NCBI GenBank assembly: GCA_947497945.1
Contig: CANMIP010000002.1
Location: 124,001 to 188,000, forward strand
DNA from: an uncultured Tropicimonas sp.
Lineage (GTDB): Bacteria; Pseudomonadota; Alphaproteobacteria; Rhodobacterales; Rhodobacteraceae
Reading direction: 5' to 3'
DNA: 64,000 nucleotides
The notes under the pieces were generated by a model. The model worked only from the letters and a program-made list of their open reading frames with translations, ran no database searches and was not told the DNA's origin. A program made the position numbers and the translations under genes. Position 1 is the stretch's first letter, and each line of letters begins with the position of its first letter. Of the stretch, positions 1-64,000 are shown piece after piece.

Positions 1-420
1 AACATGGACCCGCCAGGCAAGCTCATTATGGGTCTCGAGCCGTTCGGGATAATACTCGATCCCTGCGCCAAGAACCCGGCCGAAGCGGGTGAGCAGCTCG
101 GACAATTGCAGCACGGTTTCGGCCGAGCGGACGAAATAGAAGAGCGGGGTGCCGACGCTCGGCTTGTCAATGGTGCCAAAATGCAGCCCGAGAAGGTCAT
201 CCCCCGTGAGCCTGGCAGCCTCCTCCCACAGCGTCACGACCTTTCGAAAGGGCACCGAGGCCGTGTCCTGCGCAAGCTCTTTCGGACCGAGGCCCGCCTT
301 GCGCAACAGCCGAACCACGGGACGCCCCTGTGCGCGTAGGTGCTCGACCAGCTGCCTGGCGCGGACCGGATTGTGCAACAGATCGGTCTGGAACGAGGAG
401 CGCGGGACAGGCCGGACCAT
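1..420 (-). CDS. AraC-family transcriptional regulator, N-terminal part (truncated by window edge)
   Basis: The minus strand is open from an ATG at 418-420 to the window edge, giving 140 residues that start MVRPVPRSSFQTDL. The stretch around LLRKAGLGPKELAQDTASV, followed by a region ending FVRSAETVLQLSELLTRFGR, matches the effector-binding half (arabinose-binding-like domain) of OruR/ArgR-type AraC regulators. The C-terminal double helix-turn-helix would lie beyond the edge. It faces away from dusA, and a long non-coding stretch lies upstream. Family assignment is from the N-terminal domain only, so the ligand and target genes cannot be inferred. Confidence 0.75.
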   Translation of the reverse strand, partial: MVRPVPRSSFQTDLLHNPVRARQLVEHLRAQGRPVVRLLRKAGLGPKELAQDTASVPFRKVVTLWEEAARLTGDDLLGLHFGTIDKPSVGTPLFYFVRSAETVLQLSELLTRFGRVLGAGIEYYPERLETHNELAWRVHV

Positions 421-730
421 TATCTGCCCCCGCGCCCTGCCGCGAGGCGCCGCCACTTGCGCCCCCTCGACCAGTGCAAGCGGCGCCGGGGAACGGTCGG
501 ATCAGAGCGGCTTCCGCGTGCTGCCTCTCCGAAGCGCTGCGCGGAAACTGCCGAGGACGGACGCCCGTGTTCCCGGGTCCCGGAAAGCGTGGCAGGTCCA
601 CGGGATCCGGCGGTCCGGGACAATCGCGGTTTTCCTGCTCCAGCGGAGACGTGAGCCTCTCTGCAGCGACCTGGAAGGTATTGCCACACCCTCATGCCTG
701 GACTCCCAACCCTGTTTCCCGTCGCCATAC

Positions 731-747
731 GATTGCAACTTGCAATC
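731..747. promoter_or_regulatory. Perfect palindrome, possible operator
   Basis: GATTGCAA and TTGCAATC are exact reverse complements separated by one base. The site lies about 310 bp upstream of the AraC-type regulator start in AT-richer DNA. A binding site for that regulator or another dimeric protein is an inference from symmetry and position. Confidence 0.35.
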
Positions 748-1107
748 AAATCTATAGCAAAACGAGGAGGGAGGACAAGATGTAGCGCTGTGACCATGGT
801 GTGACCTGTCCTCCCTGTGCGGTTTTCCGCTGCCATGACGGATGACCCGTGAGAGCAGTGGAAATGACAACGAAGGGCAGCAAGTTCGGCCCTCTTCCAG
901 TTCGCACCGGACCCAGCACTCGGCAAGGCGCGCGCAAAACGGCCGTTCGCCGCGTTGTGACACCCCCCCAGAGGCGGGCCATTTCCGGGACCGCGACAGG
1001 GAGTTCGAGGTTGGTTCGGTCCCTGCGGGACAAAAAAAGACGAGGCAGACCCACCTTGGACACAACTTCGTCGGGGGAGTGCTGCGCCTTGCAACGGGCC
1101 GCTGTTC

Positions 1108-1147
1108 GGTGCAACAGGAGCGCGAAAATGCAGCATTCTGTTGCACC
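1108..1147. promoter_or_regulatory. Spaced inverted repeat upstream of dusA
   Basis: GGTGCAACAG at 1108-1117 is matched exactly by its reverse complement CTGTTGCACC at 1138-1147, with 20 bases between. A related TTGCAACG lies just upstream near 1090. The spacing suits two half-sites of a DNA-binding protein or a long-loop mRNA hairpin in the dusA leader. No T-tract follows, so an intrinsic terminator is unlikely. Confidence 0.3.
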
Positions 1148-1194
1148 GCCCTCGAAAACAGCGGCGTCTGGCCCGAAACAACGGAGACCGAGGT

Positions 1195-2220
1195 TTGGCC
1201 GAGCTCAGGCAATCCACTGAGGGATCAGGAAGATCCTGCCTTCGCCAGTCCGCGCGCCTGTCGGTCGCCCCGATGCTCGACTGGACGGATCGCCATTGCC
1301 GCTGCTTTCATCGCGTGATGTCCGCACGGACCCTTCTCTATACCGAAATGGTCACCGCACCGGCGCTTGTGCGCGGCGGCGCCCTGCATCTTCTGGCCTT
1401 CGATCCGGCCGAAGCGCCGGTGGCCCTGCAACTCGGGGGCTCGGACGCGCGGGAGCTTGCGCTGGCGACGCGGATGGCCGCAGAGGCCGGCTATGACGAG
1501 ATCAACCTCAATCTCGGCTGCCCGTCAGACCGGGTTCAGTCGGGGATGTTCGGCGCCGTCCTGATGCGCGAGCCGAACCTCGTCGCCGATTGCCTGGCCG
1601 GGATGCAGGCGGCGGTCTCCGTTCCGGTGACGGCCAAATGCAGGATCGGTGTCGATGACCAGACGCCCGAGGAAGTCCTGCCCCGCTTTCTCGAAACGCT
1701 GCGCGGCGCGGGGATCGATCGCGTCACGATCCATGCCCGCAAGGCCTGGCTGAAAGGGCTCAGCCCGAAAGAGAACCGGGATATTCCGCCGCTGGACTAC
1801 CCGCTGGTTCACGCGATGAAACAGGAATTTCCGCAGATGCACCTGTCGATCAACGGCGGCATCGCTACGCTGGACGCCGCGGAGGCGCAGCTGGCGGCCG
1901 GGATGGATGGCGTCATGATCGGCCGGGCGGCCTATCACCAGCCCGCCGAGATCCTGCTCGACGCGGATCGACGGATCTTCGGAGAGGCCTGCGAGCCGCT
2001 GTCCCGGCATGAGGTCGTGGCGCGGATGCGTCCCTATATCGCCCGCCACCTCGAAACCGGCGGACGCCTGCACCAGGTCACACGCCACATGCTTGGGCTG
2101 TTCGCGGGCAAACCCGGCGCGCGCGGCTGGCGCCGTGTGCTCAGCGAAGGCGCTTCGGGCCCGGGGGCCGGGCTGGAGGTGCTCGACGCCGCCCTGGAGC
2201 CGGTTTCGACCCTGGCCTGA
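1195..2220 (+). CDS. dusA: tRNA-dihydrouridine(20/20a) synthase DusA
   Basis: This flavoenzyme reduces uridine 20/20a in the D-loop of tRNA using FMN and NADPH. The N-terminal RLSVAPMLDWTDRHCR is the DusA signature. NLGCPSDRVQSG carries the catalytic cysteine region, and VTIHARKAWLKGLSPKENR and SINGGI supply FMN- and tRNA-contacting segments of the TIM barrel. The start is uncertain: homology begins near 1255, and no ATG precedes it in frame. TTG at 1195 follows a GGAGA and is preferred. ATG at 1273 would cut into the conserved motif, and TTG at 1141 lies inside an inverted repeat. The gene stands alone and converges on the ccmI cluster. Confidence 0.93.
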   Translation: MAELRQSTEGSGRSCLRQSARLSVAPMLDWTDRHCRCFHRVMSARTLLYTEMVTAPALVRGGALHLLAFDPAEAPVALQLGGSDARELALATRMAAEAGYDEINLNLGCPSDRVQSGMFGAVLMREPNLVADCLAGMQAAVSVPVTAKCRIGVDDQTPEEVLPRFLETLRGAGIDRVTIHARKAWLKGLSPKENRDIPPLDYPLVHAMKQEFPQMHLSINGGIATLDAAEAQLAAGMDGVMIGRAAYHQPAEILLDADRRIFGEACEPLSRHEVVARMRPYIARHLETGGRLHQVTRHMLGLFAGKPGARGWRRVLSEGASGPGAGLEVLDAALEPVSTLA

Positions 2221-2439
2221 CACTGCCCGGACCGTGCGCCGCCCCCCCCGCAGACTGCATCGGCAATCCACCCGCCATCCCGATCAAATTCGGATAGGTT
2301 CAGATCCTTGCGCGCCGGAGTAAAAGCGCTGTCAGGGCGGGTTTCGGCCTTGCCCCCTGCCCTTCGGCGCATGGCCCAAACGACCGCGAACGTTCCCTGC
2401 CGACAAAGGGGATCCCCAGGGCCCGGCGGCCCGATATCC

Positions 2440-2673
2440 TCAGTCGGCGCGCCGCGCCGCGCGCCCGCCACGCCGCTTCTTCAGCAGACCCGCCCGGGAC
2501 GGAAGCTCGTCGATCAGCGCCTGCCGCCCAGCCTGCGAGAGCTGGCCCCAGCCGGCGATCTCGTCCATGGTCCGGAAACAGCCGGCACAGATCCGCGCCT
2601 CGGGATGGATCACGCAGACCTTGTTGCAGGGCGAGGCCACCTCGTCCCGCTTCCACAGATCGTCATCCTTCAT
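2440..2673 (-). CDS. DUF1289 family small cysteine protein
   Basis: A 77-residue protein with the DUF1289 pattern [22 protein letters not shown], in which four cysteines could bind a metal or Fe-S centre, and a downstream EIAGW motif typical of the family. The tail is basic ([11 protein letters not shown]). Its ATG overlaps the ruvX TGA as ATGA, so it is translationally coupled as the last gene of ccmI-ruvX-DUF1289. Its biochemical role is unknown. It is often found beside housekeeping genes in Rhodobacteraceae. Confidence 0.85.
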
Positions 2674-3146
2674 TGCGTCCGCCTCATATGCCCCAGCCTG
2701 TCCAGCGCTCCTTGCAGGATAAACCCGGCAGCGACGTGATCGATCACCTCTGCGCGACGCTTTCGCGACGTATCCGCCTCCAGCAGCGCTCTCTCGGCCG
2801 CCACGGTCGACAGGCGCTCGTCCCAATAGGTGATCGGCAGGTCGGTCAGCTTCTCCAGATTGCGGGCAAAGGCGCGGGTCGACTGGCAGCGCGGGCCCTC
2901 GCTGCCATCCATGTTGCGCGGCAGCCCGAGCACGATGCCGCCCGCCTCGCGGTCGGCCAGCAGCGCCAGCAGCTTCTCGGCATCGACACCGAATTTCTTC
3001 CGCCGGATCGTCTCCACCGGCGTCGCCGTGCCCAGCAGCCGGTCCGAGATCGCAACGCCAATGGTCGCGGTGCCGAGATCCAGCCCGGCAACGGCGCGCG
3101 CAGCCGGCAAGGCGGCGGCGAAATCCGCGATCTCCTCGCAGATCAC
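2670..3146 (-). CDS. ruvX: Putative pre-16S rRNA nuclease / Holliday junction resolvase-like RuvX (YqgF)
   Basis: A 158-residue protein with an RNase H-like fold. [16 protein letters not shown] carries the first catalytic aspartate, [15 protein letters not shown] is the family glycine loop, and YWDERLST gives the second acidic site. The terminal part around [17 protein letters not shown] provides the last aspartate. The role is processing of the 5' end of 16S rRNA. The start overlaps the ccmI stop by four bases and the stop overlaps the DUF1289 start, so the three genes form one transcription unit. Confidence 0.93.
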
Positions 3147-4672
3147 TGCGCCGGCTCCAGCCCGATGGCCACGGCCGCCTCGCGCACGATCGCCAGATGC
3201 TCGGGATCCGGGAAACGCTCCTGCGCCTCGCCCCAGATCGCGGCCGCCCAGTCAAGCTCGCCCAGCACGCCCAGCGAAGAGATCATCCGCGCCCAGTCGC
3301 GCGGCGGTCCGCCTTCGGTGGCCAGCCGGTCGCCAAGCTGCTCGACCATGCCACGGATCATCGCCTCGCGATCCGCGGGCTCCATTTCCGCCGCGGCCTC
3401 GAGATCCTCTTGCGACGGCCCCCGTCCATTCGGACCGACCGCCTCGACCCCGGCAAAACGCGCCGCCTCGCGGATCGGCGCCAGGTCGGCCTCCTCGGAG
3501 AAGGTCCGCTGCGCCTCCGACCAGATCAGCCCGGCCCGCTCGGTATTGCCCAGCACGCCATGCGCGCGGATCAGCTTGGCCCAGTCGGAGGGCGGCCCGC
3601 CCTCCTCGGCCATGCGACGGCCAAGCTGGTCGACCATGCCCTGGATCATCTCCTGGCGGTCCTCTTCCGACATCTCCTGCGCGGCCTGCATATCCTCGAG
3701 CGAGGGCCCGCCCGCGCCATGCGGGTTGACCAGCCCCGCTTCCGGCGGAAGCTGGTAGTCGAGCATGCCGGCCATGTAGGCGACGCTCTCCAGCCGCGCG
3801 CGGATGATCGGGATCCATGGCGCGGTCGGCGGCCCCTCGCGCAGCAGCGGCTCCCAGAAGGAAAAGGCCTGGTCGGGACGGCCGGTCTGAAGATGCATCA
3901 GCCCCGCATAGTAGCGCGCGATCGGGTTCTTCGGATCAAGCTGCAACGCGCCGTTCAGCGCCTGGTCGGCCTCCTGCGAGACCACGCCACCAGCGGCCTG
4001 GATCAGCATCGCGGCATGGGTGGTGTAATCCTGGCTCGTCGCGCCCTCGCCCTTCAGCGCGATCACCCGGGCCTGGGCTGCATGCGCGGCCGGCAGATTG
4101 CCCAGCTGCGCCTCGTTGCGCGCCAGCAGCACCCAGCCTTCCAGCTCGTCGGGCCGCTCCACGACAGCGGCGCGCAGCTTCTCGATCAGCTCGGCATATT
4201 GCGGATCGATTTCCGGCGCCGGGCTGGGCGGCATCTGCGCCTCGTACTCGGCCTGGCTCGAACGGTTGCGACGGGCCTGCTCGGCATCGGCCAGGCGCTT
4301 GGCGAGCGGCTGGTCGCCATAACCCGGCGCGCCGATCGCCTCGTAGATCGCGAAAGCGCCCCCGATGACGGCAATGCCGCCGATGGCCGCCGCGGCGAAA
4401 CTCAGCGCCCGCGGTGCCGCACGCGTCTCCGCCCCGCGGGACTTGTCGGCCTCCAGGATGCGCCGCTTGATCTCGGTGCGCAGCCGGTCGCCCTCTTCCT
4501 CGGTCACGACACCGCGCGCCAGGTCCTTCTCCACCGCGCCAAGCTGGTCGCGATAGATCTGCATGTCGAGCGCGCCGCGTTCCTCGGCCTCGCCACGCGG
4601 GCGCAGCAGCGCCCAGCCGATCCAGAGCGTTGAAATCAGCGCAAGCGCAGCAGAGACGATCCAGAATGTCAT
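3143..4672 (-). CDS. ccmI: Cytochrome c biogenesis protein CcmI with duplicated C-terminal module
   Basis: CcmI chaperones apocytochrome c to the CcmFH haem ligase. The N-terminus has the typical membrane segment [20 protein letters not shown], a cytoplasmic coiled stretch ([19 protein letters not shown]) and a second membrane helix near residues 92-112. A periplasmic TPR-rich domain follows. At 509 residues it is longer than usual. The excess is explained by two similar segments of about 80 residues near 322-400 and 412-495, each starting GPS-x-ED and containing EGGPP-x-DWA-x-xI and GLIWSEAQ or AIWGEAQ. It is the first gene of the ccmI-ruvX-DUF1289 unit. Confidence 0.9.
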
Positions 4673-4917
4673 AGGCCCTCCTGGCGGCCAGCCTTGGGTT
4701 GGTCGATTTTTAAGCGTTGGACTACACCTCTATCCGCATCCTTGGGCAGGGCAAAGCCCTTCCCGCGATCGGGCTGGGGTGCTGTCCGATCACAAGGTCG
4801 TTTCCCGCACGCAAGATGCCGCAGGCGGGCAGATGTACTTTCTGAATCGATCCCAAAAAGATTACCGTGCCCGGGGCGCCGCAAGGTGCCCGCCGCTGCC
4901 CAGGACGAGGACCGCCC

Positions 4918-6165
4918 ATGCGCCGTTATTCCGCCTTTGCCATCGCCCGCGAAGCCTTCCGCCACCATGCCGGCTGGGAGCGCGCCTGGCGCTCGCCGGA
5001 GCCGAAAAAGAAGTACAAGGTGATCGTGATCGGCGCCGGCGGCCACGGGCTTGCTACCGCCTATTACCTTGGAAAGAATTACGGAATCCGCGATGTCGCG
5101 GTGCTGGAAAAGGGCTGGCTCGGCGGCGGCAACACGGGGCGGAACACCACCATCATCCGCTCGAACTACCTGCAGGACCCCTCGGCCGCGATCTACGAGA
5201 AGTCGCGCAGCCTCTACGAGACCTTCAGCCAGGATCTGAACTACAACGCCATGTTCTCCCCCCGCGGCGTGATGATGCTGGCCCAGACCCAGCACGAGAT
5301 CCGCGGCTACCAGCGCACCGCTCACGCCAATGTGTTGCAAGGCGTGGAAACGGAATTCATCTCGCCCGCCCGCGTCAAGGAAATCGTGCCGATCATCAAT
5401 CTCGACGGGCCGCGCTACCCCGTCCTCGGCGCGCTCTGGCAGCCGCGCGCCGGCTCGGCGCGCCATGACGCGATCGCCTGGGGCTATGCGCGGGCCTGTT
5501 CGGCCATGGGGATGGACATCATCCAGAAATGCGAAGTGACCGGCGTGCGCTCCGAAAACGGCGCGGTCACCGGCGTTTCGACCAGCAAGGGCGAGATCGA
5601 CTGCGACAAGCTCGCCATCGTCGTCGCCGGCCATTCGGGGCAGCTCGCCGACATGGCCGGCTTCCGCCTGCCCATCGAGTCGGTGGCGCTTCAGGCGCTG
5701 GTCTCCGAGCCGATCAAGCCCTGCATGGATTGCGTCGTCATGGCCAACACGGTGCATGGCTATATGAGCCAGTCCGACAAGGGCGAGATGGTGATCGGCG
5801 GCGGCGCGGATGGTTACAACAACTACACCCAGCGCGGCTCCTTCCTTCATATCGAGGAGACGGTCCGCGCGCTGGTCGAGACCTTCCCGATGATCTCGCG
5901 GCTGAAGATGATGCGGATGTGGGGCGGCATCGTCGACATGACGGGCGACCGCTCGCCGGTGATCTCCAGGACCCCGCTCGGCAATTGCTTCATCAATGCC
6001 GGCTGGGGCACGGGCGGGTTCAAGTCCATCCCCGGCTCCGGCTGGGCGATGGCCGAACTGGTCGCCAAGGGCGAGCCGGGGCCACTGGCCGCCGAATTCG
6101 GCCTCGACCGCTTCCGCGAAGGCCGCTTCATCGACGAGAGTGTCGCGGCGGGGGTGGCGCACTGA
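4918..6165 (+). CDS. soxB: Sarcosine oxidase beta subunit
   Basis: This is the FAD subunit of heterotetrameric sarcosine oxidase, which demethylates sarcosine to glycine and, with tetrahydrofolate, yields methylene-THF and hydrogen peroxide. The 415-residue sequence has the dinucleotide-binding motif VIGAGGHGLATAYYLGK, the NTGRNTTIIRSNYL segment near the covalent flavin site and a DAO-fold C-terminus ending GWGTGGFKSIPGSG. The ATG at 4918 follows an ACGAGGA ribosome site. It heads the operon, but soxD is displaced by about 1.1 kb. Confidence 0.95.
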   Translation: MRRYSAFAIAREAFRHHAGWERAWRSPEPKKKYKVIVIGAGGHGLATAYYLGKNYGIRDVAVLEKGWLGGGNTGRNTTIIRSNYLQDPSAAIYEKSRSLYETFSQDLNYNAMFSPRGVMMLAQTQHEIRGYQRTAHANVLQGVETEFISPARVKEIVPIINLDGPRYPVLGALWQPRAGSARHDAIAWGYARACSAMGMDIIQKCEVTGVRSENGAVTGVSTSKGEIDCDKLAIVVAGHSGQLADMAGFRLPIESVALQALVSEPIKPCMDCVVMANTVHGYMSQSDKGEMVIGGGADGYNNYTQRGSFLHIEETVRALVETFPMISRLKMMRMWGGIVDMTGDRSPVISRTPLGNCFINAGWGTGGFKSIPGSGWAMAELVAKGEPGPLAAEFGLDRFREGRFIDESVAAGVAH

Positions 6166-6743
6166 TGCAGAAGGCACGATTGAAACCGGTACTGTTGTAT
6201 GATGCGGTTGGACTGTCCTTCATTGCGTTCTGGATAGCCCTTTCTGTTCATGCCTTTACAGATGGAGATTGGGGCCGCTTTCAGCGTTTGGGAACTGTCG
6301 GGGTATGCGCGTCCGTAATTTACTTCGGTTTGATCCGTCACGGTGTCCAATCGCCACCGAGATATGAAGAGCGTTTCTTTTATCTGTCCCAGGACACTAT
6401 CTCCAACACCCGTTCAATCTACATGGCCCACGCAAGGCTTTGCACCCTTGCTGCGGCCTTGGAAGGAGAGGCGATCAAGGCCGGACGAACGCCATCGGAT
6501 ACAGTATCCAAACTCGCCAGTCTGTTTCATTTGGGGAACTTCGTGAAAGATGCCGAGGAAATCTTGTCAGAGCCAGAAGGCAAAATGATCAAGAACCTAG
6601 AGATTTCAGTCGCTGCCAACGACCGAGTGGGAAGGGGGCGGGCTCGTATCGAAAGACTGCAGCTAACCACTTTGGTCTTGGCAACTATGCAGGCCGGTTT
6701 TGGAGATCTTCTCGCGAGATACGTATCTGGGGAGGCAGGGTGA
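6165..6743 (+). CDS. Unknown membrane protein inserted in the sox operon
   Basis: A 192-residue protein that starts within the soxB stop (TGATG), so it is probably coupled to it. Two hydrophobic segments near residues 8-26 and 36-54 suggest a two-helix anchor. The rest is a soluble, mildly charged region with no motif I recognise. Its base composition is clearly less GC-rich than soxB and soxA on either side, which suggests acquisition. It is not one of the usual sarcosine oxidase subunits. A real coding region is likely because it has a full-length frame, a coupled start and plausible membrane topology. Confidence 0.6.
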   Translation: MQKARLKPVLLYDAVGLSFIAFWIALSVHAFTDGDWGRFQRLGTVGVCASVIYFGLIRHGVQSPPRYEERFFYLSQDTISNTRSIYMAHARLCTLAAALEGEAIKAGRTPSDTVSKLASLFHLGNFVKDAEEILSEPEGKMIKNLEISVAANDRVGRGRARIERLQLTTLVLATMQAGFGDLLARYVSGEAG

Positions 6744-6791
6744 TGCGAAGGACACCTTTCCAAAGGATGGGCGCTCCGTTCGAGCCGTGGT

Positions 6792-6933
6792 GCCCGGCCG
6801 AAAGGCCGGGCCGCGCCCGACCCTCCCCCCGGGAGGGCGCCTCGTCGACGTCCCGCACTGAACCGGTGTTTGACAGAGCGACGCTGCCTCGCAACACCCA
6901 AACGTTGCAGGCGCCCACCCAGGGTCGGGCGCG
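6792..6933. repeat. Hairpin-rich module bounded by 12-bp inverted repeats
   Basis: CGCGCCCGACCC at 6812-6823 is matched by GGGTCGGGCGCG at 6922-6933. Just outside and at the left end lie a perfect 8-bp stem with a GAAA loop (6792-6811) and a CCCTCCC/GGGAGGG hairpin (6821-6837). A 73-codon frame from 6743 crosses it, but its translation is low in complexity and is not called. The module sits between the acquired membrane gene and the TfoX-domain gene and could be a miniature element or an mRNA-stabilising structure. Confidence 0.45.
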
Positions 6934-6964
6934 CCCCTCCGCGCTTTCCGAGAAGGTTGCATAG

Positions 6965-7294
6965 ATGGCCTATTCTGAACAGCTCGCCGAAACCATGCGC
7001 GCCGATCTCGGGATCGAGCCTGGCCTCTCGGAGAAGAAGATGTTCGGCGGGCTTTGTTTCCTGCTGAACGGCAACATGGTCTGCGGCGTCCTGAAAGACG
7101 GCGCCATGTTCAGGGTCGGCAAGGAGCGCGAGGCGGCGGCGTTGGAGCTTGGCGCCGAGCCGCTTTCCTTCACCGGACGAAAAATGGGCGGGATGGTCGA
7201 GATCGACGACGGCGCCTTCACCGATGACACGCTGCGACGCGCCCTCGTGGAGCTGTCCCTGTTCAATGCTGCCAGCCTGCCGCCAAAAGGATGA
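6965..7294 (+). CDS. TfoX/Sxy N-terminal domain protein
   Basis: A 109-residue protein consisting only of the TfoX N-terminal domain. KKMFGGLCFLLNGNMVCGV is the family hallmark, followed by a FRVGKE segment and a short helical tail. Full-length TfoX regulates competence in gammaproteobacteria, but single-domain versions are common in Rhodobacteraceae and have no assigned role. It ends 4 bases before soxD and so lies inside the sarcosine oxidase operon. No functional link to sarcosine use can be inferred. Confidence 0.85.
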   Translation: MAYSEQLAETMRADLGIEPGLSEKKMFGGLCFLLNGNMVCGVLKDGAMFRVGKEREAAALELGAEPLSFTGRKMGGMVEIDDGAFTDDTLRRALVELSLFNAASLPPKG

Positions 7295-7298
7295 AGAC

Positions 7299-7622
7299 AT
7301 GCTGATCCTCCACTGCCCCTATTGCGGCATCGAATGCGACGAAACCGAGCTGGCCCCCGGCGGCGAGGCGCATCTCACGCGCCACGGTCCCGGTGCCTCG
7401 GACGCGGAATTCGAAGCCTATCTCTTCGAGCGCGCGAACCCGAAAGGCGTGCATTTCGAGCGCTGGCGCCACGCCAATGGCTGTGGCAAGTGGTTCCTCG
7501 CCGCCCGCTCGACCACCACGCTGGAAGTCTTCGGCACCTATGAAGCACAAACCACCGAGCCGCCCGCCGAGATCGTCGAGAAGATCCGCGCGCGCATTCC
7601 GGGATGGGAGGCACGTCCATGA
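7299..7622 (+). CDS. soxD: Sarcosine oxidase delta subunit
   Basis: A 107-residue protein with the zinc-binding start MLILHCPYCGIECDETEL and a conserved middle containing FERANPKGVHFERW and CGKWF. This is the small structural subunit of tetrameric sarcosine oxidase. The ATG at 7299 is chosen because the protein begins exactly at the conserved MLILxCPYCG motif. The stop overlaps the soxA ATG as ATGA, implying coupling. Confidence 0.95.
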   Translation: MLILHCPYCGIECDETELAPGGEAHLTRHGPGASDAEFEAYLFERANPKGVHFERWRHANGCGKWFLAARSTTTLEVFGTYEAQTTEPPAEIVEKIRARIPGWEARP

Positions 7623-10600
7623 GCAAACGCCTTGAACAGGGCGGCCGCCTGATCGACCGCGCCAAGCCCCTCGGCTTCGTCTTCGACAGCAACAGGCTGG
7701 AAGGCTACGCGGGCGACACGCTCGCCTCGGCGCTGCTCGGCGCCGGCAAGACGCTGGTCAACCGCTCCTACAAATACCACCGCCCGCGCGGCATCGTCGC
7801 CTCCGGCGCGGAAGAGCCCAATGCGCTGGTCGGCCTCGGCCAGGGCGCGCGGTTCGAACCCGACCAGCGCGCCACCACCACCGAGCTCTTCGACGGCCTC
7901 ACCGCGATGCCGCAAAACGCCTGGCCCTCGCTCGGTTTCGACGCGATGGCGGTGAATGGCTGGATGTCCGCCTTCATGCCGGCGGGCTTCTATTACAAGA
8001 CCTTCCTGTGGCCGCGCGCCTTCTGGAAACATGTCTACGAGCCGGTCATCCGCAGCGCCGCCGCCTCCGGCCGTCCGCCGCAGGAGCCGGATGCCGACAG
8101 GTACGAGCATTTCCACGCCTTCGTGGACATGCTCATCCTCGGCGGCGGCATTGCCGGCCTGCAAGCGGCCCTGACCGCCGGCCAGTCCGGCGCCCGCGTG
8201 CTGCTGCTGGAGCAGACCCCGCATTGGGGCGGGCGCGCGCCGGTCGATGGCTACGAGATCGATGGCAAGCCGGCCGAGCGCTGGATTGCCGAGACCCTGG
8301 CCACCCTTGAGGCGATGGAGAATGTCACCCTGCGCAGCCGCACCATGGGCGCCGGTGTCTTCGATCATGGCTATGCGCTCGGATATGAACGTGTCTCCGA
8401 CCACATGCCGGGCGATGGCGCGATCCGCCACCGTCTTTGGAAGATCCGCGCCAAGCAGATCGTCACCGCCACCGGCGCCATCGAGCGCCCGCTGAGTTTC
8501 GCCGGCAATGACGTGCCCGGCGTGATGCTCGCCTCGGCCATGCGCGACTACGTCGTGAATTACGGCGTTGCCCCCGGCGAGAAGGTCGTCGTGGTCACCA
8601 ATAATGACGACGCCTATCGCACCGTGCTCGCGCTGATCGATGCCGGGCTGGAAGTGCCCATCGTCGTCGATGCCCGCGATCGCAATGACGGCCCGCTGGC
8701 CCGCGAAGCCATGCGGCGCGGCGTTGCGGTCGAATGCGGCGCTGCGATCATGAAGGTGAAAGGCAAGAAACGGGTCGAGGGCGTCATGCTCTGCCGCGCC
8801 AATGGAACGGGAGGCGCCGGCGCGCCGGTCAAATGCGACGCGGTGGCCATGTCCGGCGGCTGGTCCCCCGTGGTCCATCTCTGGTCCCATTGCGGCGGCA
8901 AGCTCACCTGGTCCAACGAGAACGCGCATTTCTACCCCGACCCGTCCCGCGCGCCGACCGGTGCGGACGGCAAACCCTTTGTCTCCACGGCGGGTGCTGC
9001 TTCGGGCGCAATGGGCACGGGGTCCGTGCTCACGGACGCGGCCAGCAATGCGGCGGAAGCCTGCGGCGCGGCGGGCTATGCCGTAACGGCAAGCGCGGCG
9101 CAGGCGGTGGATGCCGAGGAAGTGCCGATGAAGCCGGTCTGGGTGATGCCGGAACAGGCGCTGCCCGAGCTGCGCGCGAAGATGTTCCTCGACTTCCAGA
9201 ACGACGTGAAGGTCGCGGACATCCAGCTCGCCGCCAAGGAAGGCTATGAAAGCGTCGAGCTGACCAAGCGCTACACCACGCTCGGCATGGCCAATGACCA
9301 GGGCAAGCTCTCCAATATCAACGGCCTGGCCATCCTCGCCGACAGCCTGAACGCGGAGATCCCGCAGGTTGGCACCACGACCTTCCGCCCGCCCTACCAG
9401 CCGATCTCCTTCGGCTCCATCGCCGGCGAGGCGCGCGGAGCGACCTTCCAGCCGCTGCGCCGCACGCCGATGCACGAGTGGCACGAAAGGAACGGCGCCT
9501 ATTGGGAGCCGGTCGGCCATTGGCGCCGCCCCTATTGCTACCCCAAGCAAGGCGAGAGCCATGACGAGGCGGTCGTGCGCGAAGTGCTCGCGACCCGCAA
9601 CTCGCTAGGCCTGCTGGACGCCTCGACACTGGGCAAGCTCATCGTGAAGGGGCCGGATGCCGGCCGCTTCATGGACATGCTCTACACAAACAAGATGTCG
9701 ACGCTGAAGCCGGGCAAGTGCCGCTACGGGCTGATGTGCAACGAGAACGGCTTCCTCTCCGACGATGGCGTGGCGGCGCGGATCGACGCGGAGACCTTCC
9801 TCTGCCACACAACCTCCGGTGGCGCGGATCGCATCCACGGGTGGATGGAAGACTGGCTGCAATGCGAGTGGTGGGACTGGAAGGTCTATGTCGCCAATGT
9901 CACCGAGCAATGGGGACAGATCGCCGTTGTCGGCCCCAATGCGCGCAAGCTGCTGGAGAAGCTCGGCGGCATGGATGTCTCGAAAGAGGCGCTGCCCTTC
10001 ATGGGCTGGGCCGAAGGCGAGCTGGACGGTATCACGGCGCGGATCTACCGCATCTCCTTCTCCGGCGAGCTCTCTTACGAGATCGCCGTTCCGGCCGGCG
10101 AGGCGATGACGCTCTGGTCCAGGCTGCTCACAGCGGGGCGCGAATGGTCGATCACGCCTTACGGCACCGAGGCGCTGCATATCATGCGGGCCGAGAAGGG
10201 CTTCATCATGATCGGCGACGAGACCGACGGCACGGTGATCCCGCAGGATCTCGGCCTCGGCTGGGCGATCTCGAAGAAGAAGGACGACTATCTCGGCAAG
10301 CGGGCGCAGGAACGTTCGCATATGACCAGCCCGGAGCGCTGGAAGCTGGTCGGGCTGGAGACGCTGGACGGCTCCGCCCTGCCCGACGGTGCCTATGCCG
10401 TGGGCGAAGGCGTGAATGCCAACGGACAGCGCAACACCATCGGCCGAGTGACCTCGACCTACATGTCGCCAACTTTGGGCAAGGGCATCGCCATGGGGCT
10501 GGTGCATCACGGGCCGGACCGGATGGGCGAGGTGCTCCGCTTCGTGGCCACCGATGAAAGCGTGATCGAGGCAAAAATCGTGAGCCCGGTCTTCTATGAC

Positions 10601-10627
10601 CCGGATGGGGAGAAGCAGGATGTCTGA
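7619..10627 (+). CDS. soxA: Sarcosine oxidase alpha subunit
   Basis: The 1002-residue large subunit of sarcosine oxidase. The N-terminal portion resembles the 2Fe-2S-like domain that opens the family. A dinucleotide-binding fold starts at MLILGGGIAGLQAALTAG (about residue 171) and binds NAD. The C-terminal 400 residues form a glycine-cleavage T-protein/aminomethyltransferase domain that binds tetrahydrofolate, with segments such as TLKPGKCRYGLM and AEKGFIMIGDETDGT. Length and order agree with the family. It is coupled to soxD upstream and overlaps soxG downstream by 8 bases. Confidence 0.95.
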   Translation: MSKRLEQGGRLIDRAKPLGFVFDSNRLEGYAGDTLASALLGAGKTLVNRSYKYHRPRGIVASGAEEPNALVGLGQGARFEPDQRATTTELFDGLTAMPQNAWPSLGFDAMAVNGWMSAFMPAGFYYKTFLWPRAFWKHVYEPVIRSAAASGRPPQEPDADRYEHFHAFVDMLILGGGIAGLQAALTAGQSGARVLLLEQTPHWGGRAPVDGYEIDGKPAERWIAETLATLEAMENVTLRSRTMGAGVFDHGYALGYERVSDHMPGDGAIRHRLWKIRAKQIVTATGAIERPLSFAGNDVPGVMLASAMRDYVVNYGVAPGEKVVVVTNNDDAYRTVLALIDAGLEVPIVVDARDRNDGPLAREAMRRGVAVECGAAIMKVKGKKRVEGVMLCRANGTGGAGAPVKCDAVAMSGGWSPVVHLWSHCGGKLTWSNENAHFYPDPSRAPTGADGKPFVSTAGAASGAMGTGSVLTDAASNAAEACGAAGYAVTASAAQAVDAEEVPMKPVWVMPEQALPELRAKMFLDFQNDVKVADIQLAAKEGYESVELTKRYTTLGMANDQGKLSNINGLAILADSLNAEIPQVGTTTFRPPYQPISFGSIAGEARGATFQPLRRTPMHEWHERNGAYWEPVGHWRRPYCYPKQGESHDEAVVREVLATRNSLGLLDASTLGKLIVKGPDAGRFMDMLYTNKMSTLKPGKCRYGLMCNENGFLSDDGVAARIDAETFLCHTTSGGADRIHGWMEDWLQCEWWDWKVYVANVTEQWGQIAVVGPNARKLLEKLGGMDVSKEALPFMGWAEGELDGITARIYRISFSGELSYEIAVPAGEAMTLWSRLLTAGREWSITPYGTEALHIMRAEKGFIMIGDETDGTVIPQDLGLGWAISKKKDDYLGKRAQERSHMTSPERWKLVGLETLDGSALPDGAYAVGEGVNANGQRNTIGRVTSTYMSPTLGKGIAMGLVHHGPDRMGEVLRFVATDESVIEAKIVSPVFYDPDGEKQDV

Positions 10628-11183
10628 AGCCGTCACGGCCCTTGGCGGGGCAAGCAGTGCGGGTCCGGTGGCCCAGGTAGAGGAACGCGCGCTCCAGGGG
10701 ATGGTAACCCTTCGGGGAGACCTGTCCGAGCTGGCCGCGGCCGTGGAAACGGTCACGGGCTGCGCGATGCCGGACAAACGCCGTATCGTGCAGGCGGGCG
10801 ACAAGGCCGTCGGCTGGATGTCGCCCGACGAGCTGCTCCTGCTGGTCCCCTATGCGGAGACCAGCCAGACCGTCGCCGCGCTGGAAGAGCAGCTTGCCGG
10901 CCGCCACCACCTCGCGGTCGATGTCTCCGATGCCCGCGCCAGTTTCCGTATCGAAGGCCCGGGCGCGCGCGAAGTGCTGGCCCGGCTCTGCCCGGCGGAC
11001 CTTTCCCCGGCCGCCTTCGGACCCGGCGAACTGCGCCGCACCCGGCTGGCACAGGTCCCGGCGGCCTTCTGGATGGAGGAGAGCGGCACGTTCACGCTGG
11101 TCTGCTTCCGCTCGGTGGCCACCTATGCGTTCGACTGCCTCGCCGGCGCCAGCGCGGGAGAGGCCGTGGGCTTCCTGCCCTGA
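10620..11183 (+). CDS. soxG: Sarcosine oxidase gamma subunit
   Basis: A 187-residue protein related to the small aminomethyltransferase-like gamma subunit. Features are QAGDKAVGWMSPDELLLLVP, DVSDARASFRIEGPGAREVL and a C-terminal TLVCFRSVATYAFDCL. It is the last gene of the sox operon, starting inside soxA. The subunit is required for a stable heterotetramer. Confidence 0.93.
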   Translation: MSEAVTALGGASSAGPVAQVEERALQGMVTLRGDLSELAAAVETVTGCAMPDKRRIVQAGDKAVGWMSPDELLLLVPYAETSQTVAALEEQLAGRHHLAVDVSDARASFRIEGPGAREVLARLCPADLSPAAFGPGELRRTRLAQVPAAFWMEESGTFTLVCFRSVATYAFDCLAGASAGEAVGFLP

Positions 11184-11231
11184 CCGGCCCGCCGCGCCGC
11201 TGAAGGAAAGGAAAACACCGTAAAGTACCAC

Positions 11232-11267
11232 GCCAGCCCCTGCCCGCCCGATGGCGCAGGGGCCGGC
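11232..11267 (+). terminator. Possible hairpin downstream of soxG
   Basis: CCCCTGC at 11237-11243 pairs with GCAGGGG at 11256-11262, extended by GCC/GGC outside. It lies 50 bases after the soxG stop. No T-run follows, so it may be a Rho-assisted or mRNA 3' end structure. The rest of the gap to 11525 is C-rich and shows no gene. Confidence 0.4.
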
Positions 11268-11525
11268 GCGACACCTGATACGCCCCCCTGCCCCCAGGTC
11301 GGCCACACCCGATCCGGCGAACGCCGCCCCACATTCCGCGCCCCTCGCCCGCTGCCCCACCATCGCCGGAACCACCCGGCCCACCTCCCCAAGGCCCACA
11401 CGCGCGCCTCCCCGGCCGCAGACGGCCAAGAACGACCCGGCCCCACCGATCCCTCCAAATCCGCCACGGCTCTCTGGACATTTCCGCCGACACATGGTGC
11501 GACAGGGCCGAAAGGAAGCCCGCCC

Positions 11526-12152
11526 ATGACCCCGCAGGACGTTGAACAGCTCTTCACCCGCTCCGATGACAGCTATCTCTTTGCCCGCTGGGAACGGCCC
11601 ATCGTCCCCATCGTCTTCGGCGTCGACGATGCCACCCTGTCCACCGTCAAGGGCGCCTGCGAGGCCATCGTCACGCTGGCCGGCCACAAGATGGCCGAAA
11701 CCGACACCGAGATGGGCGCCAACCTGATGGTCTTCTTCTTCCGCCAGTGGGAGGAACTGCTCGAGGTCCCGGATCTCGACAAGCTCGTGCCCGAACTCGC
11801 CCCCCTGGTGGAGCGCCTCGCAAGATCCGGCGCCAACCAATACCGCGCCTTCCGCTTCGAGACGGACGGCGCCATCCGCGCCGCCTTCGTCTTCCTGCGC
11901 ATGGATGACGCCCTCGCCGCCGAGCCCGCCGAAGACCTCGCCCTCGGCCAGATGGCGCAATCGATCCTGCTCTGGTCCGACCGCGCCTTCACCACCCGCT
12001 CGCCACTCGCCCGCACGCCCGAAGGCCATATCGTGCTGCACCCGGAAATCAGCAACGTGATCCGCGCCGCCTATGATCCCACAATGCCCGCCACCGCCAC
12101 CGACCCAAGCCACGCGCTGCGCCTCGCCGCCCGGCTCGGGCGCACCGCCTGA
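11526..12152 (+). CDS. Conserved hypothetical protein
   Basis: A 208-residue protein with an ATG preceded by GAAAGGAAG. It has no signal peptide or membrane segment. The sequence has a mixed alpha/beta look with segments such as YLFARWERPIVPIVFGVDD and MVFFFRQWEELLEVPDLD. I believe similar proteins occur in Rhodobacteraceae but know no function. The next gene starts 9 bases downstream on the same strand, so the pair is likely co-transcribed. Confidence 0.75.
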   Translation: MTPQDVEQLFTRSDDSYLFARWERPIVPIVFGVDDATLSTVKGACEAIVTLAGHKMAETDTEMGANLMVFFFRQWEELLEVPDLDKLVPELAPLVERLARSGANQYRAFRFETDGAIRAAFVFLRMDDALAAEPAEDLALGQMAQSILLWSDRAFTTRSPLARTPEGHIVLHPEISNVIRAAYDPTMPATATDPSHALRLAARLGRTA

Positions 12153-12161
12153 GACCCCGCC

Positions 12162-12563
12162 ATGGACGCCCGCGCAAAACGGCTCCACGCCCTCTCCGGC
12201 CCGATCGAGGCCGCCGACCTGCTGGTCCCCAATGCCCGCACCGCACATGCCTTCTCGGCCCGCGAGATCGGGCATTTCCACCGCCTCGGCGCCAATTCCT
12301 GGGACCCGTCCGAATTCATCCTCGAAGACGGCAAGGTGATCCGCATCTTCCCGGCGGTGAAGATCCACGCCGAAGGCGATCTCGGCTGGTTCCGCATGCG
12401 CTACAAGGGTGGCGTCCACCTCTTCGAATGGCAGCCCGAACCGGAGGACACCCCGCCCCCGGACCAGCTCCAGACCCGCTTCGAACAATGCTGCCTCACC
12501 GGTTTCCACACTGCCGGCGGCGTCGGTGCAACCGCCTTCATCGCGCGCAAGCTGGACCACTGA
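12162..12563 (+). CDS. Conserved hypothetical protein
   Basis: A 133-residue soluble protein following the previous gene by 9 bases. Recognisable features are a central EDGKVIRIFPAVKIHAEGDLGWF and a tryptophan/aromatic-rich beta section, ending TAFIARKLDH. I do not recognise the family. The tight spacing suggests a shared role with the upstream unknown gene. Confidence 0.7.
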   Translation: MDARAKRLHALSGPIEAADLLVPNARTAHAFSAREIGHFHRLGANSWDPSEFILEDGKVIRIFPAVKIHAEGDLGWFRMRYKGGVHLFEWQPEPEDTPPPDQLQTRFEQCCLTGFHTAGGVGATAFIARKLDH

Positions 12564-12615
12564 CTGCGGCATTTCCCACCTTGCCCGCCCCGCCCCCACG
12601 CGCCAGCGTAAGGCC

Positions 12616-14200
12616 ATGCGTACCAGTGCCCATATCCGAGACCTGAAAGCCTTCGGCGCCCTCTCCAAGGCCGAGCAGAAACTGTGCGACGAGTCGTGGT
12701 CGCCCGACCTCGTCACCGTCAGCGACAGCTGCCCCGACGCCGATGCCGGTGACGACCTGCAGATCCGCGCCGATTTCCTGCGCTACGTGATCCTCAAGGG
12801 CTATGGCGAAGAGAAGGTCCCGCTCCACGAAACGGGCGTCCAGCTCTTCGGCGCCCGGATCACCGGGCAGTTGGACCTCCAAGGCTGCGACATCCCCCAG
12901 AACCTGAACCTGAAGAGCTGCCATTTCGACCAGGCACCATTCCTGCTCGACGCAAAGCTGCGCGGGCTCTACCTTGAAGGATCCACCCTCCCCGGGCTCC
13001 TGGCGGACCGGCTGAGGACGGCAGGGAATGTCCATCTGCAAAAGGTCACCGCATCGGGAGAAATCCGTCTCCTCGGCGCGAAACTCGGCGGCAACCTCGA
13101 TTGCGTCGGCGCGACGCTGGAAGCGCATCAGGGCGGCAAGGCTCTCCACGCAGATGGTTTGGACACACAAGGCGGCGTGTTCCTGCGCGATGTCACCGCA
13201 AAGGGGAAAATCCGTCTTCTCGGCGCGAAACTCGGCGGCGACCTCGTTTGCATCAACGTGAAACCGGCGTCGGAAAATGCAAATGTCACGCTCTCTTGTG
13301 ACAGAATGCGGGCGGAGGGCACCTTTTTCCTTGGGAACTGCCGGTTCTCGGGCCCGCTTTCTCTTGCCGGCGCGCATGTGGCTGCGTTGAGCGACAGGAC
13401 AGACTCCTGGCCGGAGACAGGCCTGCTTCTCGACCGCTTCACCTATGACGCGATCATCGCAGGCCCGACCGATGCGAAAACCCGCATCGGCTGGCTGAAG
13501 AAGCAATACCCGCATCATCTCGACGAAGAGTTCAAACCACAGCCATGGGAGCACTGCGCCAAGGTCTTGCGCGAGATGGGCCATGCCAAGGACGCGCGGG
13601 AGATCCTGATCGAGAAGGAGAAGCTGCAGCGACGGGCCAGGCGGGAGACCCTGCGGCGGGGGCTTCTGTTCGAGGACGCCTATTGGCGGGGGATCTGTGA
13701 TTTCCTGCTTGGCTGGACGGTGCGCTACGGGCGGCAGCCGACCCTTGCCTTTGCCTGGCTGGGGGTCGTCTGGCTGATCGGTCTCGGCGTCTTCTCTGGC
13801 GCGTGGACGGCCGATGCCTTCAAGCCTAACAATGCTTTCGTTCTGCGCGCCCCGGAATGGGTGCTCTGCGGAGAGCCCAAGGAGGTGCAAGTGCTACTTG
13901 GCCACAGCCCCCGACAGCAGGCCCAAGGCAGGTCTGGCTGATCCGGGCGAAAGCCAACTCGACTGTTTCACCCGCCAGCCCGAGGCGCAGCGCTATCCGA
14001 GGTTCCACGCGGGCGTCTATTCCGCCGACACGCTGCTGCCGGTGGTGGCGCTGGAAATGCAGGAATTCTGGATCCCCGACGAGCAGGCCGGGCCCTGGGG
14101 CACCGGCGCGCGCGGCTTCCTCTGGATTCAGATCCTCGCCGGCTGGGCGCTCTCGCTGCTGGCCGTTGCTGGCTTCTCCGGCCTGATCAAATCCGACTGA
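12616..14200 (+). pseudogene. Beta-helix-like membrane protein broken by a frameshift
   Basis: From the ATG at 12616 the frame encodes a soluble domain with repeated beta-type turns; LLGAKLGGNLDC and LLGAKLGGDLVC recur in two successive units. A membrane helix follows near 13740-13800. The frame runs out at 13941. The expected C-terminal part, with CYLATAPDSRPKAGLADPGE, LLPVVALEMQEFWIPDE and a final membrane helix ending SGLIKSD, continues in the next forward frame to 14200. The switch falls near 13870-13900, consistent with one extra base. It could be a true mutation or an assembly error. Function unknown. Confidence 0.7.
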
Positions 14201-14261
14201 CCCGCTTGCACCGCCCCCCATTCGCGCCTAGCACCGAAGCACACTCAATCCGGAGCGTCTC

Positions 14262-14669
14262 ATGCCGCATATCCACGAGCTGCGTGTCTATTACGAAGAC
14301 ACCGACATGGCGGGGATCGTCTACTACGCCAACTACCTCAAGTTCATCGAACGCGGCCGCTCCGAATGGGTGCGCGAGATCGGCATCGACCAGAACGCGC
14401 TCAAGGAGGAGCACGGCATCGTTTTCGCCGTGCGCCGGGTCGAAGCCGACTACCTCGCCCCGGCCCGGCTGGGAGATGACCTGCGGGTCGAGACCGAGCT
14501 TGCGGAGATCCGTGGCGCCCGATTCGAGATGGCGCAGCAGGTGATGCGCGGCGAGCAGGTCCTCTTCAAGGCCCGGGTTGTCATCGTCACGATGTCGCTC
14601 GACGGGCGCCCGCAGCGCCTGCCGCCGGCAATCAAGGACCGGATGCAGGCCGCCGGGCGCTCCGCCTGA
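14262..14669 (+). CDS. ybgC: Acyl-CoA thioesterase YbgC (Tol-Pal associated hot-dog protein)
   Basis: A 135-residue hot-dog-fold thioesterase. YYEDTDMAGIVYYANYLKF contains the catalytic aspartate and the family signature; FAVRRVEADYLAPARLGD and a C-terminal VTMSLDGRPQRLP complete the fold. YbgC hydrolyses short-chain acyl-CoA and is usually the first gene of the tol-pal cluster. Here no tolQ follows; the next genes are the convergent ATP synthase operon. The membership call rests on the motif. Confidence 0.92.
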   Translation: MPHIHELRVYYEDTDMAGIVYYANYLKFIERGRSEWVREIGIDQNALKEEHGIVFAVRRVEADYLAPARLGDDLRVETELAEIRGARFEMAQQVMRGEQVLFKARVVIVTMSLDGRPQRLPPAIKDRMQAAGRSA

Positions 14670-14840
14670 CCGGTTCGCGCGCCAATTTCGGGGTCTTTCC
14701 AGGCTGTCGCCGGGCCACTGTTGTTGGAAAACCACTTTCATTTCCACAAAGGCACCAACCGCCTTTCCTCTGCCCGATTTGGCCCTAATTACTCGACATA
14801 GCCTGTCCCAATGGCTGGGTGGAGCATCCCCCTTCACCGT

Positions 14841-14867
14841 CGCCCCGCGCATCTGCTGCGCGGGGCG
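14841..14867 (+). terminator. Strong GC hairpin with AT-rich tail
   Basis: CGCCCCGCGC (14841-14850) pairs perfectly with GCGCGGGGCG (14858-14867) across a 7-base loop, and AATTTCATTT follows. It is 170 bases after ybgC, so it may end the ybgC transcript or a short independent RNA starting in the AT-richer stretch near 14780-14800. Confidence 0.55.
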
Positions 14868-14986
14868 AATTTCATTTCAGGGACGTGTTTGCCGTGACGG
14901 GGACAGCCATCCTGCGGTCTGGGTCTCGCTTCAGCAACACACAGACAGAGCGACCGTGGATGGCGTTGGCACTGAAGAGCAACCTC

Positions 14987-15152
14987 AGCCGTGCCAGTGC
15001 CTGCCCGTGGGGTGGCGCTGCAACATTTGTGGTCGCCACTTTATCCCGGCCGAACCCGAAGACGTCCAAGTCGGCGCGCGCGGGTGACAAAGCGCCAGTC
15101 CGCCCGAACGGGCTGGCGCTGGCACGGCGGCTTCGCCTTGACTCCGTGCCCA
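14987..15152 (-). repeat. Dispersed non-coding repeat, copy A
   Basis: Read on the minus strand this matches the copies at 20816 and 59896. Shared blocks are a GGCACGG start with a GCCGCCGTGCC-like dyad, GGGCTGGCGCTTTGTCACCC, a central TTCGG-x-TT-x-GGCC segment and GGCGCTG/GCGCCA followed by CCCACGGGCAGGC. The ends form an imperfect inverted repeat. Short cysteine-containing frames across it are artefacts of the repeat. Boundaries are approximate. Confidence 0.75.
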
Positions 15153-15282
15153 TCAGAGCACCGCCCCAAAGCCAGCTCACAGCACCTGGCAGCCTTCAAA
15201 GAAACGCGCGTCCCGCCGGCGGCTCGCAGATCGACGGCCCCGCTTCCAGCAAGAAAACGCCCACCGACCGCTCCAAAAGCAG

Positions 15283-15307
15283 AAAGCCCCGCGCGAGGCG
15301 GGGCTTT
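15283..15307 (-). terminator. Intrinsic terminator of the ATP synthase operon
   Basis: AAAGCCCCGC and GCGGGGCTTT pair perfectly over 10 bases with a 5-base loop, 27 bases beyond the atpC stop on the minus strand. A CTGCTTTTGG tail follows in the direction of transcription. Confidence 0.85.
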
Positions 15308-15333
15308 CCGAAATCGTCAATCGCGACAGGCGA

Positions 15334-15729
15334 TCAGACCATCGCTTCCAGGAGCTGCTCCAGGTCCGCGACGAGCTTTTCCGCCACGTCCCGTGCGTCG
15401 CCCGAGGCATCGGCCGCGCGCGACCGGGCATCCTCGAGGAAGCCCTCCAGCGCGACCTTGCCCTCGGCACCTTCCGAGGCATGCTCGGCCAGCACCGACA
15501 TCGCTTCGGCGTTGATCTCGGCGAAACCGCCGGTCACCGCGAAGCTGGTCTCGGAGCCGTCGGCCCCGGTGACCTTGACCATGCCGGGGCGCAGCGTGGT
15601 GATGACCGGCGCGTGGTCGGGCATCGCCGTCATGTCGCCCTCGGCGGCCGGGATCTGGACCTGGGTGGCCTCAAGCGACGCGAGCCGCTTTTCCGGGCTT
15701 ACCAGGTCGAACTGCATCGTATTGGCCAT
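15334..15729 (-). CDS. atpC: ATP synthase F1 subunit epsilon
   Basis: A 131-residue subunit with the beta-sandwich N-terminus [20 protein letters not shown], the [20 protein letters not shown] segment and a C-terminal helix pair. Epsilon links the rotor to F1 and can inhibit ATP hydrolysis. It is the last gene of atpHAGDC, 9 bases after atpD. Confidence 0.95.
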
Positions 15730-15738
15730 GAGCCCTCC

Positions 15739-17163
<1,425 letters not shown>

Positions 17164-17181
17164 CTATGTGTCTCCGGTTTC

Positions 17182-18060
17182 TCAGAGCGCCTCGGCGCCC
17201 GAAATGATTTCGATAAGCTCGTTGGTGATGACGGCCTGACGCGAGCGGTTGAACTCGATCGTCAGCTTGTCGATCATCTCGCCGGCGTTGCGCGTGGCGT
17301 TGTCCATGGCGGACATCCGCGCGCCCTCTTCCGAGGCGGCGTTTTCCAGCAGGGCGGTGAAGATCTGGGTCGAGATGCCGCGCGGCAGCAGGTCGGCCAG
17401 AACATCTTCCTCGCTGGGCTCGTAATCGTAGAGCGCGCCAGCCTCGGCCCCCTCCTCGGGAGCCTCGAACGTGGCAGGGATGATCTGCCTGACCGTCGGC
17501 TCCTGGCTGATCACCGAGATGAAACGATTGTAGAAGATCGTGCAGACGTCGAATTCGCCGGCCTCGTAACGATCCATGAGATCGCGGGCGATGCCCGATG
17601 CGTCCCCATAGCCGACCTTCTTCACTTCGCTCATGTCGACGTGATCGACAAAGTGGCTCGCGTAATCACGCTTGAGCTGCTCGCGGCCCTTCTTGCCGAC
17701 GGTGATGATCTTCACCGTCTTGCCAGCGGCCAGCAGCTCCTGGATCTTCAGGCGCGCGGCCCGAACGATGGTGGAGTTGAAACCGCCGCAGAGCCCGCGC
17801 TCCGAGGTCATAACGACCAGCATCTGAACCTGGTCGCTGCCCGTCCCGGCGATGAGCCGGGGCGCACTGTCGCTGCTGCCAACGGAGGCAGCGAGGCCGC
17901 TCATGACGACCCCCATGCGCTCGGCGTAAGGCCGTGCGCTCTCGGCCGCATCCTGGGCCCGCCGCAGTTTTGCGGCGGCCACCATCTGCATGGCCTTCGT
18001 GATCTTTCGCGTCGACTTGACGCTATCGATCCGGGTTTTGAGATCCTTAAGGCTGGGCAT
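17182..18060 (-). CDS. atpG: ATP synthase F1 subunit gamma
   Basis: The 292-residue central stalk. The N-terminal [20 protein letters not shown] with [13 protein letters not shown] and the C-terminal [20 protein letters not shown] with [20 protein letters not shown] are the gamma coiled-coil ends. The middle GLCGGFNS motif is also conserved. It lies 14 bases after atpA. Confidence 0.97.
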
Positions 18061-18074
18061 CTACCTCTCCTCGC

Positions 18075-19612
<1,538 letters not shown>

Positions 19613-19613
<1 letters not shown>

Positions 19614-20173
19614 TACCCGACCTCTTTCATAGCGTTCTGGAGATTGGCGAGCTTGGCCCGGACCGACGTGTCGATCATCTTGGAGCCCACCTTGACGATA
19701 AGACCACCGATGAGGCTTTCATCGACGGTCGTGTTCAGTTTGATGTCCTTGCCGAAGCGGGACTTCAGCATTTCGGCCACGGCGCCGGCCTGGGCGTCGT
19801 TGAGCGCGATGGCGGATGTCACCTCGGCGGTCACCTCGCCTTTTTCCTCGGCGATCATCGCGCGCAGGCTGCTCAGCAGCTGCGGCAGCACGAAGAGCCG
19901 ACGCTTGGAAGCCATCAGGGCCAGCGTGTTCTTCGTCGTCGCGTCCAGAGCCATGCCATCGGCGATTGCCGAGATCGCGGCGGTCTGTTCATCGCGCGAA
20001 TAGACAGGCGAAGAGATCATCGCCGTGAAATCGTCCGAGGATTCAAGCGCGGCCGACAACGCGTCGGTATCGGCTTCGAGGGAAGCAAGCTTACCCTCGT
20101 CCTTGGCCAGTTCAAACATTGCCAGCGCGTAGCGTCCAGCGATGCTCGAGGAAATCGAAGCCGTTTCTGACAC
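19613..20173 (-). CDS. atpH: ATP synthase F1 subunit delta
   Basis: The 186-residue stator subunit joining F1 to the b-subunit stalk. [20 protein letters not shown] and the C-terminal [21 protein letters not shown] are diagnostic. A GTG at 20173 with AGAGGGG 5 bases upstream gives the family-like start MSETASIS. A second GTG two codons earlier is possible, but the frame further upstream is not homologous. It is the first gene of the operon. Confidence 0.93.
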
Positions 20174-20815
20174 GTCCACCCCTCTGCGGTTTGTGCGTTC
20201 GGGCGTGCACCCCCGGACGCATGTTGTCCCGGGCGGAAACGACAGTTCCCCCCTCAAATCGAAAAGCGATGTAACAGACCCGTTTGCACCCCGCAACTCT
20301 CTTGGAGCGCGCAATATCATTGCCCGGGAAAAGGGCATCTGGAAAAGATCCGTTCGATTGCCGGGCAATGACGGCGTGAACCTGTCGTTAGCGCCCAAAG
20401 CAACCGTTTTCGGTGTGCCATTGCATACAATTGGATGCTGCATCGCGGCATCGACCGCCCCTGCTTTACCTTGCGACAGATTGTCATCGCCCGGTTCCGG
20501 GAATCACGAGGACCGGTGCGAGTCGGGCCCAAGCGAACAGCTGCGAAGGGTGAACGAACAGTTTCGCACGGCAGCGACAGAATCACCCGCCGGCCCGATG
20601 GCGACAGCTCCCCTGCCCTGCCGCGCCCCCCGATCCCTCCAACAAGCCCGACTCGACCGCGCCCCTCCCCGCACATTGCCACGCTTGCCCCGAGGCTCCG
20701 CTTCGCATGTGCAGCATCGGTGCCAACTCGGGAGCATCCCCGCCCGGGCCGTCCGGAAACGCACCGCGACTGTCGGCAAGAAGCCGCCAGTACAGGACGA
20801 CACAGCCCCCTGATC
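20174..20815. other. Upstream region of the ATP synthase operon, no gene
   Basis: About 640 bases without a convincing coding frame. The stretch 20240-20450 is AT-richer and should hold the atp promoter on the minus strand, but I cannot place -35/-10 boxes with confidence. ATTGCATACAAT at 20420-20431 is a near-palindrome resembling GntR/FCD-type operators. Confidence 0.5.
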
Positions 20816-21000
20816 GGCACGGACTCACGGCCGGAGGCCGCCGTCTCTCGGCGATTGCTTGCAATCGCCTGCCCGTCCCCGCGGGCTGGCGCTTTGTCAC
20901 CCGCGCACAAGGCTCCCAGCTCCCAACTTCTTCGGATTTGGCCCGGATACAGCGCAGACCACAGATGGTGCAGCGCCACCCCACGGGCAGGCGCCGGCGC
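20816..21000 (+). repeat. Dispersed non-coding repeat, copy B
   Basis: It starts GGCACGGACTCACGGCCGG and contains GCCTGCCCGT at about 20868, GGGCTGGCGCTTTGTCACCC and TTCGGATTTGGCCCGGAT. It closes with GCAGCGCCACCCCACGGGC followed by AGGCG. The internal GCCTGCCCGT and ACGGGCAGGC are inverted repeats. Copy A in reverse and copy C share the same block order. The remaining stretch to 21273 shows no gene. Confidence 0.75.
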
Positions 21001-21273
21001 GGCTCGCGTCCCACTCTTCGCATCCGCAGCAACGCCCCGCTGCCTCCACAGCCTGCCCCCGACCCAAGGCCCCTTCCTTGAGGCAGCCGCCGCGCCCAGC
21101 GCCCCCCTGCCTTTGCGACAAGCCGACCATTGCGTTTTCCCAGCGCAGGAGCGACAGCAAGATCAGGGGCTTGCTGAAGAGCGCTCCGACCGGACGCGCC
21201 CGTTCCACGGAAGCACCGCCGCCGGCAGGGCCCGGATCCGCAGCCCACGACGTCTCGAAGGAGGAGGAATGAC

Positions 21274-22050
21274 ATGGACCTGAATCTCACCGGCAAGACC
21301 GCGCTCATCACCGGCAGCTCGGACGGCATCGGATTGGCCGTCGCCAGGGGGCTCGCCGCCGAGGGCGTGACCGTCCTGGTCAACGGGCGCCACACCGACA
21401 AGGTAGAGCGGGCCTGCACATCCATCGGAGCGCTGGCAAAACCGGCGGTGGGCGATGTCGCGACCGTCGACGGCGTCGCGGCCGTCCTGCGGGCCGTCTC
21501 GGAGGCCGGCGGGGTCGACATCCTGATCAACAATGCCGGCACCGGCTCGAACGAGACGATCATGGAAGCGCCGGACGAGAAATGGCAGGATTACTGGGAC
21601 CTGCACGTGATGGCGGCGATCCGGCTGGCGCGCGGTGTCGTCCCCCATATGGAGGCGCGCGGCGGCGGCGTGGTGTTGAACAACGCCTCGATCTGCGCCG
21701 TCCAGCCGCTCTGGTATGAACCGATCTACAACGTCACCAAGGCCGCGCTGATGATGTTCTCCCGCACCCTGGCGACCGAGCTGGTCGGCAAGAACATCCG
21801 CGTGAACTGCGTCAATCCCGGGCTGGTCCAGACGCCCGACTGGGAAAACACCGCCCGCGAACTGACCGCCGACAGCGGCGGCGACTGGCAGGGCTACCTG
21901 CAGGGCGTCGCGGACGAGCTCGCGCCGATCAAGCGCTTCTGCTCCCCCGCCGAACTGGCCGATTTCTTTGTCTTCCTGTGTTCCGACCGCGCAAGCTACT
22001 CGATCGGGTCGACCTATTTCGTCGATGGCGGAATGAAGATAACCGTCTGA
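21274..22050 (+). CDS. SDR family NAD(P)-dependent oxidoreductase
   Basis: A 258-residue short-chain dehydrogenase. The N-terminal TGKTALITGSSDGIGLAVAR binds the dinucleotide, INNAGTGSN is the NNAG motif, a serine/asparagine segment (NNASICAVQPLW) precedes YNVTK with the catalytic tyrosine and lysine, and the tail is IGSTYFVDGGM. The ATG follows a strong GGAGGAGGA. The substrate cannot be inferred. It stands alone at the left edge of the accessory block. Confidence 0.9.
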   Translation: MDLNLTGKTALITGSSDGIGLAVARGLAAEGVTVLVNGRHTDKVERACTSIGALAKPAVGDVATVDGVAAVLRAVSEAGGVDILINNAGTGSNETIMEAPDEKWQDYWDLHVMAAIRLARGVVPHMEARGGGVVLNNASICAVQPLWYEPIYNVTKAALMMFSRTLATELVGKNIRVNCVNPGLVQTPDWENTARELTADSGGDWQGYLQGVADELAPIKRFCSPAELADFFVFLCSDRASYSIGSTYFVDGGMKITV

Positions 22051-22490
22051 GGCCAGCACGCTGCCCCTGCGGTAAATGTTGAATCTGACCAGTCCCGTCA
22101 CTTACCTGGCGGGGCCACTTCACTTTGAAGCTTGACGTCTGGCCGCACGTCTCAAGCCACATTGACAGAAATCTGTCTCCAACACTTCTTCGGGAGATCG
22201 GCTGGCTGCGCATTGCCACCGCTCGCGAATGCGGGCGCTTCGCCGATGCAGCATCGTCCCATGAACCGGAATCTGACGTTCGTGCCCGCTTCGGCGAAGG
22301 GCCAGGACGTGCCCAAAATTACAAATGCCGCGCCCGGCACTTACGGCCGCTTTGCCGACAAGGACGAAACCGCTCGCGCGGTAGGGGTGCTTGTGGTTGG
22401 GGCTGCGCTCTGCTCCAGGTGCCGTGATTTTGTGGATGGCCGTGTCTGTCGGACGATTGGGACCTTCTCAATCCGATGACAGGAGGTTTC
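22051..22490. other. Intergenic DNA at the left edge of the accessory island
   Basis: About 440 bases with short overlapping frames but no family features. Composition is more balanced than the core genes, and it leads directly into the ribosome site (ACAGGAGG) of the IS91-type integrase. It probably contains part of the insertion element end and older debris; I see no terminal repeat. Confidence 0.4.
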
Positions 22491-22491
22491 C

Positions 22492-23364
22492 ATGTCCGAC
22501 CAGTATGTTCCCGCCCTGCGCCAACGGTTTCTCGAAGATATGCAGATCAAGGGTCTGCAGCCAAAGACGCAGACGATGTATCTGCGGGCGATGCGGGAGT
22601 TCACGCGGTTTCTGAGCCATTCGCCTGATACTGCGACACCGGAGGAATTGCGCGGGTTTCAGCTCGATATGAAGGAGCGGGGTGTCGGGGTGCCGACCTT
22701 CAACAACCGGCTGACGGTACTGAGTTTCTTCTATGCGACGACCAGTCCCCGGCCTGAGATGAAGCGGCACATGCGCTATCAGCGTGCGGCGAAGAAGATC
22801 CCGGTCGTCCTGAGCGCCGAGGAGGTCACGCGCATTCTGGAGGCCGCGCCGGGCCCAGGGCTGAAGTATCGTGCGGCCTTCCGCGTGGCCGATGGTGGCG
22901 GGCTGCGGGCAAGCGAAGTCACCCATCTGAAGGTCGGCGATATCGACAGTGACCGGATGCCGATCCGGGTCGAACAAGGTAAGGGCCTCAAGGACCGGCA
23001 GGTGATGCTGTCGCCGAACCTGCTTGGGCTGTTGCGTGATTACTATCGTGAAGCCCGACCTGCGGGTTGGCTCTTTCCTGGACGCAACCGGGTCGATCCG
23101 ATCGCGACGCGGCAATTCAACCGGGCCTTTGGGGTGGCCTGCGACTTTGCCGAGATCAAAAAGAATGCCTCGCCTCATACCCTGCGACACAGCTTTGCCA
23201 CCCATCTGCTGGAGGGTGGCACCGATATCCGGGTCATTCAGGTACTGCTGGGTCATGCCAAGCTGGAGACGACAACGGTCTACACAAAGGTGGCCCCCAA
23301 GACGATCCAGGATGTGATCAGCCCGCTTAATCTGCTGGTAGGACGGAAGGGCGAGGCCGTCTGA
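22492..23364 (+). CDS. IS91-associated tyrosine recombinase/integrase
   Basis: A 290-residue site-specific recombinase. The N-terminal SAM-like domain (PKTQTMYLRAMREFTRFLSH) is followed by the catalytic domain with GGLRASEVTHLKVGDID (first arginine), HTLRHSFATHLLEGG (His-x-x-Arg), LLGHAKLETTTVYTKV and the terminal tyrosine. This type accompanies IS91 transposases. The ATG follows ACAGGAGG by 6 bases. It appears intact, unlike its partner downstream. Confidence 0.9.
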   Translation: MSDQYVPALRQRFLEDMQIKGLQPKTQTMYLRAMREFTRFLSHSPDTATPEELRGFQLDMKERGVGVPTFNNRLTVLSFFYATTSPRPEMKRHMRYQRAAKKIPVVLSAEEVTRILEAAPGPGLKYRAAFRVADGGGLRASEVTHLKVGDIDSDRMPIRVEQGKGLKDRQVMLSPNLLGLLRDYYREARPAGWLFPGRNRVDPIATRQFNRAFGVACDFAEIKKNASPHTLRHSFATHLLEGGTDIRVIQVLLGHAKLETTTVYTKVAPKTIQDVISPLNLLVGRKGEAV

Positions 23365-23376
23365 CGCGCCTGTTCC

Positions 23377-23943
23377 ATGCCTCGTCCCAATCTGGAGGTC
23401 GCGGATATCTTTTGCGCCCATGGATCTGCCTATCGACGTGACCATGCCGGGCACCTGAACCTGCCGCAGTTGAAGGTGATGTCCGCGATCGAGACCTGCC
23501 GGACCGCCGCGCTCGGCGGCCATGTTGCCGCCTGTACCAAATGCGGCCACAAGCACATCTCCGATAACTCGTGCCGCAACCGGCATTGCCCGAAGTGCCA
23601 GGGCCCAGCGGCCCGGGACTGGATGGCAGCGCGGGCCGAGGACCTGTTGCCGGTCGAGTACTTCCACGTGGTGTTCACGCTGCCGGCCGAGGTCGCCCGG
23701 ATCGCATACTGGAACAAGCGGGCTGTCTACGGCCTGCTGTTCCGCGCCTCGGCCGAGACCGTGACAACCATCGCCGCCGATCCCAGGCTTCTCGGCGCCA
23801 GCGTCGGCATGACCAGCGTGCTGCACACCTGGGGCTCCACTCTCACCCACCATCCGCACATCCACATGATCGTGCCCGGCGGCGGCCTATCGCCGGACGG
23901 CACACGCTGGGTCGCCTGCGCGCGCTTTGAATGCCTGCTTTGA
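23377..23943 (+). pseudogene. IS91-family transposase, truncated
   Basis: The 188 residues carry the N-terminal half of IS91 transposases: a zinc-binding CTKCGHKHISDNSCRNRHCP block and the HUH motif HHPHIHMIVPGG. Homology stops after GTRWVACA; intact relatives are about twice as long and contain the two catalytic tyrosines, which are missing here. Foreign sequence follows at once and runs into dctB 130 bases later. It is therefore an inactive remnant. Confidence 0.85.
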
Positions 23944-24074
23944 AGGGCGGTCATAATACTGGCGACACATTGAACATGTCCGGTATACCTCCCTTTGAGA
24001 ACAGCGCACCGGGTTACCTACCGGGGCGCCACTAATTCCTTGCCCTGTCGCGTTTTCTCGGCCTATCGACGCTA

Positions 24075-25802
24075 ATGCGTCAGATATCAATCTTCATACC
24101 GGTACTTGCGACGATTATCGTAGCCGTCGGCGTCTTCAGGGCGTCCTACGTCTATTTCCAGTCGGAGGAACTCTCTACAGCCGAAGGGCGCCTTTCGCTC
24201 TATCAGAGCACTGTCGTTGCGGAGCTGGAGAGGTTTTCTCATCTGACCCATGTACTGGCCAGAGATGCCTCTGTCATTGAGACCGCCAATGGCAAAGCCA
24301 CCGCAAACCTGAATGCGAGACTGGAGGACTTCGCCAGGAAGGCTGGCCTGGATGCCATCTACCTGATGAGCGTGGAAGGGATTACCATTGCCGCTTCCAA
24401 TCATCTCCAGGCGAACAGCTTTGTCGGGCAGAGCTACACATTTCGTCCGTACTTCCAAACAGCGCGCGCCGGAGAACAGGGGCGGTTCTATGCCATCGGC
24501 ACCACAACGGGCCTTCCGGGGTACTTCATTGCCGATGCGGTGCACAACGTGCAGGGAGACACCATAGGCGTCATTGCCATCAAGATCAGCCTCTCCCAAC
24601 TGGAACAAAGCTGGCACAATTCTGGCGAACAGGTGTTTTTGGCCAATGCGGATGGCGTGGTGTTGCTGTCGTCCGATCCGGCCTGGCGGTATCAGGTGTT
24701 GGTGGCGCTTTCCGAGAGCCAGCGCCATCGGATTGAAGACGCAAGGCAGTTTCCGGGCCAAGCGCTCATGCCGCTTGACTGGAAGGCGCTGGATGGGCAA
24801 CGCGCAAGGATTTCCAAGAAGGAACGCATCCATCTGACAGCGGACATCCCGCAACATGACTGGACTCTTCACTACTTCGCGAACGATGACCGTGCCGTTG
24901 CACAAAGCTGGTTGTTGACGTCTCTGGCAGTCGTATTCGCCGGCCTGGCGCTCATCCTTTTCCAAGTCAGGCGCGCCCGCCGGGTCAGCGCCGCATTGGC
25001 CCGGTCAGAGAAGGAGGAGGCGAAGCTGCGTCAGGCCAACGAGCTACTGGCGATCGAGATCGAGGACCGAAAGACGGCCGAACGACATCTGAAGCGCGCC
25101 CAGGACGAACTGGGGCGGGCAAGTCGCCTTGCCGCGCTCGGCACGCTTTCCGCATCGGTGACGCATGAACTCGGCCAGCCGATTGCCGCCATGCGAAACC
25201 ATCTGGTGGCAGCGGAGATCGGATCGAATGGACCGAGTGTCCTGACCGGCAAGATCGGCAGTCTTGTCGATCGGATGGAAGGTATCACCAGCCAGCTGAA
25301 ATTTTTTGCGACGTCAGATGCCGAAACCTTTGTCGAGGTGAATCTGAGCGAGGCCGTACGGGCCTCTGTTGCTCTGGTTGAGCCGAACCTGACGGCGGCA
25401 AATGCGGAGATCCGGCTCGATCTCCCTGAAAATCCGGTGATTTTGCGAGGAAGTCGTCTGAGGATTGAACAGGTCATGACCAACCTGTTGCGCAATGCGG
25501 TCGATGCCTCCGAGGAGCGTGAAAGGCCGGTGGTTCAGGTGCGGGTCGGATCAACCGACGGAGATCCCTGGGTCGAAATCGAGGACAATGGCCATGGCCT
25601 TGGCGAGGCCACCCTGGCCGACTTGCAGGAACCCTTCATGACCACGCGGGAAAGCGGACGCGGCATGGGCTTGGGTTTGGCAATCTCGGCCGGTATCGTC
25701 AATGATCATGAAGGGGCCATGACGGCCCGCAACATCGAGTCGGGAGGGGCGGTTTTTCGGGTCAGCTTCCCGGCATTTCAAGCCGACGAAGGTGAAAGAT
25801 GA
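24075..25802 (+). CDS. DctB-like sensor histidine kinase
   Basis: A 575-residue membrane kinase. A first helix at residues 4-27, an extracytoplasmic double-PAS/Cache domain (about 30-275) and a second helix at 281-298 are followed by a coiled linker. The H-box SVTHELGQPIAAMRNH has the phosphorylated His near residue 364, and the ATPase has NLLRNAVDA, DNGHGLG and GRGMGLGLAI. The layout is that of DctB C4-dicarboxylate sensors. It overlaps the response regulator by 4 bases. The ATG lacks a clear ribosome site and lies close to the IS91 break, so the promoter may be altered. Confidence 0.88.
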   Translation: MRQISIFIPVLATIIVAVGVFRASYVYFQSEELSTAEGRLSLYQSTVVAELERFSHLTHVLARDASVIETANGKATANLNARLEDFARKAGLDAIYLMSVEGITIAASNHLQANSFVGQSYTFRPYFQTARAGEQGRFYAIGTTTGLPGYFIADAVHNVQGDTIGVIAIKISLSQLEQSWHNSGEQVFLANADGVVLLSSDPAWRYQVLVALSESQRHRIEDARQFPGQALMPLDWKALDGQRARISKKERIHLTADIPQHDWTLHYFANDDRAVAQSWLLTSLAVVFAGLALILFQVRRARRVSAALARSEKEEAKLRQANELLAIEIEDRKTAERHLKRAQDELGRASRLAALGTLSASVTHELGQPIAAMRNHLVAAEIGSNGPSVLTGKIGSLVDRMEGITSQLKFFATSDAETFVEVNLSEAVRASVALVEPNLTAANAEIRLDLPENPVILRGSRLRIEQVMTNLLRNAVDASEERERPVVQVRVGSTDGDPWVEIEDNGHGLGEATLADLQEPFMTTRESGRGMGLGLAISAGIVNDHEGAMTARNIESGGAVFRVSFPAFQADEGER

Positions 25803-27139
25803 CCGACACGAAGCAATTCAGGGTCCTGGTCATTGACGATGACAAGGCAATGCGCCAGTCGCTCGTGGAACTTCTGGAGGTGGCCGGCTGGCAGTCCGTC
25901 GCGATCTCGCGGGCAACTGCCGCCATTGACCGTATGGCCGATTTCCAGCCCGACGTCATCCTGTCCGACGTGCGAATGCCGGGAATGTCCGGTCTCGACC
26001 TGCTGGCCAGCCTGAACAAGAACACTGCAGCTCCGCTCGTTCTGATCTCCGCCCATGGCGACATTCCCATGGCGGTAAAGGCTATCCAGGATGGCGCCTA
26101 TAGTTTTGTAGAAAAACCCTATGAGCCACGCAGGCTCCTGACAATTCTAAGGCATGCGGCCGAGCAGCACCGGATGCGGCAGGTCAATACGCGCTTGAAG
26201 GCGCGCCTGTACAAGCTTTCCGGTCTCGATCGCGTACTGCTGGGGCAGACAGAGCAAGTTGTTCACCTACGTCAGGACATACTGGATCTGGCCGATACGG
26301 GTATCACGGTCTTGATCGAGGGCGAAACGGGCACTGGCAAGGAACTGGTTGCCCGCGCGCTGCACGATCTGGGCACAGATCCAGGGGCTCCTTTTCTGGC
26401 CTTGAACTGCGCTGCGCTGTCAGCCGAAACATTTGAGGCCGAGATGTTCGGTCTCGCGGGCGGCCCTGACGGAAGGCTCCTTGCCGCCTCGGGAGGCACG
26501 CTGTTTCTCGACGAAATCTGCTCCTGCCCGATCGCAGTGCAAGCCAAATTGCTGCGGGTGCTCGAGGACAAGCAGATATTTCCGGTGAATGCGCAATTGC
26601 CGGTACCAGTGGACTTTCGGGTCATTTCTGCGACGAATGAAAACTTGGAACTGGCCATGCAGGAAAACCGCATGCGGCAGGATCTTCTGTTCCGGCTCAA
26701 TACCATGATGCTGACGCTGCCAACCCTCAGGGAAAGGCGCGACGATCTGGTGCTTCTGGCCACGCAGTTCCTCGAAGAGTTCGCGCGTATCTACGAAGTG
26801 GCCGTCCCGGACATCAATCAGGATGATCTGGCCGCTTTGCTCGCGCATGACTGGCCTGGAAACGTTAGGGAACTGCGAGGCGTCTGCGAGCGCAGGGTCC
26901 TGTCTGCCCGTCGTGGAGGTGGAACGATGACTCAGGCGATACGGGCCGATCAGCATCTGGACAATGTTCCCGACACCTTGCGCGAGGCAGTGGCCGCCTT
27001 TGAGCGTGAATTGATCGGGAAGGCGATCACGGCGCATGAAGGCCGCATGGAGGCTGCCGCCGAGGCCTTGGGAATCGGACGTCGAACATTGAATGAGAAG
27101 ATCGTCAAACTCGGGCTCGACAAGGACGCATTGCTTTAG
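25799..27139 (+). CDS. DctD-like AAA+ response regulator lacking the sigma-54 contact loop
   Basis: A 446-residue NtrC-family regulator. The receiver domain has the phosphoacceptor in ILSDVRMPG (D57). The AAA+ domain has Walker A GETGTGKE (about 174-181) and Walker B GGTLFLDEI, and FRLN near the arginine finger. The C-terminus has a Fis-type helix-turn-helix (EALGIGRRTLNEKI). Where sigma-54 activators carry GAFTGA, this protein reads MFGLAGGPDGRLLAASGG, so the loop is absent. Activation of sigma-70 promoters or repression is therefore likely. It pairs with the kinase and lies upstream of the TRAP transporter. Confidence 0.88.
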   Translation: MTDTKQFRVLVIDDDKAMRQSLVELLEVAGWQSVAISRATAAIDRMADFQPDVILSDVRMPGMSGLDLLASLNKNTAAPLVLISAHGDIPMAVKAIQDGAYSFVEKPYEPRRLLTILRHAAEQHRMRQVNTRLKARLYKLSGLDRVLLGQTEQVVHLRQDILDLADTGITVLIEGETGTGKELVARALHDLGTDPGAPFLALNCAALSAETFEAEMFGLAGGPDGRLLAASGGTLFLDEICSCPIAVQAKLLRVLEDKQIFPVNAQLPVPVDFRVISATNENLELAMQENRMRQDLLFRLNTMMLTLPTLRERRDDLVLLATQFLEEFARIYEVAVPDINQDDLAALLAHDWPGNVRELRGVCERRVLSARRGGGTMTQAIRADQHLDNVPDTLREAVAAFERELIGKAITAHEGRMEAAAEALGIGRRTLNEKIVKLGLDKDALL

Positions 27140-27150
27140 CGCCGGCTACT

Positions 27151-27166
27151 CTGCGGATATCCGCAG
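27151..27166. promoter_or_regulatory. 16-bp perfect palindrome upstream of dctP
   Basis: CTGCGGAT joins ATCCGCAG without a gap, 12 bases after the response-regulator stop and 100 bases before the TRAP binding-protein start. Its position suits an upstream activator or operator site for the adjacent DctD-like regulator. It could also be a short hairpin closing the regulator mRNA. I see no -24/-12 sigma-54 promoter between it and the gene. Confidence 0.45.
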
Positions 27167-27266
27167 GGCAGATCGAATACAGGGCGCATTTTCCCTCATA
27201 GTCCGGACAATCGGCTTCCTGAATACTTGCGGGATCACGATCCGCTTGCTTCTGGGAGGAACCTAC

Positions 27267-28277
27267 ATGCGCAAGTATCTGAACCGGGTGGCCATCGCCG
27301 CCCTGTCTATCACCTTTGCATCCGAAGCCTTGGCCACCGAGTGGAATGTTTCGCTCTGGGGCAAACGACGCGCTTTCACCGAACATGTCGAGAAGCTCGC
27401 CGAACTGGTCTCCGAGAAGACCAATGGCGAATTCACCCTGAACATCAGCTATGGGGGCCTGTCGAAGAACAGGGAGAACCTCGACGGAATCTCTATCGGT
27501 GCCTTCGAGATGGCCCAGTTCTGCGCCGGCTATCACCGGGACAAGAACCCCTCGATCACCGTTCTGGAACTGCCTTTCCTGGGGGTGGCTTCACTGGAGC
27601 AGGAAATCGCCCTGTCGATGGCAGTCTATCAGCATCCGGCGGTGCAGAAGGACCTTGCCCGCTGGGATGCGACGCTGCTGATGCCCTCGCCTCTGCCGCA
27701 ATACAACCTTGTGGGCGTCGGTGACGCGCCACGGACGCTTGCCGATTTTGCAGGATTGAGCGTGCGCGCCACCGGAGGTATCGGCCAGGCTATGGCAACC
27801 ATTGGTGGCGTCCCGACCTCGATGTCGGCCTCGGAGGTGCGTCAGGCCATGGACAGCGGGATCGTAAAGGCCGTCGCCTTCGCGCCGCATGCGCATATGT
27901 CCTTTGGCACTGTCGAAAACGGGACGTGGTGGACCACGAACCTCAACCCGGGAACCGTCAACTGTCCGGTCGTTGTCAACACGCCGGCTCTGGAAGACCT
28001 GTCGGACGAACACCGGGATGCGTTGCTGGGGTCGATCGAAGAGGCTCTGGATCACTACGTGACCCACTACGAGTCCAAGACCATGGAAGCCTGGGGCCCG
28101 ACCCTGGAAAAGCGCGGCATCGAAAGTGTTACGTTCCCCGATGCGGAAATCGATGCCTTCAAGGATGCTGCCGCTGCTCCGGCCGCCGCGGCCTGGATCG
28201 AGGAGAACACCGCCCGCAAACTGCCGGCGCAGGAACTCTACGACCTCGTGACCGGCATGATCGCCAACGGAAGCTGA
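27267..28277 (+). CDS. TRAP transporter solute-binding protein (DctP family)
   Basis: A 336-residue periplasmic receptor. The signal peptide MRKYLNRVAIAALSITFASE ends around ALAT. The mature protein has the DctP fold with WGKRRAFTEHVEKLAELVSE at the front, LSVRATGGIGQAM in the ligand region with the arginine that usually binds the carboxylate, and the SEVRQAMDSGIVKAV helix. GGGAGGA precedes the ATG. The carboxylate-binding arginine suggests an organic acid ligand, which is not otherwise identifiable. Confidence 0.92.
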   Translation: MRKYLNRVAIAALSITFASEALATEWNVSLWGKRRAFTEHVEKLAELVSEKTNGEFTLNISYGGLSKNRENLDGISIGAFEMAQFCAGYHRDKNPSITVLELPFLGVASLEQEIALSMAVYQHPAVQKDLARWDATLLMPSPLPQYNLVGVGDAPRTLADFAGLSVRATGGIGQAMATIGGVPTSMSASEVRQAMDSGIVKAVAFAPHAHMSFGTVENGTWWTTNLNPGTVNCPVVVNTPALEDLSDEHRDALLGSIEEALDHYVTHYESKTMEAWGPTLEKRGIESVTFPDAEIDAFKDAAAAPAAAAWIEENTARKLPAQELYDLVTGMIANGS

Positions 28278-28285
28278 GCCTTCTG

Positions 28286-28316
28286 CCCTGCGCCGTTTCG
28301 CCCTGAAGGCGCAGGG
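28286..28316 (+). promoter_or_regulatory. Intercistronic stem-loop between dctP and dctQ
   Basis: CCCTGCGCC (28286-28294) pairs perfectly with GGCGCAGGG (28308-28316) across a 13-base loop, directly after the binding-protein stop. Such structures in transporter operons commonly stabilise the receptor mRNA or attenuate downstream transcription. No T-run follows. Confidence 0.55.
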
Positions 28317-28348
28317 CCCCCGTCATCAAAATATTGTGGAGAGTCGTC

Positions 28349-28981
28349 TTGGCAGGATCTACCCTCGTGCTGACCGATGACAGCCTTCTCAGTCGGATCG
28401 ACCAGCGCCTCTACAAGCTGGAAGGGTATCTGGCGCTACTGAGCGGCTTTGCGGTCTTTTCCCTCATGTTGCTTGCGGTCTTCTCCGTCGGAGGCCGCAA
28501 TCTGGCCAACCATCCGCTGCCCGGCTACGTCGACTGGATCGAGCAGGCCATGCCGTTGATTGCCTTCATGGGCATCTCGTTCACACAGCGCGATGGCGGA
28601 CATATCCGCATGGACATGCTGGTGGGCGCATTGCGGGGGCGGGCGCTCTATCTGGCCGAACTGGTCACCACCCTGATTATCCTTGCGCTCATGCTGCTGC
28701 TGGTCTGGGGAAGCTGGGCGCATTTCGACCGCAGTTTCGATCCTGGCGCACCTATGTGGAGCTCGGACAGTTCCATGGATATCGCTTTGCCGCTCTGGCC
28801 TGCAAAGCTGCTGGCACCTGTCGCGTTCAGCGTGCTCTGCCTGCGTCTCGTCCTGCAGGTCTGGGCCTATGGCCGGGCCCTCTTTGCCGGAGAAGCCCAG
28901 CCCGTAGCTGTGCCACTGATCGCCGATGCCGCCACACAGGCTGCCATGGAAGCCGAGCATGTCTCGGGCCACGACAACTGA
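28349..28981 (+). CDS. TRAP transporter small membrane subunit (DctQ family)
   Basis: A 210-residue protein with four hydrophobic helices and the DctQ patterns YVDWIEQAMPLIAFMGISFT and RDGGHIRMDML. TTG at 28349 is preferred as start because GGAGAG lies 6 bases upstream; TTG at 28334 is possible but would precede the ribosome site. DctQ associates with DctM in the inner membrane. The stop lies 10 bases before dctM. Confidence 0.9.
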   Translation: MAGSTLVLTDDSLLSRIDQRLYKLEGYLALLSGFAVFSLMLLAVFSVGGRNLANHPLPGYVDWIEQAMPLIAFMGISFTQRDGGHIRMDMLVGALRGRALYLAELVTTLIILALMLLLVWGSWAHFDRSFDPGAPMWSSDSSMDIALPLWPAKLLAPVAFSVLCLRLVLQVWAYGRALFAGEAQPVAVPLIADAATQAAMEAEHVSGHDN

Positions 28982-28991
28982 GATAGATGAT

Positions 28992-30392
28992 ATGGAACCG
29001 ATTGATATTGGACTGATCGTTTCGGGTGGGATGCTCGTTCTGGTCGTACTGGGCATGCGGGTTGCCTTTGCCGCCGCGGCCGCGGGCATGGTGGGCCTTG
29101 TCTGGATTTTCTGGGCGAAGTTCGGATATGACCCCGAGCGTTTCGGCAAGGCCGTGACCGTTGCTGTCAAGACCGCCGGTCAGGTCCCCCATTCCAAGAT
29201 CTCGAGCCAGGCGCTCTCCCTGATCCCCACCTTCATCCTGATCGGCTATCTGGCCTATTATGCAGGGCTGACCAAAGCCCTGTTCGAAGCCGCCAAACGC
29301 TGGCTGGCCTGGGTTCCCGGTGGTCTGGCCGTTTCGACAGTTTTTGCCACCGCCGGGTTTGCCGCAGTGTCCGGCGCCTCGGTGGCGACGTCCGCAGTGT
29401 TTGCGCGCATCGCCATCCCGGAGATGCTGAAGATCGGCTACAACAAGCAATTCGCAGCCGGCGTCGTGGCAGCCGGGGGCACCCTGGCCTCGCTTATCCC
29501 GCCCTCGGCAATCCTGGTGATCTATGCCATCATCGTTGAACAGGACGTGGGAAAGCTCCTGCTGGCCGGCTTCATCCCCGGCGCCTTTTCGGCTGTCATC
29601 TACGGGTTGCTGATCATAGGCATGGCCAAGGTCATCAAGGGTTTCGGACCGCCGGTCACCGGTTTCACCTGGAAAGAGCGCCTTGTGGCGCTGCCGCCGG
29701 CATTGCCCATCGTTTTCGTCGTCGTGACCATCATCTTCTTTGTCTACAACCCCTTTGGTGGAGACGCGTGGGGCACGCCGACGGAAGGTGGCGCAATCGG
29801 AGCCTTCGTGGTGTTCCTGATGGCCCTCTATCAGGGGATGCGTTGGTCTGAACTCAAGGATGCACTTCTTGAGACCGCCAAACTGAGTGTGATGATCTTC
29901 ACCATCATCTGGGGTGTGCTGATCTATGTGCGTTTTCTGGGTTTTGCGGAGTTGCCAAGCGCGTTCTCCGACTGGATCACCTCGCTCTCGATGTCGCCAA
30001 TGCTGATCCTGATCTGTATCCTGCTTGCCTATGCCGTGTTGGGGATGTTCATGGACGCCATCGGGATGCTTCTGCTGACTCTGCCGGTTGTCTATCCTGC
30101 CGTGATGGCCCTGAATGGCGGCGAAGCTGTAACTGCCGCCGATAGCGCATTCGGCATGTCGGGGCCCATGTGCGCAATCTGGTTCGGCATCCTGGTCGTG
30201 AAGATGGCCGAGTTCTGCCTGATCACGCCCCCCATCGGCCTGAACTGCTTCGTTGTGGCCGGTGTCCGGGACGATCTGACTGTCCAGGACGTGTTCAAAG
30301 GCGTGACCCCCTTCTTCATCGCCGATGCCGTGACCATCGCTCTGCTGGTGGCATTCCCCGCCATTGTACTCTGGTTGCCGGGACAAGTCTGA
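28992..30392 (+). CDS. TRAP transporter large membrane subunit (DctM family)
   Basis: A 466-residue permease, somewhat longer than the usual 425-440. It has about twelve membrane helices and the family segments SGASVATSAVFARIAIPEM, GGTLASLIPPSAILVIYAII and ITPPIGLNCFVVAGV. It couples sodium-driven uptake to the receptor. The extra length lies around residues 240-280 (a loop with YNPFGGDAWGTPTEGG). It is the last gene of the regulator-TRAP block; IS debris follows. Confidence 0.92.
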   Translation: MEPIDIGLIVSGGMLVLVVLGMRVAFAAAAAGMVGLVWIFWAKFGYDPERFGKAVTVAVKTAGQVPHSKISSQALSLIPTFILIGYLAYYAGLTKALFEAAKRWLAWVPGGLAVSTVFATAGFAAVSGASVATSAVFARIAIPEMLKIGYNKQFAAGVVAAGGTLASLIPPSAILVIYAIIVEQDVGKLLLAGFIPGAFSAVIYGLLIIGMAKVIKGFGPPVTGFTWKERLVALPPALPIVFVVVTIIFFVYNPFGGDAWGTPTEGGAIGAFVVFLMALYQGMRWSELKDALLETAKLSVMIFTIIWGVLIYVRFLGFAELPSAFSDWITSLSMSPMLILICILLAYAVLGMFMDAIGMLLLTLPVVYPAVMALNGGEAVTAADSAFGMSGPMCAIWFGILVVKMAEFCLITPPIGLNCFVVAGVRDDLTVQDVFKGVTPFFIADAVTIALLVAFPAIVLWLPGQV

Positions 30393-30585
30393 TCGTGTTT
30401 TCGAGAGCGGTGGACGCTGGATCGGCTTCCAGCTTCTACCGTCTCGGGGCACAGATCCAAGCGCATCCGGTTCAGTACTCACTGAGCAACCCTCCAGCAA
30501 AGCGACTGACGCAACAATATGAAAGCGGACATACGCCATTGCCCGAACGAATGACGGAAGTGGGCCGATCGCGCTCGTCGATCTG

Positions 30586-31010
30586 TTGCTGCGCCTGCGA
30601 AGCGCTGCGTTCGACCCAATGTCCGGAGTGCGCAGAAAGCGGGCTTTCGTATTCCGGACTGCTCGCGCCTTTTCAACGCTGAGCCGGTGGATCCAGCTGG
30701 AACGCAAGAACCCGGAGAAACCGACGGCGCAATCCGACCCTGAACGTGAGGTCGCAGAGCTGCGCAGAGAGAACCGGCAGCTCCGGGAGGAGAGGGAGGT
30801 ATTAGAAAAAAGGCCACGGTGTTCGTCGCGGAACGAAGCAAACGAGGTTCGCCGATCACAAAGTCAATCGCCTCGACCAACTTATGCCCTGGATTTACGC
30901 TGCGCAGGCAGCGTAACCAAGAACATGCAGGCCGCGCCCGAGCAACCTCACCGGACGGTCACTCTGATAGGCCAAGGGAATCACGCGAACTGACATTTCC
31001 AGCTACGCCG
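30586..31010 (+). pseudogene. IS3-family transposase OrfA remnant
   Basis: The translation STLSRWIQLERKNPEKPTA followed by EREVAELRRENRQLREEREV is the leucine-zipper end of IS3-type OrfA proteins. The expected continuation KKATVFVAERSKRGSP lies in the next frame after a run of six A residues near 30807. The front helix-turn-helix is degraded, and no OrfB follows. The flanking DNA from 30393 to 31066 shows no other gene, so this is an old insertion scar. Confidence 0.65.
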
Positions 31011-31066
31011 CTCCCGTTATTCTCGCCTGGATAGACCTCGATGCACCAGCGATCACCACGGCAAGG

Positions 31067-32353
31067 TCAATTGCGTGTCACAACTGTCCGTGCTCGCGTT
31101 TCGGCTTCACGAATCCGACCCCATTTTGCATAGGCGTTCGTGATGTCTTCCGGACTCAGGTCTGGCAAATCCAGGATGGACCGATCATGGCGTGCCGGCA
31201 TTTCCTCCCACTTCTCGGGAAGATATCCTTTCTGACGGCATAGCTCGAACAACTGTGTTCCCGGGAAAGGATAGAAGACGAAATACCCGAAATCGAGTGG
31301 TCGCAGGTCGCTGTGCAGTTCCATGGTTGCGACAAGGTCGGCCGGCTTTTCTCCCGGAATGCCCAGCATGTAGTTGGCCGTAGCCATGATACCGGCCTCC
31401 CGTGTCCGTCGAAAGACATCGATCAACCGGTCGTTCGATACCGGCCGCTTCATCACGTCGCGTCGTATCCGTTCCGATCCACTTTCGACGCCGTAGACCA
31501 CGTGTTTGCACCCTGCCTGGGCAAGCGCGTCTATCAGTTTCGGGTTCATGGTCTCGGCCCTGGCATGGATCGAGAAACCCACGCCTGCCTTCCGCGGAAA
31601 GACCTCGCAAAACTCGAACACCCAGGGGTGATGGATCGTGAAAGTGTCATCGAGGAATATGACGTAGTGAAGGGGGCCTGCATTTGCGATCGCCGTCAAC
31701 TCGGCCATGACATTTTCAACAGAGCGACGCCGCCCGTAAGAACCGATGCCTTCATAGAGTTGGTCGTACATACGCGCCGCGCAATAGGTGCAGGGAAAGG
31801 GGCATCCGCGTTGGGTCGCCATGTGCACGACGCCGGGATGCTCGTCAAGCATGTCGCGGGCCATGAAAGGAATGGAGTCGATCTCCGGGATCGGCGGAGC
31901 AAGACCGGGATGCGTACCGCCATCGACCCAGATGTTTCGCAAACTTGCATCGCGGATTTGTCCTCCGGAGGACAGATGAGCCAACAGCGCCACGAACGGG
32001 GCTTCGCCCTCGCCGAGGCACACCGCATCGATCCCGGGTGCCTCCAGGACGCGCTCGGGCGAGAATGTGGCATGCAGACCGCCGGCAATCATAGGCCAGT
32101 CTCCAGCCTCCCGCAGGAGGCCGGCAATCTCACGCCCGCGCAACCATTGCCGGCTTGTCAGCGACATTCCGAGAAGATCGGGCTCCCTTTTGCTGACCAT
32201 CCGGACGACATGTTCGTTCGTCCAGTCACTCCCAATCCTCAACAGTTCCGCGCTGTGGCCGGCTTCTCGCGCAACCCCGGCCAGAAAAGCGGGGCCGAGG
32301 GAGCAAACAGCCCACTCCGCCTCGGTGTCGATTTCCAGAAAGACGATATGCAT
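31067..32353 (-). CDS. B12-binding-domain radical SAM protein
   Basis: A 428-residue enzyme. Residues 1-140 look like a cobalamin-binding Rossmann domain (GPAFLAGVAREAGHSAELL, IAGGLHATFSPE). The radical SAM centre is GCPFPCTYCAA with cysteines at 184, 188 and 191 binding a 4Fe-4S cluster, followed by the SAM-binding VIFLDDTFT and VVYGVESGSERI. Such enzymes methylate unactivated carbons or rearrange peptides and cofactors. It is the last gene of a minus-strand series with a methyltransferase, a PAAR protein and an unknown protein, 78 bases after the methyltransferase. The substrate is unknown. Confidence 0.88.
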   Translation of the reverse strand: MHIVFLEIDTEAEWAVCSLGPAFLAGVAREAGHSAELLRIGSDWTNEHVVRMVSKREPDLLGMSLTSRQWLRGREIAGLLREAGDWPMIAGGLHATFSPERVLEAPGIDAVCLGEGEAPFVALLAHLSSGGQIRDASLRNIWVDGGTHPGLAPPIPEIDSIPFMARDMLDEHPGVVHMATQRGCPFPCTYCAARMYDQLYEGIGSYGRRRSVENVMAELTAIANAGPLHYVIFLDDTFTIHHPWVFEFCEVFPRKAGVGFSIHARAETMNPKLIDALAQAGCKHVVYGVESGSERIRRDVMKRPVSNDRLIDVFRRTREAGIMATANYMLGIPGEKPADLVATMELHSDLRPLDFGYFVFYPFPGTQLFELCRQKGYLPEKWEEMPARHDRSILDLPDLSPEDITNAYAKWGRIREAETRARTVVTRN

Positions 32354-32431
32354 ATCTTTCGCTCCTTCGACATTGTGCCACGCGTGTCGTGACGCCGTCC
32401 ACTTGCCCGAACTCGTCCTGATGTCGCCGTC

Positions 32432-33499
32432 TTAACTGAACGGGCGTTCCCGGGATCCTCCGTCCCGTCGGCAGGCCAGAAGGTGCAGGCTGTACTCCAT
32501 GACCGCGCGGGCATGCATCCTGAGGCGCCAGGGGGCGTCCAACACCTCCCCGACGATAGGCAGGCCAGCCTGGAGCAATGTCTGCTTCAGGATAGGCTCG
32601 CTGGCGCCGGCTGTCGGGCCGCGCTGCGAATGACCTCCGAGCCACAAGCTGATTTCCGTCGCATTGGGAGCCCAGTCATAGGGAGTCGACAGGATAGCCC
32701 CGCCCCCCGGCGCCAGGGTCCGCGCCATTTCAGACAAGACGGCCGTCGGGTTCGCCACGCAATCAACGAGGTTGATCGCGGCCGCCAAAGAAAACGCGTC
32801 CTCCTTGAATGGCAGCATCATCGCGTCGATGGCCCAGAAATCCGGCGACGCCCCTGCGTCCTCGGGCAGGTCTATGCGCACCCGGTCATAAACGACACCG
32901 ACACGGCGCAGGTCGATCTCGATGTGGCCCTCCAGAGCCAGCGCCTGACCGAGGCGCATCATCGGGATGTTCAGATCCGCCACGACAACAGGCGCGAGCC
33001 CGCGCCGTGACAATTCCCACCCGCCGCGTCCGACCGATCCCCCAAGGTCAATCGCGGGTCCATCGGGCATTTCCCCGAGGATATCAAAGCCCCTGGACAG
33101 GGTTTCGACCACATTTGCCGGGCGCGGCTCCGGCGCCCAATCTGCGAAATGGTCGCCAGCATAGAGGCTCAAATGCTGCCGCGTAAGGTCATACTCCCCA
33201 CCCGCTCCGAGGGCATCGGCAAGAACACCAGCGATCGGGGCCGGAAGCATGTCGCGGCGCAGGAGTTGCGACTGGGCGTTTGCAAGTGCAGTTGCCGGAT
33301 CGGCGACGATGATCGGAATGCCATCGATCACCGGGAACTCGAGCCAGCAGGACGGGTTGGAACAATGGAGCGTGCCGTGCCACAGGTGATCCGCACGTGT
33401 CTCCAGCCTGTCGGCGACTACCAGCGGCGACCGCTGCTCGGCCCCGTGCAGACAGCGCGGGCAGACCGGCGCCAATGCCTCGAAAACAGTCTCACGCAT
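32432..33499 (-). CDS. Class I SAM methyltransferase with N-terminal Zn-ribbon (Trm112-like)
   Basis: A 355-residue protein. The first 65 residues hold CPRC and CSNPSC pairs around a FPVIDGIPIIV strand, like the Trm112/zinc-ribbon module seen at the front of some methyltransferases. The catalytic domain has AIDLGGSVGRGGWELSRRG as the SAM loop and DAMMLPFKEDAFSLAAAINL as motif II. The late domain is around PYDWAPNATEISLWLGG. Its ATG lies 4 bases after the PAAR stop, so the two are almost certainly co-translated. Substrate unknown; the neighbour suggests a protein or cofactor target, which is inference. Confidence 0.85.
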   Translation of the reverse strand: MRETVFEALAPVCPRCLHGAEQRSPLVVADRLETRADHLWHGTLHCSNPSCWLEFPVIDGIPIIVADPATALANAQSQLLRRDMLPAPIAGVLADALGAGGEYDLTRQHLSLYAGDHFADWAPEPRPANVVETLSRGFDILGEMPDGPAIDLGGSVGRGGWELSRRGLAPVVVADLNIPMMRLGQALALEGHIEIDLRRVGVVYDRVRIDLPEDAGASPDFWAIDAMMLPFKEDAFSLAAAINLVDCVANPTAVLSEMARTLAPGGGAILSTPYDWAPNATEISLWLGGHSQRGPTAGASEPILKQTLLQAGLPIVGEVLDAPWRLRMHARAVMEYSLHLLACRRDGGSRERPFS

Positions 33500-33503
33500 C
33501 TGG

Positions 33504-33890
33504 TCAGCCGCCGATCATGACGGTTGGGCAGCAGGGCGGAATGATCTGGCCGACAGGGGAGGGAATGGGCGCGACACAGCTCGGATGCGATGACATATCC
33601 CCCAGCCGCGCAGCTGGCAGTTTCTGGATGAGCACCGTGGCGGATCCCTTGACGATCAGCCCTGGACCGGCCGGGACGCAGGGGATCAGCGTGCAAATCT
33701 TTGTCATGTCCGTCACCCGCGCCGCGGGCATGCCGCCGATCAGGGTGGTTACCGCGCAGGGTGGCATGATCGGCAATGGAAGCGCCGGATGTGGAACCGG
33801 TGTTGGTGTGGGCGCTGGCGGGTGGATCGGCGCGTGGCAATGAGGCGCGGTCTGCAAGACCATATCCATCATTCGTGCGGCAGGTGGCAT
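33504..33890 (-). CDS. PAAR domain protein
   Basis: A 128-residue protein with the PAAR repeat pattern: MPPAARMMDM at the front, TLIGGMPAARVTDMTKIC in the middle, LPAARLGDMSSHPSC later and CCPTVMIGG at the end. PAAR proteins cap the VgrG/spike of type VI secretion systems and of other contractile injection machines, binding a metal at the tip. No VgrG, sheath, tube or effector gene is present in the window, so this is an orphan tip protein. It sits between a 91-residue unknown protein and a methyltransferase. The proline/histidine-rich insert near residues 17-45 is unusual. Confidence 0.88.
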   Translation of the reverse strand: MPPAARMMDMVLQTAPHCHAPIHPPAPTPTPVPHPALPLPIMPPCAVTTLIGGMPAARVTDMTKICTLIPCVPAGPGLIVKGSATVLIQKLPAARLGDMSSHPSCVAPIPSPVGQIIPPCCPTVMIGG

Positions 33891-33927
33891 GGGTGTCCGG
33901 TCCTCCGTACTCGCGCCCGGTTGGCAT

Positions 33928-34203
33928 TCAGGGTTTCAGCAGGAAATCGTCCGGCGGCAGTGTCGGGTCGAAACTAACGACAATACGATCTCCGATCACC
34001 ATAATGGGCACTTTGAGAGCGGTAGGCAACTCCTCGCCCGTCGCCAGCTTTCCGCCAGCCACGAAGTCCCGACCCTTGGCGTGGCCGCTCCCCAGCACCT
34101 CCAGCCAGAGATCGAAACCGCATAGTGCGACCTGAACCGGGTTCGGATGGGCCCGAATCGCGGAAGCTAGTTCCGCCATGCTCGAAGAGAGTTCCTTGGC
34201 CAC
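33928..34203 (-). CDS. Small unknown protein upstream of the PAAR gene
   Basis: A 91-residue acidic-to-neutral protein starting at GTG (34203), preceded by GAGG. It reads as an N-terminal helix (SSMAELASAIRAH), a beta-rich body (VQVALCGFDLWLEVLG, VPIMVIGDRIVVSFDP) and an acidic tail ending DDFLLKP. No signal peptide or membrane segment is present, and I do not recognise the family. It is 37 bases upstream of the PAAR gene on the same strand, so an adaptor, chaperone or cargo role for the PAAR protein is possible but unproven. Confidence 0.65.
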   Translation of the reverse strand: MAKELSSSMAELASAIRAHPNPVQVALCGFDLWLEVLGSGHAKGRDFVAGGKLATGEELPTALKVPIMVIGDRIVVSFDPTLPPDDFLLKP

Positions 34204-35024
34204 GCTACCTCATCCATATCTGGACCAACGGTGCAAACCTGCCCGCTGCAGCCTCCGATCATGGAGGCGGCTACACTGGTCAACCTCGGGAAGGACCCTA
34301 AAGCCGCAGACTGCGTTTTCCAAGGACCGTAGGACCGCGCCGGAGATTCCTTGGCGTTCCGGTTCCGATCCCGATCTTCACGCTCTCCGACAAGGCGCTG
34401 CACCACGGTCCGCGTTTCGTCGTCCAAGATGTCTCGGTTGCGCCGGCGGGGTTCTTCAAGGCGAGTTGCTCTTGGCCGGTTCGAGTTTCTCTGGAGCTGA
34501 ACCATGAAATGGCTCGCATCGAGAAAATCCAGGGGCTGCACGAGCGACATGTATCTTCCTTCGGCTTCGCAGAAGGGGTGAACAATCGGTTTGTCGCGTC
34601 CACCGGTCGTTGCCATTGGACTCGGACAAGCTCCCGTATCCGCCTTCCTTGCGGAGGACTGCCTTCGTGAACCCGCCGCATTCATTTGCGCCGCAAAGGT
34701 TCGCGGTGGCGGCTTCTGCCAGTTCATGCCGACCGCGGATTCGTCAGGACAGGCTCTTCATTGCCAATCGCCGCAGTGACCATGAATGGCGGCTTCCGTT
34801 TCAGAGGAAGACGCTGAGCGCGCGAAGCGTTCATACACTGCGAACGGCAGAAATGCGCAGTTCGCGGCTGTTCAAGTCGGCCGGGCGAACGGCGGCATTG
34901 TCCGCATATCTGTCGTCGGAGGGTCCCGCAGCATTCCGTAGTTTGGGCTCTTAGCGGTCATGGGCGGCTGTTCTGAAGATGGCCGTTCATGGAAGGCGAA
35001 CGGCAAGTGCCGTTCGCCCGACCC
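34204..35024. other. Gap with ambiguous, probably degraded coding DNA
   Basis: Two plus-strand stretches look protein-like but do not form one gene: 34231-34332 (GTG start, contains EAATLVNLGKDPKAADCVFQ) and 34302-34670 (no start before 34509; contains GVPVPIPIFTLSDKALHHGP). On the minus strand a 186-codon frame (34167-34727) overlaps them and the 91-residue gene. Neither strand is convincing as an intact gene. The stretch 34740-35024 shows nothing. Confidence 0.4.
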
Positions 35025-35658
35025 TCAGATCTCGATCTTCTCGGCGATGCTCAAGGCGTCTTCAAGCTCTACGCCAAGATACCTAACGGTGCTGTCGACC
35101 TTGGAGTGCCCAAGAAGAAGCTGGACCGCCCGAAGGTTGCCGGTTTTGCGGTAGATCTGCGCGGCCTTGGTACGTCGCAGTGAATGTGTGCCGTATCCGC
35201 TCGGATCAAGGCCAATCGCCGAAACCCAATCCCGAACGAGACGCGCGTATTGGCGCGTCGACACATGGGGCCCATGTTGAAAGCGGCTCGGGAACAAGTA
35301 GGCGCCCCCATGCATCTCCGGAGCAAATAGCCACTTTGAGATCGAATCTCGCGTGCCTTCAGAGACTTCGAACTGCACCGGTCTCTGTGTCTTACTCTGA
35401 ATCACCGAGGCTCGGTCGTGGACGCTGGTGCCTGAAGCGAGATCGGCAACCTTCAAGCGGACCAAATCGCAGCCGCGCAACTTGCTGTCGATGGCGAGGT
35501 TGAACAACACCAGATCCCGAAGGTTGCCCGCAAGTTCGAGCCTGGCGCGAAGTGCCCAGACCTGTTTGGGAAGCAATGGGCGGTTTTGACCGACTGGCCG
35601 TCCCTTGTTTTCAGGGCCGGCGCTTCGGTTTGACAACGGGCAGTTGGATTTTGGACAT
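35025..35658 (-). pseudogene. Short tyrosine-recombinase integrase with a frameshift near its start
   Basis: The main frame encodes LLPKQVWALRARLELAGNL, FNLAIDSKLRGCDLVRLKVA with the first catalytic arginine, YGTHSLRRTKAAQIY (His-x-x-Arg), LLLGHSKVDSTVRYLGVELE and the terminal tyrosine. This is the compact integrase of about 205 residues found on alphaproteobacterial mobile DNA. The family-like start MSKIQLPVVKPKRRP begins at ATG 35658 in another frame and hits TGA at about 35611, where one extra T seems to have been inserted. Alternative starts upstream of the break would give a foreign N-terminus. Confidence 0.7.
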
Positions 35659-36112
35659 GAGCTTTCTCCGTCCATCCCTCCCGCTCCAGACGCCAACACC
35701 ACGTTGACGGGCTGATTCCAACCAATGGATTGAATGGCTGATTGCCGGAGTCGTCATCGGTCGACCGCGCTGCACCGCCGCAAGGCGGCTCAGAGCCCAA
35801 TCTACCCGTTCGCAACCAACACGGCGTCCGACTGGGCGGACACTACCGGTCGCTCGGGGTGTTCGGTCCCATGATAGAGCGGAAGCATTTTCTGGCCTCG
35901 CAAGGCGCTGAGGAAATTACAAAAACCATCAAACGGTGATGAAACACGGATGGAGAACGTTACGGCGAAAGAACTCCGAGCCGACGCGCGACATCAGAAA
36001 TAGCTTCCCATTTGTTGATGCCCCGCGGACAATGCGGGCCTGGGGTGACTTATTGTCCCCGGAAGATGGGAGAAAGTCGCCTCAAGAAAAAAGTCACCAA
36101 TGGGAGGACACC
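35659..36112. other. Leader and promoter region of the PhoX-type phosphatase
   Basis: About 450 bases without a gene of their own. The frame of phoX stays open upstream from 35936, but that part has no signal-peptide character. GGTGACTT (36044-36051) and AAGTCACC (36091-36098) form an inverted repeat in the phoX leader. I see no clear pair of Pho-box direct repeats. Confidence 0.4.
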
Positions 36113-37990
36113 ATGAAGGACCATGATCTGACAATGGACGAGTGGGACGAGGTCAAGAACCCTCGTCCTGAGACTTCGGAATTCGACCTCGTTGTGGAAG
36201 AGGCCATCTCACGCAGGGGCTTCCTGGGCGGTGTCCTTGCCTTCGGCTCCGGTGCCGCGGTGATGAGCACCGGCACACTTCTTTCTTCCACGTCTGCCAG
36301 GGCACAGGCCGCGAGCCGCTTCGCCTTCAAGCCGATACCCATCGCGACGGATGCCACCGTTCATGTGCCCGAGGGGTATAGCTGGTCGACCGTCGTCCGC
36401 TGGGGCGATCCGCTGCGCTCCGGTGCAGCCGCGTTTGATCCCGCCAACGGGCACGATGCCGCCACCGCGGAGCATGTCTTCGGCGAGAACACCGACGGGA
36501 TGTGGCTCTATTCCATCGACGGTCGCGAGGTGATCGCCGTCAACAGCGAATATGCCAATCGCAAGACCAACCTTCCGAACTCCGAAGGTGTGCCCCAAAG
36601 CGCCGATGACGTGCTGATGCTGCAGCGCATCCAGGGCGTTACCATCATGGAGGTTGCTCCGAACGAGAGTGGCCAATACGAGGTTGTCGTCGACTCGCCC
36701 TTCAATCGCCGCATCGATCACAACACACCGATGACGTTCTCGGGTCCGGCAGCGGGTTCGGACCTGCTGAAAACGGATGCCGACCCCGAAGGCATGACCC
36801 CCTTGGGCACGATGAACAATTGCGGTTCCGGTCCGACGCCGTGGGGGACGTATCTGACCTGCGAGGAGAACTTCAACGGCTATTTCGGCTCGACCGATGC
36901 GGAAGCGGAGCTACCTGAAGACTACAAGCGCTACGGCATCGGCCATGATGGCTGGGGCTACGATTATCACAAGTTCGACGAACGCTTCGATGTCTCCAAG
37001 AACCCGGCCGAACCGCGCCGGCAGGGCTGGGTCACCGAGATCGATCCCTCGGATCCGAACTCGACCCCGATCAAGCGGACCGGGCTCGGGCGCTTCAAGC
37101 ACGAGAACGCCGCCTGCACGCTGGCGCCGGACGGGCGCGTGGTTGTCTACATGGGCGACGACGAGCGCGGAGAGTATCTCTACAAGTTCGTCTCGAACGG
37201 GGTCTACTCGCCGGGGGCCGATGGCGGTGCACTGCTCGATGACGGGACCCTGTTTGTTGCGAAGTTCAATTGGGACGGCACGGGAGAATGGCTGCCGCTG
37301 ACACCGGAAACGACCGGCATGGAAGCGGTAGAGATCCTGGTCTTCACCCGCATGGCGGCCTCGGCGGCCGGCGGCACCACGATGGATCGTCCCGAATGGG
37401 TGCAAGTGAACCCCGTCGCGGCCGAAGGCTATGCGTCTCTCACGAACAACAAGAACCGCGGTGTGAAGCCGAATGCGGGCGGCGACGACACCTCGATCAA
37501 CGGGCCCAACCCGCGCGAGGCCAACAAGTATGGCCAGATCGTGCGTTGGTACCCGGCGAATGACGATCACGGAACATCGTCATTCCGCTGGGACCTGTTC
37601 GTGATGGCTGGCAACCCGGTTGTTGGTGAAGGCGCCTACAAGGGGTCCTCGAACGTCAACGAAGGAAACATGTTCAACTCGCCGGACGGGATGATGTTCG
37701 ATTCGACCGGGATCGTCTGGATCCAGACGGACGGGGACGACTCGAACGAGGGCGACTTCGAAGGCCAGGGTAACAACCAGATGTTGGCCGGTGATCCGGT
37801 CACGGGCGAAATCCAGCGGTTCCTGACCGGCCCGAACGGGTCGGAGGTTACAGGGCTTTGCTGGTCGACGGACAGAAAGACGATGTTCGTTGGAATTCAG
37901 CATCCTGGCGGCTCCTTCCCGGACGGAGAAGGTTTGCCGCGTTCCTCTATCGTCGCCGTTTGGCGTGACGACGGTGCGTTGGTCGGCTGA
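36113..37990 (+). CDS. phoX: PhoX-family (DUF839) Tat-exported phosphatase
   Basis: A 625-residue protein. ATG 36113 is chosen because GGGAGGA lies 4 bases upstream and the protein then begins with a Tat signal: SRRGFLGG near residues 33-40, a hydrophobic stretch and a cleavage region around ARAQAA. The mature part has PhoX/DUF839 features such as GTMNNCGSGPTPWGTYLTCE and GRFKHENAACTLAPDGRVV, and a TNNKNRGVKPNAGGDDTSIN loop. PhoX enzymes are calcium/iron alkaline phosphatases that release phosphate from organic esters in the periplasm. Confidence 0.88.
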   Translation: MKDHDLTMDEWDEVKNPRPETSEFDLVVEEAISRRGFLGGVLAFGSGAAVMSTGTLLSSTSARAQAASRFAFKPIPIATDATVHVPEGYSWSTVVRWGDPLRSGAAAFDPANGHDAATAEHVFGENTDGMWLYSIDGREVIAVNSEYANRKTNLPNSEGVPQSADDVLMLQRIQGVTIMEVAPNESGQYEVVVDSPFNRRIDHNTPMTFSGPAAGSDLLKTDADPEGMTPLGTMNNCGSGPTPWGTYLTCEENFNGYFGSTDAEAELPEDYKRYGIGHDGWGYDYHKFDERFDVSKNPAEPRRQGWVTEIDPSDPNSTPIKRTGLGRFKHENAACTLAPDGRVVVYMGDDERGEYLYKFVSNGVYSPGADGGALLDDGTLFVAKFNWDGTGEWLPLTPETTGMEAVEILVFTRMAASAAGGTTMDRPEWVQVNPVAAEGYASLTNNKNRGVKPNAGGDDTSINGPNPREANKYGQIVRWYPANDDHGTSSFRWDLFVMAGNPVVGEGAYKGSSNVNEGNMFNSPDGMMFDSTGIVWIQTDGDDSNEGDFEGQGNNQMLAGDPVTGEIQRFLTGPNGSEVTGLCWSTDRKTMFVGIQHPGGSFPDGEGLPRSSIVAVWRDDGALVG

Positions 37991-38011
37991 AACCAATCCG
38001 GCTTTGGCCGG

Positions 38012-38034
38012 GGACCCCGGGCATACCGGGGTCC
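38012..38034 (+). terminator. Terminator after phoX
   Basis: GGACCCCGG and CCGGGGTCC pair perfectly across a 5-base loop, 22 bases after the phoX stop, followed by TCTTCTGG. The short pyrimidine tail suits an intrinsic terminator. Confidence 0.75.
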
Positions 38035-38161
38035 TCTTCTGGCTTCGAGACAGACTTGGTCGACTGCACAGAGGATGTCAGCGGACGAAAAATCCCTCGG
38101 CCAGATGATCGCCAAACCGCAGACAGTGAACCGCCGCATTGGTGGTTGAGGTTGAATACTC

Positions 38162-38539
38162 GTGAGACCGTTTCGACCAAGACAGATTCTATTTCGGAGA
38201 ACGCAGGCCGCGCGCGCTGGACTGCGGTATTGCGTTCTGATGCTCCTGCCCATTTGGTCCTCCGAGACAACTGCCGCCGAACTCTTGCTTCCAGAGGATC
38301 AAGTAAAGGCAGGGCGCACGCTGTTCCTAAAGAACTGCGCAAAATGCCACGGGAAAGACGCTTCGGGCGGCAGTGCGCCGGATGTTCAGGGCATGATCCT
38401 AAAGGATGTCGTGGAGTCGGTTCGCGGCGTCGAGGCCATGCCGGAAATTGCGCTGAGTGAAGTGGAGGCAAAGAACATCGCGGTCTTCCTGATGTCACTT
38501 TCTCCGGATCAAGCCCGCTTAAGACTTGGAATCAATTAG
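38162..38539 (+). CDS. Small exported cytochrome c
   Basis: A 125-residue protein starting at GTG 38162. The basic start (RPFRPRQILFRRTQ) and the hydrophobic YCVLMLLPIW segment form a signal peptide ending near TTAAE. The mature part has LFLKNCAKCHGKDASGG with the haem-binding CxxCH, and a possible axial methionine in VEAMPEIALSEVEAKNIAVF. It is a class I mono-haem cytochrome. It lies downstream of phoX but beyond a terminator, so a shared role is unproven. ATG at about 38240 is an alternative start but would remove most of the signal peptide. Confidence 0.75.
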   Translation: MRPFRPRQILFRRTQAARAGLRYCVLMLLPIWSSETTAAELLLPEDQVKAGRTLFLKNCAKCHGKDASGGSAPDVQGMILKDVVESVRGVEAMPEIALSEVEAKNIAVFLMSLSPDQARLRLGIN

Positions 38540-38998
38540 ATTTCTAAAGCTGTGTCTCTCCATGACGCCCTTGGCGGACGACATCGAAGGAACTATCCGA
38601 AGCTCGGAATGCTTTGTTCAAGAGCGGATGGGTGTGGCATTCTAACGAAGTGACATAGCGCCTGACGGAATCGACCGGGTGCTCAAGCTATCTTATTTCG
38701 GTCGGCATCAGCTTTTTCTGCGTTCTTTTCGAATTGGGTCAAGGCACGGCATTGTCGTGCGGCGAGCATATACGCCGGAGTTCCGACGCCCCAGCCAGTG
38801 GTTCTTGTCGTTGATTCCCAGTTTCTCTTTGACGTCCGGCCTGAAGGGTCTTTCCCGACTACAATTGCCGCGCCTGCGAAAAGGGGAAACTGGGCATCGT
38901 CAGGACAACGCATGCAGTATACTGCTCGGCATCGGACGCCAACGGCAGCAACGTCCGCTTACCCGTCAATGGCGTTGGACGCCGTGAACGTCCTGTGT
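38540..38998. other. Gap between cytochrome c and the IS110 element
   Basis: About 460 bases with short frames on both strands and no family features. Composition is lower in GC than the core DNA. It is probably decayed accessory sequence. Confidence 0.4.
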
Positions 38999-40267
38999 GG
39001 TTGGCTCCTGCATAGCAAGACATTTCTGATGTGATTGGCCGCTTGTCAGAAGCAGTCGTGTGTCCGGCCTGTTTGCGCGGCATATGACGACCGCTGGCCC
39101 TGATGGTTTCCGCAGGCCGGGTCCCATTCCGGTTCACGGACTGATACGTCCCGGACGTTCGACGGGGTGTCCCGGCCATTGCCGCTGACGCTTGTGCCAT
39201 CACTTCATTGGTCTTGCTGTTCGTCTGTTCCTTTCTCTCGTTCAAGCGGTGCACGGCTGGAACCGCTCATTGCGGGTCAGCATTGCCCAGATCGTTCGTG
39301 CGGTCCTGTTGGCCATTGCCACGGTCGCGAGGCGGATCGGCTTTCGCTCAAGGATCGCATCTGTCCAAGGATCAGATCTCGTCGGATGTGATTTCACCTG
39401 CCGAACCCGCGCAGTCATGCCAATGATCAGCAATCGGCGAAGGTATCGATCCCCCATCTTGGTGATCCGTCCCAGGCGTTCCTTTCCTCCACTCGAGCGG
39501 TTCAACGGTGTTAGCCCCAGCCATTCAGTAAACTCTCGACCGTTTCGGAACTGCCGGGCGCTGCCGACCGTGGCGACAATCGCCGATGCCGTAATCAGGC
39601 CAACGCCCGGAATGGAACGCAGTAGCTCGATACGTTCATCCCGTTTCGCCTCCAACCGCAATCGAAGCTCATGCCACCGCACCTGCATGTCCAGGGCAAT
39701 GAGTTGATTGCCGAGGTTGGCGATTACCTCCTGCGCGACCTCAGGAAGATCGGGCAACTCACCGCCGACGACCGCCTCGGCAAGGGCGACGGCCCTGCCG
39801 ATGCCCTGGCCAGTCACAATCCCGAATTCCGCGCGCATGCCGCGCATCATGTTGATCAATTGGGTTCTTTGCCGGACGATCAGGTCGCGGGCACGGTGGA
39901 GGAACAGGACGGCCTGCTGGGCCGTGGACTTGCCACGCTTCACGAAGGGTTTGACATAGGCTGGCGGGATCAGCCGAACCTCATGTCCCAGCTGCGAGAG
40001 TTCCCGCGCCCAGTGGTGGCTTGTTCCGCAAGCCTCCATCCCGATCAGACAGCACTCAAGCCCTTCGAAGAATGGTAGAACCTGAGCACGCCGCGCCGAA
40101 CGGTTGAAAGCGACCTCACCATTCGAGGCAATCCCGTGGACCTGAAAGATGTTCTTGGCAAGATCCATGCCAATTGTCGTAACTCGCATTGGGTGGCTCC
40201 TTTCAAAAGCAGATCATGACATCTGCACTTTGGCGCATTGCGACACCGATTGGAGCGGGAGCCATCC
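38999..40267 (-). mobile_element. IS110/IS1111-type insertion sequence, defective
   Basis: A transposase gene on the minus strand is bracketed by GGTTGGCTCCTGC at 38999-39011 and GCGGGAGCCATCC at 40255-40267, which are inverted copies with two mismatches. This suits the sub-terminal inverted repeats of the IS1111 branch. The element is about 1.27 kb. The exact outer ends cannot be fixed because IS110-type elements leave no clear target duplication. Confidence 0.75.
39242..40189 (-). pseudogene. IS110-family transposase with an internal in-frame deletion
   Basis: A 315-residue frame with ATG preceded by AAAGGAG. The RuvC-like front has IGMDLAKNIFQVHGI and GMEACGTSHHWARELSQLG. The C-terminal transposase_20 domain has LLRSIPGVGLITASAIVATV and FRNGREFTEWLGLTP. 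After YVKPFVKRGKS the sequence jumps to TAQQAVLFLHRARDL. Intact relatives have about 27 more residues here, including the DA-x-DAEA acidic pair of the DEDD active site. Without them the enzyme should be inactive. Confidence 0.8.
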
Positions 40268-40947
40268 ACCCCATCCGGTTCTCGACGGCACGGACCAGTG
40301 CGAATGACGGCGGCAGGAAATGCTGCGTTGCCGAGAATGACCGCAAGGCCGGCGAAGCAGAAGCGCGCGACCGTTTTACCCGTCGCGCGCTTTCACCCTC
40401 TATCGCAGCGGCTGGAGGCCAGCACGTCCCTTCGGCTGAAACAAGGCGACCGTGGCGTGCCTTCCGAGCGCGCCGAAGGTCTGCGATCCATGCCATGATC
40501 AGGTTCGGCAGACAAAGCGGCATGGGCTCGAAACCGGACCATTTCCCCGACAGGCGGAAACGGCACCCCGCCGCCCGCGCACAACCGTCTGGACCCGCCG
40601 ACCGTCTTCGCCGAAACCCGCGATTCCGGCCACGGAAATCCGGGCCGGAGCCCGGACACCCAGCACGGCGTTCTTCGCAGATGCAGCGAATCTCCTCAGC
40701 ACCCGGCATTGCGGACCTGCGCGCCGACAGCTCCCCCCGCCCCTTGGCGGAGCCGGTGACCGCTGGAAAGAGCCAGGAAAAGGCCTCCCCGTTGCGGCAA
40801 CCAACCCTAACGCAAAACCTTCACCGGATGCAGCCCGTCCTGCCCGGCGTCACGGAGTGCCTCAGAGGCCGCCCTGCCCCCCCTTGCCGATATCCGGCAG
40901 GGGTCAACCAGATGCCCGGTTTGCTCCGGGACTCTCCCGTGGCCGGG
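40268..40947. other. Gap right of the IS110 element
   Basis: About 680 bases with no convincing gene. Frames on both strands are arginine/proline-rich. Near 40880-40903 CCCTTGCCG and CGGCAGGG form a hairpin that may end the minus-strand gene at 40948. This gap is the likely right border of the accessory block. Confidence 0.45.
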
Positions 40948-41313
40948 CTATTTGAGCAGGTCGCCGACGATCCCGACCGCATCAATGACCGTCTGGGTGT
41001 CTTCGGCAATCTCGAGTATTTCGTTATCGACCTTGATATATTTGTTGCCCTTGCCCGGCGGTGGCAGCTTCCAGTTCGAAAGATCGCCGATATCGTCCCA
41101 GTTGACGTCGGATGGCAGCTTCGCGCCGCGCGTATATCTCTTGATCTGACCGGGCGGCACCGCCTTCGGCCCCTTGCCCGGATTGGCGACCTTTGCCTTG
41201 TTGCCTTTCCCGCCTCCCTGCGCCTGCGCCGGTTTGTCCTTGGCCGAGGCGGTCTCGGGTACGGCAAGTGCCAGACTGGCAGCCGCTACCCCGAGAAACA
41301 GATACTTCAACAT
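40948..41313 (-). CDS. Small exported protein of the RcnB/CigR-like type
   Basis: A 121-residue protein with a signal peptide (MLKYLFLGVAAASLALAVPE, cleavage near ASA). A basic Gly/Lys/Pro-rich segment follows (GGGKGNKAKVANPGKGPKAV), and then a C-terminal block with LPPPGKGNKYIKVDNEILEI and TVIDAVGIVGDLL. That ending resembles RcnB/CigR periplasmic proteins, where a PPP-x-G motif precedes a short membrane-like helix. Function in this organism is unknown. A GGAGGATCACGC leader precedes the ATG. Confidence 0.75.
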   Translation of the reverse strand: MLKYLFLGVAAASLALAVPETASAKDKPAQAQGGGKGNKAKVANPGKGPKAVPPGQIKRYTRGAKLPSDVNWDDIGDLSNWKLPPPGKGNKYIKVDNEILEIAEDTQTVIDAVGIVGDLLK

Positions 41314-41596
41314 GCGTGATCCTCCCTGGATATCGCCTTGAAGCTAGTTCGAGGAGACGGCCCTGGCAATCCACCGGCCGTTGCCCCGCGCCATTGCCTC
41401 CGATAACCGCCCGATCCCGGCCATGGCGGAATGCTTCCAGGGTCCGCCCGATCCCGGCATTGCGCAGGCGCGCGGCGGAACCTGTCGACAGCAAACGCCG
41501 CCGAACGCAGCCCGGATGCTCCGGCGGAGCCGGGGTCACCAGCAGCTCTCCGTCCAGCCCGCCACCGCATCAGGCGGACTGGACCCTGTCGCACAC

Positions 41597-42061
41597 CTAT
41601 TCGACGGTGATGTCGCCGGTGATCGTATTCACGAACTTCCCGGTCTCGGGGTTTGTCAGCGACGAGAAAGTGCCGCCACCGCTGGCGCCACTCCAGGCCC
41701 CCGAACCTCCGGAAACCGACCAGTCGCCGGTCAAGGCGCCGTCAGCCCCCAGGCCAGTTGCTGTCCAGACCATGACCGCCTTGTCGCCGGATGCTGTGTC
41801 ATAAACACAGTTTCCACCGCCCGACACGGCGCCCCCCTTGATCTCGACAGCGCCGAAGCAGGGTCCACTCGCCCCTTCAAGGGGATGGCCTGCCGCGACC
41901 TCGAACATCGAGTAACTTGCGCTGGTGCGCATCACGATATGCCCTTCGGCGATGGGAACGGGTTCGTTCGAACTGGTCCCGGTGCCAACCGCTCCACTGC
42001 TGAACGTTTCGGCAAATGCCGGAGTGACTGCCAAGATCGCCGCAAAAAATACCATACGCAT
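41597..42061 (-). CDS. Unknown exported beta-rich protein
   Basis: A 154-residue protein with signal peptide MRMVFFAAILAVTPAFAE. The mature part is Gly/Ser/Thr-rich with strand-like segments (AEGHIVMRTSASYSMFEVAA, DKAVMVWTATGLGADGALTG) and two cysteines that could pair. The pattern, ending GKFVNTITGDITVE, suggests a small beta-barrel or lipocalin-like fold. I do not know the family. AGGAGGAACTTGC precedes the ATG. It follows no operon partner closely. Confidence 0.65.
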   Translation of the reverse strand: MRMVFFAAILAVTPAFAETFSSGAVGTGTSSNEPVPIAEGHIVMRTSASYSMFEVAAGHPLEGASGPCFGAVEIKGGAVSGGGNCVYDTASGDKAVMVWTATGLGADGALTGDWSVSGGSGAWSGASGGGTFSSLTNPETGKFVNTITGDITVE

Positions 42062-42695
42062 TGCAAGTTCCTCCTGAAATTGTCCGCCCGATTCCGAATT
42101 CAGGATTCGGGTCGAAGGGTCAGGGTATCACGGAGTCCCCCAAACTCGAAAAAGCGGAGCCCCGCCCGATCCCGTCAGGGGACCGCAAGGCACGGCGTTC
42201 ACCAACCGACCGATCGGCCCCCCGCTTGCAAAAGGCGCACCGCGCTGACCCGCAGATTGCCCGTCCCGGATCTCCGCCGCCGAAATGTCGCGCCCCAGGC
42301 CGGGTCCAAACAGCGACCGATGCAGCACCGCCACGCGTGGCCGCGCTGTCGGTTATCCGCCCCGTCCGTCCCGTACTCTCCGGTAGGGTCGAAGCATGGG
42401 GGTCGCCACCGCGTCCCCTGCGAAAAGGCCTGCCAAGGGGACCACACCCGCCCCACGTCCCGATCCGCCCGGCGGATTTGCCAAACTGGTCGTGATTTCG
42501 GTCAAAACCCGTGGGGAAAACGACCGAAAATGCGACCAGAACACCTGGATCGGGCTGTATTGGCCGTCCACGCCGCCCGGAGCACTCCCCCAGGTACAAG
42601 AACGACCGGAATTTCGGTCGTTCCAGACCGCAATTTGTGCAATTTCGACCGGTTCCCGGCGCCGAAACCCGCCCGATCTCAGGCGATGCGCCGGC
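42062..42695. other. Intergenic region, no gene
   Basis: About 630 bases rich in C and G with arginine/proline-rich frames only. The one clear structure is the palindrome at 42600-42623. Confidence 0.55.
42600..42623 (-). terminator. Palindromic hairpin downstream of the methyltransferase
   Basis: GAACGACCG and CGGTCGTTC form a perfect 9-bp stem around a 6-base AT-rich centre, 73 bases beyond the methyltransferase stop on the minus strand, followed by TTGTACC. It fits a transcription end, although the near-complete symmetry could also be an operator. Confidence 0.5.
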
Positions 42696-43451
42696 TCACG
42701 CCGGCTTCGGTCCCGAAGGTGCGTTGACCGCGTCGAGCACCCGCAGCGGATCGCGGACAATGTCCTTGACCGCCGAACCGCCGGGAACCTGCGTGATCTT
42801 GCTCGCCTCGGCCAGGAACACACCGCTGGCCAGCGAGGTGAAGACCTGCCGGCCGATCTTCTCAAGCACGCCGGAGGAGCGCAGCCAGAACCGTTTCTCC
42901 GACGGCGGGCCGAACAGCGCCGCCGCATGGCGTTCCGGCTGGAAGCCGTGGCGCAACAGTTGCGCTTCCAACTGCCCGGTCGAATAGGGCCGGCCATAGC
43001 CGAAAGGCGTGGCGTCCCGCCGCGCCCAGAGCCCGGAGCGGTTGGGCACGATGAACAGCGCCTTGCCGCCAGGGCCGAGGACGCGCTGGCATTCGCCCAG
43101 CACTTCCGAGGGATGTTCGGACGTGTCCAGGCCGTGCAACAGCACCAGCCGGTCAACGGAGCCGGTATCCAGCGGCCAGAGCATTTCCTCGCAGAGGACG
43201 GACAGGTTGGGCTGACCGGCCGGCCAGGGCATCACTCCCTGCGGTCCCGGCATCAGCGCGATGACCCGCCTTGCATTGCCCAGGTATGGACGCAGCAGCG
43301 GCACGGCGAACCCGAACCCGGCAACGGTCTGCCCGCGTGCCTCCTCGGGCGGCCAGAATTCCACCAACTGGTCACGAATCGCCCGCTGCGCCACACGGCC
43401 CAGCCTGGTCCTGTAATAGAAATTTCTCAGGTCCAGCACATCGAGATGCAT
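42696..43451 (-). CDS. Class I SAM-dependent methyltransferase
   Basis: A 251-residue protein. The SAM-binding start is [20 protein letters not shown], motif II includes [20 protein letters not shown], and [20 protein letters not shown] with [14 protein letters not shown] resembles the UbiE/type-11 methyltransferase late region. It is divergent from gloB with only 68 bases between starts. That pairing is, as far as I recall, common in Rhodobacteraceae. The substrate is unknown. Confidence 0.85.
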
Positions 43452-43519
43452 TGCGCCCGGACAACTCCCTTGTCACCTTGGAGCCTGAACATACCGGGTC
43501 TCTGGGAAAAGGAAACGCC

Positions 43520-44281
43520 ATGTCTCTCGAAATCGTCACGATCCCATGCCGAACGGACAATTATGCCTATCTGGTGCATGATGAAGAGAGCGGGGCCGTG
43601 GCGGTAGTCGATGTTCCCGACGCCGCCCCGATCCTCAAGGCCCTGGCCGCCCGGAACTGGACCCTGACGGACATCTTCATAACTCATCACCATCAGGACC
43701 ATATCGACGGCGTCGACAGGCTGAAGGCGGAAACCGGGGCCCGCGTGATCGGTGCTGTGGCCGACATCCACCGGTTGCCGGCGCTCGACCAGGCCGTTCG
43801 GGAGGGCGACAGGGTGCGCATCGGCGCGGTCGAGGGAACGGTGATCGACGTGTCCGGCCATACGATCGGCCATGTTGCGTTCCACTTCCCCGGCGCGGTC
43901 TTCACGGCGGACAGCCTGATGGCGCTCGGCTGCGGCCGGCTCTTCGAGGGCGATCCGGCGACCATGTGGGCGTCGCTGCAGAAGCTGGCCGCCCTGCCGC
44001 CGGAGACGCAGGTCTATTCCGGACATGAATATACCGCCGCCAACGGAGCCTTCGCCGTCACGGTCGATCCCGCGAACACGGCCCTTGCGGAGCGTGTCGC
44101 CGATGTGGCCCGCGCCCGGGCCGCGGGCGAACCGACCGTCCCCGCCCTGCTCTCGCTGGAACTGGCAACGAATCCCTTCCTTCGGGCCACGTCGCCCGAG
44201 GTGAAGGCGCAGGTCGGACTTGCTGGCGCGCCGGATGCAGAGGTTTTTGCCGAAATCCGCCGTCGCAAGGACTGTTTCTGA
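43520..44281 (+). CDS. gloB: Hydroxyacylglutathione hydrolase (glyoxalase II)
   Basis: A 253-residue metallo-beta-lactamase-fold enzyme hydrolysing S-lactoylglutathione to lactate and glutathione. The metal site THHHQDHIDG is intact. DVSGHTIGHVAFHFPG, FTADSLMALGCGRLFEG with the bridging aspartate region, and YSGHEYTAAN supply the other ligands. The C-terminal helical domain ends with the RRRKDCF tail. ATG at 43520 follows GGAAA. Confidence 0.94.
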   Translation: MSLEIVTIPCRTDNYAYLVHDEESGAVAVVDVPDAAPILKALAARNWTLTDIFITHHHQDHIDGVDRLKAETGARVIGAVADIHRLPALDQAVREGDRVRIGAVEGTVIDVSGHTIGHVAFHFPGAVFTADSLMALGCGRLFEGDPATMWASLQKLAALPPETQVYSGHEYTAANGAFAVTVDPANTALAERVADVARARAAGEPTVPALLSLELATNPFLRATSPEVKAQVGLAGAPDAEVFAEIRRRKDCF

Positions 44282-44666
44282 GCCCCCTGCCGCCCCCAAG
44301 CCGGCAGATCAGGCGCCCCCGGGTTTGCCGAATACCCCCGCTCAGCGCGCAGGCCATCCGCCGCGCATGTCGCGCCCGGCGGCGCCGCTGCTCCGCAACG
44401 CCGACCGCGCCCGGCGGCACACGCTGCGTCAAGCATTTTCTTTGCTTAACGGCGGCAGCGCCCCGAAGCGCGGCCGAAGCCCTTGTTTGCTTGCCCAGTG
44501 GAGCGCGCGCGACGATCACATTTTGTGCATCTGCACATGGTTGGTGCCACCTGAGGGAAAAAAACACTTGAAGCTGCGGCCCCGCCCACCAAACTTTAAC
44601 CTAAACGGGCCAGTCTCGACGCCGGGCGCTCCCGCCGCAGGCCCCGCAAGACAAGGAGCACGAATC
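44282..44666. other. Upstream region of clpA
   Basis: About 385 bases with no gene; the clpA frame stays open upstream but is not homologous. TGTGCA and TGCACA form a palindrome at 44524-44537. CTTGAA at 44567-44572, followed 12 bases later by CCCACC, loosely resembles a sigma-32 heat-shock promoter, which would suit clpA. Both are tentative. Confidence 0.4.
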
Positions 44667-46999
<2,333 letters not shown>

Positions 47000-47000
<1 letters not shown>

Positions 47001-48010
47001 TGACCCGGGCTTCCCGAAACCAGGAAGGGCGCTTCGCGGCGCCCTTTTTGCTGACCTGCCTTGCCTTGGCCCTGGCCCTGCAGCCCGGCACGGGACGAGC
47101 GGACATGCCCGCCTTGCAGCTCCCGCTGGATTGCTCGGCAACACGTTGCTTCATCCAGAAACATGTCGATCACGATCCGGGTCCGGGATTGCGGGATTTC
47201 GCCTGTGGCCGGCTGACCAGCGACGGGCACAAGGGGACCGATATTGCCGTGCCGCCCGCCGATGCAACCGGCGCCGGCGTGACCGTCCTCGCGGCCGCGG
47301 CAGGACGGGTGCGCGGCCTCCGGGACGACATGCCAGATATCGACGTGACCGTTCCCGGGGCCCCGAATGTCAACGGTCGGGAATGCGGAAATGGCGTGGT
47401 GATCGCCCATGACGATGGGTGGGAGAGCCAGTATTGCCATCTGAAGCGAGACAGCATCGCCGTGCGCAAGGGCGAGCGCGTTTCGGCCGGAACCCGGCTC
47501 GGGGCGGTCGGGCTGAGCGGGGACACGAATTACTACCATCTCCATTTCAGCCTGCGCCAGGATGGCCGCGTCGTGGACCCGTTCCGCCCCCGGTCCGCCG
47601 AAACCTGTGGCCCCGAGTCCGGCAGGAGCCCCTGGCCGTCCCTGCCCGATTACCGGCCGGGAGGGGTGGTGCAGGTCGGCGTCGCGGACAGGGCGCCCGG
47701 CTGGAACGAGATCAAGGCCGGCCTGGAACCTGTGGATCTGCCGGACGGGACGCTTCCGGCAATCGTGATCTGGAGCCAGCTCTTCGCGGGCGAAACAGGC
47801 GACAGGCTGGTCTTCGCCATCGACTTTCCGGATGGTCGGTCCCGTTCCGACGAGGTCCGGCTGGCCAAGGCGCAGCCACAACTCTTTCGCGCCTGGGGCC
47901 TGAAGGCTCCACCGCAGGGTTTCCCGCCTGGCGCCTATCGTGGCCGGGTTGAATTCTGGCGCGGCGACGCCCTTCTGGCCCGCGACGAGATCGCCTTCGA
48001 CCGTCCCTGA
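47000..48010 (+). CDS. M23 family metallopeptidase (LysM-free, exported)
   Basis: A 336-residue peptidase. LTCLALALALQPGTGRAD is a signal peptide. The M23 domain has DGHKGTDIAV (metal-binding H-x-x-x-D), GNGVVIAHDDGWESQYCHLK and YYHLHFSLRQ with the HxH metal motif, so the active site appears intact. Such enzymes cut peptidoglycan cross-links. ATG at 47000 overlaps the clpA stop. However, a terminator-like hairpin lies within the first 17 codons, so TTG at 47048, giving a shorter signal peptide, could be the true start. It is followed convergently by the MotB-like gene. Confidence 0.85.
47025..47050 (+). terminator. Terminator-like hairpin inside the start of the M23 gene
   Basis: AAGGGCGC (47025-47032) pairs with GCGCCCTT (47039-47046) across TTCGCG, followed by TTT and G. 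This has the form of an intrinsic terminator 25 bases after the clpA stop, embedded in the M23 coding sequence. Confidence 0.6.
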
Positions 48011-48013
48011 TGC

Positions 48014-50362
48014 TCAGCGCTCGGTCAGTTTCAGCTCGATCCGACGATTCCTGGCCCGGGCGGCGTCACTGTCTTCGCGGGTGACAGGCTGGAATTCGCC
48101 AAACCCGTTCGCCGCCAGCCGATAGGGCGGGAAGCCCAGTTCGCGGGTCATGTGCCGAACCACGGACAGGGCGCGGGCCTGGCTCAGCTCCCAATTGTCT
48201 GCATAGGCCCCCTGCCCGGACAGAGGCTGGTCATCGGTATGACCATCGACCCGGATCACCCAGTCGATCTCCTCTGGGATCTCCTCCGATATCTCCGCGA
48301 GGATTCGGGCCACGCCGGCGATCTGCGCCCGACCCGCCTCGGAGATGTCGGCCGATGCCGGTTCGAACAGGACCTCGGACGAGAAGACGAAACGGTCGCC
48401 CTCGATCTGCACACCTTCGCGTCCGCCAAGGATCTCGCGCAGGCGGCCAAAGAACTCGGAGCGGTAATTCTTCAGGTCGCGCGCCTCCGCTTCCAGCCGC
48501 TTCTTTTCCTCTTCCAGTCGCAGGCGCTCGGCCTCCTCCAGCCGCGCCCGCTCGGCCTCCAGGTCCGCCCGCTGCGCCTCGAGGTCGGCCCGCGCCCTCT
48601 GCTCTGTGGTGAGCTGCGCCAGCGCCGTGTTGAGCCGCGAGCCCAGCGATCGGATCTCGACCTTGGTAACGGCATCGCGGGCCTCTGACGCGCTTAACAG
48701 CTCCTCCAGCGTCGAAAGCTGGCTGCGCAGCGAGGAGATATTCTCGTTGAGCAGCGCCATGCGGCGCTGGTCCTCGGCCGAAGCCGCCTCGCGCTGCGCC
48801 AATTCCGTCTCGGCAGCGGACAGCAGCGCCGCGCGCTGCTCGGCCTCGCTCAGCTGCTTCTCGGCATCCTGTTCGGCGGCAAGTTTCGCCGCCAGGGCGG
48901 CCGCAAGCTGGCGCCGGATGTCCTCGGAATTGCCGGTTGCCGCGCGCAGGCTCTCGTTTTCGGTCTCAAGCCGCGCCATCTCGCTCCGCAGATCCGCCAT
49001 CTCGCCCGAAAGGGTCTCGATCGTCCGCTCCGCTTGCGCCAGTTGCGCGGCCGCATCCCCGCCTTCGGCCAGGGCCGCATCGCGCTCCGACGTCAGAGCC
49101 GCGACCGCGACACGCTCGCGCTCCAACTGCCCCGACAGGGTTTCCACACGGGCCTGCGCCTCGGCCAGAGCCGTCAGCTGCACCGCATTTCCCGTCTCTG
49201 CCTCCGAGAGCGCCGCCGCCAGCGCTTCGCCCCGCGCGGTCTGTCCGGCGAGCGCATCCTGCAGACGGGCCACCTCTTCTCTCGCCTCGCCAAGCGCTGC
49301 CGCGCCCGCGCTCTGGCCCGACCGCGCATCTTCCAGCGCCGCCACCAGCCGCGCACGCTCCGCTTCGGCTTCGGCCAGCGCCTCGCGCATCCGGGTGGCC
49401 TCCGCCCGGGCATCGGCAAGTGCGGTCGCGCCGGCCTCCTTCGCCGCGGTCTCGCCGGCCAGCTCCTCTTCAAGCGCCAGCCGCGACAGCAGCGCAGCGG
49501 CAAGTTTCTCGTCCAGCGCCGCCTCTGCCGATTGCGCCGCCGCAAGCAGCGTCAGCGTCTCCTCCGCCTTGCGCCGCTGCGCTTCCAGCGCCAGGGTCAT
49601 CGCCGTCAGCTCGTCTTCGGCCCCCTTCAGCTTCTCCCGCAGAGCCTGCGCGGCGGCGACCTCGGCCAGCCGCGACGCCTCTTCTTCCGACAGGCGCTCC
49701 GCGAGGTCCTCGGCTTCGGCCAGCTTGTCGGCCAGGTCGGCATCGGCCTCGGCGTTCTGCACCTCGAGGTCGGCGATCAACGCCTCCAGCGCTTCGCGCT
49801 TCGCCGCCGCCAGCCGTGCCGCTTCCTGCTGCAGGTCGATCTCGCCGCGCGCCGAAGCAAGGGCTGTTTCCAACGCATTGCGCTCATTCTCCAGCGCGCC
49901 CTGCTCGCTCTCCAGCTCCGCGATATCGGCCCGCGCCGCGTCCCGCTCCAGCAGCAATGCCGCCACCTGTTCTTCGAAATTCGAGATTTTCCCGGCCGCA
50001 TCGGCCAGTGCCGTCTCCTGCTGGCCAACCTGCGTCGTCAGCGCCGCGATCAGGGCCGCCTGTTCGGACGCCTCGTCGCGCGCCGAGGACAGCGTCGCGT
50101 CGAGCACACCGACCTGCCGCTCCAGATCGGCAGACCGGCTCTCCTCCATGCCCAGGGCCTCGGCGAGTTGCAGGATCTCGGTCTGCAACAGGTCGAGCTC
50201 GCTTTCCTGGCCGGTGATGGTTTCGCGCAGCATGAATTGCACGATCATGAAGATCGACAGCACGAACATCAGCACCAGCAGCAGCGCCGTCATCGCGTCG
50301 ACAAATCCCGGCCAGATCGAAGCCGAGAAGCGATCACTCCCGCGTCGGCGCGCCAGCGACAT
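48014..50362 (-). CDS. MotB/ZorB-like OmpA-domain protein with a giant coiled coil
   Basis: A 782-residue inner-membrane protein. A basic start is followed by WPGFVDAMTALLLVLMFVLS, a single membrane helix with Asp22 in the position of the proton-carrying aspartate of MotB, ExbD and ZorB. Residues of about 55-640 are an almost unbroken Ala/Glu-rich coiled coil. The C-terminal OmpA-like peptidoglycan-binding domain has LFEPASADISEAGRAQI, VDGHTDDQPLSGQGAYADNW and ARNRRIELKL. It starts 3 bases after its MotA-like partner. The pair is widespread in Rhodobacteraceae with no settled function. It could form a 5:2-type ion-driven motor reaching far into the periplasm. Confidence 0.85.
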   Translation of the reverse strand: MSLARRRGSDRFSASIWPGFVDAMTALLLVLMFVLSIFMIVQFMLRETITGQESELDLLQTEILQLAEALGMEESRSADLERQVGVLDATLSSARDEASEQAALIAALTTQVGQQETALADAAGKISNFEEQVAALLLERDAARADIAELESEQGALENERNALETALASARGEIDLQQEAARLAAAKREALEALIADLEVQNAEADADLADKLAEAEDLAERLSEEEASRLAEVAAAQALREKLKGAEDELTAMTLALEAQRRKAEETLTLLAAAQSAEAALDEKLAAALLSRLALEEELAGETAAKEAGATALADARAEATRMREALAEAEAERARLVAALEDARSGQSAGAAALGEAREEVARLQDALAGQTARGEALAAALSEAETGNAVQLTALAEAQARVETLSGQLERERVAVAALTSERDAALAEGGDAAAQLAQAERTIETLSGEMADLRSEMARLETENESLRAATGNSEDIRRQLAAALAAKLAAEQDAEKQLSEAEQRAALLSAAETELAQREAASAEDQRRMALLNENISSLRSQLSTLEELLSASEARDAVTKVEIRSLGSRLNTALAQLTTEQRARADLEAQRADLEAERARLEEAERLRLEEEKKRLEAEARDLKNYRSEFFGRLREILGGREGVQIEGDRFVFSSEVLFEPASADISEAGRAQIAGVARILAEISEEIPEEIDWVIRVDGHTDDQPLSGQGAYADNWELSQARALSVVRHMTRELGFPPYRLAANGFGEFQPVTREDSDAARARNRRIELKLTER

Positions 50363-50365
50363 GGC

Positions 50366-51616
50366 CTAGCTCCCCGGCCGCTCGTCAGGACCAACCACGG
50401 TCCCGGTATCGGCCAGTCCCTGCTGGCGGCGTGCCCGGCGGATCTCGCGGGTCATGGTTGCAATGTCGCCGCGAAGCTCGGCCACTGTCTCCTGCCGGCC
50501 CGCGGCCAGCTCCTCGAGGATCCGCAGCAGCTGGACATCGATCGAGCGCAACCGCATCCGCGCTTCCGCATCGCCGCCGGTCTCGGCCATGTCCCCTTCC
50601 TGGGTCGGCGCAGAGCTGGTGCGCCGCAGCATCTGCTGCTGCGTCTCGTACATCCGTTCCTGCCCCTCGGCGATGCGTTCGAGCACATCCGTGGCGCGGT
50701 CGCCATGCTGCATGGTGCGCGTCATCGCCGTCACCGCCACCGCAACTTCGGTCAGCTTGTCATCGACCATGTTCCGGCTGGCATCGGCGACCGAGAGCGT
50801 CTCGCGCATCAGCTCCATTTGCTCGGCCATGTGATCGAGCACGCCGAGCAGCGCGCCGGCCTCGCCGGATAGCTCGGTATCGCTGCTGCCGGCAAAGCCG
50901 AGCCGGGTGATCGAGGAGAGCCATTCCTCCAGTTCGCGATAGAAGCGGTTCTGTCCGCGCGAGGCGAAGAGCTCCAGCAGCCCGACGACCAGCGAGCCGG
51001 CAAGACCCAGCAACGAAGAGCTGAAGGCCGTGCCCATGCCGCCAAGCTGCGCTTCCAGCCCGCCCATGAGTTTCTCGAAGACCTGAACGCCAGTCTCGCC
51101 CTCCTTGGGCGCCAGCGAGCGGATGGTCTCGACCACGGCCGGGACGGTCGTCGCGAGACCGTAGAACGTTCCGAGAAGACCAAGGAAGATCAGCAGGTTG
51201 ACGATATAGCGCGTGATATCGCGCCCTTCCTCGATCCGGGTTGCCACCGAGTCGAGAATCGAGCCGGCAGAGGTCGAGGAGATCTGCCGGTTGACCCCGC
51301 GCGAGCGCAGCAGGGCCGCGAGCGGCGCCAGCAGGCGCGGTGTGGGCGAGTTCGCCGCGCTGTCATGGTCGCGTGCGAAAGACTCGATCCAGCGGACCGA
51401 GGAAGAAAGCTGCGCGACCTGCAGGAAACAGGCCAGAACACCGATGACAAAGACCAGCGCGATCGTGCCGTTGAGCCAGAGATTGGCATAGAAGACGGGC
51501 TGGACCGAGGGGAAGATCATCCAGGTCCCGGCGGCGACGAGGCCGCAGGCAATGAGCATCTGGGTGATCTGTCGCACGGGCTGCGAGAAATGGGTCTGGA
51601 CCGGAGTGTCGCTCAT
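50366..51616 (-). CDS. MotA/TolQ/ExbB-like membrane protein
   Basis: A 416-residue protein with two early helices (LIACGLVAAGTWMIF and TIALVFVIGVLACFL) and a later helix pair containing NLLIFLGLLGTFYGLATTVP and GTAFSSSLLGLAGSLVVGLL, the MotA/TolQ/ExbB proton-channel signature. A cytoplasmic tail of about 170 residues is rich in charged helices (MAEQMELMRETLSVADASRN, TQQQMLRRT). It is co-transcribed with the MotB-like gene. A long MotA tail also occurs in ZorA, but no Zorya ZorC/D/E gene lies nearby. Confidence 0.85.
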   Translation of the reverse strand: MSDTPVQTHFSQPVRQITQMLIACGLVAAGTWMIFPSVQPVFYANLWLNGTIALVFVIGVLACFLQVAQLSSSVRWIESFARDHDSAANSPTPRLLAPLAALLRSRGVNRQISSTSAGSILDSVATRIEEGRDITRYIVNLLIFLGLLGTFYGLATTVPAVVETIRSLAPKEGETGVQVFEKLMGGLEAQLGGMGTAFSSSLLGLAGSLVVGLLELFASRGQNRFYRELEEWLSSITRLGFAGSSDTELSGEAGALLGVLDHMAEQMELMRETLSVADASRNMVDDKLTEVAVAVTAMTRTMQHGDRATDVLERIAEGQERMYETQQQMLRRTSSAPTQEGDMAETGGDAEARMRLRSIDVQLLRILEELAAGRQETVAELRGDIATMTREIRRARRQQGLADTGTVVGPDERPGS

Positions 51617-51743
51617 GTCTGGCTGGCGTCTCGCACAAGGGTAATCTTGCGCCGCACGTTAGTTAACGGCCGGGGGAATGCCAATGTGCAATCGGGCGGG
51701 CGCGTGGGAAGGCCGGGCAGCGTTGCAAATCTCCCCGCCCGGT

Positions 51744-52304
51744 TCAGCGCGCGCTGATCAGTGTACGGACCCGGGCCGCGAGCCAGTCGATATCCGCATC
51801 CGCAAGGCCCAGTTCGGTCAGGTGATCGGCGGTGTTGAAAAGATATTCCGTGTTCGGCCCGCGCCCGCCAACAGCGCGGGCGATAATCTGGGCCTGTTTC
51901 TCCAGCGCCATGCCGCCGCAATACTGCACGTGGCTGCGCTCGATCACATAGGCCAGCGCCGTGAGACTGCGCCCGTCATGCAGCCGCAGCGTGACCAGTT
52001 CCTCGATATAGGCCGAAGAGACCAGTTCGCGCTCGCGCAGCGCCGCCAGCGTCTCGGCCTCGTGACCGGGCATGACGCGAAAGGCCAGCCCGTCGCAATG
52101 GGCGTCGTCGAGCCGGTCCAGCGCGAGGACGAGCCCCGGGTCTTCCTCGGTGCCGCGATGGTGGATCGAGGACATGCAGAAGGCGCGATGATAGCCGGTC
52201 AGCCGGGCAACGGCTTGTTCCTCGATCGGGAATCCGGGATGCCAGATCAGGCTGCCATAGCCGAAAACCCAAAGCGGCTGGGTGGTGTCGATTTCCTGAA
52301 GCAT
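51744..52304 (-). CDS. chaC: ChaC-family gamma-glutamylcyclotransferase
   Basis: A 186-residue enzyme with WVFGYGSLIWHPGFP, the substrate-binding YGSL motif, FCMSSIHHRGTEEDPGLVLA, and the catalytic glutamate region RERELVSSAYIEE. ChaC degrades glutathione to 5-oxoproline and Cys-Gly. ATG 52304 is chosen because the family starts just before the YGSL motif; the frame remains open further upstream but without homology. It is divergent from the DUF2125 gene by 62 bases. Confidence 0.9.
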   Translation of the reverse strand: MLQEIDTTQPLWVFGYGSLIWHPGFPIEEQAVARLTGYHRAFCMSSIHHRGTEEDPGLVLALDRLDDAHCDGLAFRVMPGHEAETLAALRERELVSSAYIEELVTLRLHDGRSLTALAYVIERSHVQYCGGMALEKQAQIIARAVGGRGPNTEYLFNTADHLTELGLADADIDWLAARVRTLISAR

Positions 52305-52366
52305 CTGATGTCCCTCGCGCGGTTGCCGGTGTAAACCGCATATCGGGACGATGGGAAAGGGGCGAT

Positions 52367-53374
52367 ATGAGACCGAGCCGTATCTTGTGGATGGTCGCGA
52401 TTTTCGCGGTTGGCTGGAGCGCCTGGTGGGGCTGGGGCGCCTGGCAGGCCAAGCACGGGCTGGAAAGCTGGCTTGAGGCACGGCGCGAGGCCGGCTGGCA
52501 GGCCGAATGGGACGCGCTGGAGATCCGCGGCTTTCCGACCCGGATCGACCGGACCCTCACCGGGGTGACGCTGGCCAATACCGAGGCCGGCTGGGTCTGG
52601 ACGGCGCCGTTCGTCCAGATCCTCGGGCTGAACTACCAGAAGGACCATGTCATCCTCGTCTGGCCAGACGCGATGGAGATCCAGACGCCCTATCAGCGCG
52701 TCGCGATCCGCGGCGATGCGCTGAGGGGCAGCGTCACCTTCCTGCCCGGCCCCGCGCGGGAGCTTGCCGAGGCAACGCTGGTCTTCGAGGGGCTTGAGCT
52801 GGTCTCCGATGCTGGCTGGACCTCTTCGAGCGACGAGATGCGCCTTGCCTCCCGCCCGACCGAGGCCAGGCCGGGGCGGCGCGATATCGGGCTGGAGATC
52901 CTCGGCCTCAAGCCGCGCTCCGCGCTCATCGAGCGCCTGTCCGGGGCCGGGCTGGTCCCGGCCGAAGTCGAGACGCTGCGCGCCGATCTCTCTGTCGGCT
53001 TCGATCGCCCCTGGGACCGGCTGGCGCTCGAGACCACCCGGCCGCAGCCGCGCGAGATCGAGATCCGCGAGATCGCGGTGAAATGGGGAGAACTGGAGCT
53101 GCGCGTTGCCGGAGATCTGGAGCTGGACGCGGCGGGCGTGGTCAGCGGCGAGGTGATGGTCAAATCCACCAACTGGCGCGACATGCTGGAACTGGTCCGG
53201 CGCAGCGGCGTCGTGCCCGACAGCCTCATCGACCCGGTGCTGTCCGGGCTGGAGCTTCTGAGCGGGCTGGCCGGACGTTCGGACACGCTGGACATCCCGC
53301 TCAGCTTTTCCAATGGTCGCACCCGGCTCGGTCCGGTCCCGCTGGGGCCGGCACCGGTGATCCGCATCCCCTGA
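52367..53374 (+). CDS. DUF2125 domain protein, membrane-anchored
   Basis: A 335-residue protein. An N-terminal helix (ILWMVAIFAVGWSAWWGWG) anchors a periplasmic domain with the family pattern LEIRGFPTRIDRTLTGVTLA followed by WVWTAPFVQILGLNYQKDHV. Beta-rich repeats fill the rest. DUF2125 proteins are characteristic of alphaproteobacteria; their role is unknown. It lies 13 bases upstream of the next gene on the same strand, suggesting co-transcription. Confidence 0.9.
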   Translation: MRPSRILWMVAIFAVGWSAWWGWGAWQAKHGLESWLEARREAGWQAEWDALEIRGFPTRIDRTLTGVTLANTEAGWVWTAPFVQILGLNYQKDHVILVWPDAMEIQTPYQRVAIRGDALRGSVTFLPGPARELAEATLVFEGLELVSDAGWTSSSDEMRLASRPTEARPGRRDIGLEILGLKPRSALIERLSGAGLVPAEVETLRADLSVGFDRPWDRLALETTRPQPREIEIREIAVKWGELELRVAGDLELDAAGVVSGEVMVKSTNWRDMLELVRRSGVVPDSLIDPVLSGLELLSGLAGRSDTLDIPLSFSNGRTRLGPVPLGPAPVIRIP

Positions 53375-53387
53375 CGAGGCCCCCGAA

Positions 53388-54161
53388 ATGAGCAAATCGA
53401 TCCATCGCGTTGCCGAGGATTTCTGGAATATCCGCGGCTCTTTCCGCGTTGGCGGCATCATCGACCTGGGCACGCATGCCTCGCTCCTGCGCCGGCGGAA
53501 CGGGAATTTCCTGCTGCTCGACTCGCTGACGCTGCGCGACGAGCATCGCCGCGAGGTCTTCGCGCTGACGGACGACGGCCGCGCCGTCGAGGCCATCCTC
53601 AACCTGCACCCGTTCCACACGCTGCATTGCCATGCCATGCATCGCGACTTCCCGCAGGCGAAGCTCTACGGCACGCGCCGCCACGCGACCAAACGGCCGG
53701 ACCTGCCCTGGGAAGCATTGCACTGCGAAGACCCCGATTTCGCGGCGCTCTTCGCCGAGGATCTCGACCTCTCCATTCCCCGCGGCGTCGATTTCATCTC
53801 TTCGAACGAGAAGCTGCATTTTGCCTCCGTCCTTGCGACGCATCGCGCCTCCGGCGTGTTGCATGTCGACGACACGCTGACCTTCCTGCGCCCGCCCGCC
53901 CTGCTGCGCGCAATCGGAATGCGCCCGCGCGTCTCCTTCCACCCCAGCCTTGCCAAGGTACTGGAGCCCCGCGCCGGGGCGGCGGCGGAGTTCCGGAGCT
54001 GGGCGGAAGATTTCGCGGAAGCGGCGGGCGACACGAACACGCTCTGCGCGGCCCATGTCTCCGGCCCGCTGACGCCGGCAGCCGGTGAGGCGACGATCCA
54101 GGCGCGGATCCTGTCAGCGCTGGAGCGGGTGGCGCCCGCGCTGGACGCCCATCAGGCTTAG
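53388..54161 (+). CDS. Metallo-beta-lactamase-like protein of unknown function
   Basis: A 257-residue protein. The segments FRVGGIIDLGTHASLLRRRN, ILNLHPFHTLHCHAMHRDFP and LYGTRRHATKRPDLPW recall DUF4336-type relatives of the metallo-beta-lactamase fold. The classical HxHxDH motif is missing, although several histidines are clustered. It follows DUF2125 by 13 bases. Catalysis cannot be asserted. Confidence 0.65.
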   Translation: MSKSIHRVAEDFWNIRGSFRVGGIIDLGTHASLLRRRNGNFLLLDSLTLRDEHRREVFALTDDGRAVEAILNLHPFHTLHCHAMHRDFPQAKLYGTRRHATKRPDLPWEALHCEDPDFAALFAEDLDLSIPRGVDFISSNEKLHFASVLATHRASGVLHVDDTLTFLRPPALLRAIGMRPRVSFHPSLAKVLEPRAGAAAEFRSWAEDFAEAAGDTNTLCAAHVSGPLTPAAGEATIQARILSALERVAPALDAHQA

Positions 54162-54292
54162 CACGGCTAGGGGCAAGGCGGCAGGCCTGTCGTGCCGGGG
54201 CCGTCACCTGTTGCGAATACTTGTGGCTGGGCTTTCGGGCAACGCCCGCCAGCATCCCGCGATCCGATTACTCTTCGGGCCTTCGGGCGTCC

Positions 54293-54799
54293 CTAGGCCT
54301 CGGTCGCCTCCGGCGCCTCATCCGGCGCCGCCGGGGTCAGACGCGACCATTGGCGGATCACGAGATCATGCTCGTCGAACTCCAGCCGAAACAGCGCATC
54401 CAGCTTCACCGGCTCTCGCCGCGCCCGATGCACGCCCCGTATAATCCCGCTCCAGAACGCCTTGCGCCCTGTCACCTTGCGAGCGCCCTCGATCGCCGTG
54501 ATCGAGATCATGATCTCCGCCAACTCCTCGAACAGCACCTGGATCTCGGCGCTCCCGACAAACTTGCGGCGCTCCATTCCCGGCTCGACCGGCAGTTCCA
54601 GGGTGATCTCGGCATCGTCCGAATAGAGCATGACAATGCCGGGTGCGTTCAGGAGCGGCGCCATGAAGGCATTCTTGGCCTCGAAGAACCGATCCAGCGC
54701 AAGATCGGTGCAGCTTTCCACAATATCCGCGCCGAAGCTCTCCTGTGGAAAATCGACGAAATCCTCGTCGCGTTCACGCACCTCAACCAATCGTTCCAT
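54293..54799 (-). CDS. Conserved hypothetical protein, possibly NTF2-like
   Basis: A 168-residue soluble protein beginning MERLVEVRERDEDFVDFPQE. Segments such as LDRFFEAKNAFMAPLLNA, PGIVMLYSDDAEITLELPV and LDALFRLEFDEHDLVIRQW have the alternation of a SnoaL/NTF2-like cone, but I do not recognise it firmly. The ATG at 54799 lacks a strong ribosome site, and GTG at 54808 is an alternative. The stretch 54162-54292 shows nothing else. Confidence 0.6.
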   Translation of the reverse strand: MERLVEVRERDEDFVDFPQESFGADIVESCTDLALDRFFEAKNAFMAPLLNAPGIVMLYSDDAEITLELPVEPGMERRKFVGSAEIQVLFEELAEIMISITAIEGARKVTGRKAFWSGIIRGVHRARREPVKLDALFRLEFDEHDLVIRQWSRLTPAAPDEAPEATEA

Positions 54800-54892
54800 C
54801 CCGCTCACTCTACCAAAGACCACACAGCGTATCAAAACCACTGGACACGCCGTCCACAGCTTCAACCACGCGAATGCGACATTTTGGTGAAA

Positions 54893-55960
54893 TCAACTCC
54901 CGATTGTGCGTTCCAGCAGGGCAAACCAGTTCCGATGCGCCAATTTTTTCAGCAGATCCGTATCAAGCCCGTGCGCCCGGAGCGAATCGATCAGGGTTGG
55001 AAGACCGGCGACATCGCCGATCGCATCCGGCACCACGCAGCCGTCGAAATCGGACCCGAAGCCGACATGATCCTCGCCGAGCCGCGAAATCAGGTGGTCG
55101 AGATGGCGCAGCATCGGCTCGATCCCGCAGTCACGCGCCGCAAGACCATCCTGCCGCAAGAAAAAGGTCGCGAAGTTCAGCCCGACCATGCCGCCGCTCT
55201 CGGCAATCTGGTCGAGTTGGCGGTCCGTGAGGTTGCGCGGGCTGGGGCAGAGCGCATGCGCATTCGAATGGGTGGCAACGAGCGGCGCGTCGGACAGCCG
55301 GGCGACATCGTTGAAACCGGCCTCGTTGAGATGCGACAGGTCGATGAGGATGCCGAGCGCATTGCATTCGCGCACGAGCGCCTTGCCGGCCTCGGTCAGG
55401 CCCGGTCCGATATCGGGTGTGCCGGGGAAACGGAGGGGCACGCCATGCCCGAAGGCGGTTGGCCGGCTCCAGACCGGGCCGAGCGAGCGCAGGCCGAGAG
55501 CATGGAAGACGTGGAGCGCGTCGAGGTCGGGGCCGATTGCCTCGGCGCCTTCCATATGCATCACGCCGGCGATGGCGCCCCGTTCCATTGCGGCGCGACA
55601 CTCCGCGGCGCTGCGGCAGAGCGCAAACCCGCCCGCCGAGGCCCGTTCCATCCAGAGCATCGTCCCGGCCTGCGCCAGGGCCGTCGCTTGAGACGGGCCC
55701 AGCTCTAACGGCGCCGGCAAGGGCACGTCATAGGGCGGCTGCGCCATGAGCGAGAAGAGATCGGGCGTCTCCGGATCACGCGGCGAAGGCACGAAAATGG
55801 CGAAGAGACCGCCGGCAAAGCCGCCCTCGCGCATACGCGGCAGGTCGAGATGACCCTCCGTGCCGCGCTGCAGGAAAAGCGCGCGCCGCTTGTCCGGTGC
55901 GCTCTGAAGGCGAAGAAGCAGATCGTTGTGACCGTCGAAGACGGGGATGGACACGGGCAT
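54893..55960 (-). CDS. Membrane dipeptidase (peptidase family M19)
   Basis: A 355-residue zinc dipeptidase of the renal-dipeptidase type. FDGHNDLLLRLQ gives the first two metal ligands, GVMHMEGAEAIG the bridging glutamate, ILIDLSHLNEAGF and VATHSNAHALCPSPRNLTD further histidines, and VGFGSDFDGCV the last aspartate region. No signal peptide is visible, so it is probably cytoplasmic. ATG at 55960 is chosen; TTG at 55969 is an alternative. Substrates of the family include dipeptides and some N-acyl compounds. Confidence 0.92.
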   Translation of the reverse strand: MPVSIPVFDGHNDLLLRLQSAPDKRRALFLQRGTEGHLDLPRMREGGFAGGLFAIFVPSPRDPETPDLFSLMAQPPYDVPLPAPLELGPSQATALAQAGTMLWMERASAGGFALCRSAAECRAAMERGAIAGVMHMEGAEAIGPDLDALHVFHALGLRSLGPVWSRPTAFGHGVPLRFPGTPDIGPGLTEAGKALVRECNALGILIDLSHLNEAGFNDVARLSDAPLVATHSNAHALCPSPRNLTDRQLDQIAESGGMVGLNFATFFLRQDGLAARDCGIEPMLRHLDHLISRLGEDHVGFGSDFDGCVVPDAIGDVAGLPTLIDSLRAHGLDTDLLKKLAHRNWFALLERTIGS

Positions 55961-56137
55961 GGCGCTCAACTCGATGTGGAAGACTGGCGGCAGGCTAAGC
56001 GGCTTTCCGGCGTTCTTGAAGCGCTGCGGGGAGCGACCGGTGCGCGCAGGTCGGGATCCAAGTGGTGGTTGCGAAATGCTTCCATTCTGCTACGGGTTCG
56101 ACTGTGGTCCCGCCGGGCCACTGTCGGGGAGTTGGGC

Positions 56138-56578
56138 ATGACGGGATCGAAAACGGGAACCAAGGCAATCAACCTGAGGATCGAGCATGAGCACGAGCAG
56201 CTCATGCGCGATGTGATTGCACGGATCCGCAAGGGCGGGCCCGGCTTTCGCGCCGCCCTCCGGGCGCTGATCGAAGATGAACGCGCGTCCGAATATGTGC
56301 CCGCGCAGGAGCTTCACGCGCGCTTCGCCGATATCGAGAAGCGGCTGCGGGACGAGACCGGCGCGGAGGCGCAATATGTCCCCGCCGAGGAGATCGAGAC
56401 TCGTTTTGCAGCGCTGGAAAACCGGCTGGCCGAGATGTCTCGGCAGACCGGCGAGACCTACCTGCCGGAAGCGGAGATCCGCGCCCAGTTCGCCGAGACC
56501 GAGCGACGGCTGCGCGAAATCGAAGAGATGGCGCTGGCCCGGATCACCCGGCTCGGCGCCGATAGCTGCGGCGGCTGA
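56138..56578 (+). CDS. Small protein with ribbon-helix-helix-like front and triple 30-residue repeat
   Basis: A 146-residue protein. TKAINLRIEHEHEQLMRDVI with RIRKGGPGFRAALRALIEDE resembles the strand-helix-helix arrangement of small DNA-binding antitoxins. Three tandem units follow, beginning EYVPAQELHARFADIEKRL, QYVPAEEIETRFAALENRL and TYLPEAEIRAQFAETERRL, each likely a short helix pair. GGGGAG lies 5 bases before the ATG. It ends 20 bases before the reductive dehalogenase, so it may regulate or be co-expressed with it. Frames further upstream are not homologous to anything I know. Confidence 0.65.
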   Translation: MTGSKTGTKAINLRIEHEHEQLMRDVIARIRKGGPGFRAALRALIEDERASEYVPAQELHARFADIEKRLRDETGAEAQYVPAEEIETRFAALENRLAEMSRQTGETYLPEAEIRAQFAETERRLREIEEMALARITRLGADSCGG

Positions 56579-56598
56579 CGGGAGCGGGGGGACAGGCG

Positions 56599-59500
56599 AT
56601 GCGGATCTTCTCCAGCCGGAAGCGACCGGTCCATCTCGGGTCCTACCCGCTCGAACGCTTGAAGCGGCAAGCCGGCGCTGCCGATTGCGCCGGTGCGCCT
56701 GCGATGCCGGCGCTCAGTTTCCGGCGACCGAAGCGGCCCGAGAGCATCGTCAACGCCATGGGCGAGTTCCAGGCGATGATGGATGCGATCCGCGACGGGA
56801 TGGTCAACCCTGCCCGCGCCGCCATACCCGCCGATCCGACCGAGCGTGCCAATCACCTCAAGGCCTTCGGCTATTACAATGACGCCTCGATGGTCGGCAC
56901 CGGCCCGCTGCCCGCCGACGCGCTGCTGTCTTCGCCGCGCCGCAACCCGGAGATCGACCGGCTGGCCGAGGCGCTGCGCACCCGCCAGACCCGCACCCTC
57001 GCCGCCGGGATCGACCTGATCATGGCGGATTTGAAGGAGAGCATGGAGGCGCCGCCGAAGCCGATGGACGGCCACGCCCATGCCATCGTGCTGCTTTACG
57101 AATATCACCGGGATCCGCGCCCCGAGGAGCCGGGAAGCGACTGGATCCTCGACGCGCAGGCGCATCGGGTCTGCCTGCGTGCGACCGAGAACGCCGTTGT
57201 GCTGGCCAATTACATCCGCGCGCTCGGCTTCGACGCACGCGCCCACAGCCCGACCACGAGTGAGGTCGATCTCGGCAAACTTGCACTGGCCGCCGGGCTG
57301 GTTTCGCTCGAAGACGGAACCCTTGTCGCCCCCTGGCTCGGCAAGCGCTACGGGCTCGCGGCAGTGACGACGGAGTTGGAGCTGGCCCATGACGCCCCGC
57401 TCTCTGCCGGCGCAAGGGCGGACGGCCCCGGCTGGTGGTTGGGCCTGGGCACCGGCAAAGGAGCGCTGAGCCGTGATCCCTACGCGCGGCGCGGCTATGC
57501 CGCCGGCGCGCATCCCTTCGAGCGGCTCAAGCGGGTCGACAGCCCCACGACCTATATCGACGAGCCCAATGTCGCCCGCGTGCCCAAACGCGCCGACATG
57601 TTCGCCCGCAGCCAGTTCGGCGATATGGGCCCTGCCCTGCAAAAGGCGGCGACGGGCGGCAAATATGTCCGCAAGTCCGCGCCCTCGATGGCGCAGCGCC
57701 GCGCCCTCGGGGCTTTCGTCCTGTTGCAGGACGGCCCGTCGGACCCGGCCGGCCCGCGCCCCACCGACCCCGCGCGCAACGCGCTGAACCTCAAGGCCGC
57801 GAGCTATTTCCTCGGCATCGACGCCGCCGGCACCTCGCGCTGCCCCGACTGGGCCTGGTACAGCCATGACGCCACCGGCGCGCCGATCGACCCGCCGCAT
57901 GACCAGGCGCTGTCGATGATCGTCGATCAGGGCTTCGAGACCATGGACGGCGCCTCGGGCGATGACTGGATCGCGGTCAGCCAGTCGATGCGCGCCTATC
58001 TGCGCTTCTCGCTGCTGGGCGGGGTGATGGCGCAGCAGATCCGGAATCTCGGCTACAGCGCCAAGGCGCATACGGTGATGGATGGCGAGGTGTTGCAGCC
58101 GCCGCTGCTTCTGCTCGCGGGGCTCGGCGAGGTCTCCCGCATCGGCGAGGTGATCCTGAACCCCTATCTCGGCCCGCGGCTCAAATCCGGCGCGGTCACG
58201 ACGGACATGCCGATGGCCCATGACCGGCCGATCGATTTCGGCCTGCAAGCCTTCTGCGAGGCCTGCAACAAATGTGCCCGTGAATGCCCCTCCGGCGCCA
58301 TCACTGCCGGGCCGAAGCTGATGTTCAATGGCTACGAAATCTGGAAATCCGACAGCCAGAAATGCACGACCTATCGCGTCACGAACGAAGGCGGCGCGAT
58401 GTGCGGGCGCTGCATGAAGACCTGCCCGTGGAATCTCGAAGGGCTCTTCGCCGAGGCCCCCTTCCGTTGGGCCGCCTCCAACATTCCCGCCGCCGCGCCG
58501 TTCCTCGCCAGGCTCGACGACCGGCTTGGCAATGGCGGACTGAACGATGTCAAGAAATGGTGGTGGGATCTCGAACAGGCGGCGGACGGCGCCTATCGCC
58601 CGACCGACAAGCCGGTCAACCGGCGCGACCTGCAGACCGATCTCGACCTGCGCTACGAGGACCAGACCCTCGCGGTCTACCCGGCCCCACTGGCACCGCA
58701 TCCCTGGCCCTACCCATTCGCGATGGATCGCGAGGCGGGCATCGCGGCCTATGAGGCGATGATCCCGGCCTCCGAGTATCGCGCGCGGTTGGCGCAAGGC
58801 GACGCTTCGATGATCCACCATTACCGCAATGACGGCGCATCACCGGTGATCCAGCTCGAAGTGGCGAAGGTCGAGCCGATGACGGCGCGGGTCACGGGCT
58901 ACACGCTGCGCGCGCCCGACGGCGCCCCTCTGCCCGACTGGAGCGCCGGGGCGCATATCGACCTGCTCGTGGCGCCCGAATATCTCCGCCAGTATTCGCT
59001 CGCCGGCGATCCGGCTGACCGCGAGAGCTACCAGATCGGCGTGCTACGCGAGGATGACGGCCGGGGCGGCTCGGCGCTGTTGCACCGGATCTTCACGCCC
59101 GGCCGCAAGCTCTTCGCGGCGCGCCCGATCAACCATTTCGAGCTGGTCGAGGCCGCCGAGAAAAGCTTTCTCATGGGCGGGGGGATCGGCGTGACGCCGA
59201 TGATCGCCTTCGCCCACCGCCTGCACGCGCTCGGGCGGGATTTCGAGCTGCACTACTCTGTCCCGACCCGCGCCGAGGCGGGGTATCTGGAAGCGCTGGC
59301 GCAGGCGCCCTGGTCGGATCGGGTCCGCCTCCATGTCTCCGATGAAGGCAGCCGGGCCGATCTCGACACCATCCTGACCGGCGGGCGGGCGGGCTGGCAT
59401 GTCTATTGCTGCGGGCCGGATCGCTACATGCAGGCGGTTCTGGACGCGGCCGAAAGGCAGGGATTTGCGGAAGGCGCCCGGCATCTGGAATATTTCAACC

Positions 59501-59790
59501 CGCCGGAGACGCCGGATTACGTCAACCACCCGTTCCGACTGCGCCTGCGCGACGGGCGGGAGCTGGAGGTCTCGGCCGATGAGACCGCCGCCGAGGTGCT
59601 GAACGCCAATGGCATCCGGGTCGATGTGAAATGCTCGGACGGCATCTGCGGGGTCTGCCGCTGTGGGCTGCTCGCGGGCGAGGTCGAGCACCGCGACCAC
59701 GTGCTCTCGGCGCGGCAGCGCGAGCGCGGGTTCATCAGTTGCCAATCCCGCGCGGCCGAACCAGACGGGGTGCTGGAGTTGGATGTCTAG
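56599..59790 (+). CDS. Self-sufficient reductive dehalogenase fused to FMN/ferredoxin reductase (BhbA/RdhA type)
   Basis: A 1063-residue fusion. The front (about 1-740) is a cobalamin-dependent reductive dehalogenase of the catabolic, cytoplasmic type: no Tat signal, a duplicated nitroreductase-like fold, and two 4Fe-4S clusters from CEACNKCARECP (near 553-564) and C-x(12)-MCGRCMKTCP (near 588-610). The PYLGPRLKSGAVTTDMP segment resembles the active-site lysine region. From about 750 a phthalate-dioxygenase-reductase-like module (RQYSLAGDP, MGGGIGVTPMIAFAHRL, VYCCGPDRYM) ends in a plant-type 2Fe-2S ferredoxin (CSDGICGVCRC and a later CQS). This architecture matches aerobic BhbA/NpRdhA enzymes that dehalogenate aromatic acids or phenols using NAD(P)H. 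The substrate here is unknown. Confidence 0.92.
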   Translation: MRIFSSRKRPVHLGSYPLERLKRQAGAADCAGAPAMPALSFRRPKRPESIVNAMGEFQAMMDAIRDGMVNPARAAIPADPTERANHLKAFGYYNDASMVGTGPLPADALLSSPRRNPEIDRLAEALRTRQTRTLAAGIDLIMADLKESMEAPPKPMDGHAHAIVLLYEYHRDPRPEEPGSDWILDAQAHRVCLRATENAVVLANYIRALGFDARAHSPTTSEVDLGKLALAAGLVSLEDGTLVAPWLGKRYGLAAVTTELELAHDAPLSAGARADGPGWWLGLGTGKGALSRDPYARRGYAAGAHPFERLKRVDSPTTYIDEPNVARVPKRADMFARSQFGDMGPALQKAATGGKYVRKSAPSMAQRRALGAFVLLQDGPSDPAGPRPTDPARNALNLKAASYFLGIDAAGTSRCPDWAWYSHDATGAPIDPPHDQALSMIVDQGFETMDGASGDDWIAVSQSMRAYLRFSLLGGVMAQQIRNLGYSAKAHTVMDGEVLQPPLLLLAGLGEVSRIGEVILNPYLGPRLKSGAVTTDMPMAHDRPIDFGLQAFCEACNKCARECPSGAITAGPKLMFNGYEIWKSDSQKCTTYRVTNEGGAMCGRCMKTCPWNLEGLFAEAPFRWAASNIPAAAPFLARLDDRLGNGGLNDVKKWWWDLEQAADGAYRPTDKPVNRRDLQTDLDLRYEDQTLAVYPAPLAPHPWPYPFAMDREAGIAAYEAMIPASEYRARLAQGDASMIHHYRNDGASPVIQLEVAKVEPMTARVTGYTLRAPDGAPLPDWSAGAHIDLLVAPEYLRQYSLAGDPADRESYQIGVLREDDGRGGSALLHRIFTPGRKLFAARPINHFELVEAAEKSFLMGGGIGVTPMIAFAHRLHALGRDFELHYSVPTRAEAGYLEALAQAPWSDRVRLHVSDEGSRADLDTILTGGRAGWHVYCCGPDRYMQAVLDAAERQGFAEGARHLEYFNPPETPDYVNHPFRLRLRDGRELEVSADETAAEVLNANGIRVDVKCSDGICGVCRCGLLAGEVEHRDHVLSARQRERGFISCQSRAAEPDGVLELDV

Positions 59791-59895
59791 TTTTCCTTGG
59801 GTCGGATTTGGAGCGCGGTCCCGCCGCGTTTTTCATCGGGCGCGATTGAGGGGCCGAAAATAAAACGCGTCCGGAGCAGCTCGCTGGGCGCAACT

Positions 59896-60060
59896 GGCAC
59901 GGGATCAAGGCCGAAGGCCGCCGTGCCTGCGCCTGCCCGTCCCGGCGGGCTGGCGCATTGCGATCCGCGCGCACCACTCTGATCTTTTTCGGATCTTGCT
60001 GACATAAAGCGCGCCACTCGCGCGTTGCGGCGCCATCCCACGGGCAGGCGCAGACCCGGC
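59896..60060 (+). repeat. Dispersed non-coding repeat, copy C
   Basis: It starts GGCACGGGATCAAGGCCGAA, contains GCCTGCCCGT at 59931, GGGCGGGCTGGCGC and TTTTTCGGATCTT, and ends GGCGCCATCCCACGGGCAGG. It has the same orientation and block order as copy B at 20816. It fills most of the gap between the reductive dehalogenase and the SDR gene; nothing else is visible there. Confidence 0.75.
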
Positions 60061-60161
60061 TCACGTTGCTCTTTTTTGCAGGCGAAACGCACGCCATTCT
60101 CGCCAGCAAACCAGCGCTCGGCCTGCTAGGGTTCGCTTTGCGTCGCGGATCGCGCCCTGCC

Positions 60162-60812
60162 CTAGCCCGCCTTGAGCAGTGCGGCCAACCTGGCGCCCTC
60201 GTCGAGGATATTGACCAGCGCGGTCTTGTCCTCGCCCGGGAAAAAGCGGGCGCGCAGCGCGGTCGGAACGGCTTGCGGCTTCAGGATCTCGACCTGAGGC
60301 CCGTGCTTGCGTGTTTCCGCCTGCCAGCCGCGAACCAGCGCCATCTGCGCGGCCTTGGTGGTGCCGTAGCAGCCGAAGAAAGGCTGGCCGGCGCGGTCGT
60401 CATCGAGGAACACCGCCCGCGCACCTTCGCGCGCCAGCAAGAGCGGCGAGACATAGTTGATCAGCCGCCGCGTGGCTTCCAGATTGACCGCCACGGAATT
60501 GTCCCAGCTTTTGCCTTCGACCATGTTGGTCGGGGTCAGCGGCGCGGCGTGGATCGCGGTATGGACCCAGAGATCCAGCCCTCCCCAACGCTCATGCACG
60601 GAGCGGCACAGATGCTGCATCGCGCCGTCATCGGTCACATCGAGCGGCGCAAGCGTCGCTTCGCCGCCGCGGGCCTTGATGCGGTCGTCAAGCTCCTCCA
60701 GCCCGCCCACGGTGCGGGAGACGGCGAGAATGTGGTAGTCGGGGGCGAGCGCTTCGGCCATGGCAGCGCCAAGGCCGCGGGACGCTCCGGTCACGAGGGC
60801 AAGTCTGGTCAT
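60162..60812 (-). CDS. SDR family oxidoreductase
   Basis: A 216-residue short-chain dehydrogenase, starting MTRLALVTGASRGLGAAMAE with the nucleotide-binding glycines. The NNAG-equivalent is atypical (WVHTAIHAAPL), and the catalytic centre is FFGCYGTTKAAQMALVRGW with Tyr and Lys in place. It is shorter than the 245-residue norm. ATG 60812 is chosen at the conserved start; ATG 60821 is possible. Substrate unknown. Confidence 0.85.
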   Translation of the reverse strand: MTRLALVTGASRGLGAAMAEALAPDYHILAVSRTVGGLEELDDRIKARGGEATLAPLDVTDDGAMQHLCRSVHERWGGLDLWVHTAIHAAPLTPTNMVEGKSWDNSVAVNLEATRRLINYVSPLLLAREGARAVFLDDDRAGQPFFGCYGTTKAAQMALVRGWQAETRKHGPQVEILKPQAVPTALRARFFPGEDKTALVNILDEGARLAALLKAG

Positions 60813-60861
60813 GGGCCGCATCTGCACCGGGCACGCCGGCAAGGTCAAGTGAAAGCGCGGC

Positions 60862-61113
60862 TCAGCCCTCCGGCATGTCCAGCCGCTTCGTCCCTGAGCT
60901 GGATTTCAGGAAGACCACGCCATCGGCAATGGCCACGACCCGTCGCCCGGCCACGCGCTCGCCCATCTGGACCTTCTCGATCCGTCCGGTCGAATGGCGC
61001 AGCAGCGCGTGGCGCCTGGTCTCGGTGCCGAAGGTCCCGATCAGGGCCAGCCGGTCGAGGCGGATTTCGTTTCTCTGCGTGGCCGCCTTGGCCACTTTCT
61101 GGTTCTCGGACAT
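60862..61113 (-). CDS. Small PilP/type II secretion C-like protein
   Basis: An 83-residue protein with no signal peptide. The core RLDRLALIGTFGTETRRHAL, STGRIEKVQMGERVAGRRVV and AIADGVVFLKSSSGTKRLDM matches the beta-sandwich homology region of PilP and GspC proteins, which senses or docks secretin partners. No pilus or secretin gene lies nearby, so it is a stand-alone copy. ATG 61113 (MSENQKVAKAATQRNE) is preferred; a longer frame starts at 61134. Confidence 0.65.
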   Translation of the reverse strand: MSENQKVAKAATQRNEIRLDRLALIGTFGTETRRHALLRHSTGRIEKVQMGERVAGRRVVAIADGVVFLKSSSGTKRLDMPEG

Positions 61114-61728
61114 GCGCATCCTCTTTGCACCCACCCGTCTTCCCTCGACACCGCGCGAGGCGGGCGATTGAAAACGGGAAAAGCAGATTGATTCAAATCA
61201 CTGCGGCGGTGGCCTCCGGGCTCGGCCGCATCAGGTCGACGGACCGGCTATCAGCTGTTTGCGGGGAGACGAAAGTCACGAACGCTCGGGAGGCGCGGCG
61301 TGCGCCGGAAGCCGCGCGTTCGGGCACCGGGGGCTGGCGACATCCCGCCCAGCCCCAGTCGATGCCGCAAGTGTGATAAACGGATTCTTAACCCTGTTTT
61401 CGGGCAGGGTCCGTCGGCTGCCGGAAAGGGAACGCCTTGCCGGGGATCAACGATCTGGCGGGACGCCCCTCCCTCCCTGTGCGAACTACAACTGGCCGTC
61501 CAGAAGGGGCAAAAAGAGCCGATTGAGAGCCTCTCGGCGGAAGGCCCCGGGCACGGCCTGCATCCGCGGCATCCGCTCGGCCGGCAATGGTCCGCTCGAT
61601 CAGCCGCCCGTGCGGTGAGCTTACGCCCGGTCCTCACCACCATTGCGCGAGCCGGGGCTGGCGCAGCCGCCGCCACCCTGCTTTAAGACAAGGCAGACGC
61701 AACCGCGCCCCGCCGGAGGAAAGCTGCC
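61114..61728. other. Intergenic region, no gene
   Basis: About 600 bases separate the PilP-like gene from the SLC13 permease. Frames are overlapping and without family features. The AT-richer patches near 61180-61200 and 61370-61400 could hold promoters, but none is placed. Confidence 0.5.
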
Positions 61729-63540
61729 ATGCCCAGCGACGCAACACTCGTCTTCTACCTGATCGGCCTCACGGCGGTCATGATGGCATCCAACCGGGTC
61801 CGCTATGACCTGATCGCGCTCCTGGTCCTCGTGACTCTGGCGCTCACCGGCATCCTGACCCCGACCGAGGCGGTCGCCGGCTTCGGCGCAACGATCATCA
61901 TCATGGTCGCGGGCCTCTTCGTCGTTGGCGAGATGCTGGACCGGACAGGCGTTGCCCGCACCGTGGGCGACCTGATCCTCAAACAGGGCAAGGGCGACGA
62001 GGTCCGGCTGATGATCCCGCTCTGCGCTGGCGCAGCCCTGCTCGGTTCGGTGATGTCCTCGACCGCCGTGGTCGCGATCTTCATCCCCATCGTCATGCGG
62101 GTCGCGCGCGACACCGGCATCAACGCCTCGCGCCTGCTCATGCCGATGTCCTTCGGCGCTCTGCTCTCGGGCATGCTCACGCTGATCGGTACGCCCGGCA
62201 ACCTCGCCGTTTCCGACGCGCTCCGCGACGCGACAGGGGAGCCGCTCGGATTCTTCAGCTTTTCGCTCATCGGTTTCATCGTCCTGGCCGGTACGCTTGT
62301 CTTCTTCGCCTTTGTCGGCCGCCACCTGCTCGGCCCCAAATACGCCGACGGCTCCGACCAACCGCGTTCCCGCAGCCGCTCCTTTGCCGAGATGTATCGC
62401 GACCATGGCGTCGAACGGGTCGAGGTTCTGCGGCTTGAACATGCCTATGAGGGCGCGGCGGCGCGGGAGTTCGAGCTCTCCGCTCCGCGCATCCTCGCCC
62501 GCCGCCGGCGCGGTCCGCGCGGCAATGCCAATACCTCGCTCTACTCCTCGGGCATGGATTTCCAGCCCGGAGACCTGATCGTCGTTGTCGGCTCGGAAGC
62601 CGAGATGGCCTCCTTCCGCGATCGCCCCGGCATCGAATATGTCGGCAGTTTCTACGATGACATGAATACCTGGATCGACACGCTGGGCATCATGGAAGTC
62701 ATGGTCCATCCCGAGGCCAGCGTGCTCGGACAGACCATTGCCGACCTTGAATTCCGATCTGTCTATGGCCTGGAAGTGCTGGCCCTCAAGCGCGGCCCCG
62801 ACCCTGTCGCCAATTTCCAGGAAGAGAAGCTGCGCAAGAGCGACCGGCTGCTTGTCGCCGGCAAATGGACCAAGCTCGACCGGATCAACCGCCGCACGCG
62901 CGATTTCGTCATCCTCGAGGAGCCTGCGGAACGCTCGCTGTCCGTGCCCAATTCCAACAAGCTCTGGATCGCCCTGATCATTCTCTTCGCGATGATCGCG
63001 GTGTCGCTTGGCGGCATGTCGATCACCATCGCGGTGATCCTCGCGGCGATCGCGGCGGTGCTGACCGGGACGGTCTCGACCAACCAGGCCTATCGCTCGA
63101 TCAAGCTGGAGACGCTGGTGCTGATCGCGGGGATGCTGCCACTGGCCACGGCGCTCGACAAGACGGGCGGGACGGAGATTATCGTCGACGGGTTGATCGG
63201 CATGGCAGGCGCTGAGAACCCGCGCGCGGTGATGTTCGCAATGTTCTTCCTGACCATGTCCCTGAGCTGGATCCTGTCTAACACGGCGACGCTGGTGCTC
63301 GTCGCCCCGATTGCCGTCAACGCGGCGCTCTCGATGGGCGTGTCGCCGCTGCCAATGGCCATCGCCGTGCTGGTCGCCGGCTCCGCGGGCTTCGCCTCGC
63401 CGGTCTCGTCGCCGGTGGTCACGCTGGTGGTCAATCCCGGCGGCTACAAGTTCATCGACTTCCTGAAATGCGGCCTGCCGCTGACGGTGCTTGTCATGCT
63501 GATCGCCATCTTCGTGATCCCGCTGGTCTTCCCCTTCTAG
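61729..63540 (+). CDS. SLC13 family permease with central TrkA-C (RCK) domains
   Basis: A 603-residue inner-membrane transporter. Two transport blocks of several helices each flank a cytoplasmic region of about residues 205-400 that carries two RCK_C/TrkA-C modules (FQPGDLIVVVGSEAEMASF; ASVLGQTIADLEFRSVYGL). The transport signature is doubled: MSSTAVVAIFIPIVMRVARD in the first block and LSNTATLVLVAPIAVNAALS in the second. Relatives carry sulfate, citrate or other dianions, often with sodium. The ligand is not identifiable. An ATG with GGAGGAAAGC upstream is used. Confidence 0.9.
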   Translation: MPSDATLVFYLIGLTAVMMASNRVRYDLIALLVLVTLALTGILTPTEAVAGFGATIIIMVAGLFVVGEMLDRTGVARTVGDLILKQGKGDEVRLMIPLCAGAALLGSVMSSTAVVAIFIPIVMRVARDTGINASRLLMPMSFGALLSGMLTLIGTPGNLAVSDALRDATGEPLGFFSFSLIGFIVLAGTLVFFAFVGRHLLGPKYADGSDQPRSRSRSFAEMYRDHGVERVEVLRLEHAYEGAAAREFELSAPRILARRRRGPRGNANTSLYSSGMDFQPGDLIVVVGSEAEMASFRDRPGIEYVGSFYDDMNTWIDTLGIMEVMVHPEASVLGQTIADLEFRSVYGLEVLALKRGPDPVANFQEEKLRKSDRLLVAGKWTKLDRINRRTRDFVILEEPAERSLSVPNSNKLWIALIILFAMIAVSLGGMSITIAVILAAIAAVLTGTVSTNQAYRSIKLETLVLIAGMLPLATALDKTGGTEIIVDGLIGMAGAENPRAVMFAMFFLTMSLSWILSNTATLVLVAPIAVNAALSMGVSPLPMAIAVLVAGSAGFASPVSSPVVTLVVNPGGYKFIDFLKCGLPLTVLVMLIAIFVIPLVFPF

Positions 63541-63948
63541 GCGCGACAGTTCCCCTTTCCGGACCGGCCGGGAGGGCTCCCGCCCGTCGTCGGGCATCAA
63601 AGATGCCCCTCCTCCCGTTGGGCCGGGCGCCCGCTGGCGCGGGCGCGGTTGCGCATTCTCCATCGGGCGTCGGACCTCCCAAGTCCGTCTCCGGCCCCAA
63701 TGCCGAAGGCAAGCACCGCGAAGCGGTGCCACCGCCGCTCGGGCCGAGATGGGACCGTGGCCCCAAAGGGGCCGCGAAAGCCCATCGACGGCTCGGCGGC
63801 ACGCCCCCGGGTGTAGCCCCGGCGTCGCCCCGGTGTCCGGGCGCGCCCACAGGGCCAACGGTACGGTTTTCAGGACAGGGAGCCCGCATTCGCGCAGGGG
63901 AACGCCTGTGTCTTCGGTCCGGAAATCAAGCCCGCTTTGGTCAGCGGA
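63541..63948. repeat. Cluster of short perfect hairpins with 3-base loops
   Basis: The gap after the permease holds GGGCATC-AAA-GATGCCC (63592-63608), GCACCGC-GAA-GCGGTGC (63713-63729) and GGCCCC-AAA-GGGGCC (63759-63773), plus weaker dyads near 63570 and 63672. The first may terminate the permease transcript. No coding frame is convincing. Confidence 0.55.
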
Positions 63949-64000
63949 TCATCCCTCTGGCGTATACCAGATCGGCGACGAGTAGGCGCGCTCCTGGTGG
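63949..64000 (-). CDS. C-terminal end of a DUF3604 protein (cut by window edge)
   Basis: On the minus strand the last 16 codons before a TGA at 63949-63951 read HQERAYSSPIWYTPEG. ERA-x-SSPIWYTP is the typical ending of DUF3604 family proteins, large exported enzymes with a PHP-like metal site. Only the tail is visible, so the call rests on this motif. Confidence 0.55.
   Translation of the reverse strand, partial: HQERAYSSPIWYTPEG

What the first reader, a model, noticed from the sequence alone, without database searches (positions are those of the whole stretch)
31067..34203. Orphan PAAR protein packaged with a Zn-ribbon methyltransferase, a B12-radical SAM enzyme and a 91-residue unknown protein
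Four co-oriented genes with gaps of 37, 4 and 78 bases join a contractile-injection spike-tip protein to two SAM-using enzymes. No VgrG, sheath, tube or baseplate gene is in the window. PAAR proteins are known from type VI secretion and extracellular injection systems; pairing with a methyltransferase and a cobalamin-binding radical SAM protein is not something I know. One hypothesis is that the enzymes modify the tip protein, the small protein or a cargo loaded with it. Alternatively, they may be unrelated cargo genes on an island.
Basis: partly seen in the sequence, partly recalled or inferred. Interest (0 to 1): 0.75.

Follow-up and report, generated by a model that had tools for sequence, protein, structure and literature searches.

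The report
Secretion spike tip with modifying enzymes
Many unrelated bacteria carry a special version of the protein that caps the spike of their type VI secretion weapon, found next to an enzyme that looks built to methylate it and sometimes beside a second, vitamin-B12-using enzyme, which suggests that the tip is chemically altered before use.

Summary
The four genes are real and placed as stated. In one scan of named genomes, 48 of 48 close relatives of the methyltransferase follow a PAAR gene on the same strand; 34 of 48 also have T6SS core genes within the stretch fetched. In 385 genomes of the class, PAAR subtype and methyltransferase occur in the same 4; the B12-radical SAM occurs in 2 of those 4 and in none of the rest. 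47 of 47 complete PAARs next to the enzyme carry His-Cys-His; 9 of 9 PAARs without it do not.

The methyltransferase's closest solved relatives methylate histidine imidazole (OvsM, OvoA, OvoM). The radical SAM enzyme's nearest solved relative over both domains is MgmA, which C-methylates a protein glutamine. The host's own T6SS lacks a PAAR gene exactly where a congener has one.

Best reading: a maturation cassette that N-methylates, and in some lineages also radically modifies, the metal-binding tip of the T6SS spike. Substrate, site and effect are inferred. The radical SAM enzyme is a recurrent partner, the 91-residue protein a lineage-specific one. My paper searches found no description. 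The PAAR is orphan in position only.

The parts
33928..34203 (-). U91: 91-residue protein of unknown function, found only in genomes that also have the radical SAM enzyme
   Evidence: No Pfam, NCBIfam or PHROGs family; 5 of 35 genome handles, all five with the radical SAM enzyme; model pLDDT 87, no PDB match better than E 0.5
33504..33890 (-). PAAR spike-tip protein, HCH subtype; proposed substrate
   Evidence: PF05488 47.8 bits; model with PAAR fold, best PDB match 4jiw, TM 0.84 by target; 66-75% identical to most PAARs next to the methyltransferase
33834..33842 (-). Codons of His17-Cys18-His19, proposed methylation site (inferred)
   Evidence: Present in 47 of 47 complete PAARs beside the methyltransferase, absent from 9 of 9 PAARs without it
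32432..33499 (-). Zn-ribbon methyltransferase related to histidine-imidazole N-methyltransferases
   Evidence: Profile search of solved structures: OvsM 6.7e-29, OvoA 2e-25, OvoM 1.2e-22; NCBIfam ovoA_Cterm 1.1e-20 but 74 bits against a cut-off of 170
31067..32353 (-). B12-binding radical SAM enzyme; C184xxxC188xxC191 cluster motif; proposed C-methyltransferase
   Evidence: Pfam Radical_SAM and B12-binding; the three Cys invariant in nine aligned sequences; solved relatives AprD4 4.6e-20 (radical SAM half only) and 9ccb 6.3e-19 over residues 20-370, 9CCB being MgmA

Best explanation
The genes form a maturation cassette for a T6SS spike tip. The PAAR protein (HCH subtype) caps the VgrG spike of the cell's T6SS, encoded here on another contig. 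The methyltransferase beside it N-methylates an imidazole of the invariant His-Cys-His motif in the first loop of PAAR. Where present, the B12-radical SAM enzyme puts a methyl group on carbon in the same protein. The changes tune or protect the metal site at the apex of the spike. The 91-residue protein may be an accessory of the radical SAM step. Shown here: the genes, the co-occurrence, the motif, the T6SS link, the enzyme families. Inferred: that PAAR is the substrate (about 0.65), that the site is in HCH (about 0.5), that the radical SAM enzyme C-methylates PAAR (about 0.4), and the effect on the metal site (about 0.35).
For: 48 of 48 close methyltransferase relatives from one scan directly follow a PAAR gene on the same strand, gap -4 to 55 bases measured to the start of the alignment; 0 of 13 distant relatives do. 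T6SS core genes lie in the fetched stretch of 34 of 48 (39 with TssA, TssH, TssJ counted). In 385 class genomes the methyltransferase is in 4 and the PAAR subtype in the same 4; the radical SAM enzyme is in 2 of those 4 and in no other. HCH is in 47 of 47 complete PAARs beside the enzyme. In 15 surveyed genomes 14 of 14 PAARs beside the enzyme have HCH and 7 of 7 others lack it; so do two more PAARs without the enzyme (G481, Ruegeria). The methyltransferase's best solved relatives are named as histidine-imidazole N-methyltransferases. The eukaryotic protein methyltransferase METTL9 prefers HxH with a small middle residue (PMC12269839, start of abstract in a listing). Radical SAM orthologues lie beside PAAR or the methyltransferase in 10 of 13 genomes, in three arrangements. 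In one protein, MCR, N-methylhistidine occurs together with B12-radical-SAM C-methylations (PMC11796369, passages).
Against: No modification was observed; everything rests on sequence. The solved methyltransferase relatives act on free thio- or selenohistidine by name, not on protein, and the window's enzyme is under the cut-off of their family. The best solved match of the radical SAM enzyme by E-value is AprD4, a dehydratase, though only over the radical SAM half, and its best curated families (ApyD, HpnJ, MgmA-type, BchE) are all far below cut-off and do not all methylate. 20 of 33 genomes with the pair lack the radical SAM enzyme. In a studied E. coli PAAR the first-loop His14 could be replaced without loss of function (PMC10715212, passages). 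The class searches scored only some candidates per genome, and the PAAR profile was itself built from PAARs next to the enzyme, three of them from the matching genomes.
Confidence: 0.58

Rival explanations
1. The methyltransferase is a T6SS effector carried by its own PAAR tip and acts in the target cell.
For: Genes next to PAAR or VgrG are often effectors (established knowledge). A methyltransferase-domain protein, Tsb1 of a Bradyrhizobium T6SS, is discussed as a possible effector in a review (PMC10879055, passages); I could not compare its sequence.
Against: The gene is kept with PAAR across widely separated labels and sits inside T6SS core clusters. The next recognised gene downstream varies: of 48 loci, FHA 10, TssH 8, rSAM 2, one each of TPR, TssC, TssB, TssE; none recognised within 700 bases in 22, contig end in 2. 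A constant immunity gene was not seen, but unrecognised downstream genes were not tested for it.
Confidence: 0.15
2. The enzymes modify another T6SS part, such as VgrG, or a small molecule, and PAAR is only a genomic neighbour.
For: The methyltransferase family's known substrates are small molecules (names). VgrG is often in the same cluster.
Against: The methyltransferase follows PAAR, not VgrG, in 48 of 48 loci, and the PAAR subtype, not just any PAAR, goes with it. The OvoA sulfoxide-synthase part was not found in 55 loci searched.
Confidence: 0.17
3. Only PAAR + methyltransferase is a unit; the radical SAM enzyme and the 91-residue protein are unrelated neighbours here.
For: 20 of 33 distinct genomes with the pair lack the radical SAM enzyme. 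In 3 of 13 genomes its gene is not beside the pair: two on other contigs, one about 22 kb off on the same contig.
Against: It is adjacent in 10 of 13 genomes, in three arrangements, and absent from the 381 class genomes without the pair. On the methyltransferase tree its presence needs at least 6 changes, 2 forced by well-supported branches, so the link recurs or is often lost.
Confidence: 0.2

Closest known systems
T6SS PAAR tip proteins (c1882, VCA0105, EAEC PAAR)
   Same: Same fold and T6SS context. EAEC PAAR binds zinc at the tip through H14, C41, H46, C74 (PMC10715212, passages); here C66 and C105 are in 49 of 49 sequences, C71 in 48, H102 in 47.
   Different: First loop longer, with HCHxPIHP...PHP, tied to a methyltransferase.
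OvoM / OvsM / C-terminal domain of OvoA (5-thio- and 5-selenohistidine N-methyltransferases)
   Same: Closest solved relatives; NLxD and WxGG stretches shared in the printed alignments.
   Different: Extra N-terminal Zn ribbon with four invariant Cys; beside PAAR, not beside OvoA; below the family cut-off.
MCR maturation enzymes (MgmA, Mmp10)
   Same: B12-radical SAM protein C-methyltransferases, working on a protein that also carries N-methylhistidine (PMC11796369, passages); MgmA structure 9CCB matches over residues 20-370.
   Different: MCR is archaeal and enzymatic; here the presumed substrate is a secretion spike. Not the same family by cut-off (93 of 360 bits).
METTL9 protein histidine methyltransferase
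   Same: Prefers HxH with a small middle residue (PMC12269839, start of abstract in a listing); HCH fits.
   Different: Eukaryotic; not compared by sequence here.
Tsb1 of Bradyrhizobium (T6SS-cluster methyltransferase-domain protein)
   Same: Methyltransferase domain linked to a T6SS (PMC10879055, passages).
   Different: Thought an effector; sequence not seen, original paper not found in the library search.

Membership tests
T6SS PAAR tip protein | PAAR domain over the Pfam cut-off | tested here: met
   47.8 bits, cut-off 27
T6SS PAAR tip protein | PAAR fold | tested here: met
   Model pLDDT 85.4; 4jiw E 5.2e-4, TM 0.84 by target length
T6SS PAAR tip protein | Encoded with, or in a genome with, a T6SS | tested here: met
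   34 of 48 related loci; own genome has a T6SS on contig C9
T6SS PAAR tip protein | Sits on VgrG | not testable with these tools
   No complex prediction is offered
OvoM/OvoA-C/OvsM N-methyltransferases | Sequence over the curated ovoA_Cterm cut-off | tested here: not met
   74.2 bits against 170; relative, not member
OvoM/OvoA-C/OvsM N-methyltransferases | Closest solved relatives are of this family | tested here: met
   First three of 49 matches
OvoM/OvoA-C/OvsM N-methyltransferases | Works after the OvoA sulfoxide synthase | tested here: not met
   OvoA N-terminal part in 0 of 55 loci; only stretches around the pair were searched
B12-dependent radical SAM enzymes | B12-binding and radical SAM domains with CxxxCxxC | tested here: met
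MgmA (MCR glutamine C-methyltransferase, TIGR04014) | Score over the equivalog cut-off | tested here: not met
   93.2 bits against 360
RiPP precursor with tailoring enzymes | Short precursor with leader and core, cleaved and exported | tested here: inconclusive
   Presumed substrate is a 128-aa folded PAAR protein; protease and exporter genes were not searched for
T6SS effector-immunity pair | Constant immunity gene beside the effector | tested here: inconclusive
   Recognised downstream genes vary, but 22 of 48 loci have none recognised within 700 bases

The most novel reading that the evidence does not exclude
The tip of a contractile weapon is matured like the active site of methyl-coenzyme M reductase: dedicated enzymes install N-methylhistidine and, in some lineages, a B12-radical C-methylation on the apical loop of the T6SS PAAR protein, giving an enzyme-made metal apex. 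To my knowledge no such modification is known for any secretion spike.
Probability: 0.42. Interest if true: 0.85.

Novelty: new variant of a known kind. Interest (0 to 1): 0.73.

Why it matters
In one studied system the PAAR tip is needed for T6SS assembly and killing, and three of its metal ligands are essential (PMC10715212, passages). A tip subtype that travels with its own methyltransferase, and often with a B12-radical SAM enzyme, would mean that the spike apex can be chemically matured, like a metalloenzyme. The claim can be tested by mass spectrometry on one small protein. It gives a candidate function to a methyltransferase and a radical SAM subfamily that match no NCBIfam model over its cut-off, and offers a simple sequence mark (HCH) for finding such systems.

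Tried and rejected
PAAR residues that track the radical SAM enzyme: Thr28 is in 9 of 13 genomes with the enzyme and 1 of 19 without (uncorrected p 0.0002). Many positions were tried and the tree offers only 2 independent pairs on supported branches, so this is a lead and no more.

Thiolation of histidine first, as in ovothiol synthesis: OvoA's N-terminal part in 0 of 55 loci; a SUMF1/EgtB-type gene near the pair only in two Thiodictyon records.

Phage or plasmid origin: no relative of the HCH PAAR in viral contigs, one distant radical SAM match, 25% identity. Plasmids: 19 records match the methyltransferase, 2 of them over most of its length, both next to a PAAR; the rest I take for OvoA relatives. 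U91: no plasmid match. The PAAR itself matches 3 plasmid records; the third, Ruegeria, has VgrG-hypothetical-PAAR-FHA, no methyltransferase and no HCH.

Empty insertion site: congener G567 shares PhoX at 84% DNA identity, but its stretch gave no match to the left flank. U91 fold search: nothing. Re87 of Rhizobium etli, an O-methyltransferase-type fragment in a T6SS cluster (PMC10215855, passages): not compared by sequence. Papers: searches combining PAAR with radical SAM, methyltransferase, methylation or histidine methylation listed 1, 3, 2, 0 and 0 papers; of the six I looked into passages of three and judged the other three by title. Only an open-licence library is held.
Full report
Observation. 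Pfam confirms PAAR_motif, a methyltransferase domain, and Radical_SAM with B12-binding. U91 matches no family in Pfam, NCBIfam or PHROGs. The markers used found no sheath, tube, VgrG or baseplate gene in the window, nor in the rest of the contig as fetched, 1-124000 and 188001-368000.

The core pair. One scan of named genomes with a profile of seven methyltransferases gave 61 loci: 48 close relatives (L035-L082, E 1e-48 or better) and 13 distant ones (L083-L095, E 9e-22 or weaker). In 48 of 48 close ones a PAAR gene lies directly upstream on the same strand, from 4 bases of overlap to a gap of 55, measured to the start of the methyltransferase alignment. In 0 of 13 distant ones was a PAAR matched. 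The 48 are not independent (8 Azospirillum, 5 Shinella), and many are metagenome bins, but their labels cover Alpha-, Gamma- and Deltaproteobacteria, Planctomycetota, Verrucomicrobiota, Nitrospinota and Acidobacteriota. Two more pairs are on plasmids: one inside an Aureimonas T6SS cluster, one beside VgrG in Thiodictyon.

Sampling not steered by the pair. In 385 genomes of the class, own genome included, the methyltransferase occurs in 4 and the PAAR subtype in the same 4; one further, much weaker PAAR match lacks both HCH and the enzyme. The PAAR profile was made from PAARs beside the enzyme, so what is informative is its absence from the other 381. A phylum sample of 398, which shares some genomes with the class sample, gave by a 41-row PAAR profile the own genome and one other, again followed by the methyltransferase. 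In both samples only a part of the first-look candidates was scored. In the genus the methyltransferase is in the own genome and not in the other 8, apart from one weak partial match.

The motif. 47 of 47 complete PAARs of the 48 loci hold His-Cys-His; the 48th, L039, is cut by its contig end. 44 of 48 hold HCHxPIH. With the window added, C66 and C105 are in 49 of 49, C71 in 48, H102 in 47, and H34 in 48 of the 48 that reach it. In 15 genomes surveyed with the Pfam PAAR family (14 with the methyltransferase, one congener without), 14 PAARs beside the enzyme have HCH and 7 others do not; of the 7, one is below the family cut-off and one frame holds a stop codon. Two further PAARs without the enzyme, in G481 and on a Ruegeria plasmid, also lack it. 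The predicted structure has the PAAR fold; the block of residues 21-30, just after the motif, is its least certain part. In EAEC PAAR the zinc ligands are H14, C41, H46 and C74 at the tip, although the H14 change alone was tolerated (PMC10715212, passages). HCH (17-19), C66/C71 and C105 come in the same order, and C66-C71 has the spacing of C41-H46, so I infer that HCH lies in the first apical loop. This is by order and spacing, not by a computed superposition.

The T6SS link. 34 of 48 loci hold a T6SS core gene (TssB, C, E, K, L, M, VgrG or Hcp) in the fetched stretch; 39 with TssA, TssH, TssJ or the IcmF N-terminal part counted. The own genome has a T6SS on contig C9: matches to TssA, B, C, H, K, L, M, VgrG and FHA; the Hcp and TssE markers did not match. 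Congener G007 has VgrG-DUF-PAAR-FHA where the own genome has VgrG-DUF6931-FHA: 353 bases against 32 between the aligned flanks. Ruegeria has the congener's order. No PAAR was matched in C9:55001-135000, and the family search of the whole own genome gave two PAARs, both on contig C2. In 10 of 14 surveyed genomes with the enzyme the HCH PAAR is the only PAAR family gene found. So the window's PAAR is probably the tip of the unlinked T6SS.

The methyltransferase. The first three of 49 solved matches are OvsM (6.7e-29), OvoA (2e-25) and OvoM (1.2e-22), all histidine-imidazole N-methyltransferases by their deposited names. Four Cys of an N-terminal Zn ribbon are in 52 of 52 sequences and D246, W276 and W286 in all that reach them. 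It stays below the cut-off of the ovothiol family. METTL9, a eukaryotic protein histidine methyltransferase, prefers HxH with a small uncharged middle residue (PMC12269839, start of abstract in a listing); HCH would fit. That is an analogy, not a test.

The radical SAM enzyme. Eight orthologues are 51-64% identical to the window's. 13 of these have an orthologue at 1.5e-183 or better; the next match of any kind is 8.7e-89. In 10 of 13 it is beside PAAR, U91 or the methyltransferase (downstream, upstream on the same strand, or divergent; in one the locus is split over two contigs); in two it is on another contig and in one about 22 kb away on the same contig. In the class sample it is in 2 of 385 genomes, both with the pair. 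On the methyltransferase tree its presence needs at least 6 changes, 2 forced by well-supported branches. Its best solved match is AprD4 (4.6e-20, radical SAM half only); the next, 9ccb (6.3e-19), spans residues 20-370 and is MgmA (PMC11796369, passages). No NCBIfam model is over its cut-off. C-methylation is therefore the likely but not the only possible chemistry.

U91. It was found in 5 of 35 genome handles searched, all five with the radical SAM enzyme. A naive chance figure is 0.004, but the five methyltransferases form one group on the tree, with weak support (95/53), so it may be one event. Its two best models have pLDDT 87 and 86, the other three 55 to 64, and nothing solved matches.

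Verdict. PAAR + methyltransferase is a conserved T6SS module; the radical SAM enzyme is a recurrent partner; U91 a lineage-specific addition. The most likely function is enzymatic maturation of the spike tip. Substrate, site and effect remain to be shown. I found no paper describing it in an open-licence library.

Noticed in passing
L079 (WNWL01000003.1) = G004: The record is labelled Oceanobacillus (Bacillota), but the genome search places the genome in the window's own family; the label or the assembly is probably wrong.
   Followed up: partly
L039 and L123 (G535): A bin labelled Anaerolineae carries a locus nearly the same as that of the Alphaproteobacteria bin L038 (U91 95% identical); probably a binning error.
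   Followed up: no
L024:488-907 (-): A globin gene (Pfam Globin 5.4e-17) lies between U91 and PAAR in G004, on the other strand.
   Followed up: no
L127:11254-11862 (G000:C9): DUF6931 protein between VgrG and FHA of the own T6SS, at the junction where a congener has a PAAR gene.
   Followed up: partly
window 35025-35702 (-): Tyrosine recombinase, 225 aa (Pfam Phage_integrase 2.9e-18), beside the cassette; with the absence from 8 congeners this hints at acquisition by transfer.
   Followed up: partly
window 27093-30392 and 35936-37990: The cassette lies between TRAP-type transporter genes (DctP, DctM) and a PhoX alkaline phosphatase gene.
   Followed up: no
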